This document shows positions 1 through 64,000 of a stretch of 64,000 nt of DNA, one piece after another. The notes beneath the pieces are model-generated. The model saw only the letters and a program-made list of their open reading frames with translations, had not been told where the DNA came from and ran no database searches. A program made the position numbers and the translations under genes. The stretch comes from an uncultured Sulfitobacter sp. (GTDB lineage: Bacteria; Pseudomonadota; Alphaproteobacteria; Rhodobacterales; Rhodobacteraceae). The DNA is taken from NCBI GenBank assembly GCA_905182645.1, contig CAJJCJ010000006.1, positions 1-64,000 of the forward strand, written 5' to 3'. Within the stretch, counting starts at the first letter, position 1. Every line of letters starts with the position of its first letter.

Positions 1-10
1 TTTGTCCGGC

Positions 11-1231
11 GGTTTCAACCGGTCGACGCAACACTTTAATCTTTAGGAAGAGATGGAGTGTGCCCAATGAAGTATCGTCGCCGAGTATTTTTCACAGATA
101 AACAGAAGTCAGAGATATGGGATCGATGGCAACGTGGGGAGTCGATGAACTCGATTGGGCGTGGGTTTGATCGCTCGTCGTCATCAATTTATCCACTTCT
201 TGCTCGCACTGGTGGCATTCGTCCACCCGACCGTGTGCGGTCTCGCCTTGCTCTGACCCTGATCGACCGCGAGGAGATATCCAGAGGTCTGCGTGCGAAG
301 ATGTCTTTACGATCCATTGCGAGGTCCCTGAAGCGATCAGCATCAACGATCAGCCGCGAGGTCAGGCGGAATGGCGGCTCTGCCCAGTATCGCGCAACCC
401 AGTCTGAGGCGGCAGCGTGGGAGCGAACCCAAAGACCCAAGCGGTGCAAGCTGGCAGGCAATACCTATCTCTGCGGAGCAATATCAGCCAAGCTGATCCG
501 TAAGTGGTCCCCGCAACAAATCGCAGGCTGGCTGATGCGCGAACATCCTGATGATGAAGACAAGCGGATCTCGCACGAGACGATCTATAGAAGCCTGTTT
601 ATCCAGACACGCGGCGTACTTAAGAAGGAATTGCTAGCACATCTGAGGGCAACCCGAGCCATTCGCCGGTCTCGTCACGCCACCATGAAGCGCAGTGGCG
701 TTGGCCGCTTCAATGATGCGGTATCCATCCGTGATAGACCGGCAGAGGTAGAAGATCGAGCTGTACCAGGGCACTGGGAGGGAGACTTGATAGCGGGCTC
801 TGGAAACAGTTTTATCGCCACTTTGGTCGAGCGAAACACGCGTTACGTGATGCTGGCAAAGGTTGGCAACAAAGACAGTCACAGCGTCATTCAGGCGTTG
901 ATCAAGCAGTCACGTAAGTTGCCCAAAGAGCTTTACAAGTCGCTGACATGGGATCGCGGGACGGAGATGGCTGGGCACAAGAAGTTCACCTTGGCCACCA
1001 AAATTGACGTTTATTTGTGCGAACCTCACAGCCCATGGCAACGTGGTTCAAACGAAAACACCAACCGCCTGCTGCGACAGTACTTTCCAAAGGGCACAGA
1101 TTTGTCGATACATAGTCAAGCAAAGCTGAGCGCCATTGCAAGACAGCTCAACGAACGACCACGTATGACGCTGGGATACGAAACTCCCGCAGAGCGTTTT
1201 AATGCATGTGTTGCGTCGATCAGTTGAGACC
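11..1231 (+). mobile_element. Complete IS30-family insertion sequence
   Basis: Imperfect terminal inverted repeats of 24 bp lie at 11-34 and 1208-1231 and match at 21 of 24 positions; both share the inner core GACGCAACAC on their own strand. They enclose one transposase gene whose stop codon lies inside the right repeat. IS30 elements usually make 2-3 bp target duplications; none is clear here, so the outer boundary could be off by a few bases. The element ends about 70 bp before the start of the aldo/keto reductase gene and may have displaced or replaced its promoter. Confidence 0.85.
58..1227 (+). CDS. IS30-family transposase
   Basis: Cuts and rejoins the ends of its element. An N-terminal helix-turn-helix region of IS30 type (residues about 20-110, with RSIARSLKRSASTISREVRR) is followed by an integrase-core DDE domain: the first Asp is in HWEGDLIAG, the second in LTWDRGTEM and the Glu in GSNENTNR. 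The length of about 389 residues is normal for the family and no frame disruption is seen, so it is probably active. The first in-frame start is a GTG at 58; the ATG at 67 is equally plausible. Confidence 0.9.
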   Translation: MCPMKYRRRVFFTDKQKSEIWDRWQRGESMNSIGRGFDRSSSSIYPLLARTGGIRPPDRVRSRLALTLIDREEISRGLRAKMSLRSIARSLKRSASTISREVRRNGGSAQYRATQSEAAAWERTQRPKRCKLAGNTYLCGAISAKLIRKWSPQQIAGWLMREHPDDEDKRISHETIYRSLFIQTRGVLKKELLAHLRATRAIRRSRHATMKRSGVGRFNDAVSIRDRPAEVEDRAVPGHWEGDLIAGSGNSFIATLVERNTRYVMLAKVGNKDSHSVIQALIKQSRKLPKELYKSLTWDRGTEMAGHKKFTLATKIDVYLCEPHSPWQRGSNENTNRLLRQYFPKGTDLSIHSQAKLSAIARQLNERPRMTLGYETPAERFNACVASIS

Positions 1232-1301
1232 ACCCCGCATTGCAGACACACCTGCCCAACACCCATTGCCTCCCTCCACCCCTCATGCAAATCTCGCCCA
1301 C

Positions 1302-2234
1302 ATGACAAACCTCACAACCGCCTCAGGCGCACCCGTATCCACCACCACATTTGGCACCATGCAATTCGGCGGCAACGCGGATCCAACTGCCAGTCGTGCT
1401 ATGTATGACGCGGCCCGCACTGCTGGGATCACCCATTTTGACACCGCCGTGGGCTACACCGACGGGGCATCCGAAACCCTGCTCGGGCAGTTCATCAAAT
1501 CAGAGCGCGACGCGATCTATTTGGCAACCAAAGTCGGCTATATTGGCGGCGCGTCTCGCGCCAACATGACCGCGCATTTTGACCAGTGCCGCAGGCAATT
1601 GAACCAAGACAGCGTTGACCTGTTGTACCTGCACCGCTTCGACGACGACACCGATCTTGAGGAAACGTTCACCACCTTCGCCGACCTTCAGCAACGCGGG
1701 TTGATCCGGCACATCGGCGTGTCCAACTTTGCCGCATGGCAGATCATGAAAGCGCAATCCGTGGCGCAAAAACTCGGTACCCGTATCGATGTGGTCCAAC
1801 CAATGTATAACCTCGTGAAACGGCAAGCCGAGGTCGAAATCTTTGGCGTCGCCGAAGACCAAGACATCAAGATCATCCCCTACTCTCCGCTTGGCGGCGG
1901 CTTGTTAACAGGTAAATACGCACGCGGCGAAACCGGACGGCTCACTGACGACGACCGGTACAACGCGCGCTATAGCCAAACATGGATGCACGACACAGCC
2001 CGCGATCTGGCGGCCCTTAGTGCAGACATCGGCGTCAACCCCGCAACGCTCGCAGTGGCATGGGTGGCAGCCCACGCAGCAAAACCGTCGCCGATCATTT
2101 CAGGGCGCTCCACGGCTCAGCTCGCGCTGTCGCTGGCGGCTGAAAACTACAGCATGGACGCGGATCTTTATGCGCAGATCACAGCGCTTTCAGTAACACC
2201 GCCGCCTGCGACCGACAGACTAGAAGAAGCATGA
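1302..2234 (+). CDS. Aldo/keto reductase
   Basis: NAD(P)H-dependent oxidoreductase of the AKR TIM-barrel family, cytosolic. The catalytic tetrad is visible: Asp47 and Tyr52 in HFDTAVGYTDG, Lys77 in YLATKVG and His111 in LYLHRFD. Length 310 residues is typical. The ATG at 1302 is chosen because the upstream in-frame extension runs into the IS30 right end. No clear Shine-Dalgarno sequence precedes it. Its stop overlaps the next gene by 4 bp (ATGA), so the two genes form a unit, possibly acting on the same amino- or hydroxy-acid substrate. The substrate cannot be read from the sequence. Confidence 0.85.
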   Translation: MTNLTTASGAPVSTTTFGTMQFGGNADPTASRAMYDAARTAGITHFDTAVGYTDGASETLLGQFIKSERDAIYLATKVGYIGGASRANMTAHFDQCRRQLNQDSVDLLYLHRFDDDTDLEETFTTFADLQQRGLIRHIGVSNFAAWQIMKAQSVAQKLGTRIDVVQPMYNLVKRQAEVEIFGVAEDQDIKIIPYSPLGGGLLTGKYARGETGRLTDDDRYNARYSQTWMHDTARDLAALSADIGVNPATLAVAWVAAHAAKPSPIISGRSTAQLALSLAAENYSMDADLYAQITALSVTPPPATDRLEEA

Positions 2235-3301
2235 CTGATTTCCTAATTATCGGCGGCGGCGTCGGCGGCACCTCCGCGGGCGTGGCCCTATCCAAACTCG
2301 GCACCGTGACCCTGCTAGAGGCTGAACCCGCACTTTCCTACCACGCATCAGGGCGGTCAGCGGCGCTGTTTGAAGAATCCTACGGCCAGCCATCGACAGT
2401 CGCACTAAATGCGGCCAGCCGAGCGTATCACGTCGCAAACGACCTTCTGACGCCGCGTGGCATTATGGCCGTGGGAACCGCGGACACCACCGATGCATTC
2501 CACACCGACCAAACCAAAATGACCCTCGAAACCCTCAGCCTGCCCGAGGCCAAAGCAATCGTGCCGATCCTCAACACAGACGTGATCACCCACGCAGCAT
2601 GGGACTCCAATGCATGGGATCTGGACACCGACCGGATGATCCAAGGCTACGTGAAAACGATCCGCGCAGGCGGCGGATCGCTGCACACAAACGCAAGTGT
2701 GACCGCGATCAAACGAACAGCCACTGGCTGGACAGTGACCACCAAACAAGGCGACTTTAGCGGCGCAATCTTGGTGAATGCAGGCGGTCCGTGGGCCGAT
2801 CAAACTGCGGCAATGGCGGGGATCAAACCCATCGGATTGATGGCGTACCGACGGTCAATGGGGCGCATTCCGGCACCCGGCGGACACGACATGTCCGCAT
2901 GGCCAATGATCTTTGGCGCGGGCGAAACATGGTACTGTAAACCCGACGCAGGCGCGCTGATCGTGTCGCCTGCCGAAGAACACGCCATGGACCCGCACGA
3001 TGCATACGCCGACGACATGACACTGGCCGAAGGCTTCGCGCGCTTTGAGGCCCACGTAACAGAACCCGTCACGCGGCTGTTGTCATCCTGGGCAGGCTTG
3101 CGCACATTTTCGCCAGACAGAACGCTGGTGCTTGGACCCGACAGCAGCGATGCATCGTTCATCTGGTGCGCAGGTCAAGGCGGCTACGGCATGCAATCAA
3201 GCCCCGCAGCGGGGCAACTATTAGCCGATTTCGTAAACGCAAAAACGCCCGCAATTGATGCGGGCGCAGTCGCGGCACTTTATCCAGCGCGGTTTAATTA
3301 G
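2231..3301 (+). CDS. FAD-dependent oxidoreductase, D-amino-acid (D-arginine) dehydrogenase-like
   Basis: DAO-family flavoenzyme of 356 residues, predicted to oxidise an amino acid to an imino acid. The N-terminal dinucleotide-binding motif GGGVGGTSAG (about residues 7-16) is followed by SYHASGRSAA, a stretch resembling the FAD-contact segment of Pseudomonas D-arginine dehydrogenase DauA; the C-terminal WCAGQGGYGMQ is the usual FAD-contact segment of the family. It is translationally coupled to the aldo/keto reductase. Its end converges on, and overlaps by 4 bp, the gene on the other strand. The DauA assignment is by motif only; another D-amino acid or a glycine derivative is possible. Confidence 0.65.
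   Translation: MTDFLIIGGGVGGTSAGVALSKLGTVTLLEAEPALSYHASGRSAALFEESYGQPSTVALNAASRAYHVANDLLTPRGIMAVGTADTTDAFHTDQTKMTLETLSLPEAKAIVPILNTDVITHAAWDSNAWDLDTDRMIQGYVKTIRAGGGSLHTNASVTAIKRTATGWTVTTKQGDFSGAILVNAGGPWADQTAAMAGIKPIGLMAYRRSMGRIPAPGGHDMSAWPMIFGAGETWYCKPDAGALIVSPAEEHAMDPHDAYADDMTLAEGFARFEAHVTEPVTRLLSSWAGLRTFSPDRTLVLGPDSSDASFIWCAGQGGYGMQSSPAAGQLLADFVNAKTPAIDAGAVAALYPARFN
3241..3266 (-). terminator. Rho-independent terminator for the minus-strand gene, inside the 3' end of the oxidoreductase gene
   Basis: A perfect 8-bp stem (CGCCCGCA at 3246-3253 with TGCGGGCG at 3259-3266, 5-base loop) is followed on the minus strand by five T (3241-3245). Read on the minus strand it is a textbook intrinsic terminator placed about 32 bp after the stop of the dehydrogenase at 3298. 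It therefore lies inside the coding sequence of the convergent flavoenzyme gene. Confidence 0.75.
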
Positions 3302-5805
3302 CCATCCACGCGGATCGTTGCGTTTTTTGGATCATAGGGGCTGTCTTCCACAATCTGGGCAGGCCACAGCTTGTCTTGGATTTTGACTTGCACATTGCGA
3401 CCAATCTCGGCGGCCTCTGGCTTGACGTAACCCATGCCGATGCTCTTCTCAAAAGCAACCGAATAACCGCCAGACGTCAGACGCCCAATGCGGGTGCAAT
3501 CCATGTCATACAGCGCCTCGCGGCCCCACGGATCAGCATCGCTTGGACCATCAATCAACAGCGTCACACACTTTGACCGAATACCCGTGGCAGCCATTTC
3601 CACCTTGCCGTTGAACTCTTTGCTTTGATCAATAAAGCGCGGCAAATCAGCCTCGGCTGGGGTGGCATCGCGGCCCAACTCATTGCCAAACGCACGGTAT
3701 GACTTTTCTTGACGCAGCCAGTTTTGCGCACGCGCACCCACCAGCTTCATGCCATGCGGCTCGCCGGCTTTTTCCAGCAGATCAAACAGGTAATTCTGCA
3801 TCTCCATCGGGTGATGCAATTCCCATCCCAGCTCGCCAGTATAGGCCACACGGATCGCGTTGACCGGACACATGCCCAGCTCGATCTTGCGGGCTGATAG
3901 CCAAGGAAAGCGCTTGTTCGACAAAGCCGTTTCAGGATCAGCATCCTTGATCGCGGCCTTCAACACATCGCGGGATTTCGGGCCTGCAATCGCAAAAACA
4001 CCCCACTGCGTCGTGACATCCTGAATTTCGATATAGCCAAATTCGGGCATCTTGTCTTCGGCTGCTTTGCGCAAGAAATCAGCGTCGTATTCTGTCCAAG
4101 CCCCTGCAGACACAAGATAATAACTATCCTCGCCATTGCGCACAATCGTGTATTCCGTGCGGGTCGTGCCAAGCGATGTCAGCGCATAGGTCAGGTTGAT
4201 CCGGCCAATTTTTGGCAGCTTGTTACAAGTAAACCAATCCAAGAATTGCGTCGCACCAGGGCCTTTAACAACATGCTTCGTGAACGCAGTCGCATCAACC
4301 AAACCAACGCCCATCCGGATCGCCTTTGCCTCATCAACAGCATGCTGCCACCAGCCACCGCGACGGAAAGACCGGCCATCATGGTCAAAGTTATCAGGCG
4401 CATCAAGCGGGCCAAAATAGTTCGGACGCTCCCAGCCGTTCACAAAACCAAACTGGGCACCGCGCGCTGCCTGACGGTCATACGCAGGGGCCGTGCGCAA
4501 CGGACGACACGCAGGGCGCTCTTCATCAGGGTGATGCAAAACATAGACGTGGTCGTAGCATTCTTCGTTCTTGCGGGCCGCAAATTCAGTGGTCATCCAG
4601 TTTTGCGAATACCGCTTGGGGTCAAGCGACGCCATGTCGATTTCGGCCTCGCCGTCGACCATCATCTGGGCAAGGTAATACCCCGTGCCACCAGCCGCAG
4701 TGATCCCAAAGCTGAACCCTTCAGCCAGCCACATATTGCGCAAACCGGGTGCAGGCCCAACCAGCGGATTGCCATCGGGTGTATAACAAATTGGCCCGTT
4801 GAAATCGTCTTTCAGGCCGGACTCTTCACACGACGGCACACGGTGGATCATCGCCATATACTGCTCTTCGATACGCTCCAAATCGAGCTGGAACAGATCG
4901 GCGCGGAAACTATCCGGCACGCCATGTTCAAAACACGCAGGGGCGCCTTTTTCATAGACACCCAAGATCCAGCCGCCACGCTCTTCGCGCACATAAGACT
5001 GGGCATCTGCGTCGCGCACAACCGGATGCTCGGCATTACCCGCAGCACGATATTCAACCAGCGCAAGGTCTTGATCCATCACGATAAACTGATGCTCCAC
5101 AGGGATCGCTGGCATCTTAATGCCCAACATTTTGGCAGTGCGCTGCACATGGTTACCTGACGCAGTCACAACGTGTTCAGCGGTAATCACAACCTGCTCT
5201 TCGGACGGCACAAGGTTACCACCCTTTTCCACCATATTGGTACAGGTAACTTCCCAGTGGGTGCCGTTCCAATAGAACGCGTCAGCCTGCCATTTACGGA
5301 CAATCTCAACACCGCGCTGACGGGCACCCTTGGCCATCGCCATCGTCATATCAGCGGGGTTAATATAGCCGTCAGTCTCATGATAAATCGCGCCCTTCAA
5401 GTCCTCAGTACGAATCAGCGGCCAGCGCTCCTTGATCTGTGCGGGGGTCAACCATTCGTATGGAACATCGCACGTCTCTGCGATCGAAGAATACAACTTA
5501 TACTCGTCCATGCGCTCTTCGGTTTGGGCCATGCGCAAGTTACCAACAACAGCGAAACCAGCGTTCAAACCAGTCTCAGCCTCTAGCGACTTGTAAAAAT
5601 CGACTGAATATTTGTGGATATGCGTCGTGGCAAACGACATGTTGAACAGCGGCAACAATCCAGCAGCGTGCCACGTCGACCCAGACGTCAGCTCGTCGCG
5701 TTCCAACAGCATAACATCGTCCCAGCCAGCCTTGGCCAAGTGATACGCAATAGATGTTCCGACGGCACCACCGCCGACGACAAGTGCTTTGACATTGGTT
5801 TTCAT
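3298..5805 (-). CDS. Dimethylglycine/sarcosine dehydrogenase-like FAD and aminomethyltransferase (GcvT) fusion
   Basis: Predicted to demethylate an N-methylated glycine and pass the C1 unit to tetrahydrofolate. The 835-residue protein starts with a DAO FAD domain (VGGGAVGTSIAYHLAKAG, residues 9-26), then GSTWHAAGL, in which His46 matches the covalent flavin attachment site of dimethylglycine dehydrogenase. A GcvT folate-binding domain fills the second half, from about residue 430. The ATG at 5805 is chosen because GAGGAA lies 8 bases upstream; the longer in-frame extension is not protein-like. It is divergent from panC-panB. Which methylglycine it uses is not determined. Confidence 0.8.
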   Translation of the reverse strand: MKTNVKALVVGGGAVGTSIAYHLAKAGWDDVMLLERDELTSGSTWHAAGLLPLFNMSFATTHIHKYSVDFYKSLEAETGLNAGFAVVGNLRMAQTEERMDEYKLYSSIAETCDVPYEWLTPAQIKERWPLIRTEDLKGAIYHETDGYINPADMTMAMAKGARQRGVEIVRKWQADAFYWNGTHWEVTCTNMVEKGGNLVPSEEQVVITAEHVVTASGNHVQRTAKMLGIKMPAIPVEHQFIVMDQDLALVEYRAAGNAEHPVVRDADAQSYVREERGGWILGVYEKGAPACFEHGVPDSFRADLFQLDLERIEEQYMAMIHRVPSCEESGLKDDFNGPICYTPDGNPLVGPAPGLRNMWLAEGFSFGITAAGGTGYYLAQMMVDGEAEIDMASLDPKRYSQNWMTTEFAARKNEECYDHVYVLHHPDEERPACRPLRTAPAYDRQAARGAQFGFVNGWERPNYFGPLDAPDNFDHDGRSFRRGGWWQHAVDEAKAIRMGVGLVDATAFTKHVVKGPGATQFLDWFTCNKLPKIGRINLTYALTSLGTTRTEYTIVRNGEDSYYLVSAGAWTEYDADFLRKAAEDKMPEFGYIEIQDVTTQWGVFAIAGPKSRDVLKAAIKDADPETALSNKRFPWLSARKIELGMCPVNAIRVAYTGELGWELHHPMEMQNYLFDLLEKAGEPHGMKLVGARAQNWLRQEKSYRAFGNELGRDATPAEADLPRFIDQSKEFNGKVEMAATGIRSKCVTLLIDGPSDADPWGREALYDMDCTRIGRLTSGGYSVAFEKSIGMGYVKPEAAEIGRNVQVKIQDKLWPAQIVEDSPYDPKNATIRVDG

Positions 5806-5975
5806 GGCCGATTCCTCACAGGGGGCTGGGTGTTGGCCACAAGATGCGCCAAAAATGCAGGCCCCAGACAGAACCAGCCGACCTGTCAGCGCACGATTGC
5901 GACAGGGCGCAAGGTCTTGATGCGACACCGCCCGCAGCCTATGCAGTTATCACGCGTCACAAAAGGACCACGCCG

Positions 5976-6815
5976 ATGCAAATTTGCCGGACCATCGCCG
6001 AAATTCGGGCCGCCGTGGCGCACATGCGCACAGCTGGCACCGTGGGGCTTGTGACCACAATGGGGGCACTGCACGCAGGACACATGGCGCTCATCAAAGC
6101 GGCATCAGCGCACCCCAATGTGGTCGCGACGATCTTTGTGAACCCGTCCCAGTTCGGCAACGCATCCGACCTCAACAGCTACCCGCGCACCGAAGATACT
6201 GACCTCGCAATGCTTAAACAGGCAGGCGTGACCACCGCTTTCATCCCCAGCGTTGGTGAAATTTACCCCGACGGCGATGAAACGATCGTCGAGACAACCA
6301 ATCTTGCAAATATGCTGCACGGTTTGACCCGGCCCGGACATTACCGCGGCGTCGCGACTGTGGTGACCAAACTGTTCAACATCATCGGCGCCGACGCGGC
6401 CTATTTTGGCGAAAAAGATTACCAGCAGCTGGCCGTGATCCGCACCATGGTCCGTGACCTGCACACACCCGTGGCAATCCACGGCGTGCCAACCGTACGC
6501 GAAACCGACGGGCTGGCCATGTCATCGCGCAATGTGCGGCTAACCCCCGCTGATCGGTCTGCCGCACCAATCCTGATCGCGTCCCTGACCGCCGCCGATG
6601 CTTTGCTGAAATCCGGCGAAACCGTCGAAACCACAATCGACGCCATTGCGGCGACAATCGCGTCGCAACCCCTTGCCAGGCTGGGGGCAGTTGATATCGT
6701 AGACCCAATCACATTCGCCCCTGCCACTGGAAAACCCAACGGCCCCGTGGGCATCATGATTTCAGCCACCTTTGGCGACGTCATGTTGATCGACCAAAAG
6801 GAAGTCACACCATGA
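5976..6815 (+). CDS. panC: Pantoate--beta-alanine ligase
   Basis: Last step of pantothenate synthesis: ATP-dependent joining of pantoate and beta-alanine in the cytosol. Signature motifs are present: the HIGH-type [10 protein letters not shown] near residue 30, the [10 protein letters not shown] pantoate/ATP loop and MSSRN near residue 185. Length 279 residues is typical. The ATG at 5976 is preceded by AAAGGA and starts at the conserved family N-terminus ([11 protein letters not shown]). It overlaps panB by 4 bp (ATGA), so the two are translationally coupled. Confidence 0.95.
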
Positions 6816-7624
6816 GCAGCCAACCAGAAAAAATCCGCCGCAATACAGTCCCGCAAATCGCAAACCGCAAAGGCGGCGAACCCATCATTAGCCTGACCAG
6901 CTATCACGCGCACACGGCGGCAATTGTGGACAAATACGCAGATTTCATTCTTGTCGGTGATAGCCTTGGCATGGTCATGCACGGCATGGACAGCACCGTT
7001 GGCGTGCCGCTTGATCTGATGATCATGCACGGTAAGGCGGTTGTGCGCGGCACCCAAAAGGCGCTGATCGTCGTCGACATGCCATTTGGGACCTATGAGG
7101 AATCGCCAAACGTTGCGTTCCGCAATGCGGCCAAGATCATGAAGGAAACCTCCTGCGGCGCGATCAAACTCGAAGGCGGCGCGCGCATGGCCGAAACGGT
7201 TAAATTTCTGACCGAACGCGGCATCCCCGTGATGGCGCACATCGGCCTGACCCCACAATCGTCACACGTCATGGGCGGCTTCAAAACCCAAGGCCGCGAT
7301 GAAGATACTTGGGCAGCACACATCGCCGACGCACATGCAGTGACAGACGCGGGCGCATTCGCCGTGGTGCTTGAAGGCATGGTTGAACCGCTTGCCTCCA
7401 AAATCACCAAAGAGATTGCGATCCCGACCATCGGGATCGGCGCATCTGCCGATTGCGACGGGCAAATTCTGGTCCTCGAAGACATGCTGGGTATGAACCC
7501 GTGGACCCCGAAATTCGTGAAAGTCTACGGCCAACTTGGGCCGATGATCGAAGACAGCGTCAAGCGCTACGCCGCAGAGGTCAAAGACCGCTCTTTCCCA
7601 TCAGAAGACGAAGTATATCGCTAA
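6812..7624 (+). CDS. panB: 3-methyl-2-oxobutanoate hydroxymethyltransferase
   Basis: Makes ketopantoate from 2-oxoisovalerate with 5,10-methylene-tetrahydrofolate, the first committed step of pantothenate synthesis. The family segments are clear: MISLTSYH-like start ([11 protein letters not shown]), [12 protein letters not shown] metal-binding loop, [12 protein letters not shown] and [11 protein letters not shown], with [14 protein letters not shown] in the second half. Full length at 270 residues. It follows panC with overlapping codons. The methylene donor it needs is the predicted product of the divergent dehydrogenase at 3298-5805. Confidence 0.95.
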
Positions 7625-7662
7625 ATCTGGTATTTCCCCTTGGGAACAACACACTAAATATT

Positions 7663-7692
7663 GAGGGGGAGAAGAAAAGCATCTTGCCCCTC
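7663..7692 (+). terminator. Hairpin after panB
   Basis: GAGGGG (7663-7668) pairs with CCCCTC (7687-7692) around an A-rich loop, 39 bp after the panB stop. No T-run follows, so it may be an RNA-stabilising stem rather than an efficient terminator. Confidence 0.35.
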
Positions 7693-7761
7693 GAAATTAT
7701 GGCATGAACGTGTGATGTGCTTGGTATCGCTCGTTAGAAGCGAACTTTGAGGAGAACAGAA

Positions 7762-7913
7762 ATGACCCAATCGACCCTGCTGCGCTTGCCGCAATGTTGG
7801 TACTGGGCGCCTGCGTGGACGCCCAAGGCTCATATGTTGCAGGCCGTGCTGACAATGATATGCTCCGTTTTTCCGCATCAAATTACGTATTGACCCGAGA
7901 AGACGCGCATTAA
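7762..7913 (+). pseudogene. Small lipoprotein gene with a one-base frameshift
   Basis: From the ATG at 7762 (GAGGAG upstream) the frame starts MTQSTLL and then goes out of register. Restoring a single base near 7782 gives MTQSTLLALAAMLVLGAC followed by about 32 residues ending at the TAA at 7911: a 50-residue protein with a perfect signal peptide and lipobox (LGAC). The downstream frame contains an ATG at 7794, but translation from there would lack the positive signal-peptide start. This is either a true frameshift or a sequencing error in a short gene. The function of the mature part (CVDAQGSYVAG...) is not recognised. Confidence 0.6.
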
Positions 7914-7926
7914 TCCGCTAACCACG

Positions 7927-7963
7927 AAAAAACGGCCTGCTGCGTGTTGCAGACGGGCCTTTT
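7927..7963. terminator. Bidirectional terminator between the lipoprotein remnant and the dehydrogenase
   Basis: A GC-rich hairpin (GGCC at 7934-7937 with GGCC at 7956-7959, plus an internal CTGC/GCAG pairing) is flanked by AAAAAA on the left and TTTT on the right. Two convergent transcripts end here, and the A and T runs give a U tail in both directions. The stem has mismatches. Confidence 0.55.
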
Positions 7964-7970
7964 GTCTCGC

Positions 7971-8957
7971 CTACAACATTGAAGGCACCACCAAATCTGG
8001 CGGCCTGTGACCATCTGCAAACGTCTTAATGTTGATGATCACCTTCTCACCCATCTCGATGCGGCCTTCGATAGTGGCCGATCCCATATGCGGCAGCAGC
8101 ACCACATTTGGCAGGTCTTTTAGGCGTGGATTGATCGCATGCGCGTTCTCGAACACATCCAAACCTGCACCGGCCAATTCACCGGCACGGATCATGCGGG
8201 TCAGCGCGTTTTCATCCACCACCTCGCCACGCGACGTGTTCACCAACACAGCGTCCGGCTTCATCAACTTGAGCCTGCGGGCATTCATCAGATGAAACGT
8301 TGACGGCGTAGACGGGCAGTTGACCGACACAACATCCATACGGGCAACCATCTGATCAAGGCTTTCCCAATACGTCGCATCCAGCGCCTCCTCAACATCA
8401 GGGCGCAAGCGTTTGCGGTTATGGTAATGAATTTGCATGCCAAACGCAGCAGCACGGCGGGCGACCGCTTGGCCAATGCGGCCCATGCCCAAAATACCCA
8501 AACGGCGGCCACCAATACGGCCACCCAGCATCGCAGTCGGGCTCCAGCCAGCCCAATCATCACCCTGCATAACGCGCAGGCCTTCGGGAATGCGGCGGGT
8601 CACAGCCAATATCAACGCCAGCGTCATATCAGCCGTATCATCCGTCGTCACACCGGGCGTATTGGACACCTGAATGCCACGCTGACGGGCGGTGGATACG
8701 TCAATATTATCAACACCTGCGCCGTAATTTGCGATCAATCGCAGACGCTCACCCGCACCCGCAAGCAGACCCGCATCAATCTGATCGGTAATCGTCGGCA
8801 CCAGAATATCAGCGGTTTTCATGGCCTCAGCCAGTTCATCACGGGTCATTGGGGTGTCATCATCGCGCAGACGCACATCAAACAGCTCGCAAAGGCGGGT
8901 CTCAACGACATCGGGCAACCGTCGCGTCACGACAACACTTAGATGTTTACCTGGCAT
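7971..8957 (-). CDS. D-2-hydroxyacid dehydrogenase (glyoxylate/hydroxypyruvate reductase type)
   Basis: NAD(P)-dependent reductase of 2-oxoacids, 328 residues. The Rossmann motif LGILGMGRIGQA lies near residue 155. The catalytic Arg is in NTSRGEVVDE, the Glu in DVFENAHAINP and the His in LLPHMGSAT, so all three catalytic residues are present. The ATG at 8957 follows AAGGAG at good spacing (GAAAAGGAGCATCCC). It is monocistronic and divergent from the SH3-domain gene. Related enzymes reduce glyoxylate, hydroxypyruvate or 3-phosphohydroxypyruvate; the exact substrate is not assigned. Confidence 0.85.
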   Translation of the reverse strand: MPGKHLSVVVTRRLPDVVETRLCELFDVRLRDDDTPMTRDELAEAMKTADILVPTITDQIDAGLLAGAGERLRLIANYGAGVDNIDVSTARQRGIQVSNTPGVTTDDTADMTLALILAVTRRIPEGLRVMQGDDWAGWSPTAMLGGRIGGRRLGILGMGRIGQAVARRAAAFGMQIHYHNRKRLRPDVEEALDATYWESLDQMVARMDVVSVNCPSTPSTFHLMNARRLKLMKPDAVLVNTSRGEVVDENALTRMIRAGELAGAGLDVFENAHAINPRLKDLPNVVLLPHMGSATIEGRIEMGEKVIINIKTFADGHRPPDLVVPSML

Positions 8958-9057
8958 GGGATGCTCCTTTTCATTTTCAAATCGACTTTGTCCTGTCAGA
9001 TTGCAAGATACAGACGCGAGGCACAAGAACCCGCGCAGAAAAACGAGCAGTATTCAC

Positions 9058-9585
9058 ATGTTACAATCCTTCTTTGGCTTGCTCAAAATCGGCTGTCTGG
9101 CGCTATTTTGCGCAAACGCTGCGTATGCGGATGAAACAAGCGCGGCCTATGCTGGTGAACTTGGGCCTGAAACCAATCTGCCAATGCCGCGCTTCGTGTC
9201 GCTCAAGGCGGCAGAAGGCAACGCGCGACGTGGGCCATCGCTGTCACAACGGATCGACTGGGTGTTCAAACGGCGCAATATGCCACTGCAAGTCGTGGCG
9301 GAATACGGGCACTGGCGACGGGTCATTGACCGCGAAGGGCTTGGCGGCTGGGTTCACTACGCCATGCTCTCTGGATCGCGCACAGTGATCATCGGCCAAG
9401 ACTTACTTGTGCTACGGGCGCGACCCGACACAACCGCATCTGAAAACGCCGTGATCGAGGCAGGCGTCATCGCACGCCTTGGCGCATGTGACGCCGACTG
9501 GTGCCGGCTGACCGCTGGTGGCTACAAAGGCTGGGCGCAAAAATCTGAACTCTGGGGCGTGATGCCCGACGAACTGCGCGACTAG
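9058..9585 (+). CDS. Exported SH3-like domain protein
   Basis: 175 residues with a Sec signal peptide (LLKIGCLALFCANAAYA, cleavage after AYA near residue 23) and two bacterial SH3 (SH3_4 type) repeats: one around VSLKAAEGNARRGPS, the other around LLVLRARPDTTASENAVIEAG ending in GYKGWAQKSELWGV. Such proteins sit in the periplasm and are thought to bind the cell wall or partner peptides. The ATG at 9058 begins the signal peptide; upstream in-frame sequence is antisense to the neighbouring dehydrogenase. It is followed after 9 bp by the CDF transporter. Confidence 0.75.
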   Translation: MLQSFFGLLKIGCLALFCANAAYADETSAAYAGELGPETNLPMPRFVSLKAAEGNARRGPSLSQRIDWVFKRRNMPLQVVAEYGHWRRVIDREGLGGWVHYAMLSGSRTVIIGQDLLVLRARPDTTASENAVIEAGVIARLGACDADWCRLTAGGYKGWAQKSELWGVMPDELRD

Positions 9586-9594
9586 GCCCTAAAG

Positions 9595-10500
9595 ATGAGC
9601 ACAGCAAACACCAACCGCCTTAACCTGTCCGCAGGGGTACTTTCCGTCACAGTGGCGCTGGTCTTGGTCGTCGCCAAACTATGGGCGCTTGGGCAAACGG
9701 GATCGCTGGCAATCGCGGCGACCTTGGCCGACAGCGCGATGGACCTGATGATGTCGCTGGGCGGGCTTGCGGCCATCGCCTATGCGGCCAAACCTGCAGA
9801 CGACGACCATAACTTTGGACACACCAGCGCCGAAGACCTCGCAGCCCTCGGTCAATCAATATTCATCCTGATTTCAGCCAGCATCATCGCGGTCGCCGCG
9901 GTCCTGCGGTTACTCGACGACGACGTGACCCTACCCGAAAAAGAATCCAGCGGCATGGCCGTCGCACTCTTTGCGATCATCGTGACCCTTGGGCTTGTGG
10001 CATGGCAACGGCGGGTCGCGCGGATCACTGGCAACAAGGTCGTCAAGGCCGATAGCCTGCACTACCTCGGTGACCTCATTCCAAACGTCGGCGCAATCAT
10101 CGCACTCTTTGCGTCATCGCGTTTCGGGTTGGGATATGTGGACAGCGTCGTGGCCCTTGGGGCGGCGGCGATGTTGGCGGTGGGCGCGGCGCGCATCGGC
10201 AAAACCGCATGGGACGCGCTGATGGATAGACAGGCCGACCCCGACATGATCGCCGCAATCGAGGCCATCGCCAACGGTTTCCCCGGTCTGCACGGCTACC
10301 ACGATCTTAAAACGCGGGTCGCGGGCAGCCGAGTATTTGTGAACATTCATATCGAACTTGATGGATCGCAAACATTAAACGAAGCACATGAGATTGGCGC
10401 AGCCCTTCGCCGTACCGTGATCGCCGCCTACCCGCGCGCCGATGTGTTGATCCACAAAGACCCCGTTGGCGTGAAAAAACACCCCGACGACACGCGCTAA
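9595..10500 (+). CDS. Cation diffusion facilitator (Zn/Fe/Mn exporter, FieF-like)
   Basis: Inner-membrane proton-coupled divalent metal exporter of 301 residues. Six hydrophobic segments occupy about residues 10-205. The metal site is partly visible: LADSAMDLMMS in segment 2 (DxxxD) and HYLGDLIPN in segment 5 (HxxxD), followed by a C-terminal cytosolic domain with GxHGYHDLKTRVAGSRVFVNIHIELD. The metal is not predictable from sequence alone. It is likely co-transcribed with the SH3-domain gene just upstream. Confidence 0.88.
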   Translation: MSTANTNRLNLSAGVLSVTVALVLVVAKLWALGQTGSLAIAATLADSAMDLMMSLGGLAAIAYAAKPADDDHNFGHTSAEDLAALGQSIFILISASIIAVAAVLRLLDDDVTLPEKESSGMAVALFAIIVTLGLVAWQRRVARITGNKVVKADSLHYLGDLIPNVGAIIALFASSRFGLGYVDSVVALGAAAMLAVGAARIGKTAWDALMDRQADPDMIAAIEAIANGFPGLHGYHDLKTRVAGSRVFVNIHIELDGSQTLNEAHEIGAALRRTVIAAYPRADVLIHKDPVGVKKHPDDTR

Positions 10501-10537
10501 AACAGCTTATGCAAAACTTATACGAATCTTATGCAAG

Positions 10538-12568
10538 TCATACAGCAGTTTCAGCCAATCCACGGCCCTTCAACAGCGCCTCAACACCCGGTAAACGACC
10601 GCGAAACTGGGTATATAATTCAGCCGCATCAACCGACCCGCCAGACGATAAAACCGTGTCTTCTAAGCGCTTGGCAAGGGCCGGATCAAACGGGTCCCCA
10701 ATCTCTTCAAACGCAGCAAATGCGTCCGCATCCATGACCTCGGACCACATGTAAGAATAGTACCCACATGAATACCCGTCGCCTGCAAAAACATGGGCAA
10801 AGTTTGGTGTCGCATGTCGCATCCGAATGGCATGGGGCATGCCAATTTCCTCAAGGATTTCAGCCTGTTTTTGCATCGGATCAGCAGGCGGCGTGCCTTC
10901 ATGAAACCCTAAGTCCACAAGGGCCGACGCCACATATTCAACCGTGCTGAACCCCATATCATAGGTGGCCGCACCAAGCATCCGCTCCAGCATATCAGTA
11001 GGCATTGGTTTGCCAGTTTCAGCGTGCGTCGCGAACTCCGCCAACACCTCTGGAACCTCCAACCAATGCTCGTACAACTGGCTCGGAAGTTCAACAAAAT
11101 CACGCGCCACGGACGTGCCGCTGATGCTTTCATAAGTCACGTCAGACAGCATCTGATGCAACGCATGGCCGAACTCATGAAACAACGTGCGTGCATCGTC
11201 ATATGACAACAACGCAGGCGATCCCTCAGGCGGTTTAGCGAAATTACAAACGTTCACAACATGCGGGCACACCTCTCCGTCAACACGCGATTGGGACCGC
11301 ATAGCAGAGCACCAAGCCCCCGATCTTTTTGATCCGCGCGCAAAGTAATCTCCAATGAAAACAGCGATATGCTCGCCCTTGCGGGTCACCTCCCATTGGC
11401 GCACGTCCGCGTGGTATGCGGGCGCATCAATGGGCGCAAACTCCAATCCGAACAGGCGGTGCGCACAGGCAAATGATGCTTCGATCATCCGGTCCAACTG
11501 CAAATACGGCTTCAGCTCTGCCTCATCCAAATCATGTAATTCTTGGCGACGTTTGGCGGAATAGTACCGCCAATCCCATGGCTCCAGCGGGCCGTCCCAA
11601 CCGTCAGCATGCAGCATCCGTTCAAGGTGTTTCGCATCCGCTTCAGCCGCCGATTTCGCAGGTGTCCAGACGTCCATCAACAGCTTTCTCACAGCCGCCG
11701 GATCACCAGCCATTTCGGTCTCAAGCTTGTAATCCGCAAAGGTTTCATACCCCAAAAGCTGCGCACGCTCGTACCGCAGCGCAAGCGTCTCAGCTGCAAT
11801 TTCACGGTTGTCAGTCTTGCCGCCATTGGCACCCCGCGCCACCCAAGCCTCATATGCCTGATGTCGCAAATCACGACGATCAGAGAACTGCAAGAACGGC
11901 ACAATTAGTGACCGTGATAGCGTGACCACAGGCCCGCCCGCATACTTCTCTTCGCCCGCTGAATTGGCCGTCGCCACAACGAAATCAGGCAAGCCCGCTA
12001 GCCCGTCTTTGTCCAGCGCCATGACCCATTCACGCTCGTCCGCCAACAGGTTCTGAATGAACGCTGTGCCCAACACCGACAGCCGCAATTTCACTTCCCG
12101 CAACCGGTCCGCCTGCGCCCCGCTCAGCAACGCCCCAGCCCGCACAAACCCCCGCCGCGTCAACATCAATACCCGCGCTTGTTCGTCAGTCAGTTCCAAG
12201 TCATCACGACGCGTCCACAAATCTTCAACCCGCTCAAACAAAACGGTATTTGCAGTAATCCAAGACCCGTATGCGCTTAGCTGCGGCGCAAAATCGCGCT
12301 GTAATCCTTCGCGGGCCGTGTTGCTGTCAGCGCCCGCAAGCGCATAAAACGCGCCCAACACTCGGCCGAGCTGGGCATCAGCCAACTCCAACGCAACAAC
12401 CGTATTATCAAACGTCGCCGTTTCGGCACTTTTGGCAATTTTCGTGATATTCGCGCGGGCCGTTTCCAGCGCTGCATCAACAGCAGGCGCAAAATCATCG
12501 TCTGAAATATCAGTAAAAGGCGGCAGTCCAAACGCCGTGGTCCAGTCGGTCAGCAGCGGGTTGGTCAT
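10538..12568 (-). CDS. M3-family metallopeptidase (oligopeptidase A / peptidyl-dipeptidase type)
   Basis: Cytosolic zinc peptidase that trims oligopeptides. The 676-residue length matches the Dcp/PrlC group. The zinc motif HEFGH falls at residues 464-468 within LFHEFGHALHQ, and the third zinc ligand Glu is expected downstream (about 25-30 residues on) in the SGTSVARDFVELPSQLYEHW region. The ATG at 12568 is preceded by AGGAGA; longer starts are not conserved-looking. It is convergent with the CDF gene with only 37 bp between stops. Confidence 0.92.
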   Translation of the reverse strand: MTNPLLTDWTTAFGLPPFTDISDDDFAPAVDAALETARANITKIAKSAETATFDNTVVALELADAQLGRVLGAFYALAGADSNTAREGLQRDFAPQLSAYGSWITANTVLFERVEDLWTRRDDLELTDEQARVLMLTRRGFVRAGALLSGAQADRLREVKLRLSVLGTAFIQNLLADEREWVMALDKDGLAGLPDFVVATANSAGEEKYAGGPVVTLSRSLIVPFLQFSDRRDLRHQAYEAWVARGANGGKTDNREIAAETLALRYERAQLLGYETFADYKLETEMAGDPAAVRKLLMDVWTPAKSAAEADAKHLERMLHADGWDGPLEPWDWRYYSAKRRQELHDLDEAELKPYLQLDRMIEASFACAHRLFGLEFAPIDAPAYHADVRQWEVTRKGEHIAVFIGDYFARGSKRSGAWCSAMRSQSRVDGEVCPHVVNVCNFAKPPEGSPALLSYDDARTLFHEFGHALHQMLSDVTYESISGTSVARDFVELPSQLYEHWLEVPEVLAEFATHAETGKPMPTDMLERMLGAATYDMGFSTVEYVASALVDLGFHEGTPPADPMQKQAEILEEIGMPHAIRMRHATPNFAHVFAGDGYSCGYYSYMWSEVMDADAFAAFEEIGDPFDPALAKRLEDTVLSSGGSVDAAELYTQFRGRLPGVEALLKGRGLAETAV

Positions 12569-12640
12569 GATATATCTCCTATTCCTCCCTAAGTTAGGGC
12601 GGCAACAAACCATTTGCCAGAACCTAGCCCTCGCTTTTTC

Positions 12641-13687
12641 CTAAATACTCACCTTCGCACAGCCACAAACCGCACAGTCAGGTCGACGTTTGGCCTTCAC
12701 GACCCGCACCTGAGAATACAGCGCGTCATAGATCATCAGTCGGCCCCGCAGGCTTTCACCCGCACCGGTTATTTCTTTGACAGCTTCAAGTGCCATCATT
12801 GACCCGACCACCCCCGGCAGCGGGCCGATCACGCCGGCTTCGGCGCAGCTTGGCACCAATGCAGGGTCCGGCGCGTCGGGGAAAATGCAGGCAAAACACG
12901 GTGCGTCCGATGCAGGGTCATATAGGCTGATTTGGCCTTCCCACTGGGTCAATGCCGCCGCTATCAGCGGTTTGCCCAGCGCGGCACAAGTCGCATTCAC
13001 CAGATAGCGCGCCTCAAAGTTATCGGTCCCATCAAGCACCAAATCATAGTCGCCAATAATCCCCGCCGCGTCCTGCGCGGTCAGATGTCGCTTATAAGGG
13101 CGCACTGTTACGAATGGATTTTGGGCGGTCATGGCATCTGCTGCCGATTGTACTTTGGGGTCGCCGATACGCGCGTCGGTGTGAATTATTTGCCGTTGCA
13201 GGTTGGCATTATCAACGACGTCATCGTCGATCACGCCGATAGTACCAACACCAGCAGCCGCCAAATATTGCAGCGCAGGCGATCCAAGCCCGCCCGCCCC
13301 GACCACCAAAACCTTTGCATTGCTCAGCGCCTTTTGGCCCTGCCCGCCAACTTCTCGCAGCATGATATGGCGGGCGTAACGGTCAAGTTCGGTGTCAGAA
13401 AAACCAACCTTTGGCACCGCAACAACTGGCTTTTCAGCACGTTTCCGAACCATCCGCAGCAACGCACGATAGCCGAAACCAATAGCTGCAAATCCCAGCA
13501 GCAGCCCCCAAAGACGGACATCACCACCTGTCGCTTCGCGCAATGGGTTGCCGTCGGGCAGAACAAGCTGCGCCAGCACGACCGCGCCGATCAAGATGCC
13601 AATCATAGTCCAGCGCGCACGTTTTGGTGCGCCCATCGCCATGCCCATCCCCCAAAGAACGCCAGCCATCACGAAAACTATAATCAT
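12641..13687 (-). CDS. ThiF/MoeB/HesA-family adenylyltransferase with N-terminal membrane segments
   Basis: E1-like enzyme that adenylates the C-terminus of a small ubiquitin-fold sulfur carrier (MoaD or ThiS). The catalytic domain starts near residue 95 (DTELDRYARHIML) with the ATP loop VLVVGAGGLGSPALQYLAAAG, and two zinc CxxC pairs (CFAC and CAVC). Unlike classical MoeB (about 250 residues), about 95 extra N-terminal residues contain two or three hydrophobic stretches, the first being MIIVFVMAGVLWGMGMAMGA. The protein is therefore probably membrane-bound. It overlaps dut by 4 bp and is the last gene of the coaBC-dut run. Confidence 0.85.
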   Translation of the reverse strand: MIIVFVMAGVLWGMGMAMGAPKRARWTMIGILIGAVVLAQLVLPDGNPLREATGGDVRLWGLLLGFAAIGFGYRALLRMVRKRAEKPVVAVPKVGFSDTELDRYARHIMLREVGGQGQKALSNAKVLVVGAGGLGSPALQYLAAAGVGTIGVIDDDVVDNANLQRQIIHTDARIGDPKVQSAADAMTAQNPFVTVRPYKRHLTAQDAAGIIGDYDLVLDGTDNFEARYLVNATCAALGKPLIAAALTQWEGQISLYDPASDAPCFACIFPDAPDPALVPSCAEAGVIGPLPGVVGSMMALEAVKEITGAGESLRGRLMIYDALYSQVRVVKAKRRPDCAVCGCAKVSI

Positions 13688-14133
13688 ACGCCTGTTGACC
13701 CGAATCCAGCTGCACCTCGGTCCGTTTCATCTAACGCGCCCACCACCTCGAACTCCGATTGAATGACGGGAGCCATGACCATTTGCGCGATCCGCATCCC
13801 GTGTGTCACATCAAATGGCGCGTCAGCGTGATTGATCAAGATCACACCCACTGACCCGCGGTAATCACTGTCGATTGTTCCGGGTGCATTGACCATGCTG
13901 ATCCCGTGTTTCAACGCGAGGCCTGAACGCGGCCTAATCTGCACCTCGAACCCGTTGGGGATCGCCATGCTCAGGCCCGTTGGGATCAACGCGCGCGCGC
14001 CTGCATCCAACGTAACAGTCTGCCCATCAGGGAAATTCGCCCGCAGGTCAGCACCCGCCGCACCACTGGTTTCATAGGTAGGCAGGCCAATCGTTTGGTC
14101 GGCACCGTCCGCCCACGCAAGGCGGATCATCAT
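13684..14133 (-). CDS. dut: dUTP diphosphatase
   Basis: Hydrolyses dUTP to dUMP, keeping uracil out of DNA and feeding dTMP synthesis; works as a trimer. The five family motifs are visible: GAAGADLRA, RPRSGLALKHG, NAPGTIDSDYRG, RIAQMVMAP and the C-terminal RGAAGFGSTG arm that closes the site. The 149-residue length is typical. It overlaps coaBC upstream and the ThiF-like gene downstream by 4 bp each, so the three are translationally coupled. The coaBC-dut pairing is common across proteobacteria. Confidence 0.95.
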   Translation of the reverse strand: MMIRLAWADGADQTIGLPTYETSGAAGADLRANFPDGQTVTLDAGARALIPTGLSMAIPNGFEVQIRPRSGLALKHGISMVNAPGTIDSDYRGSVGVILINHADAPFDVTHGMRIAQMVMAPVIQSEFEVVGALDETDRGAAGFGSTGV

Positions 14134-15323
14134 GCCAGCGCCTCAACGAGCTTGGCCGCAAGTTTAACCGCGACGGCGTCTTTGCTCATCCTTGGCCAGT
14201 CTTCTGATCCGTTCTCCATGATCAAAGTCACATCGTTTTGTGACCCGCCCATGATCCCTGTGGACGGCGACACATCGTTGGCCAATATCCAATCACAGCC
14301 TTTGCGTTTTCGCTTGGCTGTTGCGTTCGCGATCACATTGTCGGTTTCCGCAGCGAACCCAATGACCAGCTTGGGGCGACCTGATGTCATCTTGGATACG
14401 GTCGCAAGGATGTCTGAATTTTCTGCAAACTCTAGCGTGGGAAATCCATTAACATCTTTTTTAATCTTAGATTCGCCCGCATTTGCCACATACCAATCGG
14501 CCACCGCAGCAGCGAAAATTGCGGCATCTGCGGCAGGCGCATCTTGCACGGCATTGAGCATTTCAGCCGCCGTATGCACCTTGATCACACGCACACCCAT
14601 TGGTGGTGGCACATCAGCTGGGCCCGTCACAAACGTCACATCTGCACCAAGCGCTGCCAACGCCCGTGCAATTGCTGTGCCTTGCGCGCCAGATGACCTA
14701 TTGGCGATATAGCGAACTGGATCAATCGGCTCGTGCGTTGGGCCAGACGTGATCAGAACGTGCTTTCCCTTAAGCGGACCATCCGCCAAAGCCGCATCAA
14801 TCGCGGCGATAATTTCCAATGGTTCAGCAAGCCGGCCAGGGCCGTATTCGCCGCAAGCCATATCGCCTTCACCGGGGCCAACAAACAAGATGCAATCATC
14901 AGCCAATTGCGCCAAATTGCGCTGGGTCGCCGCATGATCCCACATGCGCACATTCATCGACGGGGCCACAAGAACACGCTTGTCTGTCGCCAAAAGCAAC
15001 GTGGACGCCAGATCATTCGCCAAGCCAGCAGTCATCTTGGCCAGCAGGTCAGCCGTCGCAGGGGCCACGACAATCAGGTCAGCGGCGCGCGACAATTCAA
15101 TATGGCCCATCTCGGCCTCGGATGTCAGATCAAACAGGTCTTGATACAGCTTTTCACCCGCAAGCGCCGATACACTAAGCGGCGTTACAAATTCGGACCC
15201 TGCCTTGGTCAAAACGGGGGTCACTTTTGCGCCGCGTTCACGCAAGCGCCGGATCAAATCAAGCGCTTTGAACGCCGCGATCCCTCCGCCAATAATTAAA
15301 AGAATATGTTTGTCAGCCAGCAT
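14130..15323 (-). CDS. coaBC: Bifunctional phosphopantothenoylcysteine decarboxylase / phosphopantothenate--cysteine ligase
   Basis: Two consecutive steps of coenzyme A synthesis. The N-terminal CoaC flavoprotein domain (residues 1-190) has the FMN region IIGGGIAAFKALDLIRRL, the active-site His in APSMNVRMW context and a substrate-clamp Cys in MACGEYGPGRL. The C-terminal CoaB ligase starts at VLITSGPTHEPIDPVRYIAN. The 397-residue length is normal. With panB and panC in the same window, most of pantothenate-to-CoA supply is local, though on different transcripts. Its ribosome-binding site lies inside a hairpin (see 15327-15353). Confidence 0.95.
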   Translation of the reverse strand: MLADKHILLIIGGGIAAFKALDLIRRLRERGAKVTPVLTKAGSEFVTPLSVSALAGEKLYQDLFDLTSEAEMGHIELSRAADLIVVAPATADLLAKMTAGLANDLASTLLLATDKRVLVAPSMNVRMWDHAATQRNLAQLADDCILFVGPGEGDMACGEYGPGRLAEPLEIIAAIDAALADGPLKGKHVLITSGPTHEPIDPVRYIANRSSGAQGTAIARALAALGADVTFVTGPADVPPPMGVRVIKVHTAAEMLNAVQDAPAADAAIFAAAVADWYVANAGESKIKKDVNGFPTLEFAENSDILATVSKMTSGRPKLVIGFAAETDNVIANATAKRKRKGCDWILANDVSPSTGIMGGSQNDVTLIMENGSEDWPRMSKDAVAVKLAAKLVEALA

Positions 15324-15326
15324 CGT

Positions 15327-15353
15327 GTCGCCTCCGATATTTCCGAAGGCGAC
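15327..15353 (-). promoter_or_regulatory. Hairpin covering the coaBC ribosome-binding site
   Basis: GTCGCCT (15327-15333) pairs perfectly with AGGCGAC (15347-15353). On the coaBC transcript the downstream arm contains GGAGG, the Shine-Dalgarno sequence just before the ATG at 15323. The stem could limit translation of coaBC, or end part of the rpoH-side transcription. No regulator or ligand is suggested by the sequence. Confidence 0.3.
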
Positions 15354-15390
15354 ATTAGGGCAGAACGGGTATTAATGACAATGCGTAGGG

Positions 15391-16269
15391 TTAGTGCAAA
15401 AAATCGGTCACTTCTGGGCTTTGGGCTTCAAGCGATCTGCGCATCTTGCTAAATGCGGCAGACTCAAGCTGGCGGACACGTTCCTTAGATAGACCAAGCT
15501 CTCCACCAAGACTTTCGAGCGTGCGCGGGTCATCACGCATTTTGCGTTCACGCACGATGAATTGTTCGCGCGCATTAAGCGACGTAAGCGCAGTCAAGAG
15601 CCACTGGCGCAGGGTATCGTTGTCATGATTGTTGGACACCGTTTCTGCCGCCTGCGGGCCATCGTCTTGCAGCGCATCAATCCACTCGCGGCCCTCGTCG
15701 TCTGATGACTGGGTCACGTTGAGCGAAAAGTCGGAACCAGACAAACGACCATCCATCATCTCGACATCATGCAACGGCACGCCGACCTCTGTTGCGATTG
15801 CCTGAAGCAAGATGTGGCGTTCGATTTTGATGCCATCTGCTTCCGCTTCGCGTTCTAAGCGGGCCTGCACGCGGCGCATATTAAAAAACAATGACTTCTG
15901 GGATGAAGTCGATCCTGTACGGACCATCGACCAATTACGCATCACATGGTCTTGGATCGACGCCTTGATCCACCAAACCGCATAGGTCGAAAACCGGACA
16001 CCACGGTCGGGGTCGAATTTTTCGGCCGCCTTCATTAGGCCAACGGATGCTTCTTGGATCAGGTCGTTCATCGGTGCGCCGTAACGCTTAAATTTAAATG
16101 CCATGGAAATTGCCAAGCGCATGTAGGCAGTGATCAAACGGTGCAAAGCGGCCTCGTCACGCTCATCGCGCCACGCGTAGGCCAACTTCAACTCAGTCTC
16201 CGCATCCAATAGCTCCGCTTTCATCGCAGTGCGCGTAAAACCTTGGTCAGAAAAAACAGGTGCAGCCAT
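15391..16269 (-). CDS. rpoH: RNA polymerase sigma factor RpoH (sigma-32 family)
   Basis: Alternative sigma factor of 292 residues that directs RNA polymerase to heat- or oxidative-stress promoters. Region 2 carries the core-binding and -10 segment (LITAYMRLAISMAFKF, then RGVRFSTYAVWWIKASIQDH), and QKSLFFNMRR matches the RpoH box just after. Region 4 ends in LESLGGELGLSKERVRQLES, a helix-turn-helix for the -35 element. Rhodobacteraceae usually carry two rpoH genes; this one looks like the RpoHII type, an inference from its sequence flavour that an alignment would settle. Confidence 0.88.
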   Translation of the reverse strand: MAAPVFSDQGFTRTAMKAELLDAETELKLAYAWRDERDEAALHRLITAYMRLAISMAFKFKRYGAPMNDLIQEASVGLMKAAEKFDPDRGVRFSTYAVWWIKASIQDHVMRNWSMVRTGSTSSQKSLFFNMRRVQARLEREAEADGIKIERHILLQAIATEVGVPLHDVEMMDGRLSGSDFSLNVTQSSDDEGREWIDALQDDGPQAAETVSNNHDNDTLRQWLLTALTSLNAREQFIVRERKMRDDPRTLESLGGELGLSKERVRQLESAAFSKMRRSLEAQSPEVTDFLH

Positions 16270-16359
16270 TGTAACGGGTCCCCAGACTTGTGATCGGCAC
16301 TTTTCGTGCTAATTGTATCAATTACGCGGCCTGCAACGTCTTGGATCAAAATCATTCGC

Positions 16360-16875
16360 ATGAAACATTTGCCAAACCTCACTTTTATCCTAGGCGGCGC
16401 CGCCAGTGGCAAGTCGGCCTATGCTGAACTGCTTTGCACGCAAAGTGGTCAGGCCAAAATTTACATCGCAACCGCACAGTTGTTTGACGATGAAATGGGC
16501 GCAAAAGTGGCAAAACATCTGGACCAACGCGGCACAGATTGGACGACGATTGAGGCTCCACTTCACGTTGCATCCGCGTTGAAAACCGCCAGCGCCGTCG
16601 ATGTCGTTTTGGTGGACTGCGCGACGCTCTGGTTGACCAACGTTATCTTGGGCGATCACGATCTGGGCGTACAAACCGACGAGTTGTTAACTGCACTTAC
16701 GTCATGTATGGCCCCTGTGATCATAGTTTCAAACGAGGTCGGCCAAGGGATCGTGCCAGACAACGCTTTGTCGCGCAGATTTCGCAATGCCCAAGGCCAA
16801 CTGAATCAAGACATCGCGGCGCGCGCCGACGCTGTTGTCGCCGTGATGGCGGGCCTGCCCTTGGTGCTAAAATGA
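16360..16875 (+). CDS. cobU: Bifunctional adenosylcobinamide kinase / adenosylcobinamide-phosphate guanylyltransferase
   Basis: Attaches the nucleotide loop precursor during cobalamin synthesis or salvage. P-loop ILGGAASGKSAYAE at residues about 10-23; IVSNEVGQGIVPDNALSR near residue 120 is a strong CobU/CobP signature. The length of 171 residues is typical. The ATG at 16360 begins the conserved N-terminus. It overlaps the histidine phosphatase by 4 bp. No other corrin gene is present nearby. Confidence 0.92.
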   Translation: MKHLPNLTFILGGAASGKSAYAELLCTQSGQAKIYIATAQLFDDEMGAKVAKHLDQRGTDWTTIEAPLHVASALKTASAVDVVLVDCATLWLTNVILGDHDLGVQTDELLTALTSCMAPVIIVSNEVGQGIVPDNALSRRFRNAQGQLNQDIAARADAVVAVMAGLPLVLK

Positions 16876-17441
16876 CGACACTTTGGTTGGTTCGGCACGG
16901 ACCGACCCACGCCAAGGCCATGATCGGCTGGACAGATTTGCCCGCAGATTTATCAGACGCGGGCGCAATTGCGCGTCTGCGCGCAGCCCTGCCAGATGCG
17001 CCAATCGTATCATCCGATCTGATCCGCGCGGTCACGACGGCGGACGCATTGCAGGCCCAGACCCGCCTGCCCCACGACACAGCCCTGCGCGAAATAAACT
17101 TTGGCGTGTGGGATGGATTGACCTTCCCACAGGCCGAGGCAAAGGACCCCGATCTGCTGCGCGCCTATTGGGAAACGCCTGGCGACATCGCCCCACCCGA
17201 CGGCGAAAGCTGGAATGCAATGCGTGCTCGCGCTGACGCGGCTATTGACCGCTACATCGCTCTTGAGCATGCGAACCTGATTGTTGTTGCGCATTTCGGC
17301 GTGATCTTGACCCAAGTCCAACGGGCACTTGGCGTCACATCTTACGAAGCCTTTGGGCACAAAATCAGCAACCTGTCTGTGACCCAAATTAAGGCAACCC
17401 CCACGGGTTGGACCGCCCCAATGATCAATCACATCGCGTGA
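16872..17441 (+). CDS. Histidine phosphatase (possible alpha-ribazole phosphatase)
   Basis: Phosphoglycerate-mutase-like phosphatase of 189 residues with the catalytic RHG at LWLVRHGPTH (residues 4-13), the acid residue region LREINFGVWDG and the second His in VVAHFGVI. Coupling to cobU by overlapping codons (ATGA) suggests it is the CobC-type alpha-ribazole phosphatase of the same pathway; this is by context and not by diagnostic residues. Confidence 0.75.
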   Translation: MTTLWLVRHGPTHAKAMIGWTDLPADLSDAGAIARLRAALPDAPIVSSDLIRAVTTADALQAQTRLPHDTALREINFGVWDGLTFPQAEAKDPDLLRAYWETPGDIAPPDGESWNAMRARADAAIDRYIALEHANLIVVAHFGVILTQVQRALGVTSYEAFGHKISNLSVTQIKATPTGWTAPMINHIA

Positions 17442-17499
17442 TGGCATAGGCCACGCTTTGTCGTTGGTGAAAATTGCGGACGCCCTGTAGCGTCGCGCC

Positions 17500-17973
17500 A
17501 TGACTGATAAACTGTACCTCAGCAATCGCCTGTATTTTAGCTGATCCATCGCGGCCTATTTGATGTTCAACCGGTTTGGTTTGGGGGATCAGGTCAAAAC
17601 GACCATCTTCCGTCCACAATCTGAAACCGCATTGCGCCCGATGATGACGGATCTTGCGCCAGCGCAGACACTGCCCACCGCGATCACCCCCGATGGCGTG
17701 GTCTTGAACGACAGCATGGCCATCGCCGAAGAACTCGCCAGCCGTCACCCTGACATTGCTTTCTGGCCAACTGATCCGCTGGCACGCGGCTCCGCACGCG
17801 CACTTGCCAACGAAATGCATGCAACCTTTGGCGGGTTGCGCGGCGACTGGCCAGTGACCCTGCGCACCGCCTACGCCACCGTCACCCCACACGACAACAT
17901 CGCAGCGGAGCTGGGCCGGATTGAAGAAATCTGGACACATGCCCGCAAGGTAACTGGCGCGGTTGGCCCATGG
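17500..17973 (+). pseudogene. Glutathione S-transferase pseudogene
   Basis: From the ATG at 17500 the frame reads MTDKLYLSNRLYFS, then TGA at 17542-17544, then continues in the same frame as SIAAYLMFNRFGLG and a clear GST body (LPTAITPDGVVLNDSMAIAE, HPDIAFWPTDP, GGLRGDWP, ending GPWLP). The TGA stands where relatives have a Trp after Tyr-Ser-Ser, so TGG to TGA is likely. The C-terminal helical part after GPWL is missing or scrambled. Two independent lesions argue that the gene is dead. Confidence 0.8.
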
Positions 17974-18600
<627 letters not shown>

Positions 18601-18681
18601 CCGTTTTGTCCTGCAAAGCAGTCCTCTGCACAGAGCGCAGCGAATACCCGCTTCCCGCCATTCGTGTCGAACGTCACTGAC

Positions 18682-18856
18682 GGCCTATTCTGTTGAAAAA
18701 CTCCAATACTGGGCCTTCTGGTCAATTTTGACAGAATAGTATTCTGATTTCCTAAAATTTATCCAGTATTTGCACGATATCTTGATGAGATGAGAAGAAT
18801 TTTCTGCTTTCTAAATATTTGGAGATGCAGCAACGAGTTTTTCAACAGAATAGGCC
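18682..18856. mobile_element. MITE-like element, copy 1 (175 bp)
   Basis: Perfect 22-bp terminal inverted repeats (outer part GGCCTATTCTGTTG) bound an AT-rich 175-bp stretch with no coding potential. A 15-base internal near-palindrome CAGAATAGTATTCTG at 18732-18746 echoes the terminal sequence. A second copy lies at 43819-43994 with about a dozen substitutions and one indel. No transposase using these ends is in the window, so mobilisation in trans by a related IS is inferred. Confidence 0.75.
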
Positions 18857-18946
18857 CATTGCGGATGAGGTGGATGGCTCCTGCTCCCCCGGCATCAAAT
18901 GTGCCATAATGTAGTTGTCATCAACTGCTAGGAAAGGAGCCACCCA

Positions 18947-19966
18947 ATGTCAGTAAAAACAGTCGGCCTCGATTTGGCCAAGGATGTTTTTCAAGTTCAC
19001 GGTATTTCTGAGAACGGTCGCGTGATCTTTAACAAGGCAATCAAACGCGCAAAGTTGCTCGCGTTCTTCGAGAATTTGCCCCCTTGCATAGTCGGTATGG
19101 AAGCCTGTGGATCATCGCATCACTGGGGGCGCACTTTGCGCAAGCTCGGTCACGATGTAAGGTTGATGCCCGCGAATTACGTGAAGCCTTATGTCAAACG
19201 CGGCAAGACGGATGCTGTCGATGCGGAGGCAATTTGCGAAGCGGTCAGACGGCCTACGATGCGCTTTGTCGAAATCAAAACTGAGGACCAACAGGCCGTT
19301 CTCTCGATCCATCGCACCCGCGATCTCGCTGTTAGGCAGCGTACACAGATGGCCAATATGATCCGAAGTCTATTGCGCGAGTTCGGGCATATTTTGCCCT
19401 TAGGCGTTGAAGCGGTAACTGCCTTTTCAAAGCGTCATCTCGATGGTGATCAACCAGACATGCCCGATATCGCAAACGGCATGCTCGAGATGCAGTGCTA
19501 TCAGTTTATTGGACTAAGTGAGCGCATTGCGGGTTATACCAAAATGATTGAACAACACGCTTTGCTGAGCACGGATGCACGCCGGTTGATGGGTATGCCG
19601 GGAATTGGCCCAATCACGGCATCTGCGATTGTCGCAACCATTGGCGATGCCCATCAGTTCCAAACCGGTCGTGATCTGGCGGCTTGGCTCGGGCTCACCC
19701 CGCTCAATAAATCCAGCGGAGGAAAGGAACGATTGGGCAAGATCACGAAGAAGGGTGATCGCTACATTCGCAAACTGTTGGTCGTGGGCATGACCTCTCG
19801 TGCTGTGATGGCAAAACGTTCGCCAGAAAAGGTCGACCTTTGGACAGCCAAAATCATTGCCGACAAGCCGTTCCGATTGGCGACAACGGCGATGGCCAAC
19901 AAAGCAGCCCGGATCATCTGGGCGATGCTCACAAAGAAACAGGAATATCGGCAGCCAACGTTCTAA
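18947..19966 (+). CDS. IS110-family (IS1111-group) transposase
   Basis: RNA-guided DEDD recombinase of 339 residues. The RuvC-like domain has Asp in TVGLDLAKDVFQVHG, Glu in VGMEACGSSHHW and the Asp pair in TDAVDAEAICEA. The C-terminal domain (from about residue 210) has LMGMPGIGPITASAIVATIG and the catalytic Ser region NKSSGGKERLGKITKKGDRY. AGGAG precedes the ATG. Intact and probably functional. Confidence 0.92.
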   Translation: MSVKTVGLDLAKDVFQVHGISENGRVIFNKAIKRAKLLAFFENLPPCIVGMEACGSSHHWGRTLRKLGHDVRLMPANYVKPYVKRGKTDAVDAEAICEAVRRPTMRFVEIKTEDQQAVLSIHRTRDLAVRQRTQMANMIRSLLREFGHILPLGVEAVTAFSKRHLDGDQPDMPDIANGMLEMQCYQFIGLSERIAGYTKMIEQHALLSTDARRLMGMPGIGPITASAIVATIGDAHQFQTGRDLAAWLGLTPLNKSSGGKERLGKITKKGDRYIRKLLVVGMTSRAVMAKRSPEKVDLWTAKIIADKPFRLATTAMANKAARIIWAMLTKKQEYRQPTF

Positions 19967-20199
19967 CCGCGCCGACTGCCAAGAGATGCAAGACGTTGAA
20001 GTGATGATGCGGAATTAAGTCAACCAAGAGCAAGGACACTCCGGGAAGGTCCGCGGCCCATTGAGGTCGTTTAGCCGAATGGAACCTCGCTCGCGGAACT
20101 CATCAGGGCCAGTGGAGGCAATGCCGAAACATAAACAGGCCGGACACACGACTGTTCTGACTAAAAAGACCGCAAACATCGCCAGAAAACGCTTGCAAT
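19967..20199 (+). ncRNA. Candidate bridge/seek RNA in the 3' end of the IS1111-group element
   Basis: About 230 bp between the transposase stop and the right inverted repeat has no conserved reading frame. Members of the IS1111 group are known to encode a structured guide RNA at this position that specifies donor and target sites. Short self-complementary stretches are present, but no fold was computed, so the exact 5' and 3' ends are unknown. Confidence 0.5.
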
Positions 20200-20231
20200 G
20201 CAGGAGCCATCCACACACGACCTCCAGTGCG

Positions 20232-20345
20232 GTTCAAGATGCTGCGGCGCGGCGCGTCATTGCGGACATTCGCCGCGAATGCAAAACCTTGCATGGCCGA
20301 ACTCACACAACGCGGACAAAGTTACCGCTCGTGTCGAACGGGAGA
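20232..20345. repeat. Intergenic repeat, copy A
   Basis: A 54-bp stretch (20255-20308) is identical to 33682-33735, and similarity extends on both sides (GATGCTGC..., GCGGAC...). It contains small palindromes such as ATTCGCCGCGAAT. Related fragments appear left of the MITE (about 18640-18690), at about 32798-32826 and about 33593-33645. The ancestral repeat here seems to have been split by the MITE and the IS1111-group element. The rest of 20346-20517 holds only a weak hairpin (TCCGTT 20499-20504 with AACGGA 20509-20514). Confidence 0.65.
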
Positions 20346-20517
20346 ATGTCTGCTTTCGATTGAAAATGCCTCTTTGGATCAACTCCACCTTCCAATCGAT
20401 TTTTGACGGCCTCCCAAGGCGCAACGATTATCTTAGGTTAATATGAATCTGTCGGTCGATCTGCATTCTCGGAAAAAAAGAGTCTGCCTATGATTTCTTC
20501 CGTTAAAAAACGGACCA

Positions 20518-21969
20518 TCATTGAACCGTTTGGATTGCGGGATAGGCGCTTTTAAAGCGAAGATATGCGATTTCATAGTCAGCGGAAAGTTTAGTGTTCG
20601 GTTCGATAACTTCTCTTACAATTGGCGGGCCCATCATATCTTTGGGCGCGTCGCCGGTTGTTGCAACCATTGCGAGCCGAGCAGCACCTAGTGCCGCGCC
20701 AAATTCCGCACCTTCGGGTAAAGACAGCGGAACTTCGAGTATTGTTGCAAGCAGCTTTACCCAGTAACGCGAAGCAGTGCCGCCGCCAATTGCGAATAGC
20801 TTGTCGACTTGAAGTCCGGTGGCCTTCATCGCTTCGGCGCTGTCGCGAAAGCCGAACGCGACACCTGCGAGTACGGCGAGCGTCATATCGGCAAGATCGG
20901 TTTCAGTCCCGAGGCCGGTAAATGCGCCGCGAATATCTGCATCGTTGTGCGGCGTTCGTTCGCCGGAAACATAGGGTAAGAACAACTCCCGACCGGGTGG
21001 TTTGAGGTCATCGCCAAGTGCCTGAGTCAATTGCGCTGAGGTTTTCTCACTGATCTTGGTCAACCAATTCAATGAGTTTGCAGCCGACAGCATGACGCCC
21101 ATTTGGTACCAGCGATCCGACACGGCGTGACAGAACGTGTGCAAAGCGGTTTCAGGTGCTGGGGTATATCCATCGCGTGCCACCAAGAGGATGCCAGAAG
21201 TGCCAAGGGAGACTAGTCCTTTTCCCTCTGACAGTGCGCCAATCCCTCAGGCCGCCGCCGCATTGTCACCTGCGCCGCCAGCAACGACGACGGGCTTCTT
21301 TAAACCCCACGCACGGGCTAAGGCTGGACGTAGTTGACCTGTGACCGCACAGCCTTCTACTAAGCGGGGCATCTGATCGCGCCGCATGTGTCCAGCGTTG
21401 AGCAATGGGTCTAACCAATCTCGCGCTCCAACATCCAACCAAGACGTTCCAGCACTGTCGGACATGTCAGCCACAAATTCTCCTGTCAGATACCAATTCA
21501 GATAACCCGCCGGTAAAAGCACCTTGGCGACACGCGCAAAATTGTCGGGTTCATGTGTTCGCAACCATTCTAGTTTGGGCGCAGTAAAACCTGGGAAGAC
21601 GATATTTCCAGACAATGCACGGACTTGTGGCGCTGCATCCAAACGCGCGGCTTCGGCATGGCTGCGTGTGTCGTTCCAAAGGATGCAGGGGCGGATCAGT
21701 GTGCCTTGATCGTCAATAAGCACCGCGCCGTGCATGTGGCCGGAAACCGCAACTCCACTTAAATCGGCAAATGTGCTTTGGGTCGCGGCAAGTTCCTCAA
21801 CAACTGCCTCGAGTGCTTGCGTCCATTTCCGTGGATCTTGTTCGGACCAGCCAGCGTGTGGGTGCTGTGTCTCGTAGTTGCGCTCGGCTGTCGCGATAGC
21901 TCTCCCAGAGCGATCGACCAACAACGCCCGCAAGCCAGATGTTCCAAGATCAATGCCCAGAAATGAAAT
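20518..21969 (-). pseudogene. xylB: Xylulokinase, interrupted by an in-frame TGA
   Basis: FGGY-family sugar kinase that would phosphorylate D-xylulose made from arabitol or xylitol. The frame starts LGIDLGTSGLRALLV and runs to GGAGDNAAAA, then TGA at 21247-21249, then GIGALSEGKGLVSLGTSGI and onward to the normal end at 20518, with no shift of frame. Relatives have Cys at the TGA codon (AAACG), so TGC to TGA is the simplest explanation. The start is also odd: the gene follows the mtlK TAA in the same frame with no ATG, leaving ATT (21969), CTG (21960) or TTG (21933). Confidence 0.85.
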
Positions 21970-21972
21970 CCG

Positions 21973-23469
21973 TTATCCGGCTAAATAGACGTCTAGTGCC
22001 GCGTCGACACCTTTATCCCAAATCAAGCCTAACCATTTCTCGAAAGCATCTGAAAACCGTGTTTGCAGCGCAAGATTACCGTAGTACTGGTGCTGAGACA
22101 GCCAGGCCTTTGGGGTCACTTTGGCCTCATTGGCTGTGCGATTAAGGTCGCCCCAAAACGGATCATTCGGTTCAATTCGGCTTCCGTTCTCGCGTGTGCC
22201 CTCACACATACGCGCCCAGATGGCGGACACCAAAGCAAGTCCTTCGACCGGTGTTCCGGCCAACAAGCCTTCTCGGATGGTGGGGATTATAAAGCCGGGA
22301 TGGCGCGATGATCCGTCAAATGCAACGCGACGCGTTGTGTCGATAATGTGCGGATTTGAAAAACGTTCGACCACCAAGTCTACGTAGTCCTGAGGCGACA
22401 TTTCCGGAACGGCTTTGACCAAAGGCGCGATTTCTTCGCGTGCAACTTTTCTGAATAAGCCTACCACTTTTTTGTGTGCCATACAGTCTGCGATCGTAGC
22501 TAGGGACAATAGATCACCGACCCCCGCGATCACCTGATGGCCGCCATTCAGAATACGGATTTTCATCGCTTCGAAGTCATGAACATTATCGGTGATAGTT
22601 GCGCCGACTTTGCCCCAATCTGGACGCCCGGCACAGAAATTGTCCTCAATCACCCATTGGCGAAAGCTCTCGTGGGTTACAGGGACGGCGTCGTTTATAC
22701 CGAGCGCTTTCACCAGCTCAAGCTCTTTTTGGTCGGTTGAAGGCACGATGCAATCGACCATGGAATTGGGGAAACTACAGTTTTCATCGATCCAATCGGC
22801 GAGGATCCGATCGGACAAACGTGCCAACGATACAACAGTTTGGCGTAGGATATCACCATTCCCCTGCACGTTGTCGCAGCTCATTCCGGTAAAAGGACCA
22901 GCACCATTGTCACGCCTTACGCGTAGCGCTGCGACCATTGCGCCAAAGGCTGTTGTTGGCGCATTTGGGTTGGCGGCATCAAGCAGAATATCAGAATGTG
23001 CAGCGTCAAAGCCTTTGGTAACAGGGTCAATATAATACCCGCCCTCTGTCACCGTCAGCGCGACGATCCTGATTTCAGGTGCGGCCATCTGGGCAATCAA
23101 ATGGCCATTGCCGGACTGAACAGGGACGTAGCCGATCATCGATCCAACGACTTCGGCGCGGCTTCCCTCCGGGGACAATTCGATGAGCGTGGTCAAGTAG
23201 TCTTGCGCCGCGAGTTTGAGACGTTGTTCCTCGTCAATTGATCGAACACCGGCACCAATGATTGCCCAATCGTGCGCCAAACCCACCTGCATCAAGCGGT
23301 GAAGATACCATGCCTGATGGGCGCGATGGAAATTGCCAAGGCCGATATGAACGATCCCCGGCTTCAGGTCTGCGCGATCATAAGTAGGCGTTAAGATGCC
23401 CGCTGGTAATTCACTAAGGTTGGCATCGGATAGTTTGACGCGGTGTGGGGACTCTTTTTTTTCGACCAT
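21973..23469 (-). CDS. mtlK: Mannitol 2-dehydrogenase (polyol dehydrogenase)
   Basis: NAD-dependent oxidation of D-mannitol to fructose (and of arabitol to xylulose in relatives), cytosolic. At 498 residues it matches the long-chain mannitol dehydrogenase family: N-terminal IVHIGLGNFHRAHQAWYLHRL nucleotide-binding segment near residue 40 and the catalytic-domain segment KIRILNGGHQVIAGVGDL near residue 305. It overlaps smoS by one base and precedes xylB in the polyol operon, as in Rhodobacter sphaeroides. Confidence 0.93.
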   Translation of the reverse strand: MVEKKESPHRVKLSDANLSELPAGILTPTYDRADLKPGIVHIGLGNFHRAHQAWYLHRLMQVGLAHDWAIIGAGVRSIDEEQRLKLAAQDYLTTLIELSPEGSRAEVVGSMIGYVPVQSGNGHLIAQMAAPEIRIVALTVTEGGYYIDPVTKGFDAAHSDILLDAANPNAPTTAFGAMVAALRVRRDNGAGPFTGMSCDNVQGNGDILRQTVVSLARLSDRILADWIDENCSFPNSMVDCIVPSTDQKELELVKALGINDAVPVTHESFRQWVIEDNFCAGRPDWGKVGATITDNVHDFEAMKIRILNGGHQVIAGVGDLLSLATIADCMAHKKVVGLFRKVAREEIAPLVKAVPEMSPQDYVDLVVERFSNPHIIDTTRRVAFDGSSRHPGFIIPTIREGLLAGTPVEGLALVSAIWARMCEGTRENGSRIEPNDPFWGDLNRTANEAKVTPKAWLSQHQYYGNLALQTRFSDAFEKWLGLIWDKGVDAALDVYLAG

Positions 23470-24242
23470 CAGCTCATCCAGCTTCCGCCGTCGACATTGT
23501 AGGTCTGGGCTACAACGTAATTGGCGTCATTGCTTGCAAGGAAAACCGCCATTCCGGTCAGGTCTTGCGCGGTTCCCATACGTCCGAATGGAACCGCATT
23601 GCCGACTTCGGTTTTCTTTTGACCGGGTGCTTTGTTTTCGTATTTGGCAAAAAAGGCGTCAACATTGTCCCAGTGTTCGCCTTCAACCACACCAGGTGCA
23701 ATCGCGTTCACGTTGATGCCATGTTGGATTAGATTTAGTCCCATAGATTGGGTCAGGCTGATCAGGGCGGCCTTGCTCGCGCAATAAACGGCGACAAGGC
23801 TTTCGCCGCGCCGACCCGCTTGACTGGCCATATTAATGACGTGTCCATTGATGCCACGTTCAATCATATGGCGCGCGACGGCTTGCGTCGTAAACAAAGG
23901 CCCGCTGACATTGATGTCAAAGACTCGGGTGTAATCCGCGCGCGTAATCTCGGCTATGGGTGCAGCGGAAAAAATAGCTGCGTTGTTGATGAGAATGTCG
24001 ATTTGACCGAGCGCGCCAATTGTTGACGCGACACCAGCGTCGATGCTTGCCTGATCAGTTACGTCCATCTTGACAGCCACAGCCGAAGTGCCAATTTCAG
24101 TGGCAGCGGACTTTGCACGTGCAAAATCAATGTCGGCGATGGCGACACGTGCACCTTCCCGCACATATGCTTTGGCGAAAGCCAAACCGATGCCACGTGC
24201 TGCGCCGGTAATCAGCGCGGATTTGCCAGCAAGCCGTGTCAT
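23469..24242 (-). CDS. smoS: Sorbitol (L-iditol 2-) dehydrogenase, short-chain type
   Basis: Oxidises D-sorbitol to fructose and galactitol or L-iditol in relatives. The 257-residue SDR has the cofactor motif TGAARGIG (residues 12-19), NNAA, the catalytic Ser of NMASQAGRR and YCASKAA with Tyr-x3-Lys. It closely resembles the known R. sphaeroides SmoS, including the ending [10 protein letters not shown]. Its start overlaps the end of smoK by 4 bp. Confidence 0.95.
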
Positions 24243-25243
24243 GTGATCCGTAAACCCTTTTCGTCGAACCGGTGAAAATCATCCGCTCTTGGGTTCAGGT
24301 GGATTGTGTCGCCGTTCCTTAGGTTCACGTCACCGATGGCGCGGACGGTCAATATCTCTGACAGGCCGGTGTTGTGGATGTGGAAGAACGTGTCAGAACC
24401 CAAGTGTTCGGCAACACCGACAGTTCCCTGCCATTCACCATTGGATTTAACGACGTCGATATGTTCTGGACGAATACCGATAGAATGCGCGTTGTGCTTT
24501 TTGGCTTCGTCACCTTCAAAGATATTCATCTTCGGTGAACCGATGAAACTTGCCACAAACTTATTGCGCGGTGATCTGTATAATTCGAGCGGTGAGCCGA
24601 CTTGTTCGATGACACCAGCACGTAACACAACGATCTTGTTGGCCATTGTCATGGCTTCAACCTGATCGTGGGTCACATAGATCATGGTGGTTTCAAGTTT
24701 GTTGTGCAGCTCTAGGATTTCCATCCGCATCCCGACACGCAGCGCCGCGTCTAGGTTTGATAGTGGTTCATCAAAAAGAAAGGCTGAGGGCTCGCGCACA
24801 ATTGCACGCCCAATTGCGACGCGTTGACGTTGTCCACCTGACAACTGTCCCGGTTTGCGCTCAAGGTAATCGTTGAGGTTCAACACCGACGCCGCCTGAT
24901 TGACGCGTGCATCAATATCGGATTGGGTCATCTTTGCCATCCGAAGCGGGAAAGCGATGTTTTTGCGGACGGTCATATGCGGGTAGAGGGCATAAGATTG
25001 GAATACCATTGCCAATCCACGTTTGGCTGGCGGAACATCTGCAACCTCAGTTCCGTCAATAACTATCGACCCACCACTGACCTCTTCCAGTCCGGCGATA
25101 AGACGCAAGAGCGTGGATTTCCCACAGCCAGATGGGCCTACGAACACGGCAAATTCTCCGTCTTCGATTGTCAAGCTTAGAGGTGGAATGACTTGCGTGT
25201 CTCCAAAGCTCTTTGATACGTTCTCAAGTACGATACGTCCCAT
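24239..25243 (-). CDS. smoK: Polyol ABC transporter ATP-binding protein
   Basis: ATPase of the sorbitol/mannitol importer, 334 residues. Walker [13 protein letters not shown] near residue 37, signature [14 protein letters not shown] near 134, Walker [13 protein letters not shown], then a C-terminal OB-fold (TOBE) domain containing [12 protein letters not shown], as in the MalK/UgpC group. It lies between smoG and smoS in the operon. Confidence 0.93.
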
Positions 25244-25252
25244 GATCGCTTC

Positions 25253-26086
25253 CTATTTTACGGCGCCAAAGGTGAGACCTTGGACCAATTGTTTTTGACA
25301 GAACCAACCCAACACAACGATGGGACCTACTGCGGCAGTTGACACCGCGGACAAGCGACCAAAGAAAAGTCCCTCAGGTGCGCGGTTGCCTTCGATGAGT
25401 TTGGATAGCGTTGCGGCATCAATCGTGGTCAAACGCACTGTCCAATACGCTTCGTTCCAGCAGAAGATGAAGGTCAAGAGCGCGGTTGAGGCGATGCCAC
25501 CCCAAGCCAACGGAATCAGGATTTCCTTGATCTCACCCCAGGTATTCAACCCGTCCATCTTACCAGCTTCGATGATGTCTTTGGGAATGTCCTTAAAGTA
25601 CGTGAAAAGCATCCAAATGACGATCGGTAAGTTGATCAAGCTTAGCACCATGATGACAAGGAAATGCGTGTCAAAGAGACCGATGGACTTCGTCAAAAAG
25701 ATCATGGGATACAGCACAGCCGCCGCTGGGAGCATCTTCGTTGACAGCATCCACATCAAAATGTCTTTGGTGCCACGGCTTGGATCAAATGCCATCGCAT
25801 AGGCGCATGGCACGCCGACAACCAAAGCAAAAATCGTGGCCGAGACAGACGTGATGACCGAGTTACTTGCAAACCGCCAGTAGTCATAGTTGTCAGTCAT
25901 GTTGGTGTAGTTTTCCAACGTTGGCGTAAACGAGAACAGGAATTCAGGTTTAACAGCATCTGCATCAGTCTTGAAGCTGGTGAGCAGCATATAGAAGATC
26001 GGAAAGAAGAAGATCAGCGCAACGACCCATGCCAGTACTGGCATGGCGATCTTTGAGAACTTCGAATGTTGGGCGACAATGGCCAT
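25253..26086 (-). CDS. smoG: Polyol ABC transporter permease
   Basis: MalG-type inner-membrane permease of 277 residues with six hydrophobic segments, starting at ALIFFFPIFYMLLTSF. The EAA loop that docks on the ATPase reads EAGKMDGLNTWGEIKEILIPLA near residue 180. It begins 10 bp after smoF and ends 9 bp before smoK. Confidence 0.93.
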   Translation of the reverse strand: MAIVAQHSKFSKIAMPVLAWVVALIFFFPIFYMLLTSFKTDADAVKPEFLFSFTPTLENYTNMTDNYDYWRFASNSVITSVSATIFALVVGVPCAYAMAFDPSRGTKDILMWMLSTKMLPAAAVLYPMIFLTKSIGLFDTHFLVIMVLSLINLPIVIWMLFTYFKDIPKDIIEAGKMDGLNTWGEIKEILIPLAWGGIASTALLTFIFCWNEAYWTVRLTTIDAATLSKLIEGNRAPEGLFFGRLSAVSTAAVGPIVVLGWFCQKQLVQGLTFGAVK

Positions 26087-26096
26087 GGTTTTCGTC

Positions 26097-27035
26097 CTAT
26101 TCCATCAATGTCTTGCCAACCATCCGCAGTAGGAAGATGGCGACGATGTTAGCAAGGATGACCGCGAAAATGCCCGTGGCACTGGCGGCACCGATATTAT
26201 TGTTGACCAACTCACCGATGTAATAAGGCAAGTTTTTGTTGCCGTTACCGCGGCTGACGATCTCGATCTCGGCATAAAGCGAGAGGTGGAAGATCGCTTG
26301 GATCATAACCACGATTGCAATCGGGCGGCCAAGATGGGGCAAGGTCAGAAAACGGAATTGCGACCAAGCACCAGCGCCATCTAAGACGGCGGCCTCTTTC
26401 TGTTGTTGATCCTCTGACTGCAACGACGTCATGAAAATCAGAACCGCGAAAGGCGTCCATTGCCATGTCACCATCATGATAACCGCATAAGCGGACGTTT
26501 GCGTGGCACGGAATGAAATCGGTTCAAATTTGGGCCATAGAGAGAAGAACCCACCGACGAGCGGCGCGTCTCGCAAACCCAAGATAACATCATTGATGTT
26601 CGCGACGGCGATGCCCTGCAGGCCCAGTACCGGATCAAGCAACATGTTTATCCACAACACGGCGTTCACGGCAGGCATCACAAAGAATGGTGAGATGAGA
26701 AGAACACGCACGATCCCGCGACCGGGGAAAGACCGGTTGATCAGCACGGCAATCGCAATGCCCAGAGCAACAGTTAAGAACAGAATGCTACAGACAATAA
26801 GCAGTGAGTTCTGAATGGCGAGCCAGAACGCGTCTTGGTTCCAAACGTATTGATAATTTCCAAAACCGCGCCAGTTATCAATTGATGGTGACGTCCATTC
26901 TGGGCGGCGCGTGTTATTCAAGAAATAACGGATAAACGAGAAGAACAGAGTCATTCCGAGTGGTACAAGCATCCAAAACAAGAGCAAGAGAACTGCAGGC
27001 GTTTGGAGAAGCCGTGGGATGGTGCGATTAGACAT
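26097..27035 (-). CDS. smoF: Polyol ABC transporter permease
   Basis: MalF-type partner permease of 312 residues with six predicted membrane segments. The EAA-type loop is EAAVLDGAGAWSQFRFLTLPHL near residue 235. A stable stem-loop separates it from smoE, suggesting lower expression of the membrane parts than of the binding protein. Confidence 0.92.
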   Translation of the reverse strand: MSNRTIPRLLQTPAVLLLLFWMLVPLGMTLFFSFIRYFLNNTRRPEWTSPSIDNWRGFGNYQYVWNQDAFWLAIQNSLLIVCSILFLTVALGIAIAVLINRSFPGRGIVRVLLISPFFVMPAVNAVLWINMLLDPVLGLQGIAVANINDVILGLRDAPLVGGFFSLWPKFEPISFRATQTSAYAVIMMVTWQWTPFAVLIFMTSLQSEDQQQKEAAVLDGAGAWSQFRFLTLPHLGRPIAIVVMIQAIFHLSLYAEIEIVSRGNGNKNLPYYIGELVNNNIGAASATGIFAVILANIVAIFLLRMVGKTLME

Positions 27036-27157
27036 GACAATGGACTTTCAGCTTAAAGAAAGGTGCGACGTCGTCGGGATTACGAAGATTTGGGCGTCGT
27101 TAGCGACAATTCTATCAGTATAGTGAGCCTAGCAAACGACGAAAATATTGGGGGGTA

Positions 27158-27183
27158 GAAGGACCCAGAAAACTGGGTCCTTC
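27158..27183 (-). terminator. Intercistronic stem-loop between smoE and smoF
   Basis: A perfect 11-bp stem (GAAGGACCCAG with CTGGGTCCTTC, loop of four A) lies 14 bp after the smoE stop. No U-run follows on the minus strand, so it fits a 3'-end stabiliser or partial terminator that raises smoE mRNA relative to the downstream transporter genes. Confidence 0.8.
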
Positions 27184-27197
27184 CGAAGACGTAAGGC

Positions 27198-28481
27198 TTA
27201 GTAGTAGCCCGCTTCTTGCATGATCGCATCAGCCGCAGCTTGTGCGTCGGCAAGTGCTTCTTCTACAGTCTTCGCACCTGAAAGCGCTGCTGCGATTTCT
27301 TGTGCAACTGCAGAACCCACTTCTGGGAACTCAGGGATCGCAGCGAACTGAACACCAACATATGGCTTGATGTCAGATGCAGCTGGAGCCGCACTATCGA
27401 TCGCAGCCATTTCGGCAGCAGCAAAACCGGCTACAGCCTGGAACTCAGGGATTGCATATGTAGATGCACGCTGACCAGTTGGAACAGAACCCCAACCGAA
27501 GTCTGGGTGGTTACCTACAGCCTGAACGTATGCTTTAGATGTTGCCCACTCGATGAAGTCGTGTGCAGCTTCTGAGTTTGGTGAACCTGTTGGAACAGCC
27601 ATTGCCCATGCCCACAACCAGTTTGCACCAGCAGAAACACCAGCGTTTGGTGACTGAGCGTATGCAACGCCGTCAACTTCCAAGAAAGAAGCCGCGATTG
27701 TCGCATCAATCCACAGACCACACTTGCCTTCGTTATAGAGCGCGAGGATCTCGTTGAAGGAGTTACCTTCGGAGCCTGGAGGGCCGTATGAACCCAGCAG
27801 ATCAACGTAGAAGTTTACAGCTTGGTTCCACATTGCTGAATCCAGCTGTGGACGGCCGTCTGCGTCAAACCATGCGCCGCCGAAAGAGTTCACAACAGTT
27901 GTTACGAACGCCATGTTGTCGCCCCAGCCTGGCTTACCACGGAGACATGCACCGTATACGCCGTTGTCTGGATCGTGTATCGCAGCAGCAGCTTGCATAA
28001 CGCGAGCCCAGCTGTCGTTGTCGTTGATTGTCACGCCTGCAGCGTCTGTCAGGTCCTTGCGGTACATGACCATTGATGATTCACCGTAGAATGGTGCAGC
28101 ATACAATGTGCCTTCGTGCGACAAACCAGCACGCATTGCTGGCAAAATGTCGTCTACGTCGTAATCAGCACCAAAATCCATTGGTTCGATCCAACCTGCA
28201 GCGCCCCAGATAGGTGCTTCCTGCATGCCGATGTTGATGACGTCGTACTGTCCACCACCGGTTGCTGTATCAGAAGTGACCTGCTCGCGCAGAACGCCTT
28301 CTTCAAGTGAAACCCAGTTCAGGGTTACGCCTGTTTCTGCAGTATAGGCTTCTGCCACTGTCTGCATGTTGATCATGTGACCGTTGTTAACGATCGCGAT
28401 TGTTAGCTCTTGAGCGCTTGCGGTTGTCGCAAGCCCAGCAGCCGTCATCAGCGCGAGAGCTGAAATACGTGTAGCTTTCAT
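27198..28481 (-). CDS. smoE: Polyol ABC transporter substrate-binding protein
   Basis: Periplasmic binding protein of 427 residues for sorbitol/mannitol. The signal peptide MKATRISALALMTAAGLATTASA ends before QELTIAIV. The mature part has the extracellular-solute-binding family 1 look (YDVINIGMQEAPIW, ALYNEGKCGLWIDATIAA). Its codon use is richer in GCT, GGT and GCA than the neighbours, as expected for a very highly expressed gene. GGGAGGA lies upstream of the ATG. It is the first gene of the operon. Confidence 0.93.
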   Translation of the reverse strand: MKATRISALALMTAAGLATTASAQELTIAIVNNGHMINMQTVAEAYTAETGVTLNWVSLEEGVLREQVTSDTATGGGQYDVINIGMQEAPIWGAAGWIEPMDFGADYDVDDILPAMRAGLSHEGTLYAAPFYGESSMVMYRKDLTDAAGVTINDNDSWARVMQAAAAIHDPDNGVYGACLRGKPGWGDNMAFVTTVVNSFGGAWFDADGRPQLDSAMWNQAVNFYVDLLGSYGPPGSEGNSFNEILALYNEGKCGLWIDATIAASFLEVDGVAYAQSPNAGVSAGANWLWAWAMAVPTGSPNSEAAHDFIEWATSKAYVQAVGNHPDFGWGSVPTGQRASTYAIPEFQAVAGFAAAEMAAIDSAAPAASDIKPYVGVQFAAIPEFPEVGSAVAQEIAAALSGAKTVEEALADAQAAADAIMQEAGYY

Positions 28482-28543
28482 AATGTCCTCCCTTGGTACA
28501 TTGCACTAGTCTGGCTAATTCATTTCACGGGGTCAACAAAATA

Positions 28544-28564
28544 CTTTACGCGCGCTAAATTATA
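28544..28564 (-). promoter_or_regulatory. Candidate operator and -10 box upstream of smoE
   Basis: CTTTACGCGCGCTAAAT at 28544-28560 has TTTA...TAAA arms around a GC core. On the minus strand a perfect TATAAT (28564-28559) immediately precedes it. The ACTTTAC half is shared with the inverted arms upstream of the LacI-family gene, making this a plausible binding site for that regulator. No good -35 box is seen. Confidence 0.4.
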
Positions 28565-28581
28565 ACTACTCACGCGGCCTT

Positions 28582-29607
28582 TTATGCGGATTGCCGCATG
28601 ATCAGTTTGCCCTCAAACAAGATACGATTTTGAGGGTTTTCAATGCCTTCAATCGCTCCGAACAACGCCTCGACCGCGTGTCGAGATATTGATTCGTAGT
28701 CCTGTGCAACCGTGGTCAACGGCGGGCAAGTAAACCGCGAAAACGGGTGGTCATCCATACCTGACACCCGAATCACAGCGTCATCTCCTATACCAACCGT
28801 TAAATTACTCTCATAGCAGGCGACCAAGAACCCGATAGCCAATCGGTCGTTACTACACAGAACAGAACGGGTGGCAAAAGCGCCCTTAGCAATCGCCTTG
28901 GCACCGCCGATACGTGCGATTTCTTCAATCGACCACCCTTCACCTTCAATGCTAACGACGTGGGGCGTGAGGCCCAATGCCTCGACTGCCTTAATGTATC
29001 CCTGGCGGCGTTTGTTGGCATTTGGATTTGCGGGATACTTCATTTCAAGGAAACACGGCGGTTCACCGGTGCGCGACAAATAATCAACGATTAACAGCGC
29101 GAACTGCGCGTTATCTGATCCGATGTAAGGAACCCCAAGGTCTGGTAGTTCACTATCAAATAGGACTGTGGGCACGTCGGCGCAAAACTTCTCAACCGCA
29201 GCCCGATCCGAACTCCGCCCCAATGGGGCCATAAGTACACCAGCAGGTTTCAACACCCTTAGGCTTTCTAGGATCTCAACCTCAACCGAAGGGTTACCAT
29301 GTGCACTATATAGAGTCGGACGAAACCCTGCATCAATGCACCGCTGCTCAGCGTTGCGCGCTAATTCAGCAAAAAACGGATCGGCAAGGTACGGCACCAC
29401 GATGCCAATGTTCTTTGTCAGCTTTCTATTCTGGTTAACGGCGTAGATGTTGGGCCGGTAATCATGATCTTGCAGCGCTTTTTCAATCCGCTCACGGGTC
29501 GAGGCACGCACGCTATCGGGGTCATGGAAGTATTTGGAAACCGTCGGACGAGAAATTCCGCTGATCGCAGCAAACTCTTCCATATTTTTGATTTTCGCGT
29601 CTGACAT
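28582..29607 (-). CDS. LacI-family transcriptional regulator of the polyol operon
   Basis: DNA-binding repressor of 341 residues. The N-terminal helix-turn-helix reads EFAAISGISRPTVSKYFHDPDSV (about residues 11-33), followed by the hinge and a periplasmic-binding-like effector domain (NIGIVVPYLADPFFAELARN). It lies directly upstream of smoE on the same strand, so it is the likely polyol-responsive regulator. Its own promoter region carries a striking inverted repeat (29633-29679). Confidence 0.9.
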   Translation of the reverse strand: MSDAKIKNMEEFAAISGISRPTVSKYFHDPDSVRASTRERIEKALQDHDYRPNIYAVNQNRKLTKNIGIVVPYLADPFFAELARNAEQRCIDAGFRPTLYSAHGNPSVEVEILESLRVLKPAGVLMAPLGRSSDRAAVEKFCADVPTVLFDSELPDLGVPYIGSDNAQFALLIVDYLSRTGEPPCFLEMKYPANPNANKRRQGYIKAVEALGLTPHVVSIEGEGWSIEEIARIGGAKAIAKGAFATRSVLCSNDRLAIGFLVACYESNLTVGIGDDAVIRVSGMDDHPFSRFTCPPLTTVAQDYESISRHAVEALFGAIEGIENPQNRILFEGKLIMRQSA

Positions 29608-29632
29608 GACCTTGGCCCACTCAATTTTGATT

Positions 29633-29679
29633 ACTTTACATTCGAAACTTTATTTTCGCGCGCGTCAAGAATGTAAAGT
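29633..29679 (-). promoter_or_regulatory. LacI-gene promoter bracketed by an 11-bp inverted repeat
   Basis: ACTTTACATTC (29633-29643) and GAATGTAAAGT (29669-29679) are perfect complements separated by 25 bp. On the minus strand TTGACG directly follows one arm and, 17 bp later, TCGAAT runs into the other arm, so the arms flank the -35 and overlap the -10. The arrangement suits autoregulation by the LacI-family protein. Confidence 0.5.
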
Positions 29680-29826
29680 TCAGACAGCCAATCGGATCCG
29701 CACGTAGATCAAGTTCGATAGCCGAGAAGGAATCATGCTAGGTCAGATTTTGACCATCCGTGATGGGTTGAGTGAGTGCTTGCCGCAAACCGGACCATCG
29801 CTGCGACGCAGAATATCGGCAATATA

Positions 29827-29963
29827 GGCTCCTTCCGGACCTTAGCTGCTTTTGCACATCTTGTGATATACAGCGCCGTCAACGTCTGGTTGTCGCTGTG
29901 GGAGGGTATGGCGGATCGGAGGATCCAACATGCAAACACCGAACTTACCGGCCATTCGCGCCC
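29827..29963 (+). repeat. 137-bp recombinase 5' module, copy A
   Basis: This stretch matches 46145-46281 at 135 of 137 positions, with sharp edges at both sides. It includes 103 bp of non-coding DNA with a possible hairpin (ACAGCG...CGCTGT), a GGAGG ribosome-binding site, and the first 34 bases of the recombinase gene. Nothing else of the recombinase is found at the second site. Confidence 0.8.
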
Positions 29964-30562
29964 TTCGGCCCGCTTGGAATAAAGGACGTATCGTCGGTCA
30001 AAAGCTCCCGCTGAAGACCAAGCATGTCTGGGCAATCCGCGTGCGGCTTGAGTTGGCGGGGAACCATCGCGACCTTGCCTTGTTCAATATGGCTATCGAC
30101 AGTAAATTGCGCGGCTGCGATCTCGTCCGGATGAAGGTCGTGGATGTAATGGCGTCAGGGCAGATCAAAGCGCGCGCATCCGTACTGCAAAGCAAAACCC
30201 AAAAACCGGTTCGGTTTGAGATTTCGGAGGGCACCCAGGCATCGGTCGCGAAGTGGATGGAAGATCCACTGATGGTCGGGTCCGAGTTTCTCTGGCCAGG
30301 TCGTTTCCACGAGCGCCTGCACATCTCAACGCGCCAATATGCGCGGATCGTGCGAGATTGGGTTGCGTCCATAGGTTTGGACGTAACAGCTTATGGTACG
30401 CATTCAATGCGACGGACGAAGGTCACACAAATCTACAAGAAGACGGGCAACCTGCGTGCTGTTCAGCTTTTGCTGGGTCATACCAAGATGGACAGCACGG
30501 TGCGATATCTTGGCGTTGAACTTGAGGACGCCTTGGCAATTGCGGAAGCCATTGAAATCTAA
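29930..30562 (+). CDS. Tyrosine recombinase (phage-integrase catalytic domain only)
   Basis: 210-residue protein carrying essentially only a catalytic domain: Arg61 (KLRGCDLVRMKV), HxxR at His158-Arg161 (GTHSMRRTK), His184 (LLGHTKMDST) and the nucleophile Tyr193 (VRYLGV). It lacks the usual long N-terminal core-binding domain. No excisionase, phage gene or att duplication is next to it, so it is a solitary mobile-type recombinase. GGAGG is correctly spaced before the ATG. Confidence 0.87.
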   Translation: MQTPNLPAIRALRPAWNKGRIVGQKLPLKTKHVWAIRVRLELAGNHRDLALFNMAIDSKLRGCDLVRMKVVDVMASGQIKARASVLQSKTQKPVRFEISEGTQASVAKWMEDPLMVGSEFLWPGRFHERLHISTRQYARIVRDWVASIGLDVTAYGTHSMRRTKVTQIYKKTGNLRAVQLLLGHTKMDSTVRYLGVELEDALAIAEAIEI

Positions 30563-30568
30563 ACCTTT

Positions 30569-30591
30569 GGGCCGTTCGTAGGGGACGGCCC
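30569..30591 (+). terminator. Stem-loop after the recombinase gene
   Basis: GGGCCGT (30569-30575) pairs with ACGGCCC (30585-30591) over a 9-base loop, six bases after the stop codon. No U-run follows. The remaining sequence to 30779 has only fragments resembling the intergenic repeat family (GCCATTCGTGCA). Confidence 0.45.
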
Positions 30592-30779
30592 ATAGCGGCC
30601 GTCTACCGACGGTCTGAGCGCTGCGCTGTAGCTTTCGCATTACTGCCATTCGTGCATGGTACAGCACTCTCGGTTTATGAAGGTCACGCACAACGATCCC
30701 CGCCAATGTCGCATATGAGAGATCAGAGTTCTGGTCGAGACGTTATCCTAAATGGAGAGAACCCTTTGAATGGCCTAAA

Positions 30780-31697
30780 ATGACATCTGTAGCACCTACC
30801 TTTTTCAATGCGCATGCTCACAAGTATGGTGTGCTATTCGTCTTTGTGGCCGGGGTTCTATGGTCAACGGTCGGTCTAGGCATTCGTATGATCGAAGATG
30901 CTGTCGTCTGGCAGATTTTGCTCTATCGGTCGATCGCTATGTCGTTGTTTCTTTACGTGGTCATTCGGCTGCGGTCGGGCGAAAGCCCCTTTGTCCAGGT
31001 CCACCGCGTCGGCTTTCCCTCTGTTATCGCTGGGCTATCGCTAGTTGCGGCCTATTCGGGCGGGATCTACTCGATCCAGAATACTTCAGTCGCGAATGCC
31101 ATGCTCCTTTTTGCAACGGCACCATTCATGGCTGCGGTCCTCGGTTGGATTATTCTGCGTGAACGTGTGCGCGCAGCAACCTGGGGCGCGATTGCCATCG
31201 CCATAGGCGGGATTGCAATTATGGTCGCCGATAAATCCGGCAGCGTTGTCCTAAAAGGCAGCCTTGCAGCACTTGGATCTGCCTTTGGTTTTGCAGTCTT
31301 CACCGTGGCCTTACGATGGGGGCGGGCGGGCGAAATGCTCCCGTCGGTCTTCCTGTCCGGGTTGTTTGCCATCATCGTCACATTCGGCATATGCCAGTTT
31401 TCTGGGCTGTCCGTTGTTCTGAGTGTGCAAGATGGTGCGATATCCATGGGCATGGGGGTGTTTCAGGTTGGCGCGGGCCTCATTCTCTATACGCTGGGAT
31501 CTCGCAGCCTGCCTGCGGCAGAGCTTGCACTGCTGTCGTTGGCTGAGGTTCTGCTTGGCCCGCTTTGGGTCTGGCTTTTTCTTGGTGAAACAGCGAGCCT
31601 CAACACGCTTATCGGCGGCCTTGTTTTGCTGGCTGCGATTGCAGGAAATGCGCTGTCCGGCAAGCGGCGCAAGCCGCCGCCAATCACCACGCCGTAA
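30780..31697 (+). CDS. EamA/DMT-family transporter
   Basis: Inner-membrane carrier of 305 residues with about ten hydrophobic segments in two EamA repeats (first VFVAGVLWSTVGLGIRMIE, second LGSAFGFAVFTVALRW, with AELALLSLAEVLLGPLWVWLFLGE near the end). Substrates of this superfamily range from amino acids to drugs and cannot be read from sequence. The intergenic stretch to its convergent neighbour (31698-31949) shows no gene. Confidence 0.85.
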   Translation: MTSVAPTFFNAHAHKYGVLFVFVAGVLWSTVGLGIRMIEDAVVWQILLYRSIAMSLFLYVVIRLRSGESPFVQVHRVGFPSVIAGLSLVAAYSGGIYSIQNTSVANAMLLFATAPFMAAVLGWIILRERVRAATWGAIAIAIGGIAIMVADKSGSVVLKGSLAALGSAFGFAVFTVALRWGRAGEMLPSVFLSGLFAIIVTFGICQFSGLSVVLSVQDGAISMGMGVFQVGAGLILYTLGSRSLPAAELALLSLAEVLLGPLWVWLFLGETASLNTLIGGLVLLAAIAGNALSGKRRKPPPITTP

Positions 31698-31949
31698 GGA
31701 CTTGCGCACCGGACGGCCCCTTGCGGACTTTAACACCAGTCTTCAGCGCCATAGTGCGGCTTTTGCATTGTTGATATTGATGCACCATGCAGTGTTTGGA
31801 TGCCCATCGTCAGTCTGTAAATCCAAAGATCAACAACCGCGTTGGTCTGCGCCGAATTTACCCAACCAAGTCAAAGCGATTGACGTTAGCCCTTTCCCAC
31901 GAATTCAACATCTAGGTTTTGAAGGATGCTAATTGGACTGCTGTGGGGT

Positions 31950-32585
31950 TCAGGCAACTGCCCCTGCGGCTTGCAGATCCGCCACCTGATCCTCGACGAA
32001 GGCATACGAATCCGTGTTGATATCTCCGCTCCAGCGCCAGATCGCGAGAAATCCTTCAGGCCCAGTATTGAAGGCATGCGGCATTTGGCTGGGGTGATGG
32101 ATCATGTCGCCAGCCCCCCGCATCCGGATATCATCGCCAGCAATCCAAAAGGCCTGCCCCGCAATAATGACATAGGTCTCGTCGGCATCATGAAGTTGCA
32201 TCGGATAATAAGGTTCTGGCCGCATATAGACCAACCCCAGCCTCACGTCCGGTGCAGGGATCGGCCCGTCTGGCCCCATCAGCGTGGCCACGCTGATCAT
32301 CTCGGCAATCGTCTGTTCAGTTTGCCCTTCAACAGGGTTTGAACCCCAAGGCAGCAGATGGTGTGCCTTATGCGCGGCGCGCGCTTCAGGGTGTTCGCTA
32401 CCCGCCAGGACCGTGCGAATGCCTTCATCAAGAAGACACGGCGGTGCCTGTTCAAATCTCGTCAGCAATGGCGTCACCCTGAGTGTTTGGGCCGTGTAAG
32501 TTCCCTGCGGATCAGCTTCGGCCTCGTAGACCCCCGAGATTGCCTCAAGCATTGCTGAAAGAAGATTGCTCTGAACCATCGTCAT
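31950..32585 (-). CDS. dddQ: DMSP lyase of the DddQ cupin type
   Basis: Predicted to cleave dimethylsulfoniopropionate to dimethyl sulfide and acrylate. The cupin metal site reads PYYPMQLHDADETYVI: Tyr127, His132, Glu136 and Tyr138, with His170 in IHHPSQMPHA. The spacing (Y-5, H, +4 E, +6 Y, +38 H) equals that known for DddQ of Ruegeria (Tyr120, His125, Glu129, Tyr131, His163). Up to 211 residues; the ATG at 32579 is better spaced from GGAG than the one at 32585. No acrylate-handling gene is adjacent. DddL is a related alternative. Confidence 0.8.
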   Translation of the reverse strand: MTMVQSNLLSAMLEAISGVYEAEADPQGTYTAQTLRVTPLLTRFEQAPPCLLDEGIRTVLAGSEHPEARAAHKAHHLLPWGSNPVEGQTEQTIAEMISVATLMGPDGPIPAPDVRLGLVYMRPEPYYPMQLHDADETYVIIAGQAFWIAGDDIRMRGAGDMIHHPSQMPHAFNTGPEGFLAIWRWSGDINTDSYAFVEDQVADLQAAGAVA

Positions 32586-33024
32586 TCACTCCAAAGTACA
32601 CAAAAAAATATAGAGCGGTTTACGTACCTTAATCTGCGAGGAATACGACGGAGCTAGGTCGCAATCATACCGTCAGGGGCTATTGCATTATGCACCTCTG
32701 TGTGCGGATCTCCTTGTCCGCGAGTGGAAAAAAACGAATTGACCAAAACTTTAAGAACTCCCAGAGATAGCTTCACAAAGCCCGGGTTTTTGGGATCGAC
32801 CTGACCGGCCCTTAGCCGGACTTTCATCATGCTATGGCTACGCTGCATCGCGGCACGTGGAAGCGGACATTGGTTACTATTGCCAACGCGCGATGGGTTT
32901 GAGCTTTGGGATAAGGTTTACTGAAACACGACAACATACTCCCTACCGTGAAGATTTTGTTTGATTTTGTCGCGTAACGCTGCAAAATGATTTAAAATTC
33001 TCTTGGAAAGTTAGCAGAACCCAA
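32586..33024. other. Intergenic region upstream of rpsU with a repeat fragment
   Basis: No convincing gene. About 32798-32826 resembles part of the intergenic repeat family (CGGCCCTTAGCC core). A short minus-strand open stretch (about 32654-32848, ending HTEVHNAIAPDGMIAT) looks like a possible C-terminal remnant but has no recognised family. The last 80 bases are AT-rich and should hold the rpsU promoter. Confidence 0.4.
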
Positions 33025-33225
33025 ATGCAAGTCAGTGTTCGTGATAATAACGTCGATCAGGCGCTTCGTGCGCTTAAGAAAAAGCTTCAGCGCGAAGGCG
33101 TGTTCCGTGAGATGAGGCTCAAGGAACATTTCGAAAAGCCATCTGTCCGGAAAGCACGGGAGAAAAAAGAGGCTGTTAATCGTCAGCGTAAACTGGCGCG
33201 CAAAAAAGCAGAGCGTGAAGGATAA
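33025..33225 (+). CDS. rpsU: Ribosomal protein bS21
   Basis: Small basic 30S subunit protein of 66 residues, [20 protein letters not shown] followed by the typical [18 protein letters not shown] segment and a Lys/Arg-rich tail. It helps mRNA binding at the ribosome platform. It stands alone, without dnaG or rpoD neighbours, as is common in this group. The Shine-Dalgarno sequence is weak (GAAAG). Confidence 0.95.
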
Positions 33226-33825
33226 ATTAGATCGCTTGCACGGCAGGTATTCGGGCCCGTTAGCTCAACTTCATAGCATTCTGTAAGTCCTACAATTTTT
33301 TTGGCCCTCAGACCTGCGTTGAAGCTGTTGGTAAAATGTACGTAGTTATTGGGTCACTCAGTGACGATGTGCAGAATTAATCATGTCGTCCGTGTCTAGC
33401 TTCAACCAAGCTCACCATAATAGTGTTTTACAGTACACTCGACTTAAAGCATGAAACTGAAGCAAAAAGCATCTGGCAACGGATTTGGCACTTCTTCCGG
33501 TAGGGCAAGAGCTTGAAAAGTATATTCACGACCACAATGCAAAAAGGGAAAGTTCGCTTTCGCGTCGCGCCACAAATTTCTCAGCAACGCCGCGAAAGTC
33601 TGCTGTCCGCCCTTCGTGTCGATCGACATGAACGGCCCTTAGCCGACCTTGGCGCGTCCTCAACCATGCTGCAGTGCGGCTCGTCATTGCGGACATTCGC
33701 CGCGAATGCAAAACCTTGCATGGCCGAACTCACACTATGCGGACTAAGCCGACCTTCATAAAAAATGGGTGGATGTCCGCATTTGCAGATTCTCGCTTCG
33801 AACTCGGCATGATGCTGTTAGTAGG
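33226..33825. other. 600-bp non-coding region with repeats and a palindrome
   Basis: No gene recognised. It holds a perfect 13-base palindrome GTCACTCAGTGAC (33353-33365) and, from about 33593 to 33782, the longest copy of the intergenic repeat family. Short minus-strand open frames across 33444-33629 show no family features. Confidence 0.45.
33672..33782. repeat. Intergenic repeat, copy B
   Basis: Bases 33682-33735 are identical to 20255-20308 and the flanks are similar. Upstream, about 33593-33645 (TTCGTGTCGATCGACATGAA core) resembles the sequence to the left of MITE copy 1, so this site probably shows the uninterrupted form of the repeat. Confidence 0.65.
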
Positions 33826-34653
33826 TCACGTCTCGGAAAGCCTATACAGTTCACCGGCGTTTGATCCCAGAATTGCTTTTCTGGCTCGTTCATCTGGTAT
33901 GAGAGATACAGTTACCTCTATCCAGATTTCATAGCTGGCAGCCTTAGTTAGGACCGGCCAGTCGCTTCCCCAAACCAGCCTTTCTGGCCCGAAATGTTCC
34001 AGTAGGTGTGCGACATAGGGGGCAACTTCAGTGATTGTCCAGTCTTTGCCTGCTTCGGTCAAAAGGCCGGACAGTTTGCAATACGCCCTACTTTCTTTTG
34101 CGATGACGGCAATATTATTTGCCCAGTCATCGAACTGTCCGCATGAAATATCTGGCTTGGCTCCGTGGTCAATCACGGTGCGCAAGTTTGGATGGCGAGA
34201 CAGAAGTTTACGAAGTTGCGAAAGATGTCGAGGCAACACCAGCGCGTCAAAGGTCAGGTCACACTGGATCATCGCTTCAAAGGCGGGTGTAAGGACAGAA
34301 CGCAACATCCAGTCATCATCAACAATATCTTGGATCATAGGACGTAGCCCGACCAGCTTGGGATGTTTGGCAAGCCTTGCGATATCACTGGCAGCGGATT
34401 TGGCAGCAAAATCGGTCCAGCCGACAATGCCCAAAACGAAAGGCGTCTTGTCGGCGATATCTAGCAGGAATTCCGTTTCGGCGGGCGTTGGAGCGGCCTG
34501 CACCAAAATCGTCCCTTCGATATCATGTTGAAGCAGATGCGGCGCCAAATCATCTGGCATGAAGTCGCGATAGAGCGATGCAAGGTCTGGCATTAACCAT
34601 CCGTAGTCGCCACGCTCAAGTTGCCAAAAGTGCTGATGCGCATCGATAATCAT
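33826..34653 (-). CDS. Amidohydrolase, predicted L-fuconolactonase
   Basis: COG3618-type metal-dependent hydrolase of 275 residues that would open L-fuconolactone to L-fuconate. Metal-site segments are IIDAHQHFWQ at the start, VIDHGAKP in the middle and RLVWGSDWPVL (conserved Asp) near residue 235. Its start overlaps fucU by 4 bp. Context (mutarotase, sugar dehydrogenase, dehydratase) supports the fucose assignment over the related pyrone-dicarboxylate lactonases. Confidence 0.8.
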   Translation of the reverse strand: MIIDAHQHFWQLERGDYGWLMPDLASLYRDFMPDDLAPHLLQHDIEGTILVQAAPTPAETEFLLDIADKTPFVLGIVGWTDFAAKSAASDIARLAKHPKLVGLRPMIQDIVDDDWMLRSVLTPAFEAMIQCDLTFDALVLPRHLSQLRKLLSRHPNLRTVIDHGAKPDISCGQFDDWANNIAVIAKESRAYCKLSGLLTEAGKDWTITEVAPYVAHLLEHFGPERLVWGSDWPVLTKAASYEIWIEVTVSLIPDERARKAILGSNAGELYRLSET

Positions 34654-35081
34654 GCGCCAATCACGCCTTTCTTTAGGATGATATTGCCATAAAGCCGCGT
34701 CTCGCCTGTTTGGATGATGGCAAATGCCGTCTTTGCGCGGTCATAAAAATCGAAACGTTCCAACTTATCCAACTTGGCAGGATTATCCGCCGTCGTTGTT
34801 GTGATTTTTTGAAATTCCACAACGATGGATGGCACCGCCTCAGGATCGTCGACAACCTGCATCACTAACGCAGGGTGTTGCACAAATTTGTCCAACGGAA
34901 GGACGGTCAGCACCGCTTGCAAAACTTCTGTCGCGGTCAGCCCGTCAAGACGATGGCAACGAGCACCAAGCGCTGTCGCGGGGAAATTCGCATCGGCAAT
35001 AACCAAGTCGTCACCATGGCCCATGGCGCGCAGGGTCCAAAGCAAATCGGGGGACAGGATGGTGGGTATGTTACGAAGCAA
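34650..35081 (-). CDS. fucU: L-fucose mutarotase (RbsD/FucU family)
   Basis: Interconverts sugar anomers so that the dehydrogenase gets its preferred form. 143 residues with the family start LRNIPTILSPDLLWTLRAMGHGDDLVIADANFP (conserved His in GHGD) and the end RFDFYDRAKTAFAIIQTGETRLYGNIILKKG. A TTG start at 35081 is chosen because AGGAG precedes it with about 7-base spacing; this overlaps the end of the aldo/keto reductase by 11 bp. Confidence 0.88.
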   Translation of the reverse strand: MLRNIPTILSPDLLWTLRAMGHGDDLVIADANFPATALGARCHRLDGLTATEVLQAVLTVLPLDKFVQHPALVMQVVDDPEAVPSIVVEFQKITTTTADNPAKLDKLERFDFYDRAKTAFAIIQTGETRLYGNIILKKGVIGA

Positions 35082-36120
35082 CGGACTTCTCCTCTGGAAG
35101 TGGCGCATCCTGCCGGATCAAACCTTGAGATTTAAGGTCGGACCACAGATCTGAGGGGATGGGTGTCTCAAAAATCTCGACGTTCTGGCGCACTTCAGCA
35201 GGGTTCGACGCGCCGGGGATGACGGTTCTCACCGCTGGGTGGCCCAATGGAAACTGCAGGGCAGCCGCGATGAGTGGCGTGTTATGGGCAGCACAGACGT
35301 CATTCAGATTGCGGACCCGTTGCAGAATGGCTTCAGATGCGGGCGCGTAATCATATCGCGCACCTTCGATTGCGCCGGTGGCGAGAATGCCGGAATTATA
35401 TGGTCCACCCAGAATGACCCCGACGTCGCGTTTGACACAAAGCGGCAGGAACGTATCGAGAGGGTCTTGTTCAAGCAACGTATAGCGCCCAGCGAGAAGG
35501 AAGCCGTCAAAATCCGCTTCGCCCAAAAGGCGTTCACAGATTTGCCAAGTATTAACACCTGCGCCGATGGCCGAAACCCCGCCCGCTTCACGAAGCTCAG
35601 ACAGGGCGCGGTAGCCGCCTTGGGAAAACAATTCGCGCAGGTTGTTGTCCTCAAAACGCTGCCCTTGGGAGCCTGCATCGATGTCATGCAGGAACAGCAT
35701 ATCGATTTTGTCGGAGCCAAGCCGCGCGATGCTGTCCTCATAGCTGCGCATGATCCCGTCGTATGTAAAATCAAAGATGATCCGTTTTTGTGGCACATCC
35801 ACAAAGGCTTCGGGGGTGACGTCTTCGGGTGCGCAATCTTCCAGAACCCGCCCGACTTTTGTCGACAACGTCAGTTGGTCAGGATTAAATCGCGTCAACG
35901 CGTCTGCAAACCGCAATTCGGATCGTCCCAACCCGTATTGTGGCGCAGTATCGAAGTATCGAATGCCCGCATCCCATGCGGCATCAAGTGTCGCCTGGGC
36001 GTCAGAATCCTCGATCGTGCGATACAGATTTCCAAGCGGCGCACCGCCAAACCCAAGCTGGGTCATGTCGACTGGGGATCGGGTGCGCTGATTGAGCGGA
36101 TTGCTTTTCGTCAGTTTCAT
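35071..36120 (-). CDS. Aldo/keto reductase, predicted L-fucose dehydrogenase
   Basis: Oxidises the sugar to its 1,5-lactone with NAD(P), first step of the non-phosphorylative route. 349 residues; tetrad Asp57 and Tyr62 in YFDTAPQYGLGRSE, Lys88 in LSTKVGR and His145 in MLFLHDID. The PQYGLGRSE form is typical of the D-threo-aldose/L-fucose dehydrogenase group. Flanked by the GntR gene and fucU on one strand, so likely one transcript. Confidence 0.82.
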   Translation of the reverse strand: MKLTKSNPLNQRTRSPVDMTQLGFGGAPLGNLYRTIEDSDAQATLDAAWDAGIRYFDTAPQYGLGRSELRFADALTRFNPDQLTLSTKVGRVLEDCAPEDVTPEAFVDVPQKRIIFDFTYDGIMRSYEDSIARLGSDKIDMLFLHDIDAGSQGQRFEDNNLRELFSQGGYRALSELREAGGVSAIGAGVNTWQICERLLGEADFDGFLLAGRYTLLEQDPLDTFLPLCVKRDVGVILGGPYNSGILATGAIEGARYDYAPASEAILQRVRNLNDVCAAHNTPLIAAALQFPLGHPAVRTVIPGASNPAEVRQNVEIFETPIPSDLWSDLKSQGLIRQDAPLPEEKSVAS

Positions 36121-36131
36121 CGTATTTCTTT

Positions 36132-36830
36132 TCAGCTTGGGCGAAAGTATTCTGGGTGTTGGCGCTCTAACGGTTCGATGCGCGTTATTAACTGTCGAAG
36201 GTGGAGCGACATTGCAGACCTTGCCGCATCAACATCGCGGACTTCGATGCCGGCCAGTACGCTCTGATGTTCGGCGACCGTCTCTGCGGGACGGCCCGGC
36301 TCAGGCAAAATCTGCATCCGCGCTCGGTTCAGTTGCAGCGATATTTGCCCAGCGGTGACTGTGACCTTGGGAAAACCGGTGAAGGCTAAAATCAATTCAT
36401 GAAACTCAAGATCGGCTTCAAAGAAACCCTGAAAGTCCTCGTCTTCCACCAAAAGCCTCTGCATTTTTAAATTGCGAGAAAGGATGGTCAGTTGTTCGTC
36501 AGTGCGATCCTGCGCGACTTTGGCAACGGCCGCGACTTCAACAGCATCACGCAGGAAGCTTTCTTGGCGCAGCTCGAACATGGAGAATTGGGAAACACGC
36601 GTTGCAGATTGCGGAATGATATCGACCAACCCATCGGTTGAGAGCCTGTTCAGAGCCTCTGTTACCGGCGAACGGGACACTCCCAATTGCTCGCAAAGTG
36701 CGCCTTTTCGTAGTACGGTTCCGGGCTCGAACGACATTGTAAGGATCTTGTTGCGCAGCACCGTATAGACCCGCTGACCCAAGGGGCCATCCAGACTGTT
36801 GATATCAAGCGTGAACGTTTGGTCGGTCAT
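36132..36830 (-). CDS. GntR/FCD-family transcriptional regulator
   Basis: Sugar-acid-responsive repressor of 232 residues. The winged helix is in GTVLRKGALCEQLGVSRSPVTEALNRLSTDGLV (about residues 33-65). The C-terminal FCD all-helical ligand domain shows the metal-binding pattern (DLEFHELILAFTG, AEHQSVLAGI). The ATG at 36830 follows GAGGAA. It sits between the two arms of the fucose locus and is first in the minus-strand operon, so it probably controls both. Confidence 0.88.
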   Translation of the reverse strand: MTDQTFTLDINSLDGPLGQRVYTVLRNKILTMSFEPGTVLRKGALCEQLGVSRSPVTEALNRLSTDGLVDIIPQSATRVSQFSMFELRQESFLRDAVEVAAVAKVAQDRTDEQLTILSRNLKMQRLLVEDEDFQGFFEADLEFHELILAFTGFPKVTVTAGQISLQLNRARMQILPEPGRPAETVAEHQSVLAGIEVRDVDAARSAMSLHLRQLITRIEPLERQHPEYFRPS

Positions 36831-36842
36831 TTCCTCATCTCC

Positions 36843-36863
36843 CAACTGACATGTTAGTTGACA
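36843..36863. promoter_or_regulatory. GntR operator overlapping a -35 box
   Basis: CAACTGACATGTTAGTTG (36843-36860) is an 18-bp palindrome with 8 of 9 pairs, lying just upstream of the GntR start. It overlaps TTGACA (36858-36863), a consensus -35 for the plus-strand dehydratase gene. The placement suggests repression of both directions; the -10 for the plus strand is poor. Confidence 0.55.
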
Positions 36864-36931
36864 TATACATCAAGTCAAGCTAGCACTGACATTACGCAAA
36901 CCGAAGCCGCTAAGCTAGAGGTACTCTTTCA

Positions 36932-38455
36932 ATGAACCCGCTATCCCGCATGCTAACCCTCCATCCGCAAGATAATGTTGCGGTCGCATTGGCTGATATT
37001 TCTGCGGGTGAAACTGATAACATTGCTGGCGTTAAAGCGCTGCAAGCCGTCAAGCAGGGACACAAGATTGCGGTTAAACCGATCGCCGCCGGACAGAACG
37101 TGCTGCGCTACGGCCAGACTATCGGGCAGGCAACAGCTGACATCGCTGCGGGGGAACATGTGCATGTTCAAAACCTCGGCATGGGGGAGCACACGAGCGA
37201 TTACGCCCACGCGACAGAGGCCAAATTGCTTTTGGCATTGCCTGATATGCGCACCTTTAACGGCTACCACCGTGCAGACCGCAGCGTAGGCACGCGCAAC
37301 TACCTTGGCATTCTGACGTCAGTAAACTGTTCTGGTTCGGTTGCAAAATTCATCGCTGAAGCGGCTGAGAAATCTGGTCTGCTGGACGATTTCCCAAATA
37401 TTGACGGCATCGTTCCCATCACCCATGGCACTGGCTGTGGCATGTCGGGCGAAAACGAAGGCTATGACACGTTGTTCCGTACGCTGTCGGGCTATGCCCA
37501 GCACCCCAATTTTGGCGGCATCCTTTTGATTGGTCTCGGTTGTGAAGTCATGCAGGTGTCCGCCCTCGTTGCTGGGCGTCCAATCCGCGCTGACGGTGCG
37601 CTTCGCTATATGACGATCCAGCAAGAAGGCGGCACGCGCATGACCATCGAAAAAGGTCTCGCGGAGTTGCGCAGCATCGCAGAGATAGCGAATACTGCCA
37701 CCCGCCAGCCTGCGCCCGTGTCTGAGTTGATGGTGGGCATGCAATGTGGCGGCTCCGATGGATATTCCGGCATTACCGCCAATCCCGCACTTGGTGTCGC
37801 GTCTGACTTGGTGGTGCGTCACGGCGGGACCACGATCCTGTCAGAGACATCCGAAATTTATGGGGCTGAGCATCTTTTGACCCGTCGCGCGGCGACGGTC
37901 GAGGTGGGCGAAAAACTGATTGATCGCGTCCGCTGGTGGGAAGATTACACCGCCCGCAACAAAGGCAAGATGGACAACAATCCCAGCCCTGGCAACAAGC
38001 GCGGCGGGCTAACCACGATCCTTGAAAAGTCGCTCGGTGCTGTGGCGAAAAGCGGTAGTGCGCCGCTGACAGCCGTATATCTGTTTGCAGAAAAGATCGA
38101 CAAAAAGGGCTTTGTCTTTATGGACAGCCCCGGTTTTGATCCCTGCTCGGTCACTGGTCAAATCGCATCTGGCGCGAACCTGATCGTCTTTACGACAGGG
38201 CGCGGTTCGGTGTCGGGATACACGCCAACGCCTTGTATTAAGATTGCCACCAATTCTGAAATGTACGCCCGCATGTCCGACGACATGGACATCAACTGCG
38301 GCGATATCGTCAGCGACGGCGTCAGCCTTGAAGAGAAGGGCAGTGAAATTTTCGAGATGTTCATTCGCATCGCTTCGGGCGAGCAAACCAAGAGTGAAGA
38401 TCTCGGCTTTGGTGGGGTTGAATTCGTGCCATGGCAGATTGGTGCGGTGATGTGA
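36932..38455 (+). CDS. UxaA-family sugar-acid dehydratase (predicted L-fuconate dehydratase)
   Basis: Altronate/galactarate-dehydratase family enzyme of 507 residues: N-terminal SAF domain (DNVAVALADISAGE to about residue 95) and C-terminal catalytic part with RSVGTRNYLGI, THGTGCGMSG, LIGLGCEVMQ and MQCGGSDGYSGITANP, whose Cys residues fit the iron site. By context it would dehydrate L-fuconate to 2-keto-3-deoxy-L-fuconate, replacing the enolase-type enzyme. Campylobacter jejuni has a uxaA-type gene in its fucose locus. An altronate-like substrate is the alternative. Confidence 0.78.
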   Translation: MNPLSRMLTLHPQDNVAVALADISAGETDNIAGVKALQAVKQGHKIAVKPIAAGQNVLRYGQTIGQATADIAAGEHVHVQNLGMGEHTSDYAHATEAKLLLALPDMRTFNGYHRADRSVGTRNYLGILTSVNCSGSVAKFIAEAAEKSGLLDDFPNIDGIVPITHGTGCGMSGENEGYDTLFRTLSGYAQHPNFGGILLIGLGCEVMQVSALVAGRPIRADGALRYMTIQQEGGTRMTIEKGLAELRSIAEIANTATRQPAPVSELMVGMQCGGSDGYSGITANPALGVASDLVVRHGGTTILSETSEIYGAEHLLTRRAATVEVGEKLIDRVRWWEDYTARNKGKMDNNPSPGNKRGGLTTILEKSLGAVAKSGSAPLTAVYLFAEKIDKKGFVFMDSPGFDPCSVTGQIASGANLIVFTTGRGSVSGYTPTPCIKIATNSEMYARMSDDMDINCGDIVSDGVSLEEKGSEIFEMFIRIASGEQTKSEDLGFGGVEFVPWQIGAVM

Positions 38456-38469
38456 TCATGGGGGACAAT

Positions 38470-39216
38470 ATGACACTGAGGAACAAAACAATTTTAATTA
38501 CCGCTGCTGGCCAAGGTATTGGCGCTGCAAGTGCGCGCGCTTGCGCGGCTGCAGGCGCTACAGTTATTGCAACGGACGTGAACGGTGACTTACTGGCCAA
38601 TCTGTCAGGCGTTCGCGGGATTGAGACCCGCGTGCTCGACGTGACTGACGTGGTTGCAATTGATGCGCTTGCCGCTGAACTTCCTGATCTTGACGGATTG
38701 TTCAACTGCGCCGGCGTTGTTCATCACGGCTCTATTCTAGAGCTCGACGATGCCGCTTGGGAGTTTTCAGTCAACCTCAATGTCACGTCTATGGTGCGTA
38801 TGTGTCGCGCTTTTGTGCCCGGTCTTTTGCGCCGCGCAGACAGCCAAGGCACTGCGTCAATCCTGAACATGTCGTCAATGGCGTCATCGGAAAAAGGGTT
38901 CGTCAACCGCACCGCCTACGGGGCAACAAAGGCCGCAGTGATTGGGTTAACCAAGGCAATTGCCGCCGACTTCGTGGCGCAAAACTTGCGGTGCAATGCA
39001 CTGTGCCCCGGCACGGTTGATACGCCAGCCTTGCAAGGCCGTATCGCGGCGGCACCCGATCCAATTCAGGCGGAAAAAGACTTTATTGCGCGTCAGCCGA
39101 TGGGCCGCTTATCTACGGTTGGCGATCTGACACCGACAATTGTGCATTTGCTGTCGGACAATAGCAGTTTCATGACAGGCCAATCCGTCTTGGTCGATGG
39201 TGGTTGCACGATCTAG
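38470..39216 (+). CDS. SDR dehydrogenase, predicted 2-keto-3-deoxy-L-fuconate dehydrogenase
   Basis: NAD-dependent short-chain dehydrogenase of 248 residues. Cofactor motif TAAGQGIG near residue 11, NCAG, active-site Ser in [11 protein letters not shown] and YGATKAA. The ATG at 38470 is preceded by GGGGGA; two earlier in-frame starts lie within the end of the dehydratase gene or just after it. In the pathway it would oxidise C4 to give 2,4-diketo-3-deoxy-L-fuconate. Confidence 0.8.
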
Positions 39217-39250
39217 CGACGCGATCCAAGGTTTGGGAGGGCCAAAGAAC

Positions 39251-40777
39251 ATGACTTATCTAGTCGAAATGAAGGGCATCGAAAAACGCTTTCCAGGTGT
39301 TCACGCGCTAAAAGGGGTGCAATTCGACCTGAATCCTGGAGAAGTCCATGCCCTCATGGGGGAGAATGGCGCTGGAAAATCGACCCTGATGAAAATCATG
39401 TCCGGTATCTATTCACGTGATGGCGGTGAGATGTTTGTGGACGGAAAACCTGTTTCTCCCGTCAGCCCCCGTGCAGCGCAGGACCTTGGGATTGGGATCA
39501 TTCATCAAGAATTGAGTCTGATGAACGACCTGACAGCGGCACAGAACGTTCTGATTGGACGGGAACCGCGGCGCAGTTTTGGCCGTTTGGACGAGCCCGC
39601 ATTGAACGCGAAAACGGCAGAAATTTTTGCCTCGCTTAATCTGGCTATGGATCCGCGCACGCGAGTCGGCACGCAGACCATTGCCCGTCAGCAATTGATA
39701 GAAATTGCCAAGGCGCTGTCTTACAATCCGCGTGTCCTGATTATGGATGAACCGACCGCCGCCCTGAACGACATTGAAATCGCAGAGCTGTTCAAGGTCA
39801 TCGAAAAGCTGAAAGCCGACGGTGTTGGTATCGTCTACATCAGTCACCGCATGGACGAGATCAAGCGCATTGCGGACCGCGTTACGATCTTGCGCGATGG
39901 TGCCTACATCGACACCGTTGAAGCCGCCGATACACCCCTTACAAAAATTATCCAATTGATGGTTGGTCGTGAAGTCACGCAAAATACGCCCGTCATCCCC
40001 GATACATCGCAAAATCAAGTTGCTTTGGAAGTGCGCAATCTGTCGCGCGGAAAAGAAGTGTGGGATGTTAGTTTTGATATCCGCAAAGGCGAGATTTTGG
40101 GCTTTGCGGGTCTGATGGGCGCGGGTCGCACGGAGGTCGCTCGGATCATCTTTGGCGCCGACGCCCGTGACAGAGGCGAGATACTGGTCGCGGGCCAGCC
40201 GGTCAACATTCGTACGCCGCATGCCGCTGTTGAGGCAGGGATCGGGTATCTTTCGGAAGATCGCAAACACTTTGGTCTAGCCGTCGACATGACCGTGCGT
40301 GCCAACATCGCGATGGCCAATCTGGTGCAATTCACCAGTCGCACAGGCGTGCTGAATGAGGTCGCGATGAAAGAGACGGCAATCAAATATATCGATCAAT
40401 TGGGCATCCGCACTCCGTCTGACATGCAGGCCGTGCGGCTGTTATCGGGCGGGAACCAGCAAAAGGTCGTCATTGCCAAATGGCTGTTGCGAGACTGCGA
40501 CGTGTTGATCTTTGACGAACCAACACGCGGCATCGACGTTGGCGCTAAATCCGAAATTTACGCCCTTCTTGAAGACCTTGCCGCGCAAGGGCGCGCGATC
40601 ATCGTGATTTCGTCCGAATTGCCTGAGGTCATGCGCCTGTCACACCGCATTGCCGTCATGTGCGAAGGACGGTTGACGGGTATTTTACCCGGCGGCGAGG
40701 GCACCACACAAGAACAGATCATGGAATTGGCCACCCAACGCGACAGCGCGTTGAGTGTCACGGAGGACGTATTATGA
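39251..40777 (+). CDS. Sugar ABC transporter ATP-binding protein (RbsA/MglA type)
   Basis: Fused double ATPase of 508 residues. The first half has Walker [10 protein letters not shown] near residue 36 and Walker [12 protein letters not shown]; the second has [16 protein letters not shown] and [19 protein letters not shown], the usual diverged second signature. GGGAGG lies upstream of the ATG at 39251. It overlaps the permease by 4 bp. Predicted substrate: L-fucose or a related deoxyhexose. Confidence 0.92.
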
Positions 40778-41781
40778 CCACGACAACAGTAGATGCCACA
40801 AAGTCGGCCCTGTCACGGATTGTCGTGGCGGGCACACACCAACGGGTGTTGGCCTTCGCCAGCCTGATCGTGCTCCTGATCGGGTTTTCCATTGCATCCC
40901 CCAACTTTATGCAAACGTCCAATATGCTCGCAATCTTGCAAGCTACGTCGGTGAACGGCGTGTTGGCGATTGCGGTCACGCTGGTCATCATCACGGGTGG
41001 GATCGATCTTTCGGTTGGAACCATGATGACGTTCTGCGCAGTCATTACCGGTGTTGTGTTGACATACGCGGGAATGCCGCTGGCGTTTGGTGTCGTTGCC
41101 GCCGTCCTGACTGGCGCGGTATGTGGCGCATGTTCCGGCACTTTCGTGGCGAAAATGGCAATACCACCTTTCATCGCTACCCTTGGAATGATGCTGATCC
41201 TAAAAGGGCTCAGCCTTGTTATTTCGGGCACCCGTCCGATCTATTTCAACGACACCCCGGGGTTCAGCGAGATATCTCGTGGGTCTCTGATAGGTGAAGT
41301 TGTCCCATCCCTGCCAATCCCCAACGGCGTGCTCATCCTGTTCATCGTGGCCGCTGTGACGGCCTACATCCTGAACCGTACTGTGCTGGGCCGCTACTGC
41401 TTTGCGCTTGGGTCCAACGAGGAATCTGTCCGCCTGTCGGGTGTGAACACAGACCGTTGGAAAATCGCGATATACGCCCTCGCCGGATCAATCGTCGGTA
41501 TTGCGGGTCTGCTGATTGCCTCGCGTCTGAACTCTGCCCAGCCAGCTCTGGGGCTTGGATACGAGCTTGAGGCGATTGCTGCGGTGGTCATTGGCGGGAC
41601 GTCTTTGTCCGGCGGGCGCGGCTCGATCCTCGGCTCTCTTATCGGGGCGTTGATTATGGCCGTTCTGACCAATGGTCTACGCGTGCTGTCCGTCGCCCAA
41701 GAATGGCAAACCGTCGTCACAGGCGCGATCATTATTTTGGCGGTCTACGCCGACATGATGCGCCGCAACAAAACAACCTAA
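40774..41781 (+). CDS. Sugar ABC transporter permease (RbsC type)
   Basis: Inner-membrane permease of 335 residues with about ten hydrophobic segments and the family landmarks [13 protein letters not shown] (near residue 75) and [27 protein letters not shown]. The start is the ATG overlapping the ATPase stop (ATGA). A single permease gene is expected to form a homodimer. Confidence 0.92.
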
Positions 41782-41845
41782 CGAACCAAGACTCAACTGC
41801 CCGGGAGGAGATCTGGGCATCAACGACAACTTAGGAGGAACCATC

Positions 41846-42793
41846 ATGTTGTCACGTCGTACCCTCGTAGGCGCGCTAAGCGCGTCAATCGCACTGGCAT
41901 CTGCGCCAGCCGCATTTGCACAAGACGAAATCTACATCCCGCTTATTTCGAAAGGCTTTCAGCACCAGTTCTGGCAGGCCGTAAAATCCGGTGCAGATCA
42001 GGCTGCTGAAGAATTTGGTGTTCGCATTACGTTCGAAGGCCCTGACAACGAAACGATGGTCGATCGCCAGATCGACATGCTTGCTGCCGCATTGGCTAAC
42101 AAACCTGCGGCGATCGGTTTTGCCGCACTCGACAGCCAAGCGGCGATCCCGCTACTGCGTCAGGCGTCAGACGCCGGTATTCCGATCATCGCGTTTGACA
42201 GCGGCGTGGACAGTGACATTCCGATGTCTACTGCAACCACTGACAACGTCGCCGCTGCTGCACTGGCCGCTGACAAGATGGCTGAATTTCTTGGCGGAAC
42301 TGGCACCGTTGCCGTTGTGGCTCACGATCAGACCAGCCGCACAGGTATCGACCGTCGCGATGGTTTCCTGAACCAGATCGCAAGTGAATATCCAAACATC
42401 AAAGTGGTCAGTGTCCAATACGGCGCAGGTGATCAGTTGCAGTCTACCGAAATTGCCAAGGCGATGCTGACGGCCAATCCTGGTTTGGGCGGTATGTTCG
42501 GCACCAACGAAGGCTCTGCCATTGGTATTGTGAACGCTGTACGCGAAATGGCGGCCGAAGGCGTCACCATCATCGGTTACGATTCTGGCAGGGCTCAGAC
42601 GGATGCGATCCGCGAAGGTTTGATGGCCGGCGCGATCACGCAGAACCCTGTCGGAATTGGCTATGAAACTGTAAAAGCGGCGGTTGCTGCGATGAACGGC
42701 GAAACACTGCCTGCGATCATCGACACAGGCTTCTACTACTACGATCAGTCCAACATCGACGACGCTGAAATTCAGGCCGTCCTTTACGATTGA
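41846..42793 (+). CDS. Sugar ABC transporter substrate-binding protein (RbsB type)
   Basis: Periplasmic binding protein of 315 residues. MLSRRTLVGALSASIALASA with cleavage after AFA (near residue 25) is the export signal; the twin Arg could be Tat-like. The mature fold belongs to the ribose-binding family (LISKGFQHQFWQAVKSGADQ, GFAALDSQAAIPLL). AGGAGG precedes the ATG. A short hairpin (TGCCC/GGGCA) lies in the gap after the permease. Confidence 0.92.
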   Translation: MLSRRTLVGALSASIALASAPAAFAQDEIYIPLISKGFQHQFWQAVKSGADQAAEEFGVRITFEGPDNETMVDRQIDMLAAALANKPAAIGFAALDSQAAIPLLRQASDAGIPIIAFDSGVDSDIPMSTATTDNVAAAALAADKMAEFLGGTGTVAVVAHDQTSRTGIDRRDGFLNQIASEYPNIKVVSVQYGAGDQLQSTEIAKAMLTANPGLGGMFGTNEGSAIGIVNAVREMAAEGVTIIGYDSGRAQTDAIREGLMAGAITQNPVGIGYETVKAAVAAMNGETLPAIIDTGFYYYDQSNIDDAEIQAVLYD

Positions 42794-42868
42794 TTTAAAT
42801 CGCGTCGCGGTTCATTCTCGCTTGGGCTGCGACGCCCTTTTTCTCCCAACCCTAAGTTCGAGGACACC

Positions 42869-43726
42869 ATGAAATTATTGCGCTATGGCCCCGCGGGCCA
42901 TGAAAAACCTGGTTGCCTTGATGTAGAAGGCCGCGTTCGCGACCTGTCGGGGCACGTTGATGATATCGCTGGAGCGGCACTTCTGCCCGACGCGATTGCG
43001 GCTTTGAAAGCCTTGGATGTTTCATCACTTCCCATCGTTGAAGGTACCCCGCAAAGCGACCTGCGACTTGGCTCATGCGTTGGTCAAACCGGAAAATTTG
43101 TTTGTATCGGCCTTAACTATGCCGATCACGCCGCTGAAAGCGGAATGGAGGTGCCACCGGAGCCTGTGATTTTTAACAAGTGGACTTCGGCGATTATTGG
43201 GCCCGATGATGATGTTGTCATTCCGCGCGGCTCTAAGAAAACCGACTGGGAGGTCGAGCTTGGCGTCGTTATCGGCAAAGGTGGTGTTTATATCACTGAG
43301 GCCGATGCGATGGATCACGTCGCGGGTTTCTGCGTGATCAATGACGTGTCAGAGCGGGAATACCAGATTGAGCGGGCAGGCACATGGGACAAGGGCAAGG
43401 GCTGTGATACGTTTGGTCCGACTGGTCCGTGGTTGGTTACACCTGATGAGGTTGGTGACTATGACAACCTTGCGATGTGGCTAGAAGTTGACGGCACCCG
43501 CCATCAAAACGGCTCGACAAAAACGATGGTCTATAAGGTGCCGCACCTGGTTTCGTATTGCTCACAATTCATGAGCCTTCAGCCGGGCGACATCATCTCG
43601 ACAGGCACCCCTCCAGGCGTCGGCATGGGTCTGAAGCCTCAAACCTATCTTTCAGGTGGTGAAACCATGCGCCTTGGGATCGATAAGCTTGGCGTTCAAA
43701 CACAGGTCGTTCGTCCCGCGAAATAA
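42869..43726 (+). CDS. FAH-family hydrolase, predicted 2,4-diketo-3-deoxy-L-fuconate hydrolase
   Basis: Fumarylacetoacetate-hydrolase-fold enzyme of 285 residues that would split the diketo acid into pyruvate and L-lactate, ending the pathway. Metal ligands are in PVIFNKWTSAI region followed by DWEVELGVVIGKGG (Glu-x-Glu and the downstream Asp in FCVINDVSEREYQ), plus STGTPPGVGMG near residue 250. Last gene of the plus-strand arm, 75 bp after the binding protein. Confidence 0.85.
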   Translation: MKLLRYGPAGHEKPGCLDVEGRVRDLSGHVDDIAGAALLPDAIAALKALDVSSLPIVEGTPQSDLRLGSCVGQTGKFVCIGLNYADHAAESGMEVPPEPVIFNKWTSAIIGPDDDVVIPRGSKKTDWEVELGVVIGKGGVYITEADAMDHVAGFCVINDVSEREYQIERAGTWDKGKGCDTFGPTGPWLVTPDEVGDYDNLAMWLEVDGTRHQNGSTKTMVYKVPHLVSYCSQFMSLQPGDIISTGTPPGVGMGLKPQTYLSGGETMRLGIDKLGVQTQVVRPAK

Positions 43727-43818
43727 CGTAGTGCGCAAAAAACGGGGGTGGGCTGCGAATGGCAGACCCGCCCGTCGACAAGCAGACATTCGCATCATGA
43801 CAGCATAGTTGCACATTG

Positions 43819-43994
43819 GGCTTATTCTGTTGAAAAACTCCAATACTGGGCCTTCAGATCAATTTTGACAGAATAGTATTCTGATTTCCTAAAATTTAGC
43901 TGGTATTTGCACGGATATCTTGATGAGATGAGAAGAGTTTTCTACTTTCTAAATATTTACAGAGGCAGCAACGAGTTTTTCAACAGAATAGGCT
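43819..43994. mobile_element. MITE-like element, copy 2 (176 bp)
   Basis: Same ends and internal palindrome as 18682-18856, with about a dozen substitutions, one inserted base and one mismatch in the terminal repeat. It lies between the FAH gene and the TetR gene. The flanks (for example GCTGCCGTTCACCGCA after 43998) resemble the intergenic repeats. The remaining non-coding bases of 43727-44127 include an imperfect GC-rich hairpin at about 43742-43772 that may terminate the fucose operon. Confidence 0.75.
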
Positions 43995-44127
43995 CCTTGC
44001 TGCCGTTCACCGCACACCGCGTAGATGACGGCAATGCGGGGCCGAGCTGACCTTCCTTGCGTGTGCGTTAACGACTGCTTTTCGTTCCAGCCTAGATCAA
44101 CGCAGCCATCGCTTGTTGTCATTACTT

Positions 44128-44757
44128 TCATATTTTGTGGTTGTTTCCGGCCCCTAAGCTAGCCTTCAAGAACTCTATCAGATGCGCCAGTTCAGCTTGA
44201 GAGACTGTCATATCAATGGCCTGTCTGCTTGCTGCGCACTCAATGGTGTCCAGAATGAAATGGGCGGTATGGAAGGTGTCTCCCGTGAATCGCCAGGTCC
44301 TTTGTTCGATCCCTTTTATAAGGAGGGAGGAAAGCGCCTCTGCCAAAGTCCGGCGCACTTCAAGGAACAACGCCGTAATATCCGGCACCCGCATCGCCTC
44401 TGCCGTAATTTCGGCCGTTAGAATCGCGACGCCCTTGTCCGAGACAATGGCCCAATAGTCCTGAAGAAAGGTTTCGAATGTCTCGTATGCCGGTCCGTCG
44501 ATAGCGAGACGTTCAATGAAAGGAGCAACCAATTCCCCCTCCAGCATGGCCACGCCAATGAGGAAATCATGCTTTCCCGGGAAATGATTGTAGAGGTTCC
44601 CAATACTGACATCGGCACGCGCGGCGATATCGCGCATACCAGTTTGGTGAAATCCATTGTCGATAAAGCATGCGATGGCGGCCTCCAAAATGTGCTGCCT
44701 CCGCTGCGCTGACGCAATTTCACGTTTGGATGGTTCACGCGCCAGTGTTTCGATCAT
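44128..44757 (-). CDS. TetR-family transcriptional regulator
   Basis: 209-residue repressor. The N-terminal helix-turn-helix is IACFIDNGFHQTGMRDIAARADVSIGNLYNHFPGKHDFL (about residues 30-68); the rest is a helical ligand domain that is not assigned. It starts 2 bp after the amine oxidase stop on the same strand, so the two are co-transcribed. A TetR-like palindrome lies upstream of the pair (46047-46062). Confidence 0.9.
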   Translation of the reverse strand: MIETLAREPSKREIASAQRRQHILEAAIACFIDNGFHQTGMRDIAARADVSIGNLYNHFPGKHDFLIGVAMLEGELVAPFIERLAIDGPAYETFETFLQDYWAIVSDKGVAILTAEITAEAMRVPDITALFLEVRRTLAEALSSLLIKGIEQRTWRFTGDTFHTAHFILDTIECAASRQAIDMTVSQAELAHLIEFLKASLGAGNNHKI

Positions 44758-44759
44758 CG

Positions 44760-45986
44760 CTATGCTCCTCGGCCATAGGCTTTCAGGATGGTGTTCAACG
44801 CCTGACTGACGACGGTTTCATCCGTTTCTGACGATAGTGTATAGGCGGCTGGCCCACCATTAAAACACACAAGAACTGGCTTTCCAGTCATCGGATAAAG
44901 ATTCATCCAAGCGTTGTACTGCCCGCGCGGGAAATCTGTGAACGGCGTGATGATGTTATGTTTTTCTGCATCCCAAAAGACCTCATCAAATTGCAGATAA
45001 ATCTTGTCGAGGGTGCCAAACCCAAGGCGATCAATGGCATGTTGCGTTTCAACTGGGAGTGCCGGATCAAATGCGATGCTTCCGGCTTTCAACACGCCAA
45101 GTGGGACGGTTATAATGACAGCGTCAAAATCATGCTCGGTCACATCCGAGGTCACGCGTACCTGATCAGACGCGTATTCAACTGCTGTCACGCGCTCATT
45201 CAATGAAAGATCGTAACTGCCTTCAAACCGTGTCAGGATTTGATCGTACCCATCTGGAAACAACATTTCGTCGCCTGTGTAGTCATCCGTCCAAAGGTAC
45301 GCCCATATGTTAAGTGTGCCCTTCGCCGCGCCAGAATGGTTGTCGTATGTGTTAATTTCATCGATCCAATCGGGCACCTCAGCATCCGTTAGCTCACGCC
45401 CTTCGGATCGCGCAATCCATTCCGGATCGTACACAACTTTGCGCATCCCTGCCTGATTGGTGACGACGGTTAACGGATTGCCATCAATGCCATGCAGCCA
45501 GCTTGCCCCAAGGTCCGCTGCAAAACCCAGCGACCGATCTGTGTAAACCCTACCGCCGATCCGGTCTCGACCTTCGATGACCTGAACCTGAAGACCTGCA
45601 TCTGTAAGCACACGCGCGGCCACAAGACCCGATAGCCCAGCACCGATCACGCCGATGCGCTTGTGACCACTTGCGCGTACCTGCTCCGCAACCAATCGCC
45701 CGGATTCCAACGCCGCGTGCACTGAGCTATTGCGGTCAGGGTTGGCGGCCTCGCCAGCAAAATAAACCTTTCCAGCCACCGGCCTCGCCAAGCGGCGGTG
45801 ATCTTTGCGTTTCGATCCCTTAGCAATATGCGAATAGGTGCCAAAAGAAAACGGATCGCGGCTCCAGTTGGTGCGTAGATAGCCCAACAAATTTGGCCCA
45901 TTTGAAGCCTGTGCCTTAGCAGTCCATGGAAAAAACCCTGACAATACCGTAGCCCCTGCTCCTGCTAACATATCTCTTCGTTTCAT
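44760..45986 (-). CDS. Flavin amine oxidase with permuted domain order
   Basis: FAD-dependent amine oxidase-like protein of 408 residues. After a Tat-like signal ([19 protein letters not shown]) comes [19 protein letters not shown] and [20 protein letters not shown] (residues 37-100), which in normal family members forms the C-terminal FAD segment. Only then comes the Rossmann motif [16 protein letters not shown] (residues 111-126) and GGRV. The protein stops after a substrate-domain part ([12 protein letters not shown]) where the moved segment should follow. The ATG at 45986 has AAGGGG upstream. Substrate unknown. Confidence 0.8.
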
Positions 45987-46046
45987 CGTGAACCCCTTTT
46001 CAACTGACGGGATGCGAAGGCATCGCTTTGGGGTGCGTCTACCAAC

Positions 46047-46062
46047 GAACGAACGTTCGCTC
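46047..46062. promoter_or_regulatory. TetR-type operator
   Basis: GAACGAACGTTCGCTC contains the perfect 10-bp palindrome CGAACGTTCG (46050-46059), about 65 bp upstream of the amine oxidase start. Size and form suit a TetR dimer, so autoregulation of the oxidase-tetR pair is likely. Confidence 0.55.
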
Positions 46063-46144
46063 AATGATTCGTTTGATAGTTTTGAGCATTCGACACGTGG
46101 ATTTAGCCATGCTCCAAGACCAGGCGTTCGTGCACAGTGCTTTG

Positions 46145-46281
46145 GGCTCCTTCCGGACCTTAGCTGCTTTTGCACATCTTGTGATATACAGCGCCGTCAA
46201 CGTCTGGTTGTCGCTGTGGGAGGGTATGGCGGATCGGAGGATCCAACATGCAAACACCAAACTTACCGGCTATTCGCGCCC
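46145..46281 (+). repeat. 137-bp recombinase 5' module, copy B
   Basis: Matches 29827-29963 at 135 of 137 bases, including the ribosome-binding site and the first 34 bases of the recombinase gene (MQTPNLPAIRA), then switches abruptly to comM coding sequence. The rest of the recombinase is absent. Confidence 0.8.
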
Positions 46282-47070
46282 GAGACATCGATGATCCATT
46301 CGGTGTCTGGCCTGTTGGACGCAGGCGGGATCAATCGCGAACGCTCGTTCCGCGAACCGCACCACACCGCATCGATGGCCGTAATCGTGGGCAGTGGGCG
46401 CTGCGCAAAACCCGGTGAAATTAGTCTTGCCCATAACGGTGTGCTGTTCATGGATGAATTCCTAGAATTCCCGCACACTGTTTTGGAAACGTTACGCCAA
46501 TCGTTAGAGACAGGGGAAGTCATCGTGGTGCGCGCCAATGCGCACATCAAATACCCCTGCAAGTTCATGCTCGTCGCCGCTGCAAACCCGTGCAAATGCG
46601 GGTACCTAACGGACGCCAGCCGTGCGTGTTCTCGTGCGCCAATTTATGGTGAAGATTACATGAGGCGTATTTCAGGTCCGCTTATGGACAGGTTTGATCT
46701 ACGGGTCGAAGCCCCGCCCGTTGCATTCACGGACCTAGATTTACCGCAAGACGGAGAAAGCTCTTAAAGCATCGGCGCACGGGTCAACAAAGCGCGTTTG
46801 GCCCAAACGGCGCGCGTTCAAGGCAAGGATCATTTGCGCGTCAACGCAGATGCAGAAGGCAAAGTATTGGACTAAATCGCGACACCAGACGCCGAAGGTC
46901 GCGCGCTATTGATCCGCGTTGTGGAACGGTTTGGCTGATCGGCACGCGGATACCACCGTGTTTTGCGGGTCGCGCCAACGATTGCGGGCTTGGACGGATC
47001 AGATGGCGTGCGGCACCCGCACATCGCCGAGGCCATCAGTTACCGTTTGGCATTATCCAAAGACGATTAA
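46282..47070 (+). pseudogene. comM: ComM/YifB (Mg-chelatase-like AAA ATPase) remnant
   Basis: C-terminal half of a competence-linked branch-migration helicase. It begins abruptly at SMIHSVSGLL, continues through FREPHHTASM, HNGVLFMDEF (Walker B), LVAAANPCKCGYL and ISGPLMDRFDLRVE, then has in-frame stops (TAA at about 46765, TAA at about 46873 and TGA at about 46936) before ending at [18 protein letters not shown]. About the first 240 residues, with Walker A, are missing. Its last codons overlap the gshB stop. Confidence 0.9.
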
Positions 47071-48005
47071 CGCCGCGCCTCAATCGCTTCCCAGATTTTC
47101 GCAGTCACATTCGTTCCTTCGAACCGTTCCAGTTCTTGAAGGCCCGTTGGTGATGTTACGTTAATCTCGGTCAGCCAATCACCGATGACGTCAATGCCGA
47201 CAAACACCTGCCCCTTTTCACGCAAAAGCGGGCCGATGGCGGCGCAAATTTCTAAATCACGCTCAGTAAGATCAACCTTTTCAGGTCGCCCACCGACATG
47301 CATGTTGGATCGCGTTTCACCTGCGGCAGGGACACGGTTAATCGCACCAACGGGTTCGCCGTCGACCAAAATAACCCGCTTGTCGCCCTTGGACACGTCA
47401 GGCAGGAATTTTTGCATAATTAGAGGCTCGCGATTAATGCCCGCAAACATCTCGTGCAGGGACGCTAGGTTGCTGTCGCCTTGGCTAAGTTTGAAAACGC
47501 CGGCACCGCCGTTGCCATAAAGCGGCTTAAGGATAACATCGCCGTGGCGGACGCGAAATTCCTTCAGCGTTTCCAGATCACGGGCGATCATCGTCGGTGG
47601 CGTCAAATCAGGAAAGTTCAGCACCAGCAGCTTTTCAGGATAATTCCGCACCCAAAACGGGTCGTTCACTACCAGTGTATCGGGGTGGATCATGTCCAGA
47701 ATATGGGTCGTCGTGATATAGCCCATGTCAAATGGCGGGTCTTGGCGCAGCCACAGAACATCAAAGTCAGACAGATCAACCTCGATTTCGTCACCAAGCC
47801 GAAAATGATCGCCGTGCACCCGTTGAACGGTCACAGGCCAGCCTTTGGCAGTGACGCGCCCTTCTTGAAAGACCAATTTATCAGGCGTGTAATAGAACAG
47901 GGAATGCCCGCGCGCCTGCGCCTCTTCCATAATACGGAACGTGCTGTCCCCGTCGATATTGATCGGACCAATCGGGTCCATTTGAATGGCGACTTTTAGG
48001 GACAT
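47067..48005 (-). CDS. gshB: Glutathione synthase
   Basis: ATP-grasp enzyme that adds glycine to gamma-glutamylcysteine. 312 residues with N-terminal [34 protein letters not shown], the grasp segments [17 protein letters not shown] and the C-terminal [19 protein letters not shown]. Full length and intact. Its stop overlaps the broken comM. Confidence 0.95.
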
Positions 48006-48072
48006 GGCAGACCTCTATGCATTAAACTAGTTTATGTTACATGGCGCAAGCAGTGGGCGGGTTCAACCGCTG

Positions 48073-48429
48073 CTATCCCGCGTCAAATGCATTTTCGATG
48101 TTTTGCACGTCGCCGATCCCGTTCACCAAAGCCAGATCAAAACGCACATCTGTCAATTGACCCATTGGTGCACTAGCCAGAAATTCGGACCCAGCGGCGA
48201 CCAACCTATCCATTTGACTACGCTGCAACTGCGTGGCGGCCCGCGCAAAACTGCCGCTTTTCTTAACCTCAACGAAAACGACTTGGGTGCCATTACGCAT
48301 GATCAAGTCAATCTCACCCACCGTACTGCGCCAGCGCTTGGTAGCAAACACACGGGCGCGATCGGTGCAGTTACGGGCCACGATATCTTTGGCAACGCGG
48401 CCTGCATGATATCCAGTCAATCCTGTCAA
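48073..48429 (-). CDS. yraN: YraN/UPF0102-family nuclease-like protein
   Basis: Small endonuclease-fold protein of 118 residues, with the family signature TVGEIDLIMRNGTQVVFVEVKK (Asp and Glu-x-Lys of a restriction-like site). Its function in cells is unclear; it is commonly found next to rsmI, which it overlaps here by 4 bp. Confidence 0.85.
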   Translation of the reverse strand: MTGLTGYHAGRVAKDIVARNCTDRARVFATKRWRSTVGEIDLIMRNGTQVVFVEVKKSGSFARAATQLQRSQMDRLVAAGSEFLASAPMGQLTDVRFDLALVNGIGDVQNIENAFDAG

Positions 48430-49286
48430 TCATCGTCTCCCAAACTCAAAGCCATTTGATATACCTGCCTGCGCGGCAAGCCCAAGGCACCAGCCACAAC
48501 CGTCGCTGCATCCTTGACCCGCATCGTTTTCATTGCGTCACGCAAGGCAGTTTCAACATCCACCTCGGCAACATCGGTCGCACCCGCACGTCCGACAAGA
48601 ACGACCAATTCACCCTTAACCGTACGGTCATCAAATTCCGCAACCAATTCATCGAGCGAACCGCGCTGCGTTTCTTCAAACTTTTTTGTCAGCTCGCGGC
48701 ACACAACCGCTTGCCGATCACCACCCAAAACATCGCACAGACTGTTTAACATCGCGCTAACGCGTTTGGGGCTTTCATAGAAAACCAGCGTGAAAGGCGT
48801 ATCGCGCAACTGTGCAATCTCAGTTTCGCGTTGCTGTTTGCTGGACGGCAGAAACCCTACAAAGGCAAACCTGTCGGTCGGTAAACCAGAAACGGTCAAG
48901 GCGGCCAACACGGCAGACGCCCCCGGCGCGGTGGTCACAGGCAAGCCCGCCTCAATAACTGCGCGGCCCATTTCATAGCCAGGATCAGCGATTAACGGGG
49001 TGCCGGCTTCTGAAACATAGGCCACTGATTTGCCGTCCATGATGGCGTCAACGAACCGCTTGGTCGCCGCATCATGTGTATGATCGTGAAATGCAACGAC
49101 GTGCCGCCCGTTCAAAGGCACGCCGTGGATTTCCATCAGCTTACGGGCTGTACGCGTATCTTCGGCGGCCAAAACATCCGCAGAGGCCAAAATATCCAAT
49201 CCCCTCAACGTCATATCGCGCGCAGACCCTATTGGGGTCGCGACAAAATACAAACCAGCGGAGAGCGGCTTGGTGATAAAATTCAT
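48426..49286 (-). CDS. rsmI: 16S rRNA (cytidine-1402-2'-O)-methyltransferase
   Basis: SAM-dependent ribosomal RNA methylase of 286 residues. SAM-site segments are GLYFVATPIGSARDMTLRGLDIL near the start, AEDTRTARKLMEIHG, VAYVSEAGTPLIADPG and VTTAPGASAVLAALTVSGLP. The ATG at 49286 (with AAGGGTCC upstream) marks the conserved N-terminus; a longer in-frame extension does not look like protein. Divergent from the lipoprotein gene. Confidence 0.94.
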   Translation of the reverse strand: MNFITKPLSAGLYFVATPIGSARDMTLRGLDILASADVLAAEDTRTARKLMEIHGVPLNGRHVVAFHDHTHDAATKRFVDAIMDGKSVAYVSEAGTPLIADPGYEMGRAVIEAGLPVTTAPGASAVLAALTVSGLPTDRFAFVGFLPSSKQQRETEIAQLRDTPFTLVFYESPKRVSAMLNSLCDVLGGDRQAVVCRELTKKFEETQRGSLDELVAEFDDRTVKGELVVLVGRAGATDVAEVDVETALRDAMKTMRVKDAATVVAGALGLPRRQVYQMALSLGDDD

Positions 49287-49395
49287 AACTGGACCCTTGT
49301 AGCTGAGGCAGTAGTATGGTTCCCGAGTGAGGACCAACAAGGCGCAACTGACTGCACCATAATTAAAGTCACGCCACCAAGAGGGAGTTTTACCT

Positions 49396-50577
49396 ATGTT
49401 TGCCCGTTTACCCAGTACCCGCAAGGCGGTTGCATATATTTTTACGCTAATGTCATTTGTGTGGCTTGCCGCATGTGAGCCAGTGGGCCCTGCCAATGAT
49501 AACAACGGCCGACGCATCGATCCAAACGCGACTGTTCAAGTGGCTTTACTTGTCCCCGGTGGATCTGGGGATGGCACGGACAGTTTGCTTGCCTCCAACC
49601 TAGAAAATGCCGCGCGCTTGGCGATTTCAGATTTGAACGGTGTCAGCATCGATCTGCGTGTCTATAACACTGGCGCCGACCCCGTTGTTGCTGCATCCGT
49701 TGCATCGCAAGCGGTCAACGATGGCGCAAAGATCATATTAGGCCCGCTGTTTGGTGAGGCAGCCAACGCCGTGGGCATTGCGGTCGCAAACCGCAACGTC
49801 AATGTGCTGGCGTTTTCCAACAACACGTCCATCGCTGGCGGCAACGTCTTTGTTTTAGGCGCCACGTTCCAGAACACAGCCAACCGCTTGGTCCAGTATT
49901 CTGGTCGCCAAGGGATCAGTCGCTATGCTGTTATCCACGGCGATGACGTTGCTGGCGAAGCAGGGCGCTATGCAATCACTACAGCCGTGCGCAACAACGG
50001 TGGACAAGTGTCCAGCATCGAAAGCTATCCGTTGTCGCAGCAAGACATCTTTAACTCGGCACGGCGCATTTCGGCATCAACTAAGTCAGGCGGCGCTGAC
50101 GCCGTATTCCTAACAGCCGGCGTAAACGCTGATCTACCAATTTTGGCGACCGCGCTGCGTGATACGGGCATCGATCCTGCTGAAACCCAGTATATCGGGC
50201 TCACACGCTGGAGCGCGGCACCCCAAGCATTAGCCCTACCGGGTCTACAAGGCGGGCTATTCACCCTCCCCGACCAGAATATGAAAAACCTGTTCGAAAG
50301 CCGGTATACAGCCGCCTATGGCGACGCGCCGCACCCGCTTTCTGGGCTGGCCTATGACGGGATTGCCGCGATCGGGGCGCTTGTTGCTGCTGGTAATACA
50401 AACGCGCTGACCAAACTAGCACTCACGTCTCCTCAGGGATTCCAAGGCACCGCGGGCATCTTCCGCCTGCTACCTAACGGGCAAAACCAACGTGGATTGG
50501 CCGTGGCAACTGTGCGCGACGGCGGTGTTGTTGTGCTTGAACCTGCGCCACGCAGCTTTGGCGGTGCTGGTTCCTAA
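49396..50577 (+). CDS. LppC/LpoA-like lipoprotein (penicillin-binding-protein activator family)
   Basis: 393-residue lipoprotein: signal peptide ending in the lipobox LAAC (near residue 27), then a periplasmic-binding-protein-like fold (VQVALLVPGGSGDGTDSLLA, ARLAISDLNGVSIDLRVYNT). Family members stimulate peptidoglycan synthases from the outer membrane. GAGGGAG lies upstream of the ATG. It is 3 bp from glnD. Confidence 0.85.
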   Translation: MFARLPSTRKAVAYIFTLMSFVWLAACEPVGPANDNNGRRIDPNATVQVALLVPGGSGDGTDSLLASNLENAARLAISDLNGVSIDLRVYNTGADPVVAASVASQAVNDGAKIILGPLFGEAANAVGIAVANRNVNVLAFSNNTSIAGGNVFVLGATFQNTANRLVQYSGRQGISRYAVIHGDDVAGEAGRYAITTAVRNNGGQVSSIESYPLSQQDIFNSARRISASTKSGGADAVFLTAGVNADLPILATALRDTGIDPAETQYIGLTRWSAAPQALALPGLQGGLFTLPDQNMKNLFESRYTAAYGDAPHPLSGLAYDGIAAIGALVAAGNTNALTKLALTSPQGFQGTAGIFRLLPNGQNQRGLAVATVRDGGVVVLEPAPRSFGGAGS

Positions 50578-50580
50578 ACA

Positions 50581-53355
50581 GTGCTGATCCGATCCCAACC
50601 TTTGGACACGCCGGATAGATTGATCTGTCCGGCGTCTTCTATTTTCGACGGTGCATCAGTGCGCGCACGGGTCGTCGCGGCCATTACTGTTGCCAAAGAT
50701 GCGCGCAACGTGCGTCAAGCGATCGTCGCCATCCTGCGCGAGGCCCAAGATACGGGCCGCCAAACGATCATTGACGCATTTGTTGCCGACCCGTTTAACG
50801 CCCGCCCGACAACGCGCGCCTTTAGCTGGCTGACCGATCAAATCGTTAAAGAAGCCCTATACGTAGCGACCAATCATCTGCACCCGGTGTCAAACCCTAC
50901 AAGCGGTGAACTACTTTCGCTGATCGCAGTTGGTGGCTACGGTCGCGGTGAAATGGCCCCCCAGTCTGATGTCGACCTGCTGTTTTTGACGCCCTATAAG
51001 ATCACCCCTTGGGCCGAAAGCGTGATTGAATCTATGCTGTATATCCTGTGGGATCTGAAGCTAAAGGTCGGACACGCCAGTCGCACCGTCAAAGATTGTA
51101 TCCGGCTTGCACGCGAAGACTTCACAATCCGCACGTCGCTGGTCGAATACCGCCATATCGCAGGCGACGCCGCCCTTGCGGTAAAACTGGGCGACCGGCT
51201 TTGGACCGATCTATTCCAATCCACTGCCCTAGAATTCATTGATGCAAAGCTCGCGGAACGCGCCGAACGGCACCGCAAGCAAGGCGGTCAACGCTATATG
51301 GTTGAGCCAAATGTCAAAGAAGGCAAAGGCGGGCTGCGCGATTTGCAGTCGCTTTATTGGATCGGCAAATACGTCAACGGCGTGAAAAACGCGTCTGAAT
51401 TGGTCGATCATAAGGTATTCACCCAAGACGAATACGAGACATTTCGCAAAGCCGAAGATTTCTTGTGGGCCGTGCGCTGCCACCTGCATTTGCTGACAAA
51501 TCGACCGATGGATCAGCTCACCTTTGACCTGCAAGTCGATGTCGCAGCCCGCATGGGGTTTGAGGACGGTGGCGGACGCCGTGCGGTCGAACATTTCATG
51601 CAAGCCTATTTCCGGCGCGCCACGCAAGTCGGCGAGCTGACCCGCATCTTTTTGACCGCCCAAGAGGCCGCGCACACGAAACCCGCCCCCATGTTGGAAC
51701 GGTTTTTCAAGCGCCGCAAGAAGGCCAAACCTCCTTATGCGATTTTGCAAAACCGGATCACAGTCGCAGACGTAGATGCGTTTTTAGGCGATCCGCTAAA
51801 TCTTTTACGTATATTTGAAGAAGCCTTGCGCACAGGCACCTTGCTGCACCCAGACGCCATGCGCCTGCTGTCAGCCAACTTGCATTTGATAGACGCCGAT
51901 GTGCAAAGCAGCAAAGTCGCGGCCAAGCTGTTTTTGGATACCATGCTCAAACACGGCAACCCCGAACGGGGTCTGCGCCGCATGAACGAGCTTGGCATCC
52001 TCGGCGCGTTCATCCCTGAATTTGCCCCCATCGTCGCGATGATGCAGTTCAATATGTACCACAACTACACCGTTGACGAACACACGATCCAATGCATCAG
52101 TCACCTTGCGCAAATTGAGCGCGAAGAGCTGATCGAAGAGCTGCCCGTCGCCTCGTCGATCCTGAAAGGCGGGATTAACCGCCGCGTGATCTATGTGGCG
52201 TTACTGCTGCATGATATCGGCAAGGGCCGCCCCGAAGATCATTCGATCCTTGGCGCGCAGATTGCACGCATTGTGGCCCCGCGATTGGGCCTATCCAAAA
52301 AAGACTGCGACACCGTGGAATGGTTGATCCGCAATCACCTGCTGATGTCCGACGTGGCGCAAAAGCGCGACATTTCCGAGCCCCGCACTGTGCGTGACTT
52401 TGCCAAAATGGTCAAAACCGTCGAACGCCTTGACCTGCTGACCGTGCTGACCGTCTGCGATATTCGTGGCGTAGGCCCCGGCACATGGAACAATTGGAAG
52501 GCCGTGCTGATCCGCAATCTGCACAAAGCCACCCGCGACGCGCTTGAAAACGGGCTTGAGGACCTGAACCGTGACACCCGCGAAACCGAGGCCAAGCGGG
52601 CCTTGCGCACCGCACTGTCCGATTGGGGATCCAAGGCTATTCGCACCGAGACGGGGCGTCACTACGGCCCCTATTGGCAAGGTTTGCCACTGGCCACACA
52701 TCGTATTTTTGCGGATCTTTTGCGCGATGTGAACGACGACGAAATCAGCATTGATCTAATGCTCGACGAAGACCGCGACGCGACCCGTGCTTGCCTAGCA
52801 ATGGTCGACCACCCCGGCCTGTTCAGCCGGATGACGGGCGCGCTTGCGCTTGTTGGTGCAAACGTCGTGGATGCGCGGACCTATACGTCAAAAGACGGCT
52901 ATGCGACTGCAGTCTTCTGGATTCAAGACGCCGATGGCCACCCCTACGAAAAATCCCGTATGCCGCGTCTACGCAAAATGATTTCGCGTACCCTGCGCGG
53001 TGAAATTGTTGCCCGCGAGGCGCTCAAAGATCGCGACAAGATTAAGAAACGCGAGCGTGCTTTCCGCGTCCCAACCCATATTACCTTCGATAACACTGGG
53101 TCCGAGATTTACACCATCATCGAGGTCGATACCCGCGACCGGCCTGGGCTTTTGTATGACCTGACACGCACGCTCGCGAATAATTACGTCTATATTGCCA
53201 GCGCGGTCATCGCGACGTTCGGTGAACAGGTCGTCGATACATTTTACGTCAAAGACATGGTTGGCCTAAAATACCACACCCAAGACAAACGCAATGCGTT
53301 AGAATATAAATTGCGCGAGGCGATTTTGCAGGGCGTCGAAAGGGCCACATCATGA
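50581..53355 (+). CDS. glnD: [Protein-PII] uridylyltransferase / uridylyl-removing enzyme
   Basis: Nitrogen-status sensor of 924 residues that modifies PII. Domains in order: nucleotidyltransferase (GGYGRGEMAPQSDVDLLFL near residue 120), a connecting PII-UT helical part, HD domain (LLLHDIGKGRPEDHS near residue 541) and two C-terminal ACT domains (DHPGLFSRMTGALAL and DRPGLLYDLTRTLA) that sense glutamine. Start is a GTG at 50581. It overlaps murJ by 4 bp. Confidence 0.95.
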   Translation: MLIRSQPLDTPDRLICPASSIFDGASVRARVVAAITVAKDARNVRQAIVAILREAQDTGRQTIIDAFVADPFNARPTTRAFSWLTDQIVKEALYVATNHLHPVSNPTSGELLSLIAVGGYGRGEMAPQSDVDLLFLTPYKITPWAESVIESMLYILWDLKLKVGHASRTVKDCIRLAREDFTIRTSLVEYRHIAGDAALAVKLGDRLWTDLFQSTALEFIDAKLAERAERHRKQGGQRYMVEPNVKEGKGGLRDLQSLYWIGKYVNGVKNASELVDHKVFTQDEYETFRKAEDFLWAVRCHLHLLTNRPMDQLTFDLQVDVAARMGFEDGGGRRAVEHFMQAYFRRATQVGELTRIFLTAQEAAHTKPAPMLERFFKRRKKAKPPYAILQNRITVADVDAFLGDPLNLLRIFEEALRTGTLLHPDAMRLLSANLHLIDADVQSSKVAAKLFLDTMLKHGNPERGLRRMNELGILGAFIPEFAPIVAMMQFNMYHNYTVDEHTIQCISHLAQIEREELIEELPVASSILKGGINRRVIYVALLLHDIGKGRPEDHSILGAQIARIVAPRLGLSKKDCDTVEWLIRNHLLMSDVAQKRDISEPRTVRDFAKMVKTVERLDLLTVLTVCDIRGVGPGTWNNWKAVLIRNLHKATRDALENGLEDLNRDTRETEAKRALRTALSDWGSKAIRTETGRHYGPYWQGLPLATHRIFADLLRDVNDDEISIDLMLDEDRDATRACLAMVDHPGLFSRMTGALALVGANVVDARTYTSKDGYATAVFWIQDADGHPYEKSRMPRLRKMISRTLRGEIVAREALKDRDKIKKRERAFRVPTHITFDNTGSEIYTIIEVDTRDRPGLLYDLTRTLANNYVYIASAVIATFGEQVVDTFYVKDMVGLKYHTQDKRNALEYKLREAILQGVERATS

Positions 53356-54902
53356 AACCGATCCGCTTGATGGCTGGCTTTTTCACGGTGGGTATTTGGA
53401 CGCTACTTAGCCGCGTAATTGGCTTCGTGCGTGACATCATGATCGCCAGCTATTTGGGCACGGGTCCCGTCGCCGAAACTTTTCTTGTCGCGTTTTCCTT
53501 GCCCAACATGTTCCGTCGGTTCTTTGCCGAAGGCGCATTTAACATGGCCTTTGTGCCGATTTTTTCCAAAAAACTCGAAGGCGACGACGATCCTGCAAAG
53601 TTCGCCCAAGACGCGTTTGTCGGCATGGCGTTTTTGCTGACCGTATTCACCACCATCGGTATCATCGCTATGCCCGCATTGGTCGCGGCGATGGCGTCTG
53701 GGTTCATGGCCGACGAACGGTTTGATCTGGCGGTCACATACGGGCGTATCGCTTTCCCATACATTTTATTCATCTCACTATCCGCATTGCTGTCAGGCGT
53801 TTTGAACGCAACAGGCCACTTTGTCGCCGCCGCCGCAGCGCCCGTCCTGCTGAACGTGATCTTCATTGCAGCCCTGATCATCACCGCGCTGGTCATGGAC
53901 CCCACCCAATTTGATATCGGCACATCGCTGGCTTGGGCCGTGCCCATCGGCGGCGTCGCACAATTGGGTCTCGTGTTTATCGCAGCACGACGCGCAGGGT
54001 TCCCGATGCGCGCGCGCTTGCCAAAGCTCACGCCGGATCTTAAGCACCTTGCGTTGATAGCCGCCCCTGCCGCACTGGCTGGTGGTGTCCTGCAGATCAA
54101 CCTGCTTGTTGGCCGCCAAGTCGCCAGCTTTTTCGATGGCGCGGTTGCTTGGCTGAACTACGCAGACCGCCTGTACCAACTGCCCCTCGGCGTCGTTGGC
54201 ATTGCCATTGGCGTGGTTCTTTTGCCCGACCTGTCGCGCCGATTGCGCGCAGGCGATGACGCCGGCGGGCGCGACGCATTTAACCGCGCAAGCGAGCTAT
54301 CGCTGGCGCTGACAATCCCCGCATCTGTCGCGTTGATGGTCATTCCAGTCCCGCTGGTCAGCGTATTATTTGAGCGTGGCGCGTTCACATCCGCCGACAC
54401 GGCAGCAACCGCAATGGCGGTGGCAATCTACGGTCTTGGCCTACCTGCATTCGTGCTGCAGAAAACCCTGCAGCCACTGTTCTTTGCCCGCGAAGACACC
54501 AAGCGGCCATTTTATTACGCACTCGCGGCGATGGTCATCAACCTACTCCTCGCGGTTGGACTGTCGTATTACATCGGGTTCATCGCGGCGGCGATTGGCA
54601 CGACAATGACTGGCTGGGCAATGGTCGTCATGCTTGCAAACGGCGCACGGACAATGGGCGACGCGGCCAAGTTCGACGCACGTTTCCGCAAGCGCATCTG
54701 GCGGATCATCGGGGCATCAGTGGCGATGGGCGTGATCTTGCTGCACGCCGGAATGATCCTTTCACCTGTCTTTGACATGGCAAGCTGGCGCTATCTGGCG
54801 CTGCTGGCTCTGATCGCCACTGGGGTCATCAGCTACTTCAGCATCGGCCAATTGATCGGCGCATTCCGCTTGGGTGAATTCCGCAGCGCGATGCGCCGCT
54901 AG
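53352..54902 (+). CDS. murJ: Lipid II flippase
   Basis: MATE-like inner-membrane flippase of 516 residues for peptidoglycan precursors, with about 14 hydrophobic segments. Typical start FFTVGIWTLLSRVIGFVRDI, with AFSLPNMFRRFFAEGAFNMAFVPIF in the first third. Coupled to glnD by ATGA. Its TAG overlaps the convergent rhomboid stop. Confidence 0.94.
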   Translation: MKPIRLMAGFFTVGIWTLLSRVIGFVRDIMIASYLGTGPVAETFLVAFSLPNMFRRFFAEGAFNMAFVPIFSKKLEGDDDPAKFAQDAFVGMAFLLTVFTTIGIIAMPALVAAMASGFMADERFDLAVTYGRIAFPYILFISLSALLSGVLNATGHFVAAAAAPVLLNVIFIAALIITALVMDPTQFDIGTSLAWAVPIGGVAQLGLVFIAARRAGFPMRARLPKLTPDLKHLALIAAPAALAGGVLQINLLVGRQVASFFDGAVAWLNYADRLYQLPLGVVGIAIGVVLLPDLSRRLRAGDDAGGRDAFNRASELSLALTIPASVALMVIPVPLVSVLFERGAFTSADTAATAMAVAIYGLGLPAFVLQKTLQPLFFAREDTKRPFYYALAAMVINLLLAVGLSYYIGFIAAAIGTTMTGWAMVVMLANGARTMGDAAKFDARFRKRIWRIIGASVAMGVILLHAGMILSPVFDMASWRYLALLALIATGVISYFSIGQLIGAFRLGEFRSAMRR

Positions 54903-55579
54903 GACCGCTCACGCAGCTTGGTGACCAAAGCCGTCCAGCCACCGGGTGCGGCAATAGTGGACACGGCAAACCCGAATACGAACCCCGAAATTTCCGCGAT
55001 CCAAACAGGGCTCGTCCCAAACAGCAGGCCGAACACTAACTGCAGACCAAGCAGAAAACCGATCAGTCGAAATGCCTTGAGTTGGCTCTGACCAGACGCC
55101 CCAAGGCGCAGCCAGATCAAATATGTATACGCCCCAATCAACCCGTAAACAGCAGGGTAGATCCCCAATAGCGGCGTGTTGCCTTCGGCGATCAGGCCAA
55201 ACACCACGGCGCCAAAGATCATAGACCCAAACACGACCAACAAAACGGCACCTGCACTGAACACATCGCCGACGAACTTGCCCAGCGCCAACAAAAGAGC
55301 GGCGGCAAACAACGCTTGGGTGAAACTCGCATGTACAAAGCCATAAGTCACAAACCGCTTCATCACATTCATGCTATAGTCGCCGACGCTGATCACACGG
55401 TCCAATACGGCGGGGAAAAATGCATAATCTTGCATCGCATTGATCCGCCAGCCAAGACCTTGCGGACCCCCGATCATACCAGCGGCAGCCGCAGACAAAA
55501 CCAATTCAACCAAGACCACGATAAGACACAGCACAATCACCACAGGCGGGATCGGGTTAACGGCGGGTTCATTGTCCAT
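54899..55579 (-). CDS. Rhomboid-like membrane protein without the catalytic dyad
   Basis: 226 residues with six hydrophobic segments and the rhomboid layout: FVTYGFVHASF in segment 2, GIYPAVYGLIGAY at residues 139-151 where active rhomboids have Gly-x-Ser-Gly, and AEISGFVFG at 195-203 where they have His-x2-Gly. Both the Ser and the His of the dyad are replaced. It is therefore probably a pseudoprotease that binds rather than cuts membrane proteins. The ATG at 55579 is preferred to a longer in-frame start. Confidence 0.75.
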   Translation of the reverse strand: MDNEPAVNPIPPVVIVLCLIVVLVELVLSAAAAGMIGGPQGLGWRINAMQDYAFFPAVLDRVISVGDYSMNVMKRFVTYGFVHASFTQALFAAALLLALGKFVGDVFSAGAVLLVVFGSMIFGAVVFGLIAEGNTPLLGIYPAVYGLIGAYTYLIWLRLGASGQSQLKAFRLIGFLLGLQLVFGLLFGTSPVWIAEISGFVFGFAVSTIAAPGGWTALVTKLRERS

Positions 55580-55669
55580 GGGGCGTACCAATCGAGGCTG
55601 TTGAATTTCTAGGGTCGGTCTGGCATGGGTATGCGCAACAGCCACATAAATCCAGACCGGACCGTTCCC

Positions 55670-56686
55670 ATGACAGATACCACATTCACACCGCGCGTCT
55701 TTTCAGGGATCAAACCCTCTGGTGGCTTGCAGCTTGGCAACTATCTTGGCGCGATCAAACGGTTCGTCGGCATGCAAGGGCAGATGGAAACCGTTTATTG
55801 CGTGGTTGATATGCACGCGATCACGGTTTGGCAGGACCCTGCAGAACTGGCAAAAGCCACCCGTGAAGTCGCTGCTGGGTATCTGGCAGCAGGCCTTGAT
55901 CCGAAAAAATCCATTCTGTTCAACCAATCCCAAGTGTCGGCGCATGCCGAACTTGGCTGGATTTTCAACTGCGTCGCCCGCGTCGGTTGGATGAACCGCA
56001 TGACCCAGTTCAAGGACAAGGCTGGCAGCAACGCCGAGAAACATTCGCTTGGGCTTTATGCCTATCCGGCGCTGATGGCCGCTGACATTTTGCTTTACCA
56101 CGCGACCCATGTGCCCGTCGGCGAAGACCAGAAACAGCACGTCGAGCTAACCCGTGACATCGCGACCAAGTTTAACCACGACTACAAGGTGGATTTCTTT
56201 CCTGTAACGACACCAGTGATCGACGGCCCCGCGACCCGCGTGATGAACCTGCGCGACGGGACTAAAAAGATGTCCAAATCGGGTGAAAGCGATATGGAAC
56301 GCATCAACATGACCGATGATGCAGACAAAATCGCCAAAAAATTCAAAAAGGCAAAAACTGATCCAGAACCGCTGCCCGAAACAGTTGAAGGATTGGCTGA
56401 CCGCCCTGAGGCCCGCAATCTTGTCGAAATCTACGCAGCCCTGAATGACGTCACACCTGCAGATGTGATGGCGGAGTATGCTGGCGCGCAGTGGGGTCGT
56501 TTTAAACCCGCATTGGCCGACCTTGCTGTGTCCAAATTAGCGCCAATTTCGTCAGAGATGGCCCGCTTCATGGATGATCCTGCCGAAATCGACCGTATCT
56601 TGGGTGATGGTTCGGCACGCGCACGTCAAATCGCAGAACCGATTTTGCGCAAAACCTACGACATCGTTGGCATGCTGCGCAGCTAA
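55670..56686 (+). CDS. trpS: Tryptophan--tRNA ligase
   Basis: Class I aminoacyl-tRNA synthetase of 338 residues. [19 protein letters not shown] contains the HIGH-type signature (LGNY) and [10 protein letters not shown] the KMSKS loop; [19 protein letters not shown] binds substrates. ATG at 55670. Monocistronic, divergent from the rhomboid-like gene. Confidence 0.96.
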
Positions 56687-56745
56687 CAGTTGCCAGTCAA
56701 CGCCCCTTGGGTCACAATTGCCGCGAACCACTTGAGGAATATACC

Positions 56746-57201
56746 ATGCGCAAGTTTCTCGTCGTATTGGATGACAGTCGTGAATGCCTGAACGCAATGC
56801 GCTTTGCCGCGATGCGCGCCGCCCATTCGGGTGGCGGTGTTGCCGTCTTGTCGGTCATTGAGCCCGAAGAATTCAACCACTGGATTGGCGTTGGTGAATT
56901 GATGCGCGAAGAAGCCCGCGAGCGGATCGAGGTCCACTTTGAGGTCTTCGCAAAGTGGATGCGCGACAAGCAGGACATAGATCCAGAATTAATTATCCGC
57001 GAAGGCGAACCGCTGACCGAGATCATGGCTCAGATCAAAGAAGACACCGACATCGGGGTTTTGGTCTTGGGCGCTGGCACCGACAACAAAGGCCCCGGCC
57101 CGCTTGTGACCGCTTTGTCGCGGCAATCTGGCAGCTTGCCCGTGCCGATCACAATTGTACCCGGTGACCTGTCAAAAGAACGGCTTGAGGCGATTACCTA
57201 A
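56746..57201 (+). CDS. Universal stress protein family member
   Basis: UspA-fold protein of 151 residues starting KFLVVLDDSRECLNAMRFAAMRA. The nucleotide-binding loop expected near the end (Gly-x2-Gly-x9-Gly-Ser) is partly kept as GAGTDNKGPGP...RQSGSLPVPITIVPG. The ATG at 56746 follows TTGAGGAATATACC. The ligand and role are not assigned. Confidence 0.85.
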   Translation: MRKFLVVLDDSRECLNAMRFAAMRAAHSGGGVAVLSVIEPEEFNHWIGVGELMREEARERIEVHFEVFAKWMRDKQDIDPELIIREGEPLTEIMAQIKEDTDIGVLVLGAGTDNKGPGPLVTALSRQSGSLPVPITIVPGDLSKERLEAIT

Positions 57202-57275
57202 GTTAGAATCGTTCCAAACCTTGACGAAACGGCGCTGCGGGCGCATATCTGCCTGACACATGAAAGGCTGACCCG

Positions 57276-57839
57276 ATGTTCATCCAAACCGAATCTACGC
57301 CAAACCCTGCAACGCTGAAATTCCTGCCAGGCCAGAACGTTCTGGACATGGGCACAGCAGATTTCCCGACACCAGAGGCAGGCGCACATTCCCCGCTGGC
57401 TGCACGCATCTTCGCGGTGGGCGGCGTGACGGGCGTTTTCTTTGGCACCGATTTCGTAACTGTTACCAAAAATGAAGACACCGAGTGGGATCACATCAAA
57501 CCAGCAATCCTTGGCGCGATCATGGAGCATTTCCAATCCGGCCAGCCCGTGATTGCAGAGAACCACGCGCCCGCGTCCGGCCACGCTGAACATACCGGCG
57601 AAGACGGCGCGATTGTGGAACAGATCAAGGAATTGCTGGATACACGGGTCCGCCCTGCAGTGGCCCAAGATGGCGGCGACATCACGTTCCACGGTTTTGA
57701 GCGCGGCATTGTTTACCTGCACATGCAAGGCGCTTGCGCTGGGTGCCCATCATCCACACTGACCCTAAAGATGGGTATCGAGAACTTGCTACGTCACTAC
57801 ATTCCCGAAGTCGTCGAAGTGCGCCCCGTCGCGGCTTAA
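57276..57839 (+). CDS. NifU-like Fe-S cluster carrier (NfuA type)
   Basis: 187-residue iron-sulfur scaffold or carrier. N-terminal Nfu_N domain (MFIQTESTPNPATLKFLPG) and C-terminal NifU domain with the cluster-binding CxxC in GACAGCPSSTLTLKMGIENL near residue 153. It lies 3 bp before tsaB, a pairing often kept in this group. Confidence 0.93.
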   Translation: MFIQTESTPNPATLKFLPGQNVLDMGTADFPTPEAGAHSPLAARIFAVGGVTGVFFGTDFVTVTKNEDTEWDHIKPAILGAIMEHFQSGQPVIAENHAPASGHAEHTGEDGAIVEQIKELLDTRVRPAVAQDGGDITFHGFERGIVYLHMQGACAGCPSSTLTLKMGIENLLRHYIPEVVEVRPVAA

Positions 57840-57842
57840 ACT

Positions 57843-58472
57843 ATGGCTCAACCCGTCATTCTTGGCTTCGACACGTCGGGCCATCACTGCGCTTCCGCGC
57901 TGAGATGGGGCGACGACAATGTCGCGCATGTCTTTGAAGATATGGCCAAAGGCCAAGCCGAACGGCTAATGCCGCTATTGCAAGAATTGCTTGATCAGGA
58001 AGGTTTCGACTGGGCTGATCTGGACGCAGTTGCAGTTGGCATCGGACCGGGCAATTTCACAGGCATTCGTATTGGTGTATCGGCGGCACGTGGTCTTGCG
58101 CTTGGGCTGAATATCCCCGCGATCGGCGTGTCCACCTTCGAGCTGGTGCGCGGCGCGAACTCCACCCAAGACCAGCACCCACAATTTGTCAGTGTACCAG
58201 CACCAAGAACGACAAGTTATCTTCAGTCATTTGAGAACGGGCAAGCATCGTCGGCGCCCAAGCATCTGACTTTCGAAAATATGCAAACACACTTGAATGA
58301 AACCATCCCAGTGATCGGCCTTGATGGCGAATTAACGGATATCCCACAAACAATCGTGCGCATCGCCACCCATAAATTTGCGGCAAAGCAATTCACGCCC
58401 CCCGCTCCGCTTTATGTGCGTGCAGCGGACGCCGCCCCGCCACGGGATGCTCTGCCGACGATTTTGCCATGA
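57843..58472 (+). CDS. tsaB: tRNA threonylcarbamoyladenosine synthesis protein TsaB
   Basis: Partner of TsaD in making t6A37 on ANN-decoding tRNAs. 209 residues with the ASKHA-fold start ILGFDTSGHHCASAL and the dimer/nucleotide segment VGIGPGNFTGIRIGVSAARGLALGL. Overlaps rimI by 4 bp. Confidence 0.93.
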   Translation: MAQPVILGFDTSGHHCASALRWGDDNVAHVFEDMAKGQAERLMPLLQELLDQEGFDWADLDAVAVGIGPGNFTGIRIGVSAARGLALGLNIPAIGVSTFELVRGANSTQDQHPQFVSVPAPRTTSYLQSFENGQASSAPKHLTFENMQTHLNETIPVIGLDGELTDIPQTIVRIATHKFAAKQFTPPAPLYVRAADAAPPRDALPTILP

Positions 58473-58879
58473 CACCCGCAGCCCTTGCGCAGACCCACGC
58501 GGCGGCCTTTACACAGACGCGGCCATGGTCAGAATCAGAATTCACGGACCTGCTGAAACAACGGGGGATGATTCTCTGCGGTGACGCAAAGTCATTCATC
58601 CTTGGGCGGATCATTGGGGACGAAGCAGAAGTGCTTACGGTCGCAACCCATCCAAACCACCAACGTCAGGGCTACGCGCGCGCGCAGCTAGTGCAGTTCA
58701 TTTCACAAGCCCGTACACAAAATGTCGAATCCGTGTTTCTTGAAGTTTCTGAGAATAATGGCGCCGCTAAGTCTTTGTATTATAAACAAGGATTTCATAA
58801 ATTTGGGCACCGACCGCAGTATTATTACACAGCTGACGGCGGTAAAATTGGCGCGGATATTTTACGGCTGGAAATTTGA
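58469..58879 (+). CDS. rimI: Ribosomal-protein-alanine N-acetyltransferase-like GNAT
   Basis: 136-residue GNAT acetyltransferase. Acetyl-CoA loop THPNHQRQGYARAQL near residue 67, then EVSENNGAAKSLYYKQGF. Coupling to tsaB is the classical arrangement for RimI. The last 40 codons are more AT-rich than the start of the gene. Confidence 0.88.
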   Translation: MTPAALAQTHAAAFTQTRPWSESEFTDLLKQRGMILCGDAKSFILGRIIGDEAEVLTVATHPNHQRQGYARAQLVQFISQARTQNVESVFLEVSENNGAAKSLYYKQGFHKFGHRPQYYYTADGGKIGADILRLEI

Positions 58880-58910
58880 TCCCATAACAGAGGAATGAAG
58901 TATAGCATTA

Positions 58911-58926
58911 TTGACCAAAAGGTCAA
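58911..58926. terminator. Stem-loop after rimI
   Basis: TTGACC (58911-58916), four A, GGTCAA (58921-58926), extended by AT pairs with one bulge. It lies 32 bp after the stop; there is no T-run. The rest of the gap to 59071 should hold the promoter of the transporter operon; no riboswitch was recognised. Confidence 0.5.
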
Positions 58927-59071
58927 ATAATAAGCGGACGATCAGAAAAAACGGTTGATCTTTGGGTGCCGACAAGGCCTTATCTTGTGATGAACCGACA
59001 TAGATCGGCTCGGCTATTCGGGGGGATGGTCATTCGACCCCTCCCTTAATCAACGTCTGGGAGACACCACA

Positions 59072-60067
59072 ATGACCCTTATGACCAAAATGTTCAGCGC
59101 AACCGCTGCTTTGGCCCTCACCGCTGGCGCAGCACTTGCTGATCCGGCGCTTATCTTTGATCTTGGCGGCAAGTTCGACAAATCATTCAACGAATCCGCG
59201 TTCACTGGCGCACAGCGCTGGGCCGACGAAACTGGCGGTTCTTTTGATGAAGTTGAACTGCAGTCCGATGCACAACGCGAGCAGGCTTTGCGCCGCTTTG
59301 CTGAAAACGGCAACAACCCGATCGTCATGGCTGGCTTTGCGTTCGCAACTGCACTTGAAGAAGTTGCTGCTGACTATCCAGACACTAAGTTTCAGATCAT
59401 CGACATGGTCGTCGGCCAACCAAACGTACGTTCGATTGTTTTCTCTGAAGAGCAGGGGTCATACCTTGTAGGCATGTTGGCTGCGATGGCGTCCGAAACA
59501 AACACTGTTGGCTTTATTGGCGGCATGGACATCCCATTGATCCGTAACTTTGCTTGTGGCTACGCCCAAGGCGTCTTGTCCGTGAACGCAGACGCCACAG
59601 TAATTTCCAATATGACAGGTACAACACCTGCAGCTTGGAATGACCCGGTAAAAGGCTCCGAGCTTACACTGGCGCAGAAATCCCAAGGCGCTGACGTTGT
59701 TTACGCAGCTGCTGGTGGTACAGGCGTTGGCGTTCTGCAGACTGCAGCCGACAACGATATGCTTTCCATCGGCGTTGACAGCAACCAGAACTACCTGCAC
59801 TCGGGCAAAGTTCTGACATCCATGCTTAAGCGCGTTGATAACGCTGTTTATGATGCATTCGCTGCAGGCGCTGATCTGGAAGCTGGCTTCATTGTCATGG
59901 GTCTAGCGAACGGCGGCGTAGGTTACGCAGTTGACGAGCACAACGAAGCTTTGATCACTGATGAAATGTCTGCTGCTGTTGAAGCCGCTAAGGCGTCCAT
60001 CATCGCTGGCGATATCATGGTTCACAACTACAACTCTGACGAAACTTGCCCATCGCTCGACTTCTAA
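59072..60067 (+). CDS. BMP/PnrA-family substrate-binding protein (nucleoside ABC transporter)
   Basis: 331-residue periplasmic binding protein: signal peptide with cleavage after ALA (near residue 24), then PALIFDLGGKFDKSFNESAF and the family segment QGSYLVGMLAAMAS. BMP-family proteins bind purine nucleosides. GGGAG lies upstream of the ATG. Codon choice (GCT, GGC, AAC) and the terminator right behind it suggest much higher expression than the rest of the operon. Confidence 0.9.
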   Translation: MTLMTKMFSATAALALTAGAALADPALIFDLGGKFDKSFNESAFTGAQRWADETGGSFDEVELQSDAQREQALRRFAENGNNPIVMAGFAFATALEEVAADYPDTKFQIIDMVVGQPNVRSIVFSEEQGSYLVGMLAAMASETNTVGFIGGMDIPLIRNFACGYAQGVLSVNADATVISNMTGTTPAAWNDPVKGSELTLAQKSQGADVVYAAAGGTGVGVLQTAADNDMLSIGVDSNQNYLHSGKVLTSMLKRVDNAVYDAFAAGADLEAGFIVMGLANGGVGYAVDEHNEALITDEMSAAVEAAKASIIAGDIMVHNYNSDETCPSLDF

Positions 60068-60090
60068 GTCGATCTGATTGTTAAAAAATT

Positions 60091-60121
60091 GGGCCGCGCT
60101 GGCGACGGCGCGGCCCCTTTC
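60091..60121 (+). terminator. Strong terminator/attenuator after the BMP gene
   Basis: A perfect 9-bp stem GGGCCGCGC (60091-60099) with GCGCGGCCC (60108-60116), followed by CTTTC. It probably ends most transcripts after the binding-protein gene, letting a minority read into the ATPase and permease genes. Confidence 0.75.
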
Positions 60122-60139
60122 ATTTAGGGGGATGCCACG

Positions 60140-60493
60140 ATGACAAAAGCAATCGAAGACTTCTTTTCAGCATGGGCTGAAAGTGACGCAGACAAACGTG
60201 CAACGATGATCACAAGCGCCGTAGCAGAGCCCATATTCTACGCAGATCCACGCACGCAAGAGCCCGTCACATCCATGGACGGCCTGTTAGAATATATCGG
60301 CATGTTTTCAAAAATAGCGCCTGGTATGCCGGTTGCCGTGACCAACGTATCGACCACCCTCACATTTGCCCGCGCGACCGTGCAATTCGGCGCAGGCGAG
60401 CAAAGCCAGCACGGACAATACACAATTGACTTGAACGCCGACGGCAAGATGACCCGCATCGTCGGTTTCGTCGGAATGGGAGAGCCATCATGA
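60140..60493 (+). CDS. NTF2/SnoaL-like small protein
   Basis: 117-residue protein with the NTF2-like cone-fold look: an amphipathic start AIEDFFSAWAESDADKRATMI, the YADPRT segment, and a final GKMTRIVGFVGMG strand. No catalytic residues can be assigned. It overlaps the ATPase gene by 4 bp, so it is part of the transporter operon; a nucleoside-related role is only by context. Confidence 0.7.
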   Translation: MTKAIEDFFSAWAESDADKRATMITSAVAEPIFYADPRTQEPVTSMDGLLEYIGMFSKIAPGMPVAVTNVSTTLTFARATVQFGAGEQSQHGQYTIDLNADGKMTRIVGFVGMGEPS

Positions 60494-62025
60494 CAACTGC
60501 CCCCGCTATTGAACTCAAAGGAATTTCCAAATCCTTTGGGCCGGTCCAAGCTAACAAAGACATCTCAATCCGCGTGATGCCTGGCACAATTCACGGAATT
60601 ATCGGTGAAAATGGTGCAGGAAAATCGACGCTGATGTCGATCCTTTACGGATTTTATAAGGCCGATGCTGGTGAAATTTTCATCTCCGGTCAGAAAACTG
60701 CCATTCCCGACAGCCAAGCCGCGATCGCGGCGGGCATCGGCATGGTGTTCCAGCACTTTAAGCTGGTCGAAAACTTCACCGTGCTTGAAAACGTCGTGCT
60801 TGGGGCCGAAGATAGCGGGCTTTTGCGCCCCTCGCTGGCCCGTGCGCGCCGCGAACTCAAGGCGCTGGCCGACGAATACGAACTGAACGTCGATCCTGAT
60901 GCAATCATCGAAGATATCGGCGTCGGCATGCAGCAGCGGGTCGAAATCCTCAAGGCGTTGTACCGCCGCGCCGACATTCTGATCTTGGACGAACCTACTG
61001 GCGTGCTGACCCCAGCGGAAGCCGACCACCTGTTCCGCATCCTCGAGAACCTCAAGCGCGAGGGTAAGACGATCATCTTGATTACCCATAAACTGCGCGA
61101 GATTATAGACGCTACCGACACCGTCAGCGTGATGCGGCGTGGCGAAATGACCGCGACTGTGAAAACGTCAGAAACAAGCCCGCAAAAGCTGGCCGAACTG
61201 ATGGTTGGCCGGAAAGTTTCGCTTCAAGTTGAGAAATCGCCAGCCCAAGTGCGGGACGTCATTCTCGATGTACAAAACCTGAATGTCACCGATGAAAAAG
61301 GCGTGCACCGCGTCAAAGACGTCAGCTTCAACGTGCGTGCCGGTGAAATCCTTGGGATCGCAGGCGTGTCCGGCAACGGGCAGTCCGAATTGCTCGAAGT
61401 GCTTGGCGGCTATGAAAAAGGCAGCGGCACAATCACAGTTAACGGCCAGCCCATCGACCTGACAGGCGCGAAATCCGACGGGCGGTCTCGGCGCGAACGC
61501 GGCATCGCGCACGTCCCCGAAGATCGCCAGCGCGAAGGCCTGATCATGGACTATCACGCATGGGAAAACGTGGCATTTGGCTATCATCACGACCCGAAAT
61601 ACCAAAACGGCATGTTCATGAACAATGCCGCGATCAAGGCCGACACGGTCGAGAAAATGGAACGTTTCGATGTGCGCCCGCCTGACCCACGCCTCGCGGC
61701 TAAGTCATTTTCCGGCGGCAACCAACAGAAAATTGTTTTGGCCCGCGAAATTGAACGCAACCCAGACTTGCTGCTGATCGGGCAACCGACACGCGGCGTG
61801 GACATTGGTGCAATTGAATTTATCCACCAGCAAATCGTAGCCCTGCGCGATCAAGGCAAGGCGATCCTGCTTGTGTCCGTCGAATTGGAAGAAATCTTGG
61901 CCCTATCCGATCGCATCGCCGTCATGTTTGACGGACGGATGATGGGCGAACGGCGACCACAAGACACTGACGAAAAAGAGCTTGGCATGATGATGGCCGG
62001 CATGAACAAAGGGGAAGCAGCCTAA
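60490..62025 (+). CDS. Nucleoside ABC transporter ATP-binding protein
   Basis: Double ATPase of 511 residues of the simple-sugar/nucleoside (NupO/YufO) type. First Walker [17 protein letters not shown] near residue 36 and Walker B ILILDEPTGVLTPAE; second half with GVSGNGQSELLEVLGG and FSGGNQQKIVLAREI. Its stop shares a base with the next start (TAATG). Confidence 0.92.
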   Translation: MTTAPAIELKGISKSFGPVQANKDISIRVMPGTIHGIIGENGAGKSTLMSILYGFYKADAGEIFISGQKTAIPDSQAAIAAGIGMVFQHFKLVENFTVLENVVLGAEDSGLLRPSLARARRELKALADEYELNVDPDAIIEDIGVGMQQRVEILKALYRRADILILDEPTGVLTPAEADHLFRILENLKREGKTIILITHKLREIIDATDTVSVMRRGEMTATVKTSETSPQKLAELMVGRKVSLQVEKSPAQVRDVILDVQNLNVTDEKGVHRVKDVSFNVRAGEILGIAGVSGNGQSELLEVLGGYEKGSGTITVNGQPIDLTGAKSDGRSRRERGIAHVPEDRQREGLIMDYHAWENVAFGYHHDPKYQNGMFMNNAAIKADTVEKMERFDVRPPDPRLAAKSFSGGNQQKIVLAREIERNPDLLLIGQPTRGVDIGAIEFIHQQIVALRDQGKAILLVSVELEEILALSDRIAVMFDGRMMGERRPQDTDEKELGMMMAGMNKGEAA

Positions 62026-63128
62026 TGGATGCGATGCCAAAATGGGCTGATGTGGTCCTCATTCCGTTGATCAGTTTGATCTTAGCCGCGACCATATCGG
62101 CGCTGGTTATCCTCGCTATTGGTGAAAGCCCCGTTGAGGCGCTGAACCTGATGGTCAAAGGCGCGCTTGGGTCGACTTACGGCTGGGGTTATACCCTGTA
62201 TTACGCTACCAACTTCATCTTTACCGGACTTGCAGTATCCGTCGCATTCCACTCTCGCATGTTCAACATCGGCGGCGAAGGTCAGGCGATGGTCGGCGGC
62301 TTGGGCGTAGCATTGATCTGCCTGTATGTGCCGTGGCCACATTGGTCACTGGCGCTAGTTGGCGGTATTCTCGCGGCGGCAATATTTGGCGCAGCGTGGG
62401 CGGCTATTCCAGCGTTCCTTCAAGCCAAACGCGGCAGCCATATCGTGATTACGACAATCATGTTCAACTTTATCGCGGCGGCTTTGCTGAACTACCTGCT
62501 TATCGGCGCATTAAAACCAAAAGGATCGATGGAACCAGCAACGGGTAAATTCCCCGAAGCAACGCACCTGCCATCGTTCCAAGACATGTTTAGCTTTGGG
62601 GAAACCGCGCTATTCCGCGGCGCACCTGCAAACGTGTCATTCTTTGTGGCTGTCGTGGCTTGCTTTGCGGTCTGGGCGCTGATCTGGAAAACCAAGCTCG
62701 GCTATGAAATCCGCGCATTTGGACATTCTGAATCGGCGGCGAAATATGCGGGCATCAGCCCGACCAAAATCATCATGATTTCCATGATGATCTCTGGCGG
62801 ACTGGCAGGCATGATGGCCATCAACAACGTGCAAGGCGAGGCCGAACGGCTGGTCCTTAACGCGGTTGAGGGCGCGGGCTTCATCGGCATCGCCGTCGCA
62901 CTTATGGGGCGCAGTCACCCGTTCGGGGTGTTCCTTGCAGCGCTGCTGTTTGGGTTTTTGTACCAAGGCGGCGCAGAGCTGGCACTCTGGACGAAAATTC
63001 CACGCGAAATGATCGTCGTTATCCAAGCCCTCGTGATCCTGTTCACAGGCGCGCTTGATGACATGGTACGGGCACCGCTGGAACGGGTGTTCCTTGCCCT
63101 CAAACGCCGTAAACGGAAGGCAGCTTAA
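62025..63128 (+). CDS. Nucleoside ABC transporter permease 1
   Basis: Inner-membrane permease of 367 residues (YufP/NupP type), about nine to ten hydrophobic segments. NIGGEGQAMVGGLGVALI (near residue 82) and GFIGIAVALMGRSHPFGVFLAALLF are typical. One-base overlap with both neighbours. Confidence 0.9.
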   Translation: MDAMPKWADVVLIPLISLILAATISALVILAIGESPVEALNLMVKGALGSTYGWGYTLYYATNFIFTGLAVSVAFHSRMFNIGGEGQAMVGGLGVALICLYVPWPHWSLALVGGILAAAIFGAAWAAIPAFLQAKRGSHIVITTIMFNFIAAALLNYLLIGALKPKGSMEPATGKFPEATHLPSFQDMFSFGETALFRGAPANVSFFVAVVACFAVWALIWKTKLGYEIRAFGHSESAAKYAGISPTKIIMISMMISGGLAGMMAINNVQGEAERLVLNAVEGAGFIGIAVALMGRSHPFGVFLAALLFGFLYQGGAELALWTKIPREMIVVIQALVILFTGALDDMVRAPLERVFLALKRRKRKAA

Positions 63129-64000
63129 TGGATCTCTTAACCGTTCTTCAAGTTCTGGACAGCACTGTCCGCCTTGCTACGCCGTTGTTGCTCGCATGTC
63201 TTGCAGGTCTTTTCTCAGAACGCGCTGGTATCTTTGATATCGGGCTCGAGGGGAAAATGCTGGCAGCTGCATTCCTGTCTGCCGCCGTTGCCTATACATC
63301 GGGGTCGGCTTGGGTCGGGCTTGGGGCTGGTATCTTTGCGTCCCTGCTGTTGTCAGGCATCCACGGGCTCGCGTCGATTACGTTCCGTGGAAACCAACTG
63401 ATCTCTGGGGTGGCGATTAACTTCTTGGCCGCAGGCATGACAGTCGTTGTCGCGCAAAGCTGGTTTGGCCAAGGCGGGCGTACACCGCAATTGTCCGGGG
63501 CCGCGCGCTTTGAACCGATCACACTGCCTTTCGCAGAAGCGCTGCGCGAAGTGCCTGTCCTAGGGCCGATCTACTATGAACTTATCTCGGGCCACACTGC
63601 ACTGGTATATATCGCGCTGCTGTTTGTGCCGCTGACTTGGTGGATATTGTTTCGCACACGGTTTGGTCTGCGCTTACGGGCGGTCGGTGAAAACCCTGCG
63701 GCGGTCGACACCGCTGGTATCTCGGTCGTCTGGCTGCGCTATATGGCTGTGCTGATCTGCGGCGTACTCTGCGGAATTGCTGGTGCCTATCTGGCGACAG
63801 CGCTGCAAGCCAGCTTCGTCAAAGACATGAGCGCAGGACGTGGTTTCATTGCGCTCGCCGCCCTGATCTTTGCCAAGTGGCGGCCGTGGCAAGCGCTGTA
63901 TTCCTGCCTGCTGTTCGGGTTCCTGCAAGCCTTTGCGCTGCGCCCCGATGTGATCCAGACTGTAGTTGGGTTTAAAGTAAACGGTCAGCTGCTTGATGTG
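63128..64000 (+). CDS. Nucleoside ABC transporter permease 2 (cut by the window edge)
   Basis: Second permease (YufQ/NupQ type). It starts at the ATG sharing a base with the previous stop (TAATG) and stays open for 291 codons to the window end. It has the expected IFDIGLEGKMLAAAFLSAAV, GNQLISGVAINFLAAGM and AGRGFIALAALIFAKWRP. A typical member has just over 300 residues, so only the last residues are missing. Confidence 0.9.
   Translation, partial: MDLLTVLQVLDSTVRLATPLLLACLAGLFSERAGIFDIGLEGKMLAAAFLSAAVAYTSGSAWVGLGAGIFASLLLSGIHGLASITFRGNQLISGVAINFLAAGMTVVVAQSWFGQGGRTPQLSGAARFEPITLPFAEALREVPVLGPIYYELISGHTALVYIALLFVPLTWWILFRTRFGLRLRAVGENPAAVDTAGISVVWLRYMAVLICGVLCGIAGAYLATALQASFVKDMSAGRGFIALAALIFAKWRPWQALYSCLLFGFLQAFALRPDVIQTVVGFKVNGQLLDV

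What the first reader, a model, noticed from the sequence alone, without database searches (positions are those of the whole stretch)
44760..45986. Circularly permuted flavin amine oxidase
The segments that close the FAD site at the C-terminus of ordinary family members ([32 protein letters not shown]) sit here at residues 37-100, before the [12 protein letters not shown]ossmann motif at 115-126. The protein ends where they would normally follow. In the amine oxidase fold the two ends of the FAD domain are adjacent, so such a permutation could be functional. A Tat-like leader in front suggests export after folding with FAD. It is paired with its own TetR regulator.
Basis: partly seen in the sequence, partly recalled or inferred. 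Interest (0 to 1): 0.75.

Follow-up and report, generated by a model that had tools for sequence, protein, structure and literature searches.

The report
Circularly permuted bacterial amine oxidase family
A flavin enzyme in marine bacteria carries the tail end of its usual sequence at the front instead, and the same rearranged order is kept in dozens of related genes, so the reshuffled protein is real, maintained by selection and probably works.

Summary
Residues 36-105 of the 408-aa protein (window 44760-45986, minus strand) match the C-terminal end of a flavin amine oxidase profile; residues 113-406 match the rest, apart from a missing cap piece. The same order is kept in all 42 rows compared (the window plus 41 relatives): 26 in the window's group (Rhodobacteraceae) and 16 in an unnamed family of another class. 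No row shows a remnant of the other end. Change is strongly constrained (dN/dS 0.11-0.15 to the three nearest relatives). FAD motifs, the catalytic lysine and the LSD1 Y761-position tyrosine are invariant. So this is a true natural circular permutation, not an artefact. All 26 rows of the window's group have a twin-arginine leader; none of the 16 others does within the protein. The TetR pairing, with a palindrome found once in the genome, holds only for the window and four near relatives. The window's group also lacks about 30-45 residues of substrate cap. Open: one origin or two (one clade not rejected, p-AU 0.43-0.44), 3D placement of the moved segment, substrate, activity. My literature searches listed no permuted amine oxidase.

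The parts
44760..45986 (-). circularly permuted flavin amine oxidase, 408 aa (P0001)
45900..45986 (-). Tat-type leader, residues 1-29 (MKRRDMLAG... AKAQ)
   Evidence: RR plus hydrophobic stretch before the moved segment in 26 of 26 rows of the window's group; cleavage not tested
45672..45899 (-). moved segment, residues 30-105: family C-terminus, with W41, Y51 (LSD1 Y761 position), FAGE 76-79, S88 (LSD1 T810 position)
   Evidence: residues 26-100 match PF01593 371-439/443 alone; alignment to LSD1; conservation
45633..45704 (-). new junction, residues 95-118: C-terminal helix (modelled 89-106) running into Rossmann strand 1 (110-114) and the GxGxxG motif
   Evidence: H90 to GxGxxG distance 25 in 23 of 26 and 16 of 16 rows; pLDDT 91, 97, 93 for residues 91-100, 101-110, 111-120
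44763..45662 (-). body, residues 109-408: family N-terminus to the last substrate-domain helix, with K328 (LSD1 K661 position)
44128..44757 (-). TetR-family regulator, downstream, 2 bases between the stop and its start
   Evidence: PF00440 E 1.6e-15; homologue in 5 of 25 loci of the window's group
46047..46062 (.). palindrome GAACGAACGTTCGCTC, candidate TetR operator, 61-76 nt before the start
   Evidence: form found upstream in all 5 TetR-paired loci; only site for the pattern in the own genome

Best explanation
The gene encodes a natural circular permutant of the flavin-containing amine oxidase fold, closest among solved proteins to the LSD1/LSD2 and polyamine oxidase branch. Shown by sequence: the last about 70 residues of the ordinary protein now come first, joined with practically no linker (C-terminal helix into Rossmann strand 1). 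The new ends lie in the loop between the last substrate-domain helix and the Trp-bearing strand that re-enters the FAD domain. The arrangement is a selected property of a gene family. Inferred: the old N- and C-termini are neighbours in the fold, so the chain closes the same FAD site, with K328 from the body facing Y51 from the moved segment. The enzyme oxidises an amine (polyamine-like or other) with O2 to an imine, giving H2O2. In the window's group it is exported folded with FAD by the Tat route, and in the window's own clade it is controlled by the downstream TetR acting on the palindrome before the gene. It most likely arose by tandem duplication and in-frame fusion of an ordinary gene, followed by loss of the outer parts.
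For: Separate Pfam matches of the two pieces. Single-copy profile coverage in rotated order in 42 of 42 rows, window included. One contiguous tblastn match over nearly the whole query in relatives, against split or partial matches in canonical proteins. Found in 15 of 394 genomes of the family at E <= 1e-30, own genome included, and in 16 of 198 genomes of a second family (a 17th match there is canonical). dN/dS 0.119, 0.153 and 0.112 to L046, L024 and L023, and 0.100, 0.136 and 0.067 in residues 30-105. W41, Y51, E79, the glycines of GxGxxG, E138, GGR 144-146 and K328 invariant in 42 of 42. AlphaFold2 with 22 rows: pLDDT 80, pTM 0.82; best solved matches LSD2, LSD1, polyamine oxidase. Tat-type leader in 26 of 26. 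Operator-like palindrome in 5 of 5 TetR-paired loci, one site in the own genome.
Against: The good model depends on canonical proteins entered as separate fragments: with the five permuted rows alone it is poor (pLDDT 44, pTM 0.50). No coordinates were at hand, so contact of the moved segment with the FAD domain was not measured. Doubling the sequences raised the best profile match by more than 20 bits in only 1 of 42 permuted rows; I put this down to leader or upstream residues between the copies, but it is no support. The LSD1 T810 position is S or T in 26 of 26 rows of the window's group but M in 16 of 16 of the second family. No activity, FAD binding or export was observed, and no duplication intermediate was found.
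Confidence: 0.86

Rival explanations
1. The moved segment completes the FAD site of a neighbouring chain rather than its own, so that the enzyme is an obligate swapped dimer or oligomer.
For: Sequence cannot tell intra- from inter-chain packing, and no coordinates or interface data were available.
Against: The junction is short and of fixed length (25 residues from H90 to GxGxxG in 39 of 42 rows), with helix and strand modelled at high confidence in one chain.
Confidence: 0.08
2. Assembly or frame artefact, or a partly duplicated decaying gene.
For: A broken Mg-chelatase-like gene lies just upstream, so the neighbourhood holds decaying DNA.
Against: Same order in 41 relatives, including named records, with no remnants; dN/dS about 0.11-0.15; no second full copy in the genome.
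Confidence: 0.01
3. A true permutant that has lost amine oxidase chemistry and does something else: another oxidoreductase, a dehydrogenase with another acceptor, or an FAD-binding sensor.
For: Rows of the window's group have 39-44 residues where 52 of 57 canonical rows have 71-108 in the substrate cap (the other 5 canonical rows have 21-39). None of the 25 NCBIfam matches shown of 36 comes near its cut-off. The T810 position differs in the second family.
Against: The lysine at the LSD1 K661 place, the Tyr at the Y761 place and the FAGE glutamate are invariant in 42 of 42 rows.
Confidence: 0.15

Closest known systems
LSD1/LSD2 (KDM1A/KDM1B) and maize polyamine oxidase, PF01593 flavin amine oxidases
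   Same: Both parts homologous; lysine, tyrosine and FAD motifs at matching places; nearest solved folds.
   Different: Order of the segments is rotated; substrate cap shortened in the window's group; Tat-type leader. Catalytic roles of the LSD1 residues are recalled.
Canonical relative in an Anaerolineae MAG (L027)
   Same: 37% identical over the body and 38% over the moved segment; best-scoring canonical row for the six permuted queries tried.
   Different: Ordinary order; longer substrate cap by alignment.
Circularly permuted FMN-bind1 domains in multi-flavinylated proteins (PMC11334425; two passages seen)
   Same: A natural permutation of a flavin-carrying domain in bacterial proteins.
   Different: A different, small FMN domain in a multi-domain chain; a helix is moved to the C-terminus; described from predicted models.

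Membership tests
Flavin-containing amine oxidase (PF01593) | Homology over the domain | tested here: met
   Whole protein 215.7 bits against cut-off 19.8; both pieces match alone
Flavin-containing amine oxidase (PF01593) | Rossmann GxGxxG at the N-terminus and FAD-closing segment at the C-terminus | tested here: not met
   Order rotated in 42 of 42 rows: a permuted derivative, not an ordinary member
Flavin-containing amine oxidase (PF01593) | Catalytic lysine and tyrosine at the LSD1 K661 and Y761 places | tested here: met
   K328 and Y51 invariant in 42 of 42; places matched by the alignment; roles recalled
Flavin-containing amine oxidase (PF01593) | FAD binding and amine oxidation | not testable with these tools
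   No assay
Natural circular permutant | Same parts, each once, in cyclically rotated order | tested here: met
   the window protein lacks profile positions 111-141 (a cap piece)
Natural circular permutant | Old termini adjacent in the fold, moved part in its old 3D place | tested here: inconclusive
   pTM 0.82 with canonical fragments, 0.50 without; no coordinates
Natural circular permutant | Heritable and maintained | tested here: met
Tat substrate | Twin-arginine motif followed by hydrophobic stretch | tested here: met
   26 of 26 rows of the window's group; start codons not checked row by row
Tat substrate | Export dependent on TatABC | not testable with these tools
   No assay
TetR-controlled gene pair | Adjacent regulator and shared operator-like site | tested here: met
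   Window and 4 near relatives only
TetR-controlled gene pair | Regulator binds the site | not testable with these tools
   No assay

The most novel reading that the evidence does not exclude
Two separate lineages of amine oxidases, one in Rhodobacteraceae and one in a family of another class, were circularly permuted independently at the same loop and with the same seamless junction. This would be convergent circular permutation of a large cofactor enzyme.
Probability: 0.35. Interest if true: 0.82.

Novelty: new variant of a known kind. Interest (0 to 1): 0.66.

Why it matters
To my knowledge (recalled, and no counter-example in the searches listed in the report) natural circular permutations of large cofactor enzymes are seldom documented with a living family tree. 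This one spans 20 genera by the group codes, and two classes. It gives permuted versions of the fold shared by MAO, LSD1 and polyamine oxidase, with free ends in a new place, useful for enzyme engineering. It makes a testable case for how permutation happens and whether it is repeatable. Order-bound profiles score such proteins in pieces, so annotation may undercall them.

Tried and rejected
Artefact or partial duplication: rejected by relatives, absence of remnants and selection.

Doubled-sequence profile test: a gain above 20 bits in 1 of 42 permuted and 0 of 38 canonical rows. An unhelpful test, not support.

Independent origins: each permuted clade is well supported (96/97 and 100/100; 98/98 and 100/100) and the two are not joined in the best trees, whose deep forks are open. 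Holding them together costs only 2.0 and 2.3 log units (p-AU 0.44 and 0.43), so neither one nor two origins is shown. A second test (window's group plus L027) did not finish and was not run again.

Permuted-only structure prediction failed for lack of depth. A viral structure library gave weak matches, best TM-scores about 0.5. A viral-contig scan with the second permuted type found no relative. Plasmid searches gave 178, 13 and 294 records, of which 25, 13 and 15 were listed; the five loci fetched are canonical, the rest were not classified.

Wider sampling: class outside the family, 123 genomes, own genome only at E <= 1e-25. Phylum, 398 genomes, 11 at E <= 1e-20: 5 permuted, from the two families, and 6 canonical. 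Class of the second family, 185 genomes: G871 and one canonical match. These are draws, not full surveys.

Rows dropped: canonical L124, L125 and L126 repeat L111, L075 and L076; they were left out of the profile and but are inside the 57. L035 was left out of the 38. L054 is cut by a contig end and was left out of both trees, as were seven near-identical rows (72 of 80 used) and more (53 of 99). L047 was not recognised by the gene caller and is not in its 25; downstream of L054 was not seen. In one search one of 16 second-family rows (L074) was flagged; the stretch lies before its ATG, so I count 0 of 16. For L056 and L060 the script's best RR lies upstream of the one I take for the leader, which is visible in the printed sequence.

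Full report
What is there. The gene at 44760-45986 (minus strand) encodes 408 residues. Residues 26-100 searched alone match positions 371-439 of the 443-position Pfam amine oxidase profile (E 5.5e-12). Residues 101-408 alone match the same profile with a best stretch of 135-366 (E 2.4e-50) and a Rossmann profile at their start. The segment that normally ends the protein therefore comes first. The phmmer comparison with LSD1 shows the same: along the LSD1 chain the matches are query 110-210, 202-405, then 39-96 (the last weak on its own, i-Evalue 0.15).

Not an artefact. Nearly the whole query is matched as one stretch in relatives: 78% identity in G049 and 48% in G066, 77% in Rhodobacteraceae bacterium HTCC2083, 78% in a Planktotalea MAG, 48% in a Rhodophyticola MAG and 51% in Marivita lacus. 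Canonical relatives mostly give two matches with the segment after the body, some the body alone. With both segments as probes, each long frame that both hit is clearly permuted or canonical. I kept one row per place: 26 permuted rows in the window's group (the window, 21 other genomes of its family code f1, and the four named records) and 16 from the second family (f95). That f1 is Rhodobacteraceae is inferred from the named relatives. With a profile of 54 canonical relatives, 42 of 42 rows carry the C-terminal part first and once, with no sign of the other end; 38 of 38 canonical rows, which helped to make the profile, have the ordinary order. The own genome holds no other full copy (84% complete).

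Spread. In the window's family 15 of 394 genomes match at E <= 1e-30, own genome included, and all 15 are permuted. An order-level draw gave 24 of 390 at E <= 1e-20: 12 strong ones, permuted, and 12 partial matches, all 12 fetched and canonical. A phylum draw of 398 found two more permuted genes in a family of another class. There 17 of 198 genomes match at E <= 1e-40, 16 permuted and one canonical. By group codes the permuted gene is in 18 genera of f1 and 2 of f95. Outside these two families I saw none (limited draws).

Selection and active site. Between the window gene and L046, L024 and L023, dN/dS is 0.119, 0.153 and 0.112 overall and 0.100, 0.136 and 0.067 in residues 30-105; synonymous change is near or above one per site, so values are rough. 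In all 42 rows W41, D44, G49, Y51, G78, E79, H90, the glycines of GxGxxG, E138, GGR 144-146 and K328 are invariant. From the alignment and the offset between LSD1 constructs (166), K328 falls on LSD1 K661, Y51 on Y761 and S88 on T810; that these line the active site is recalled (a Y761H structure is listed). Position 88 is T in 21 and S in 5 rows of the window's group, but M in 16 of 16 of the second family and T in 43 of 54 canonical rows. The moved segment thus brings part of the active site with it, and the second family differs there.

Anatomy of the permutation. The distance from H90 to the GxGxxG motif is 25 residues in 23 of 26 rows of the window's group and in 16 of 16 of the second family. 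In the 36 canonical frames where the script found the matching place it lies 14-43 residues from the C-terminus. The old C-terminal helix therefore runs into Rossmann strand 1 with practically no linker. The new ends lie between the last helix (ending at about Y404) and the strand with W41. Rows of the window's group have 39-44 residues where the second family has 72 and 52 of 57 canonical rows 71-108; five canonical rows are as short, 21-39.

Structure. With 22 rows (5 permuted, 9 canonical bodies, 8 canonical C-terminal pieces) AlphaFold2 gives pLDDT 80 and pTM 0.82, with residues 91-120 at block means 91-97. Among the 50 matches shown, Foldseek ranks LSD2, LSD1 and polyamine oxidase first, TM-score about 0.6 by query length; I take the loss to be the segment that an order-bound aligner cannot place, but no aligned ranges were given. 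With the five permuted rows alone the model is poor. No coordinates were available, so placement of the moved segment is likely, not shown.

Leader and regulation. A twin-arginine motif with a hydrophobic stretch precedes the segment in 26 of 26 rows of the window's group and lies inside none of the 16 second-family proteins, so export is not the general reason for the permutation. A homologue of this TetR follows the gene in 5 of 25 loci with flanks: the window, L023, L024, L046 and L056. In these five a palindrome of the form GARCGAACGWTCGYTC lies about 60-80 nt before the start; the pattern occurs at one place in the own genome. Other neighbours vary. In the second family a TetR gene lies convergent in L069, L099 and L100 (Pfam checked for L069).

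One origin or two. Both permuted groups are well-supported clades. They are not joined in the best trees. 25 of 25 rows of the window's group (L054 left out) and 16 of 16 of the second family score higher against canonical L027 than against any row of the other permuted group. The shortened cap may lower the scores between the groups. Holding all permuted rows together is not rejected (p-AU 0.44 and 0.43). The identical junction length fits one origin, or a geometric constraint acting twice.

Literature. Listings of searches for circular permutation with amine oxidase (6 of 6 shown), flavoprotein (19 of 19), flavoenzyme (8 of 8), monoamine or polyamine oxidase (20 of 126 shown, none of the 20 with the permutation term) and FAD-binding domain plus amine oxidase (0) named no permuted amine oxidase; two searches were general. 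The polyamine oxidase phylogeny PMC7576179 does not use 'permut' (term search of the main text). PMC11334425 describes a permuted FMN-bind1 domain (two passages seen). The library lacks most subscription journals and preprints, so novelty is provisional.

Verdict. A genuine, conserved natural circular permutant of the flavin amine oxidase fold, very probably an FAD enzyme, and by its leader exported in the window's group. Substrate and role are unknown; I expect amine oxidation with H2O2 release.

Noticed in passing
46282-46728 (+), remnants to about 47060: Broken magnesium-chelatase-like (ComM/YifB type, name recalled) gene: the PF01078 match starts at profile position 56 and the stretch after 46770 has no Pfam match and an internal stop.
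   Followed up: partly
rows of the window's group, query residues 197-239: The substrate cap is about 30-45 residues shorter than in the second permuted family and most canonical relatives, suggesting a more open active site.
   Followed up: partly
L109 (genome G382): A genome that holds the permuted gene also holds a canonical relative elsewhere, so both orders coexist.
   Followed up: no
second-family permuted rows, position of query S88: Methionine in 16 of 16 rows where T or S is usual (LSD1 T810 place), hinting at another substrate.
   Followed up: no
41846-43726 (+): Sugar-type ABC substrate-binding protein followed by a fumarylacetoacetate-hydrolase-family gene close to 2,4-didehydro-3-deoxy-L-rhamnonate hydrolase (405 bits, below the cut-off of 500).
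   Followed up: no
L046 and L024, permuted genes: Synonymous distance between L046 and L024 is 0.23 in the moved segment but 1.16 in the body, which hints at recombination inside the gene.
   Followed up: no
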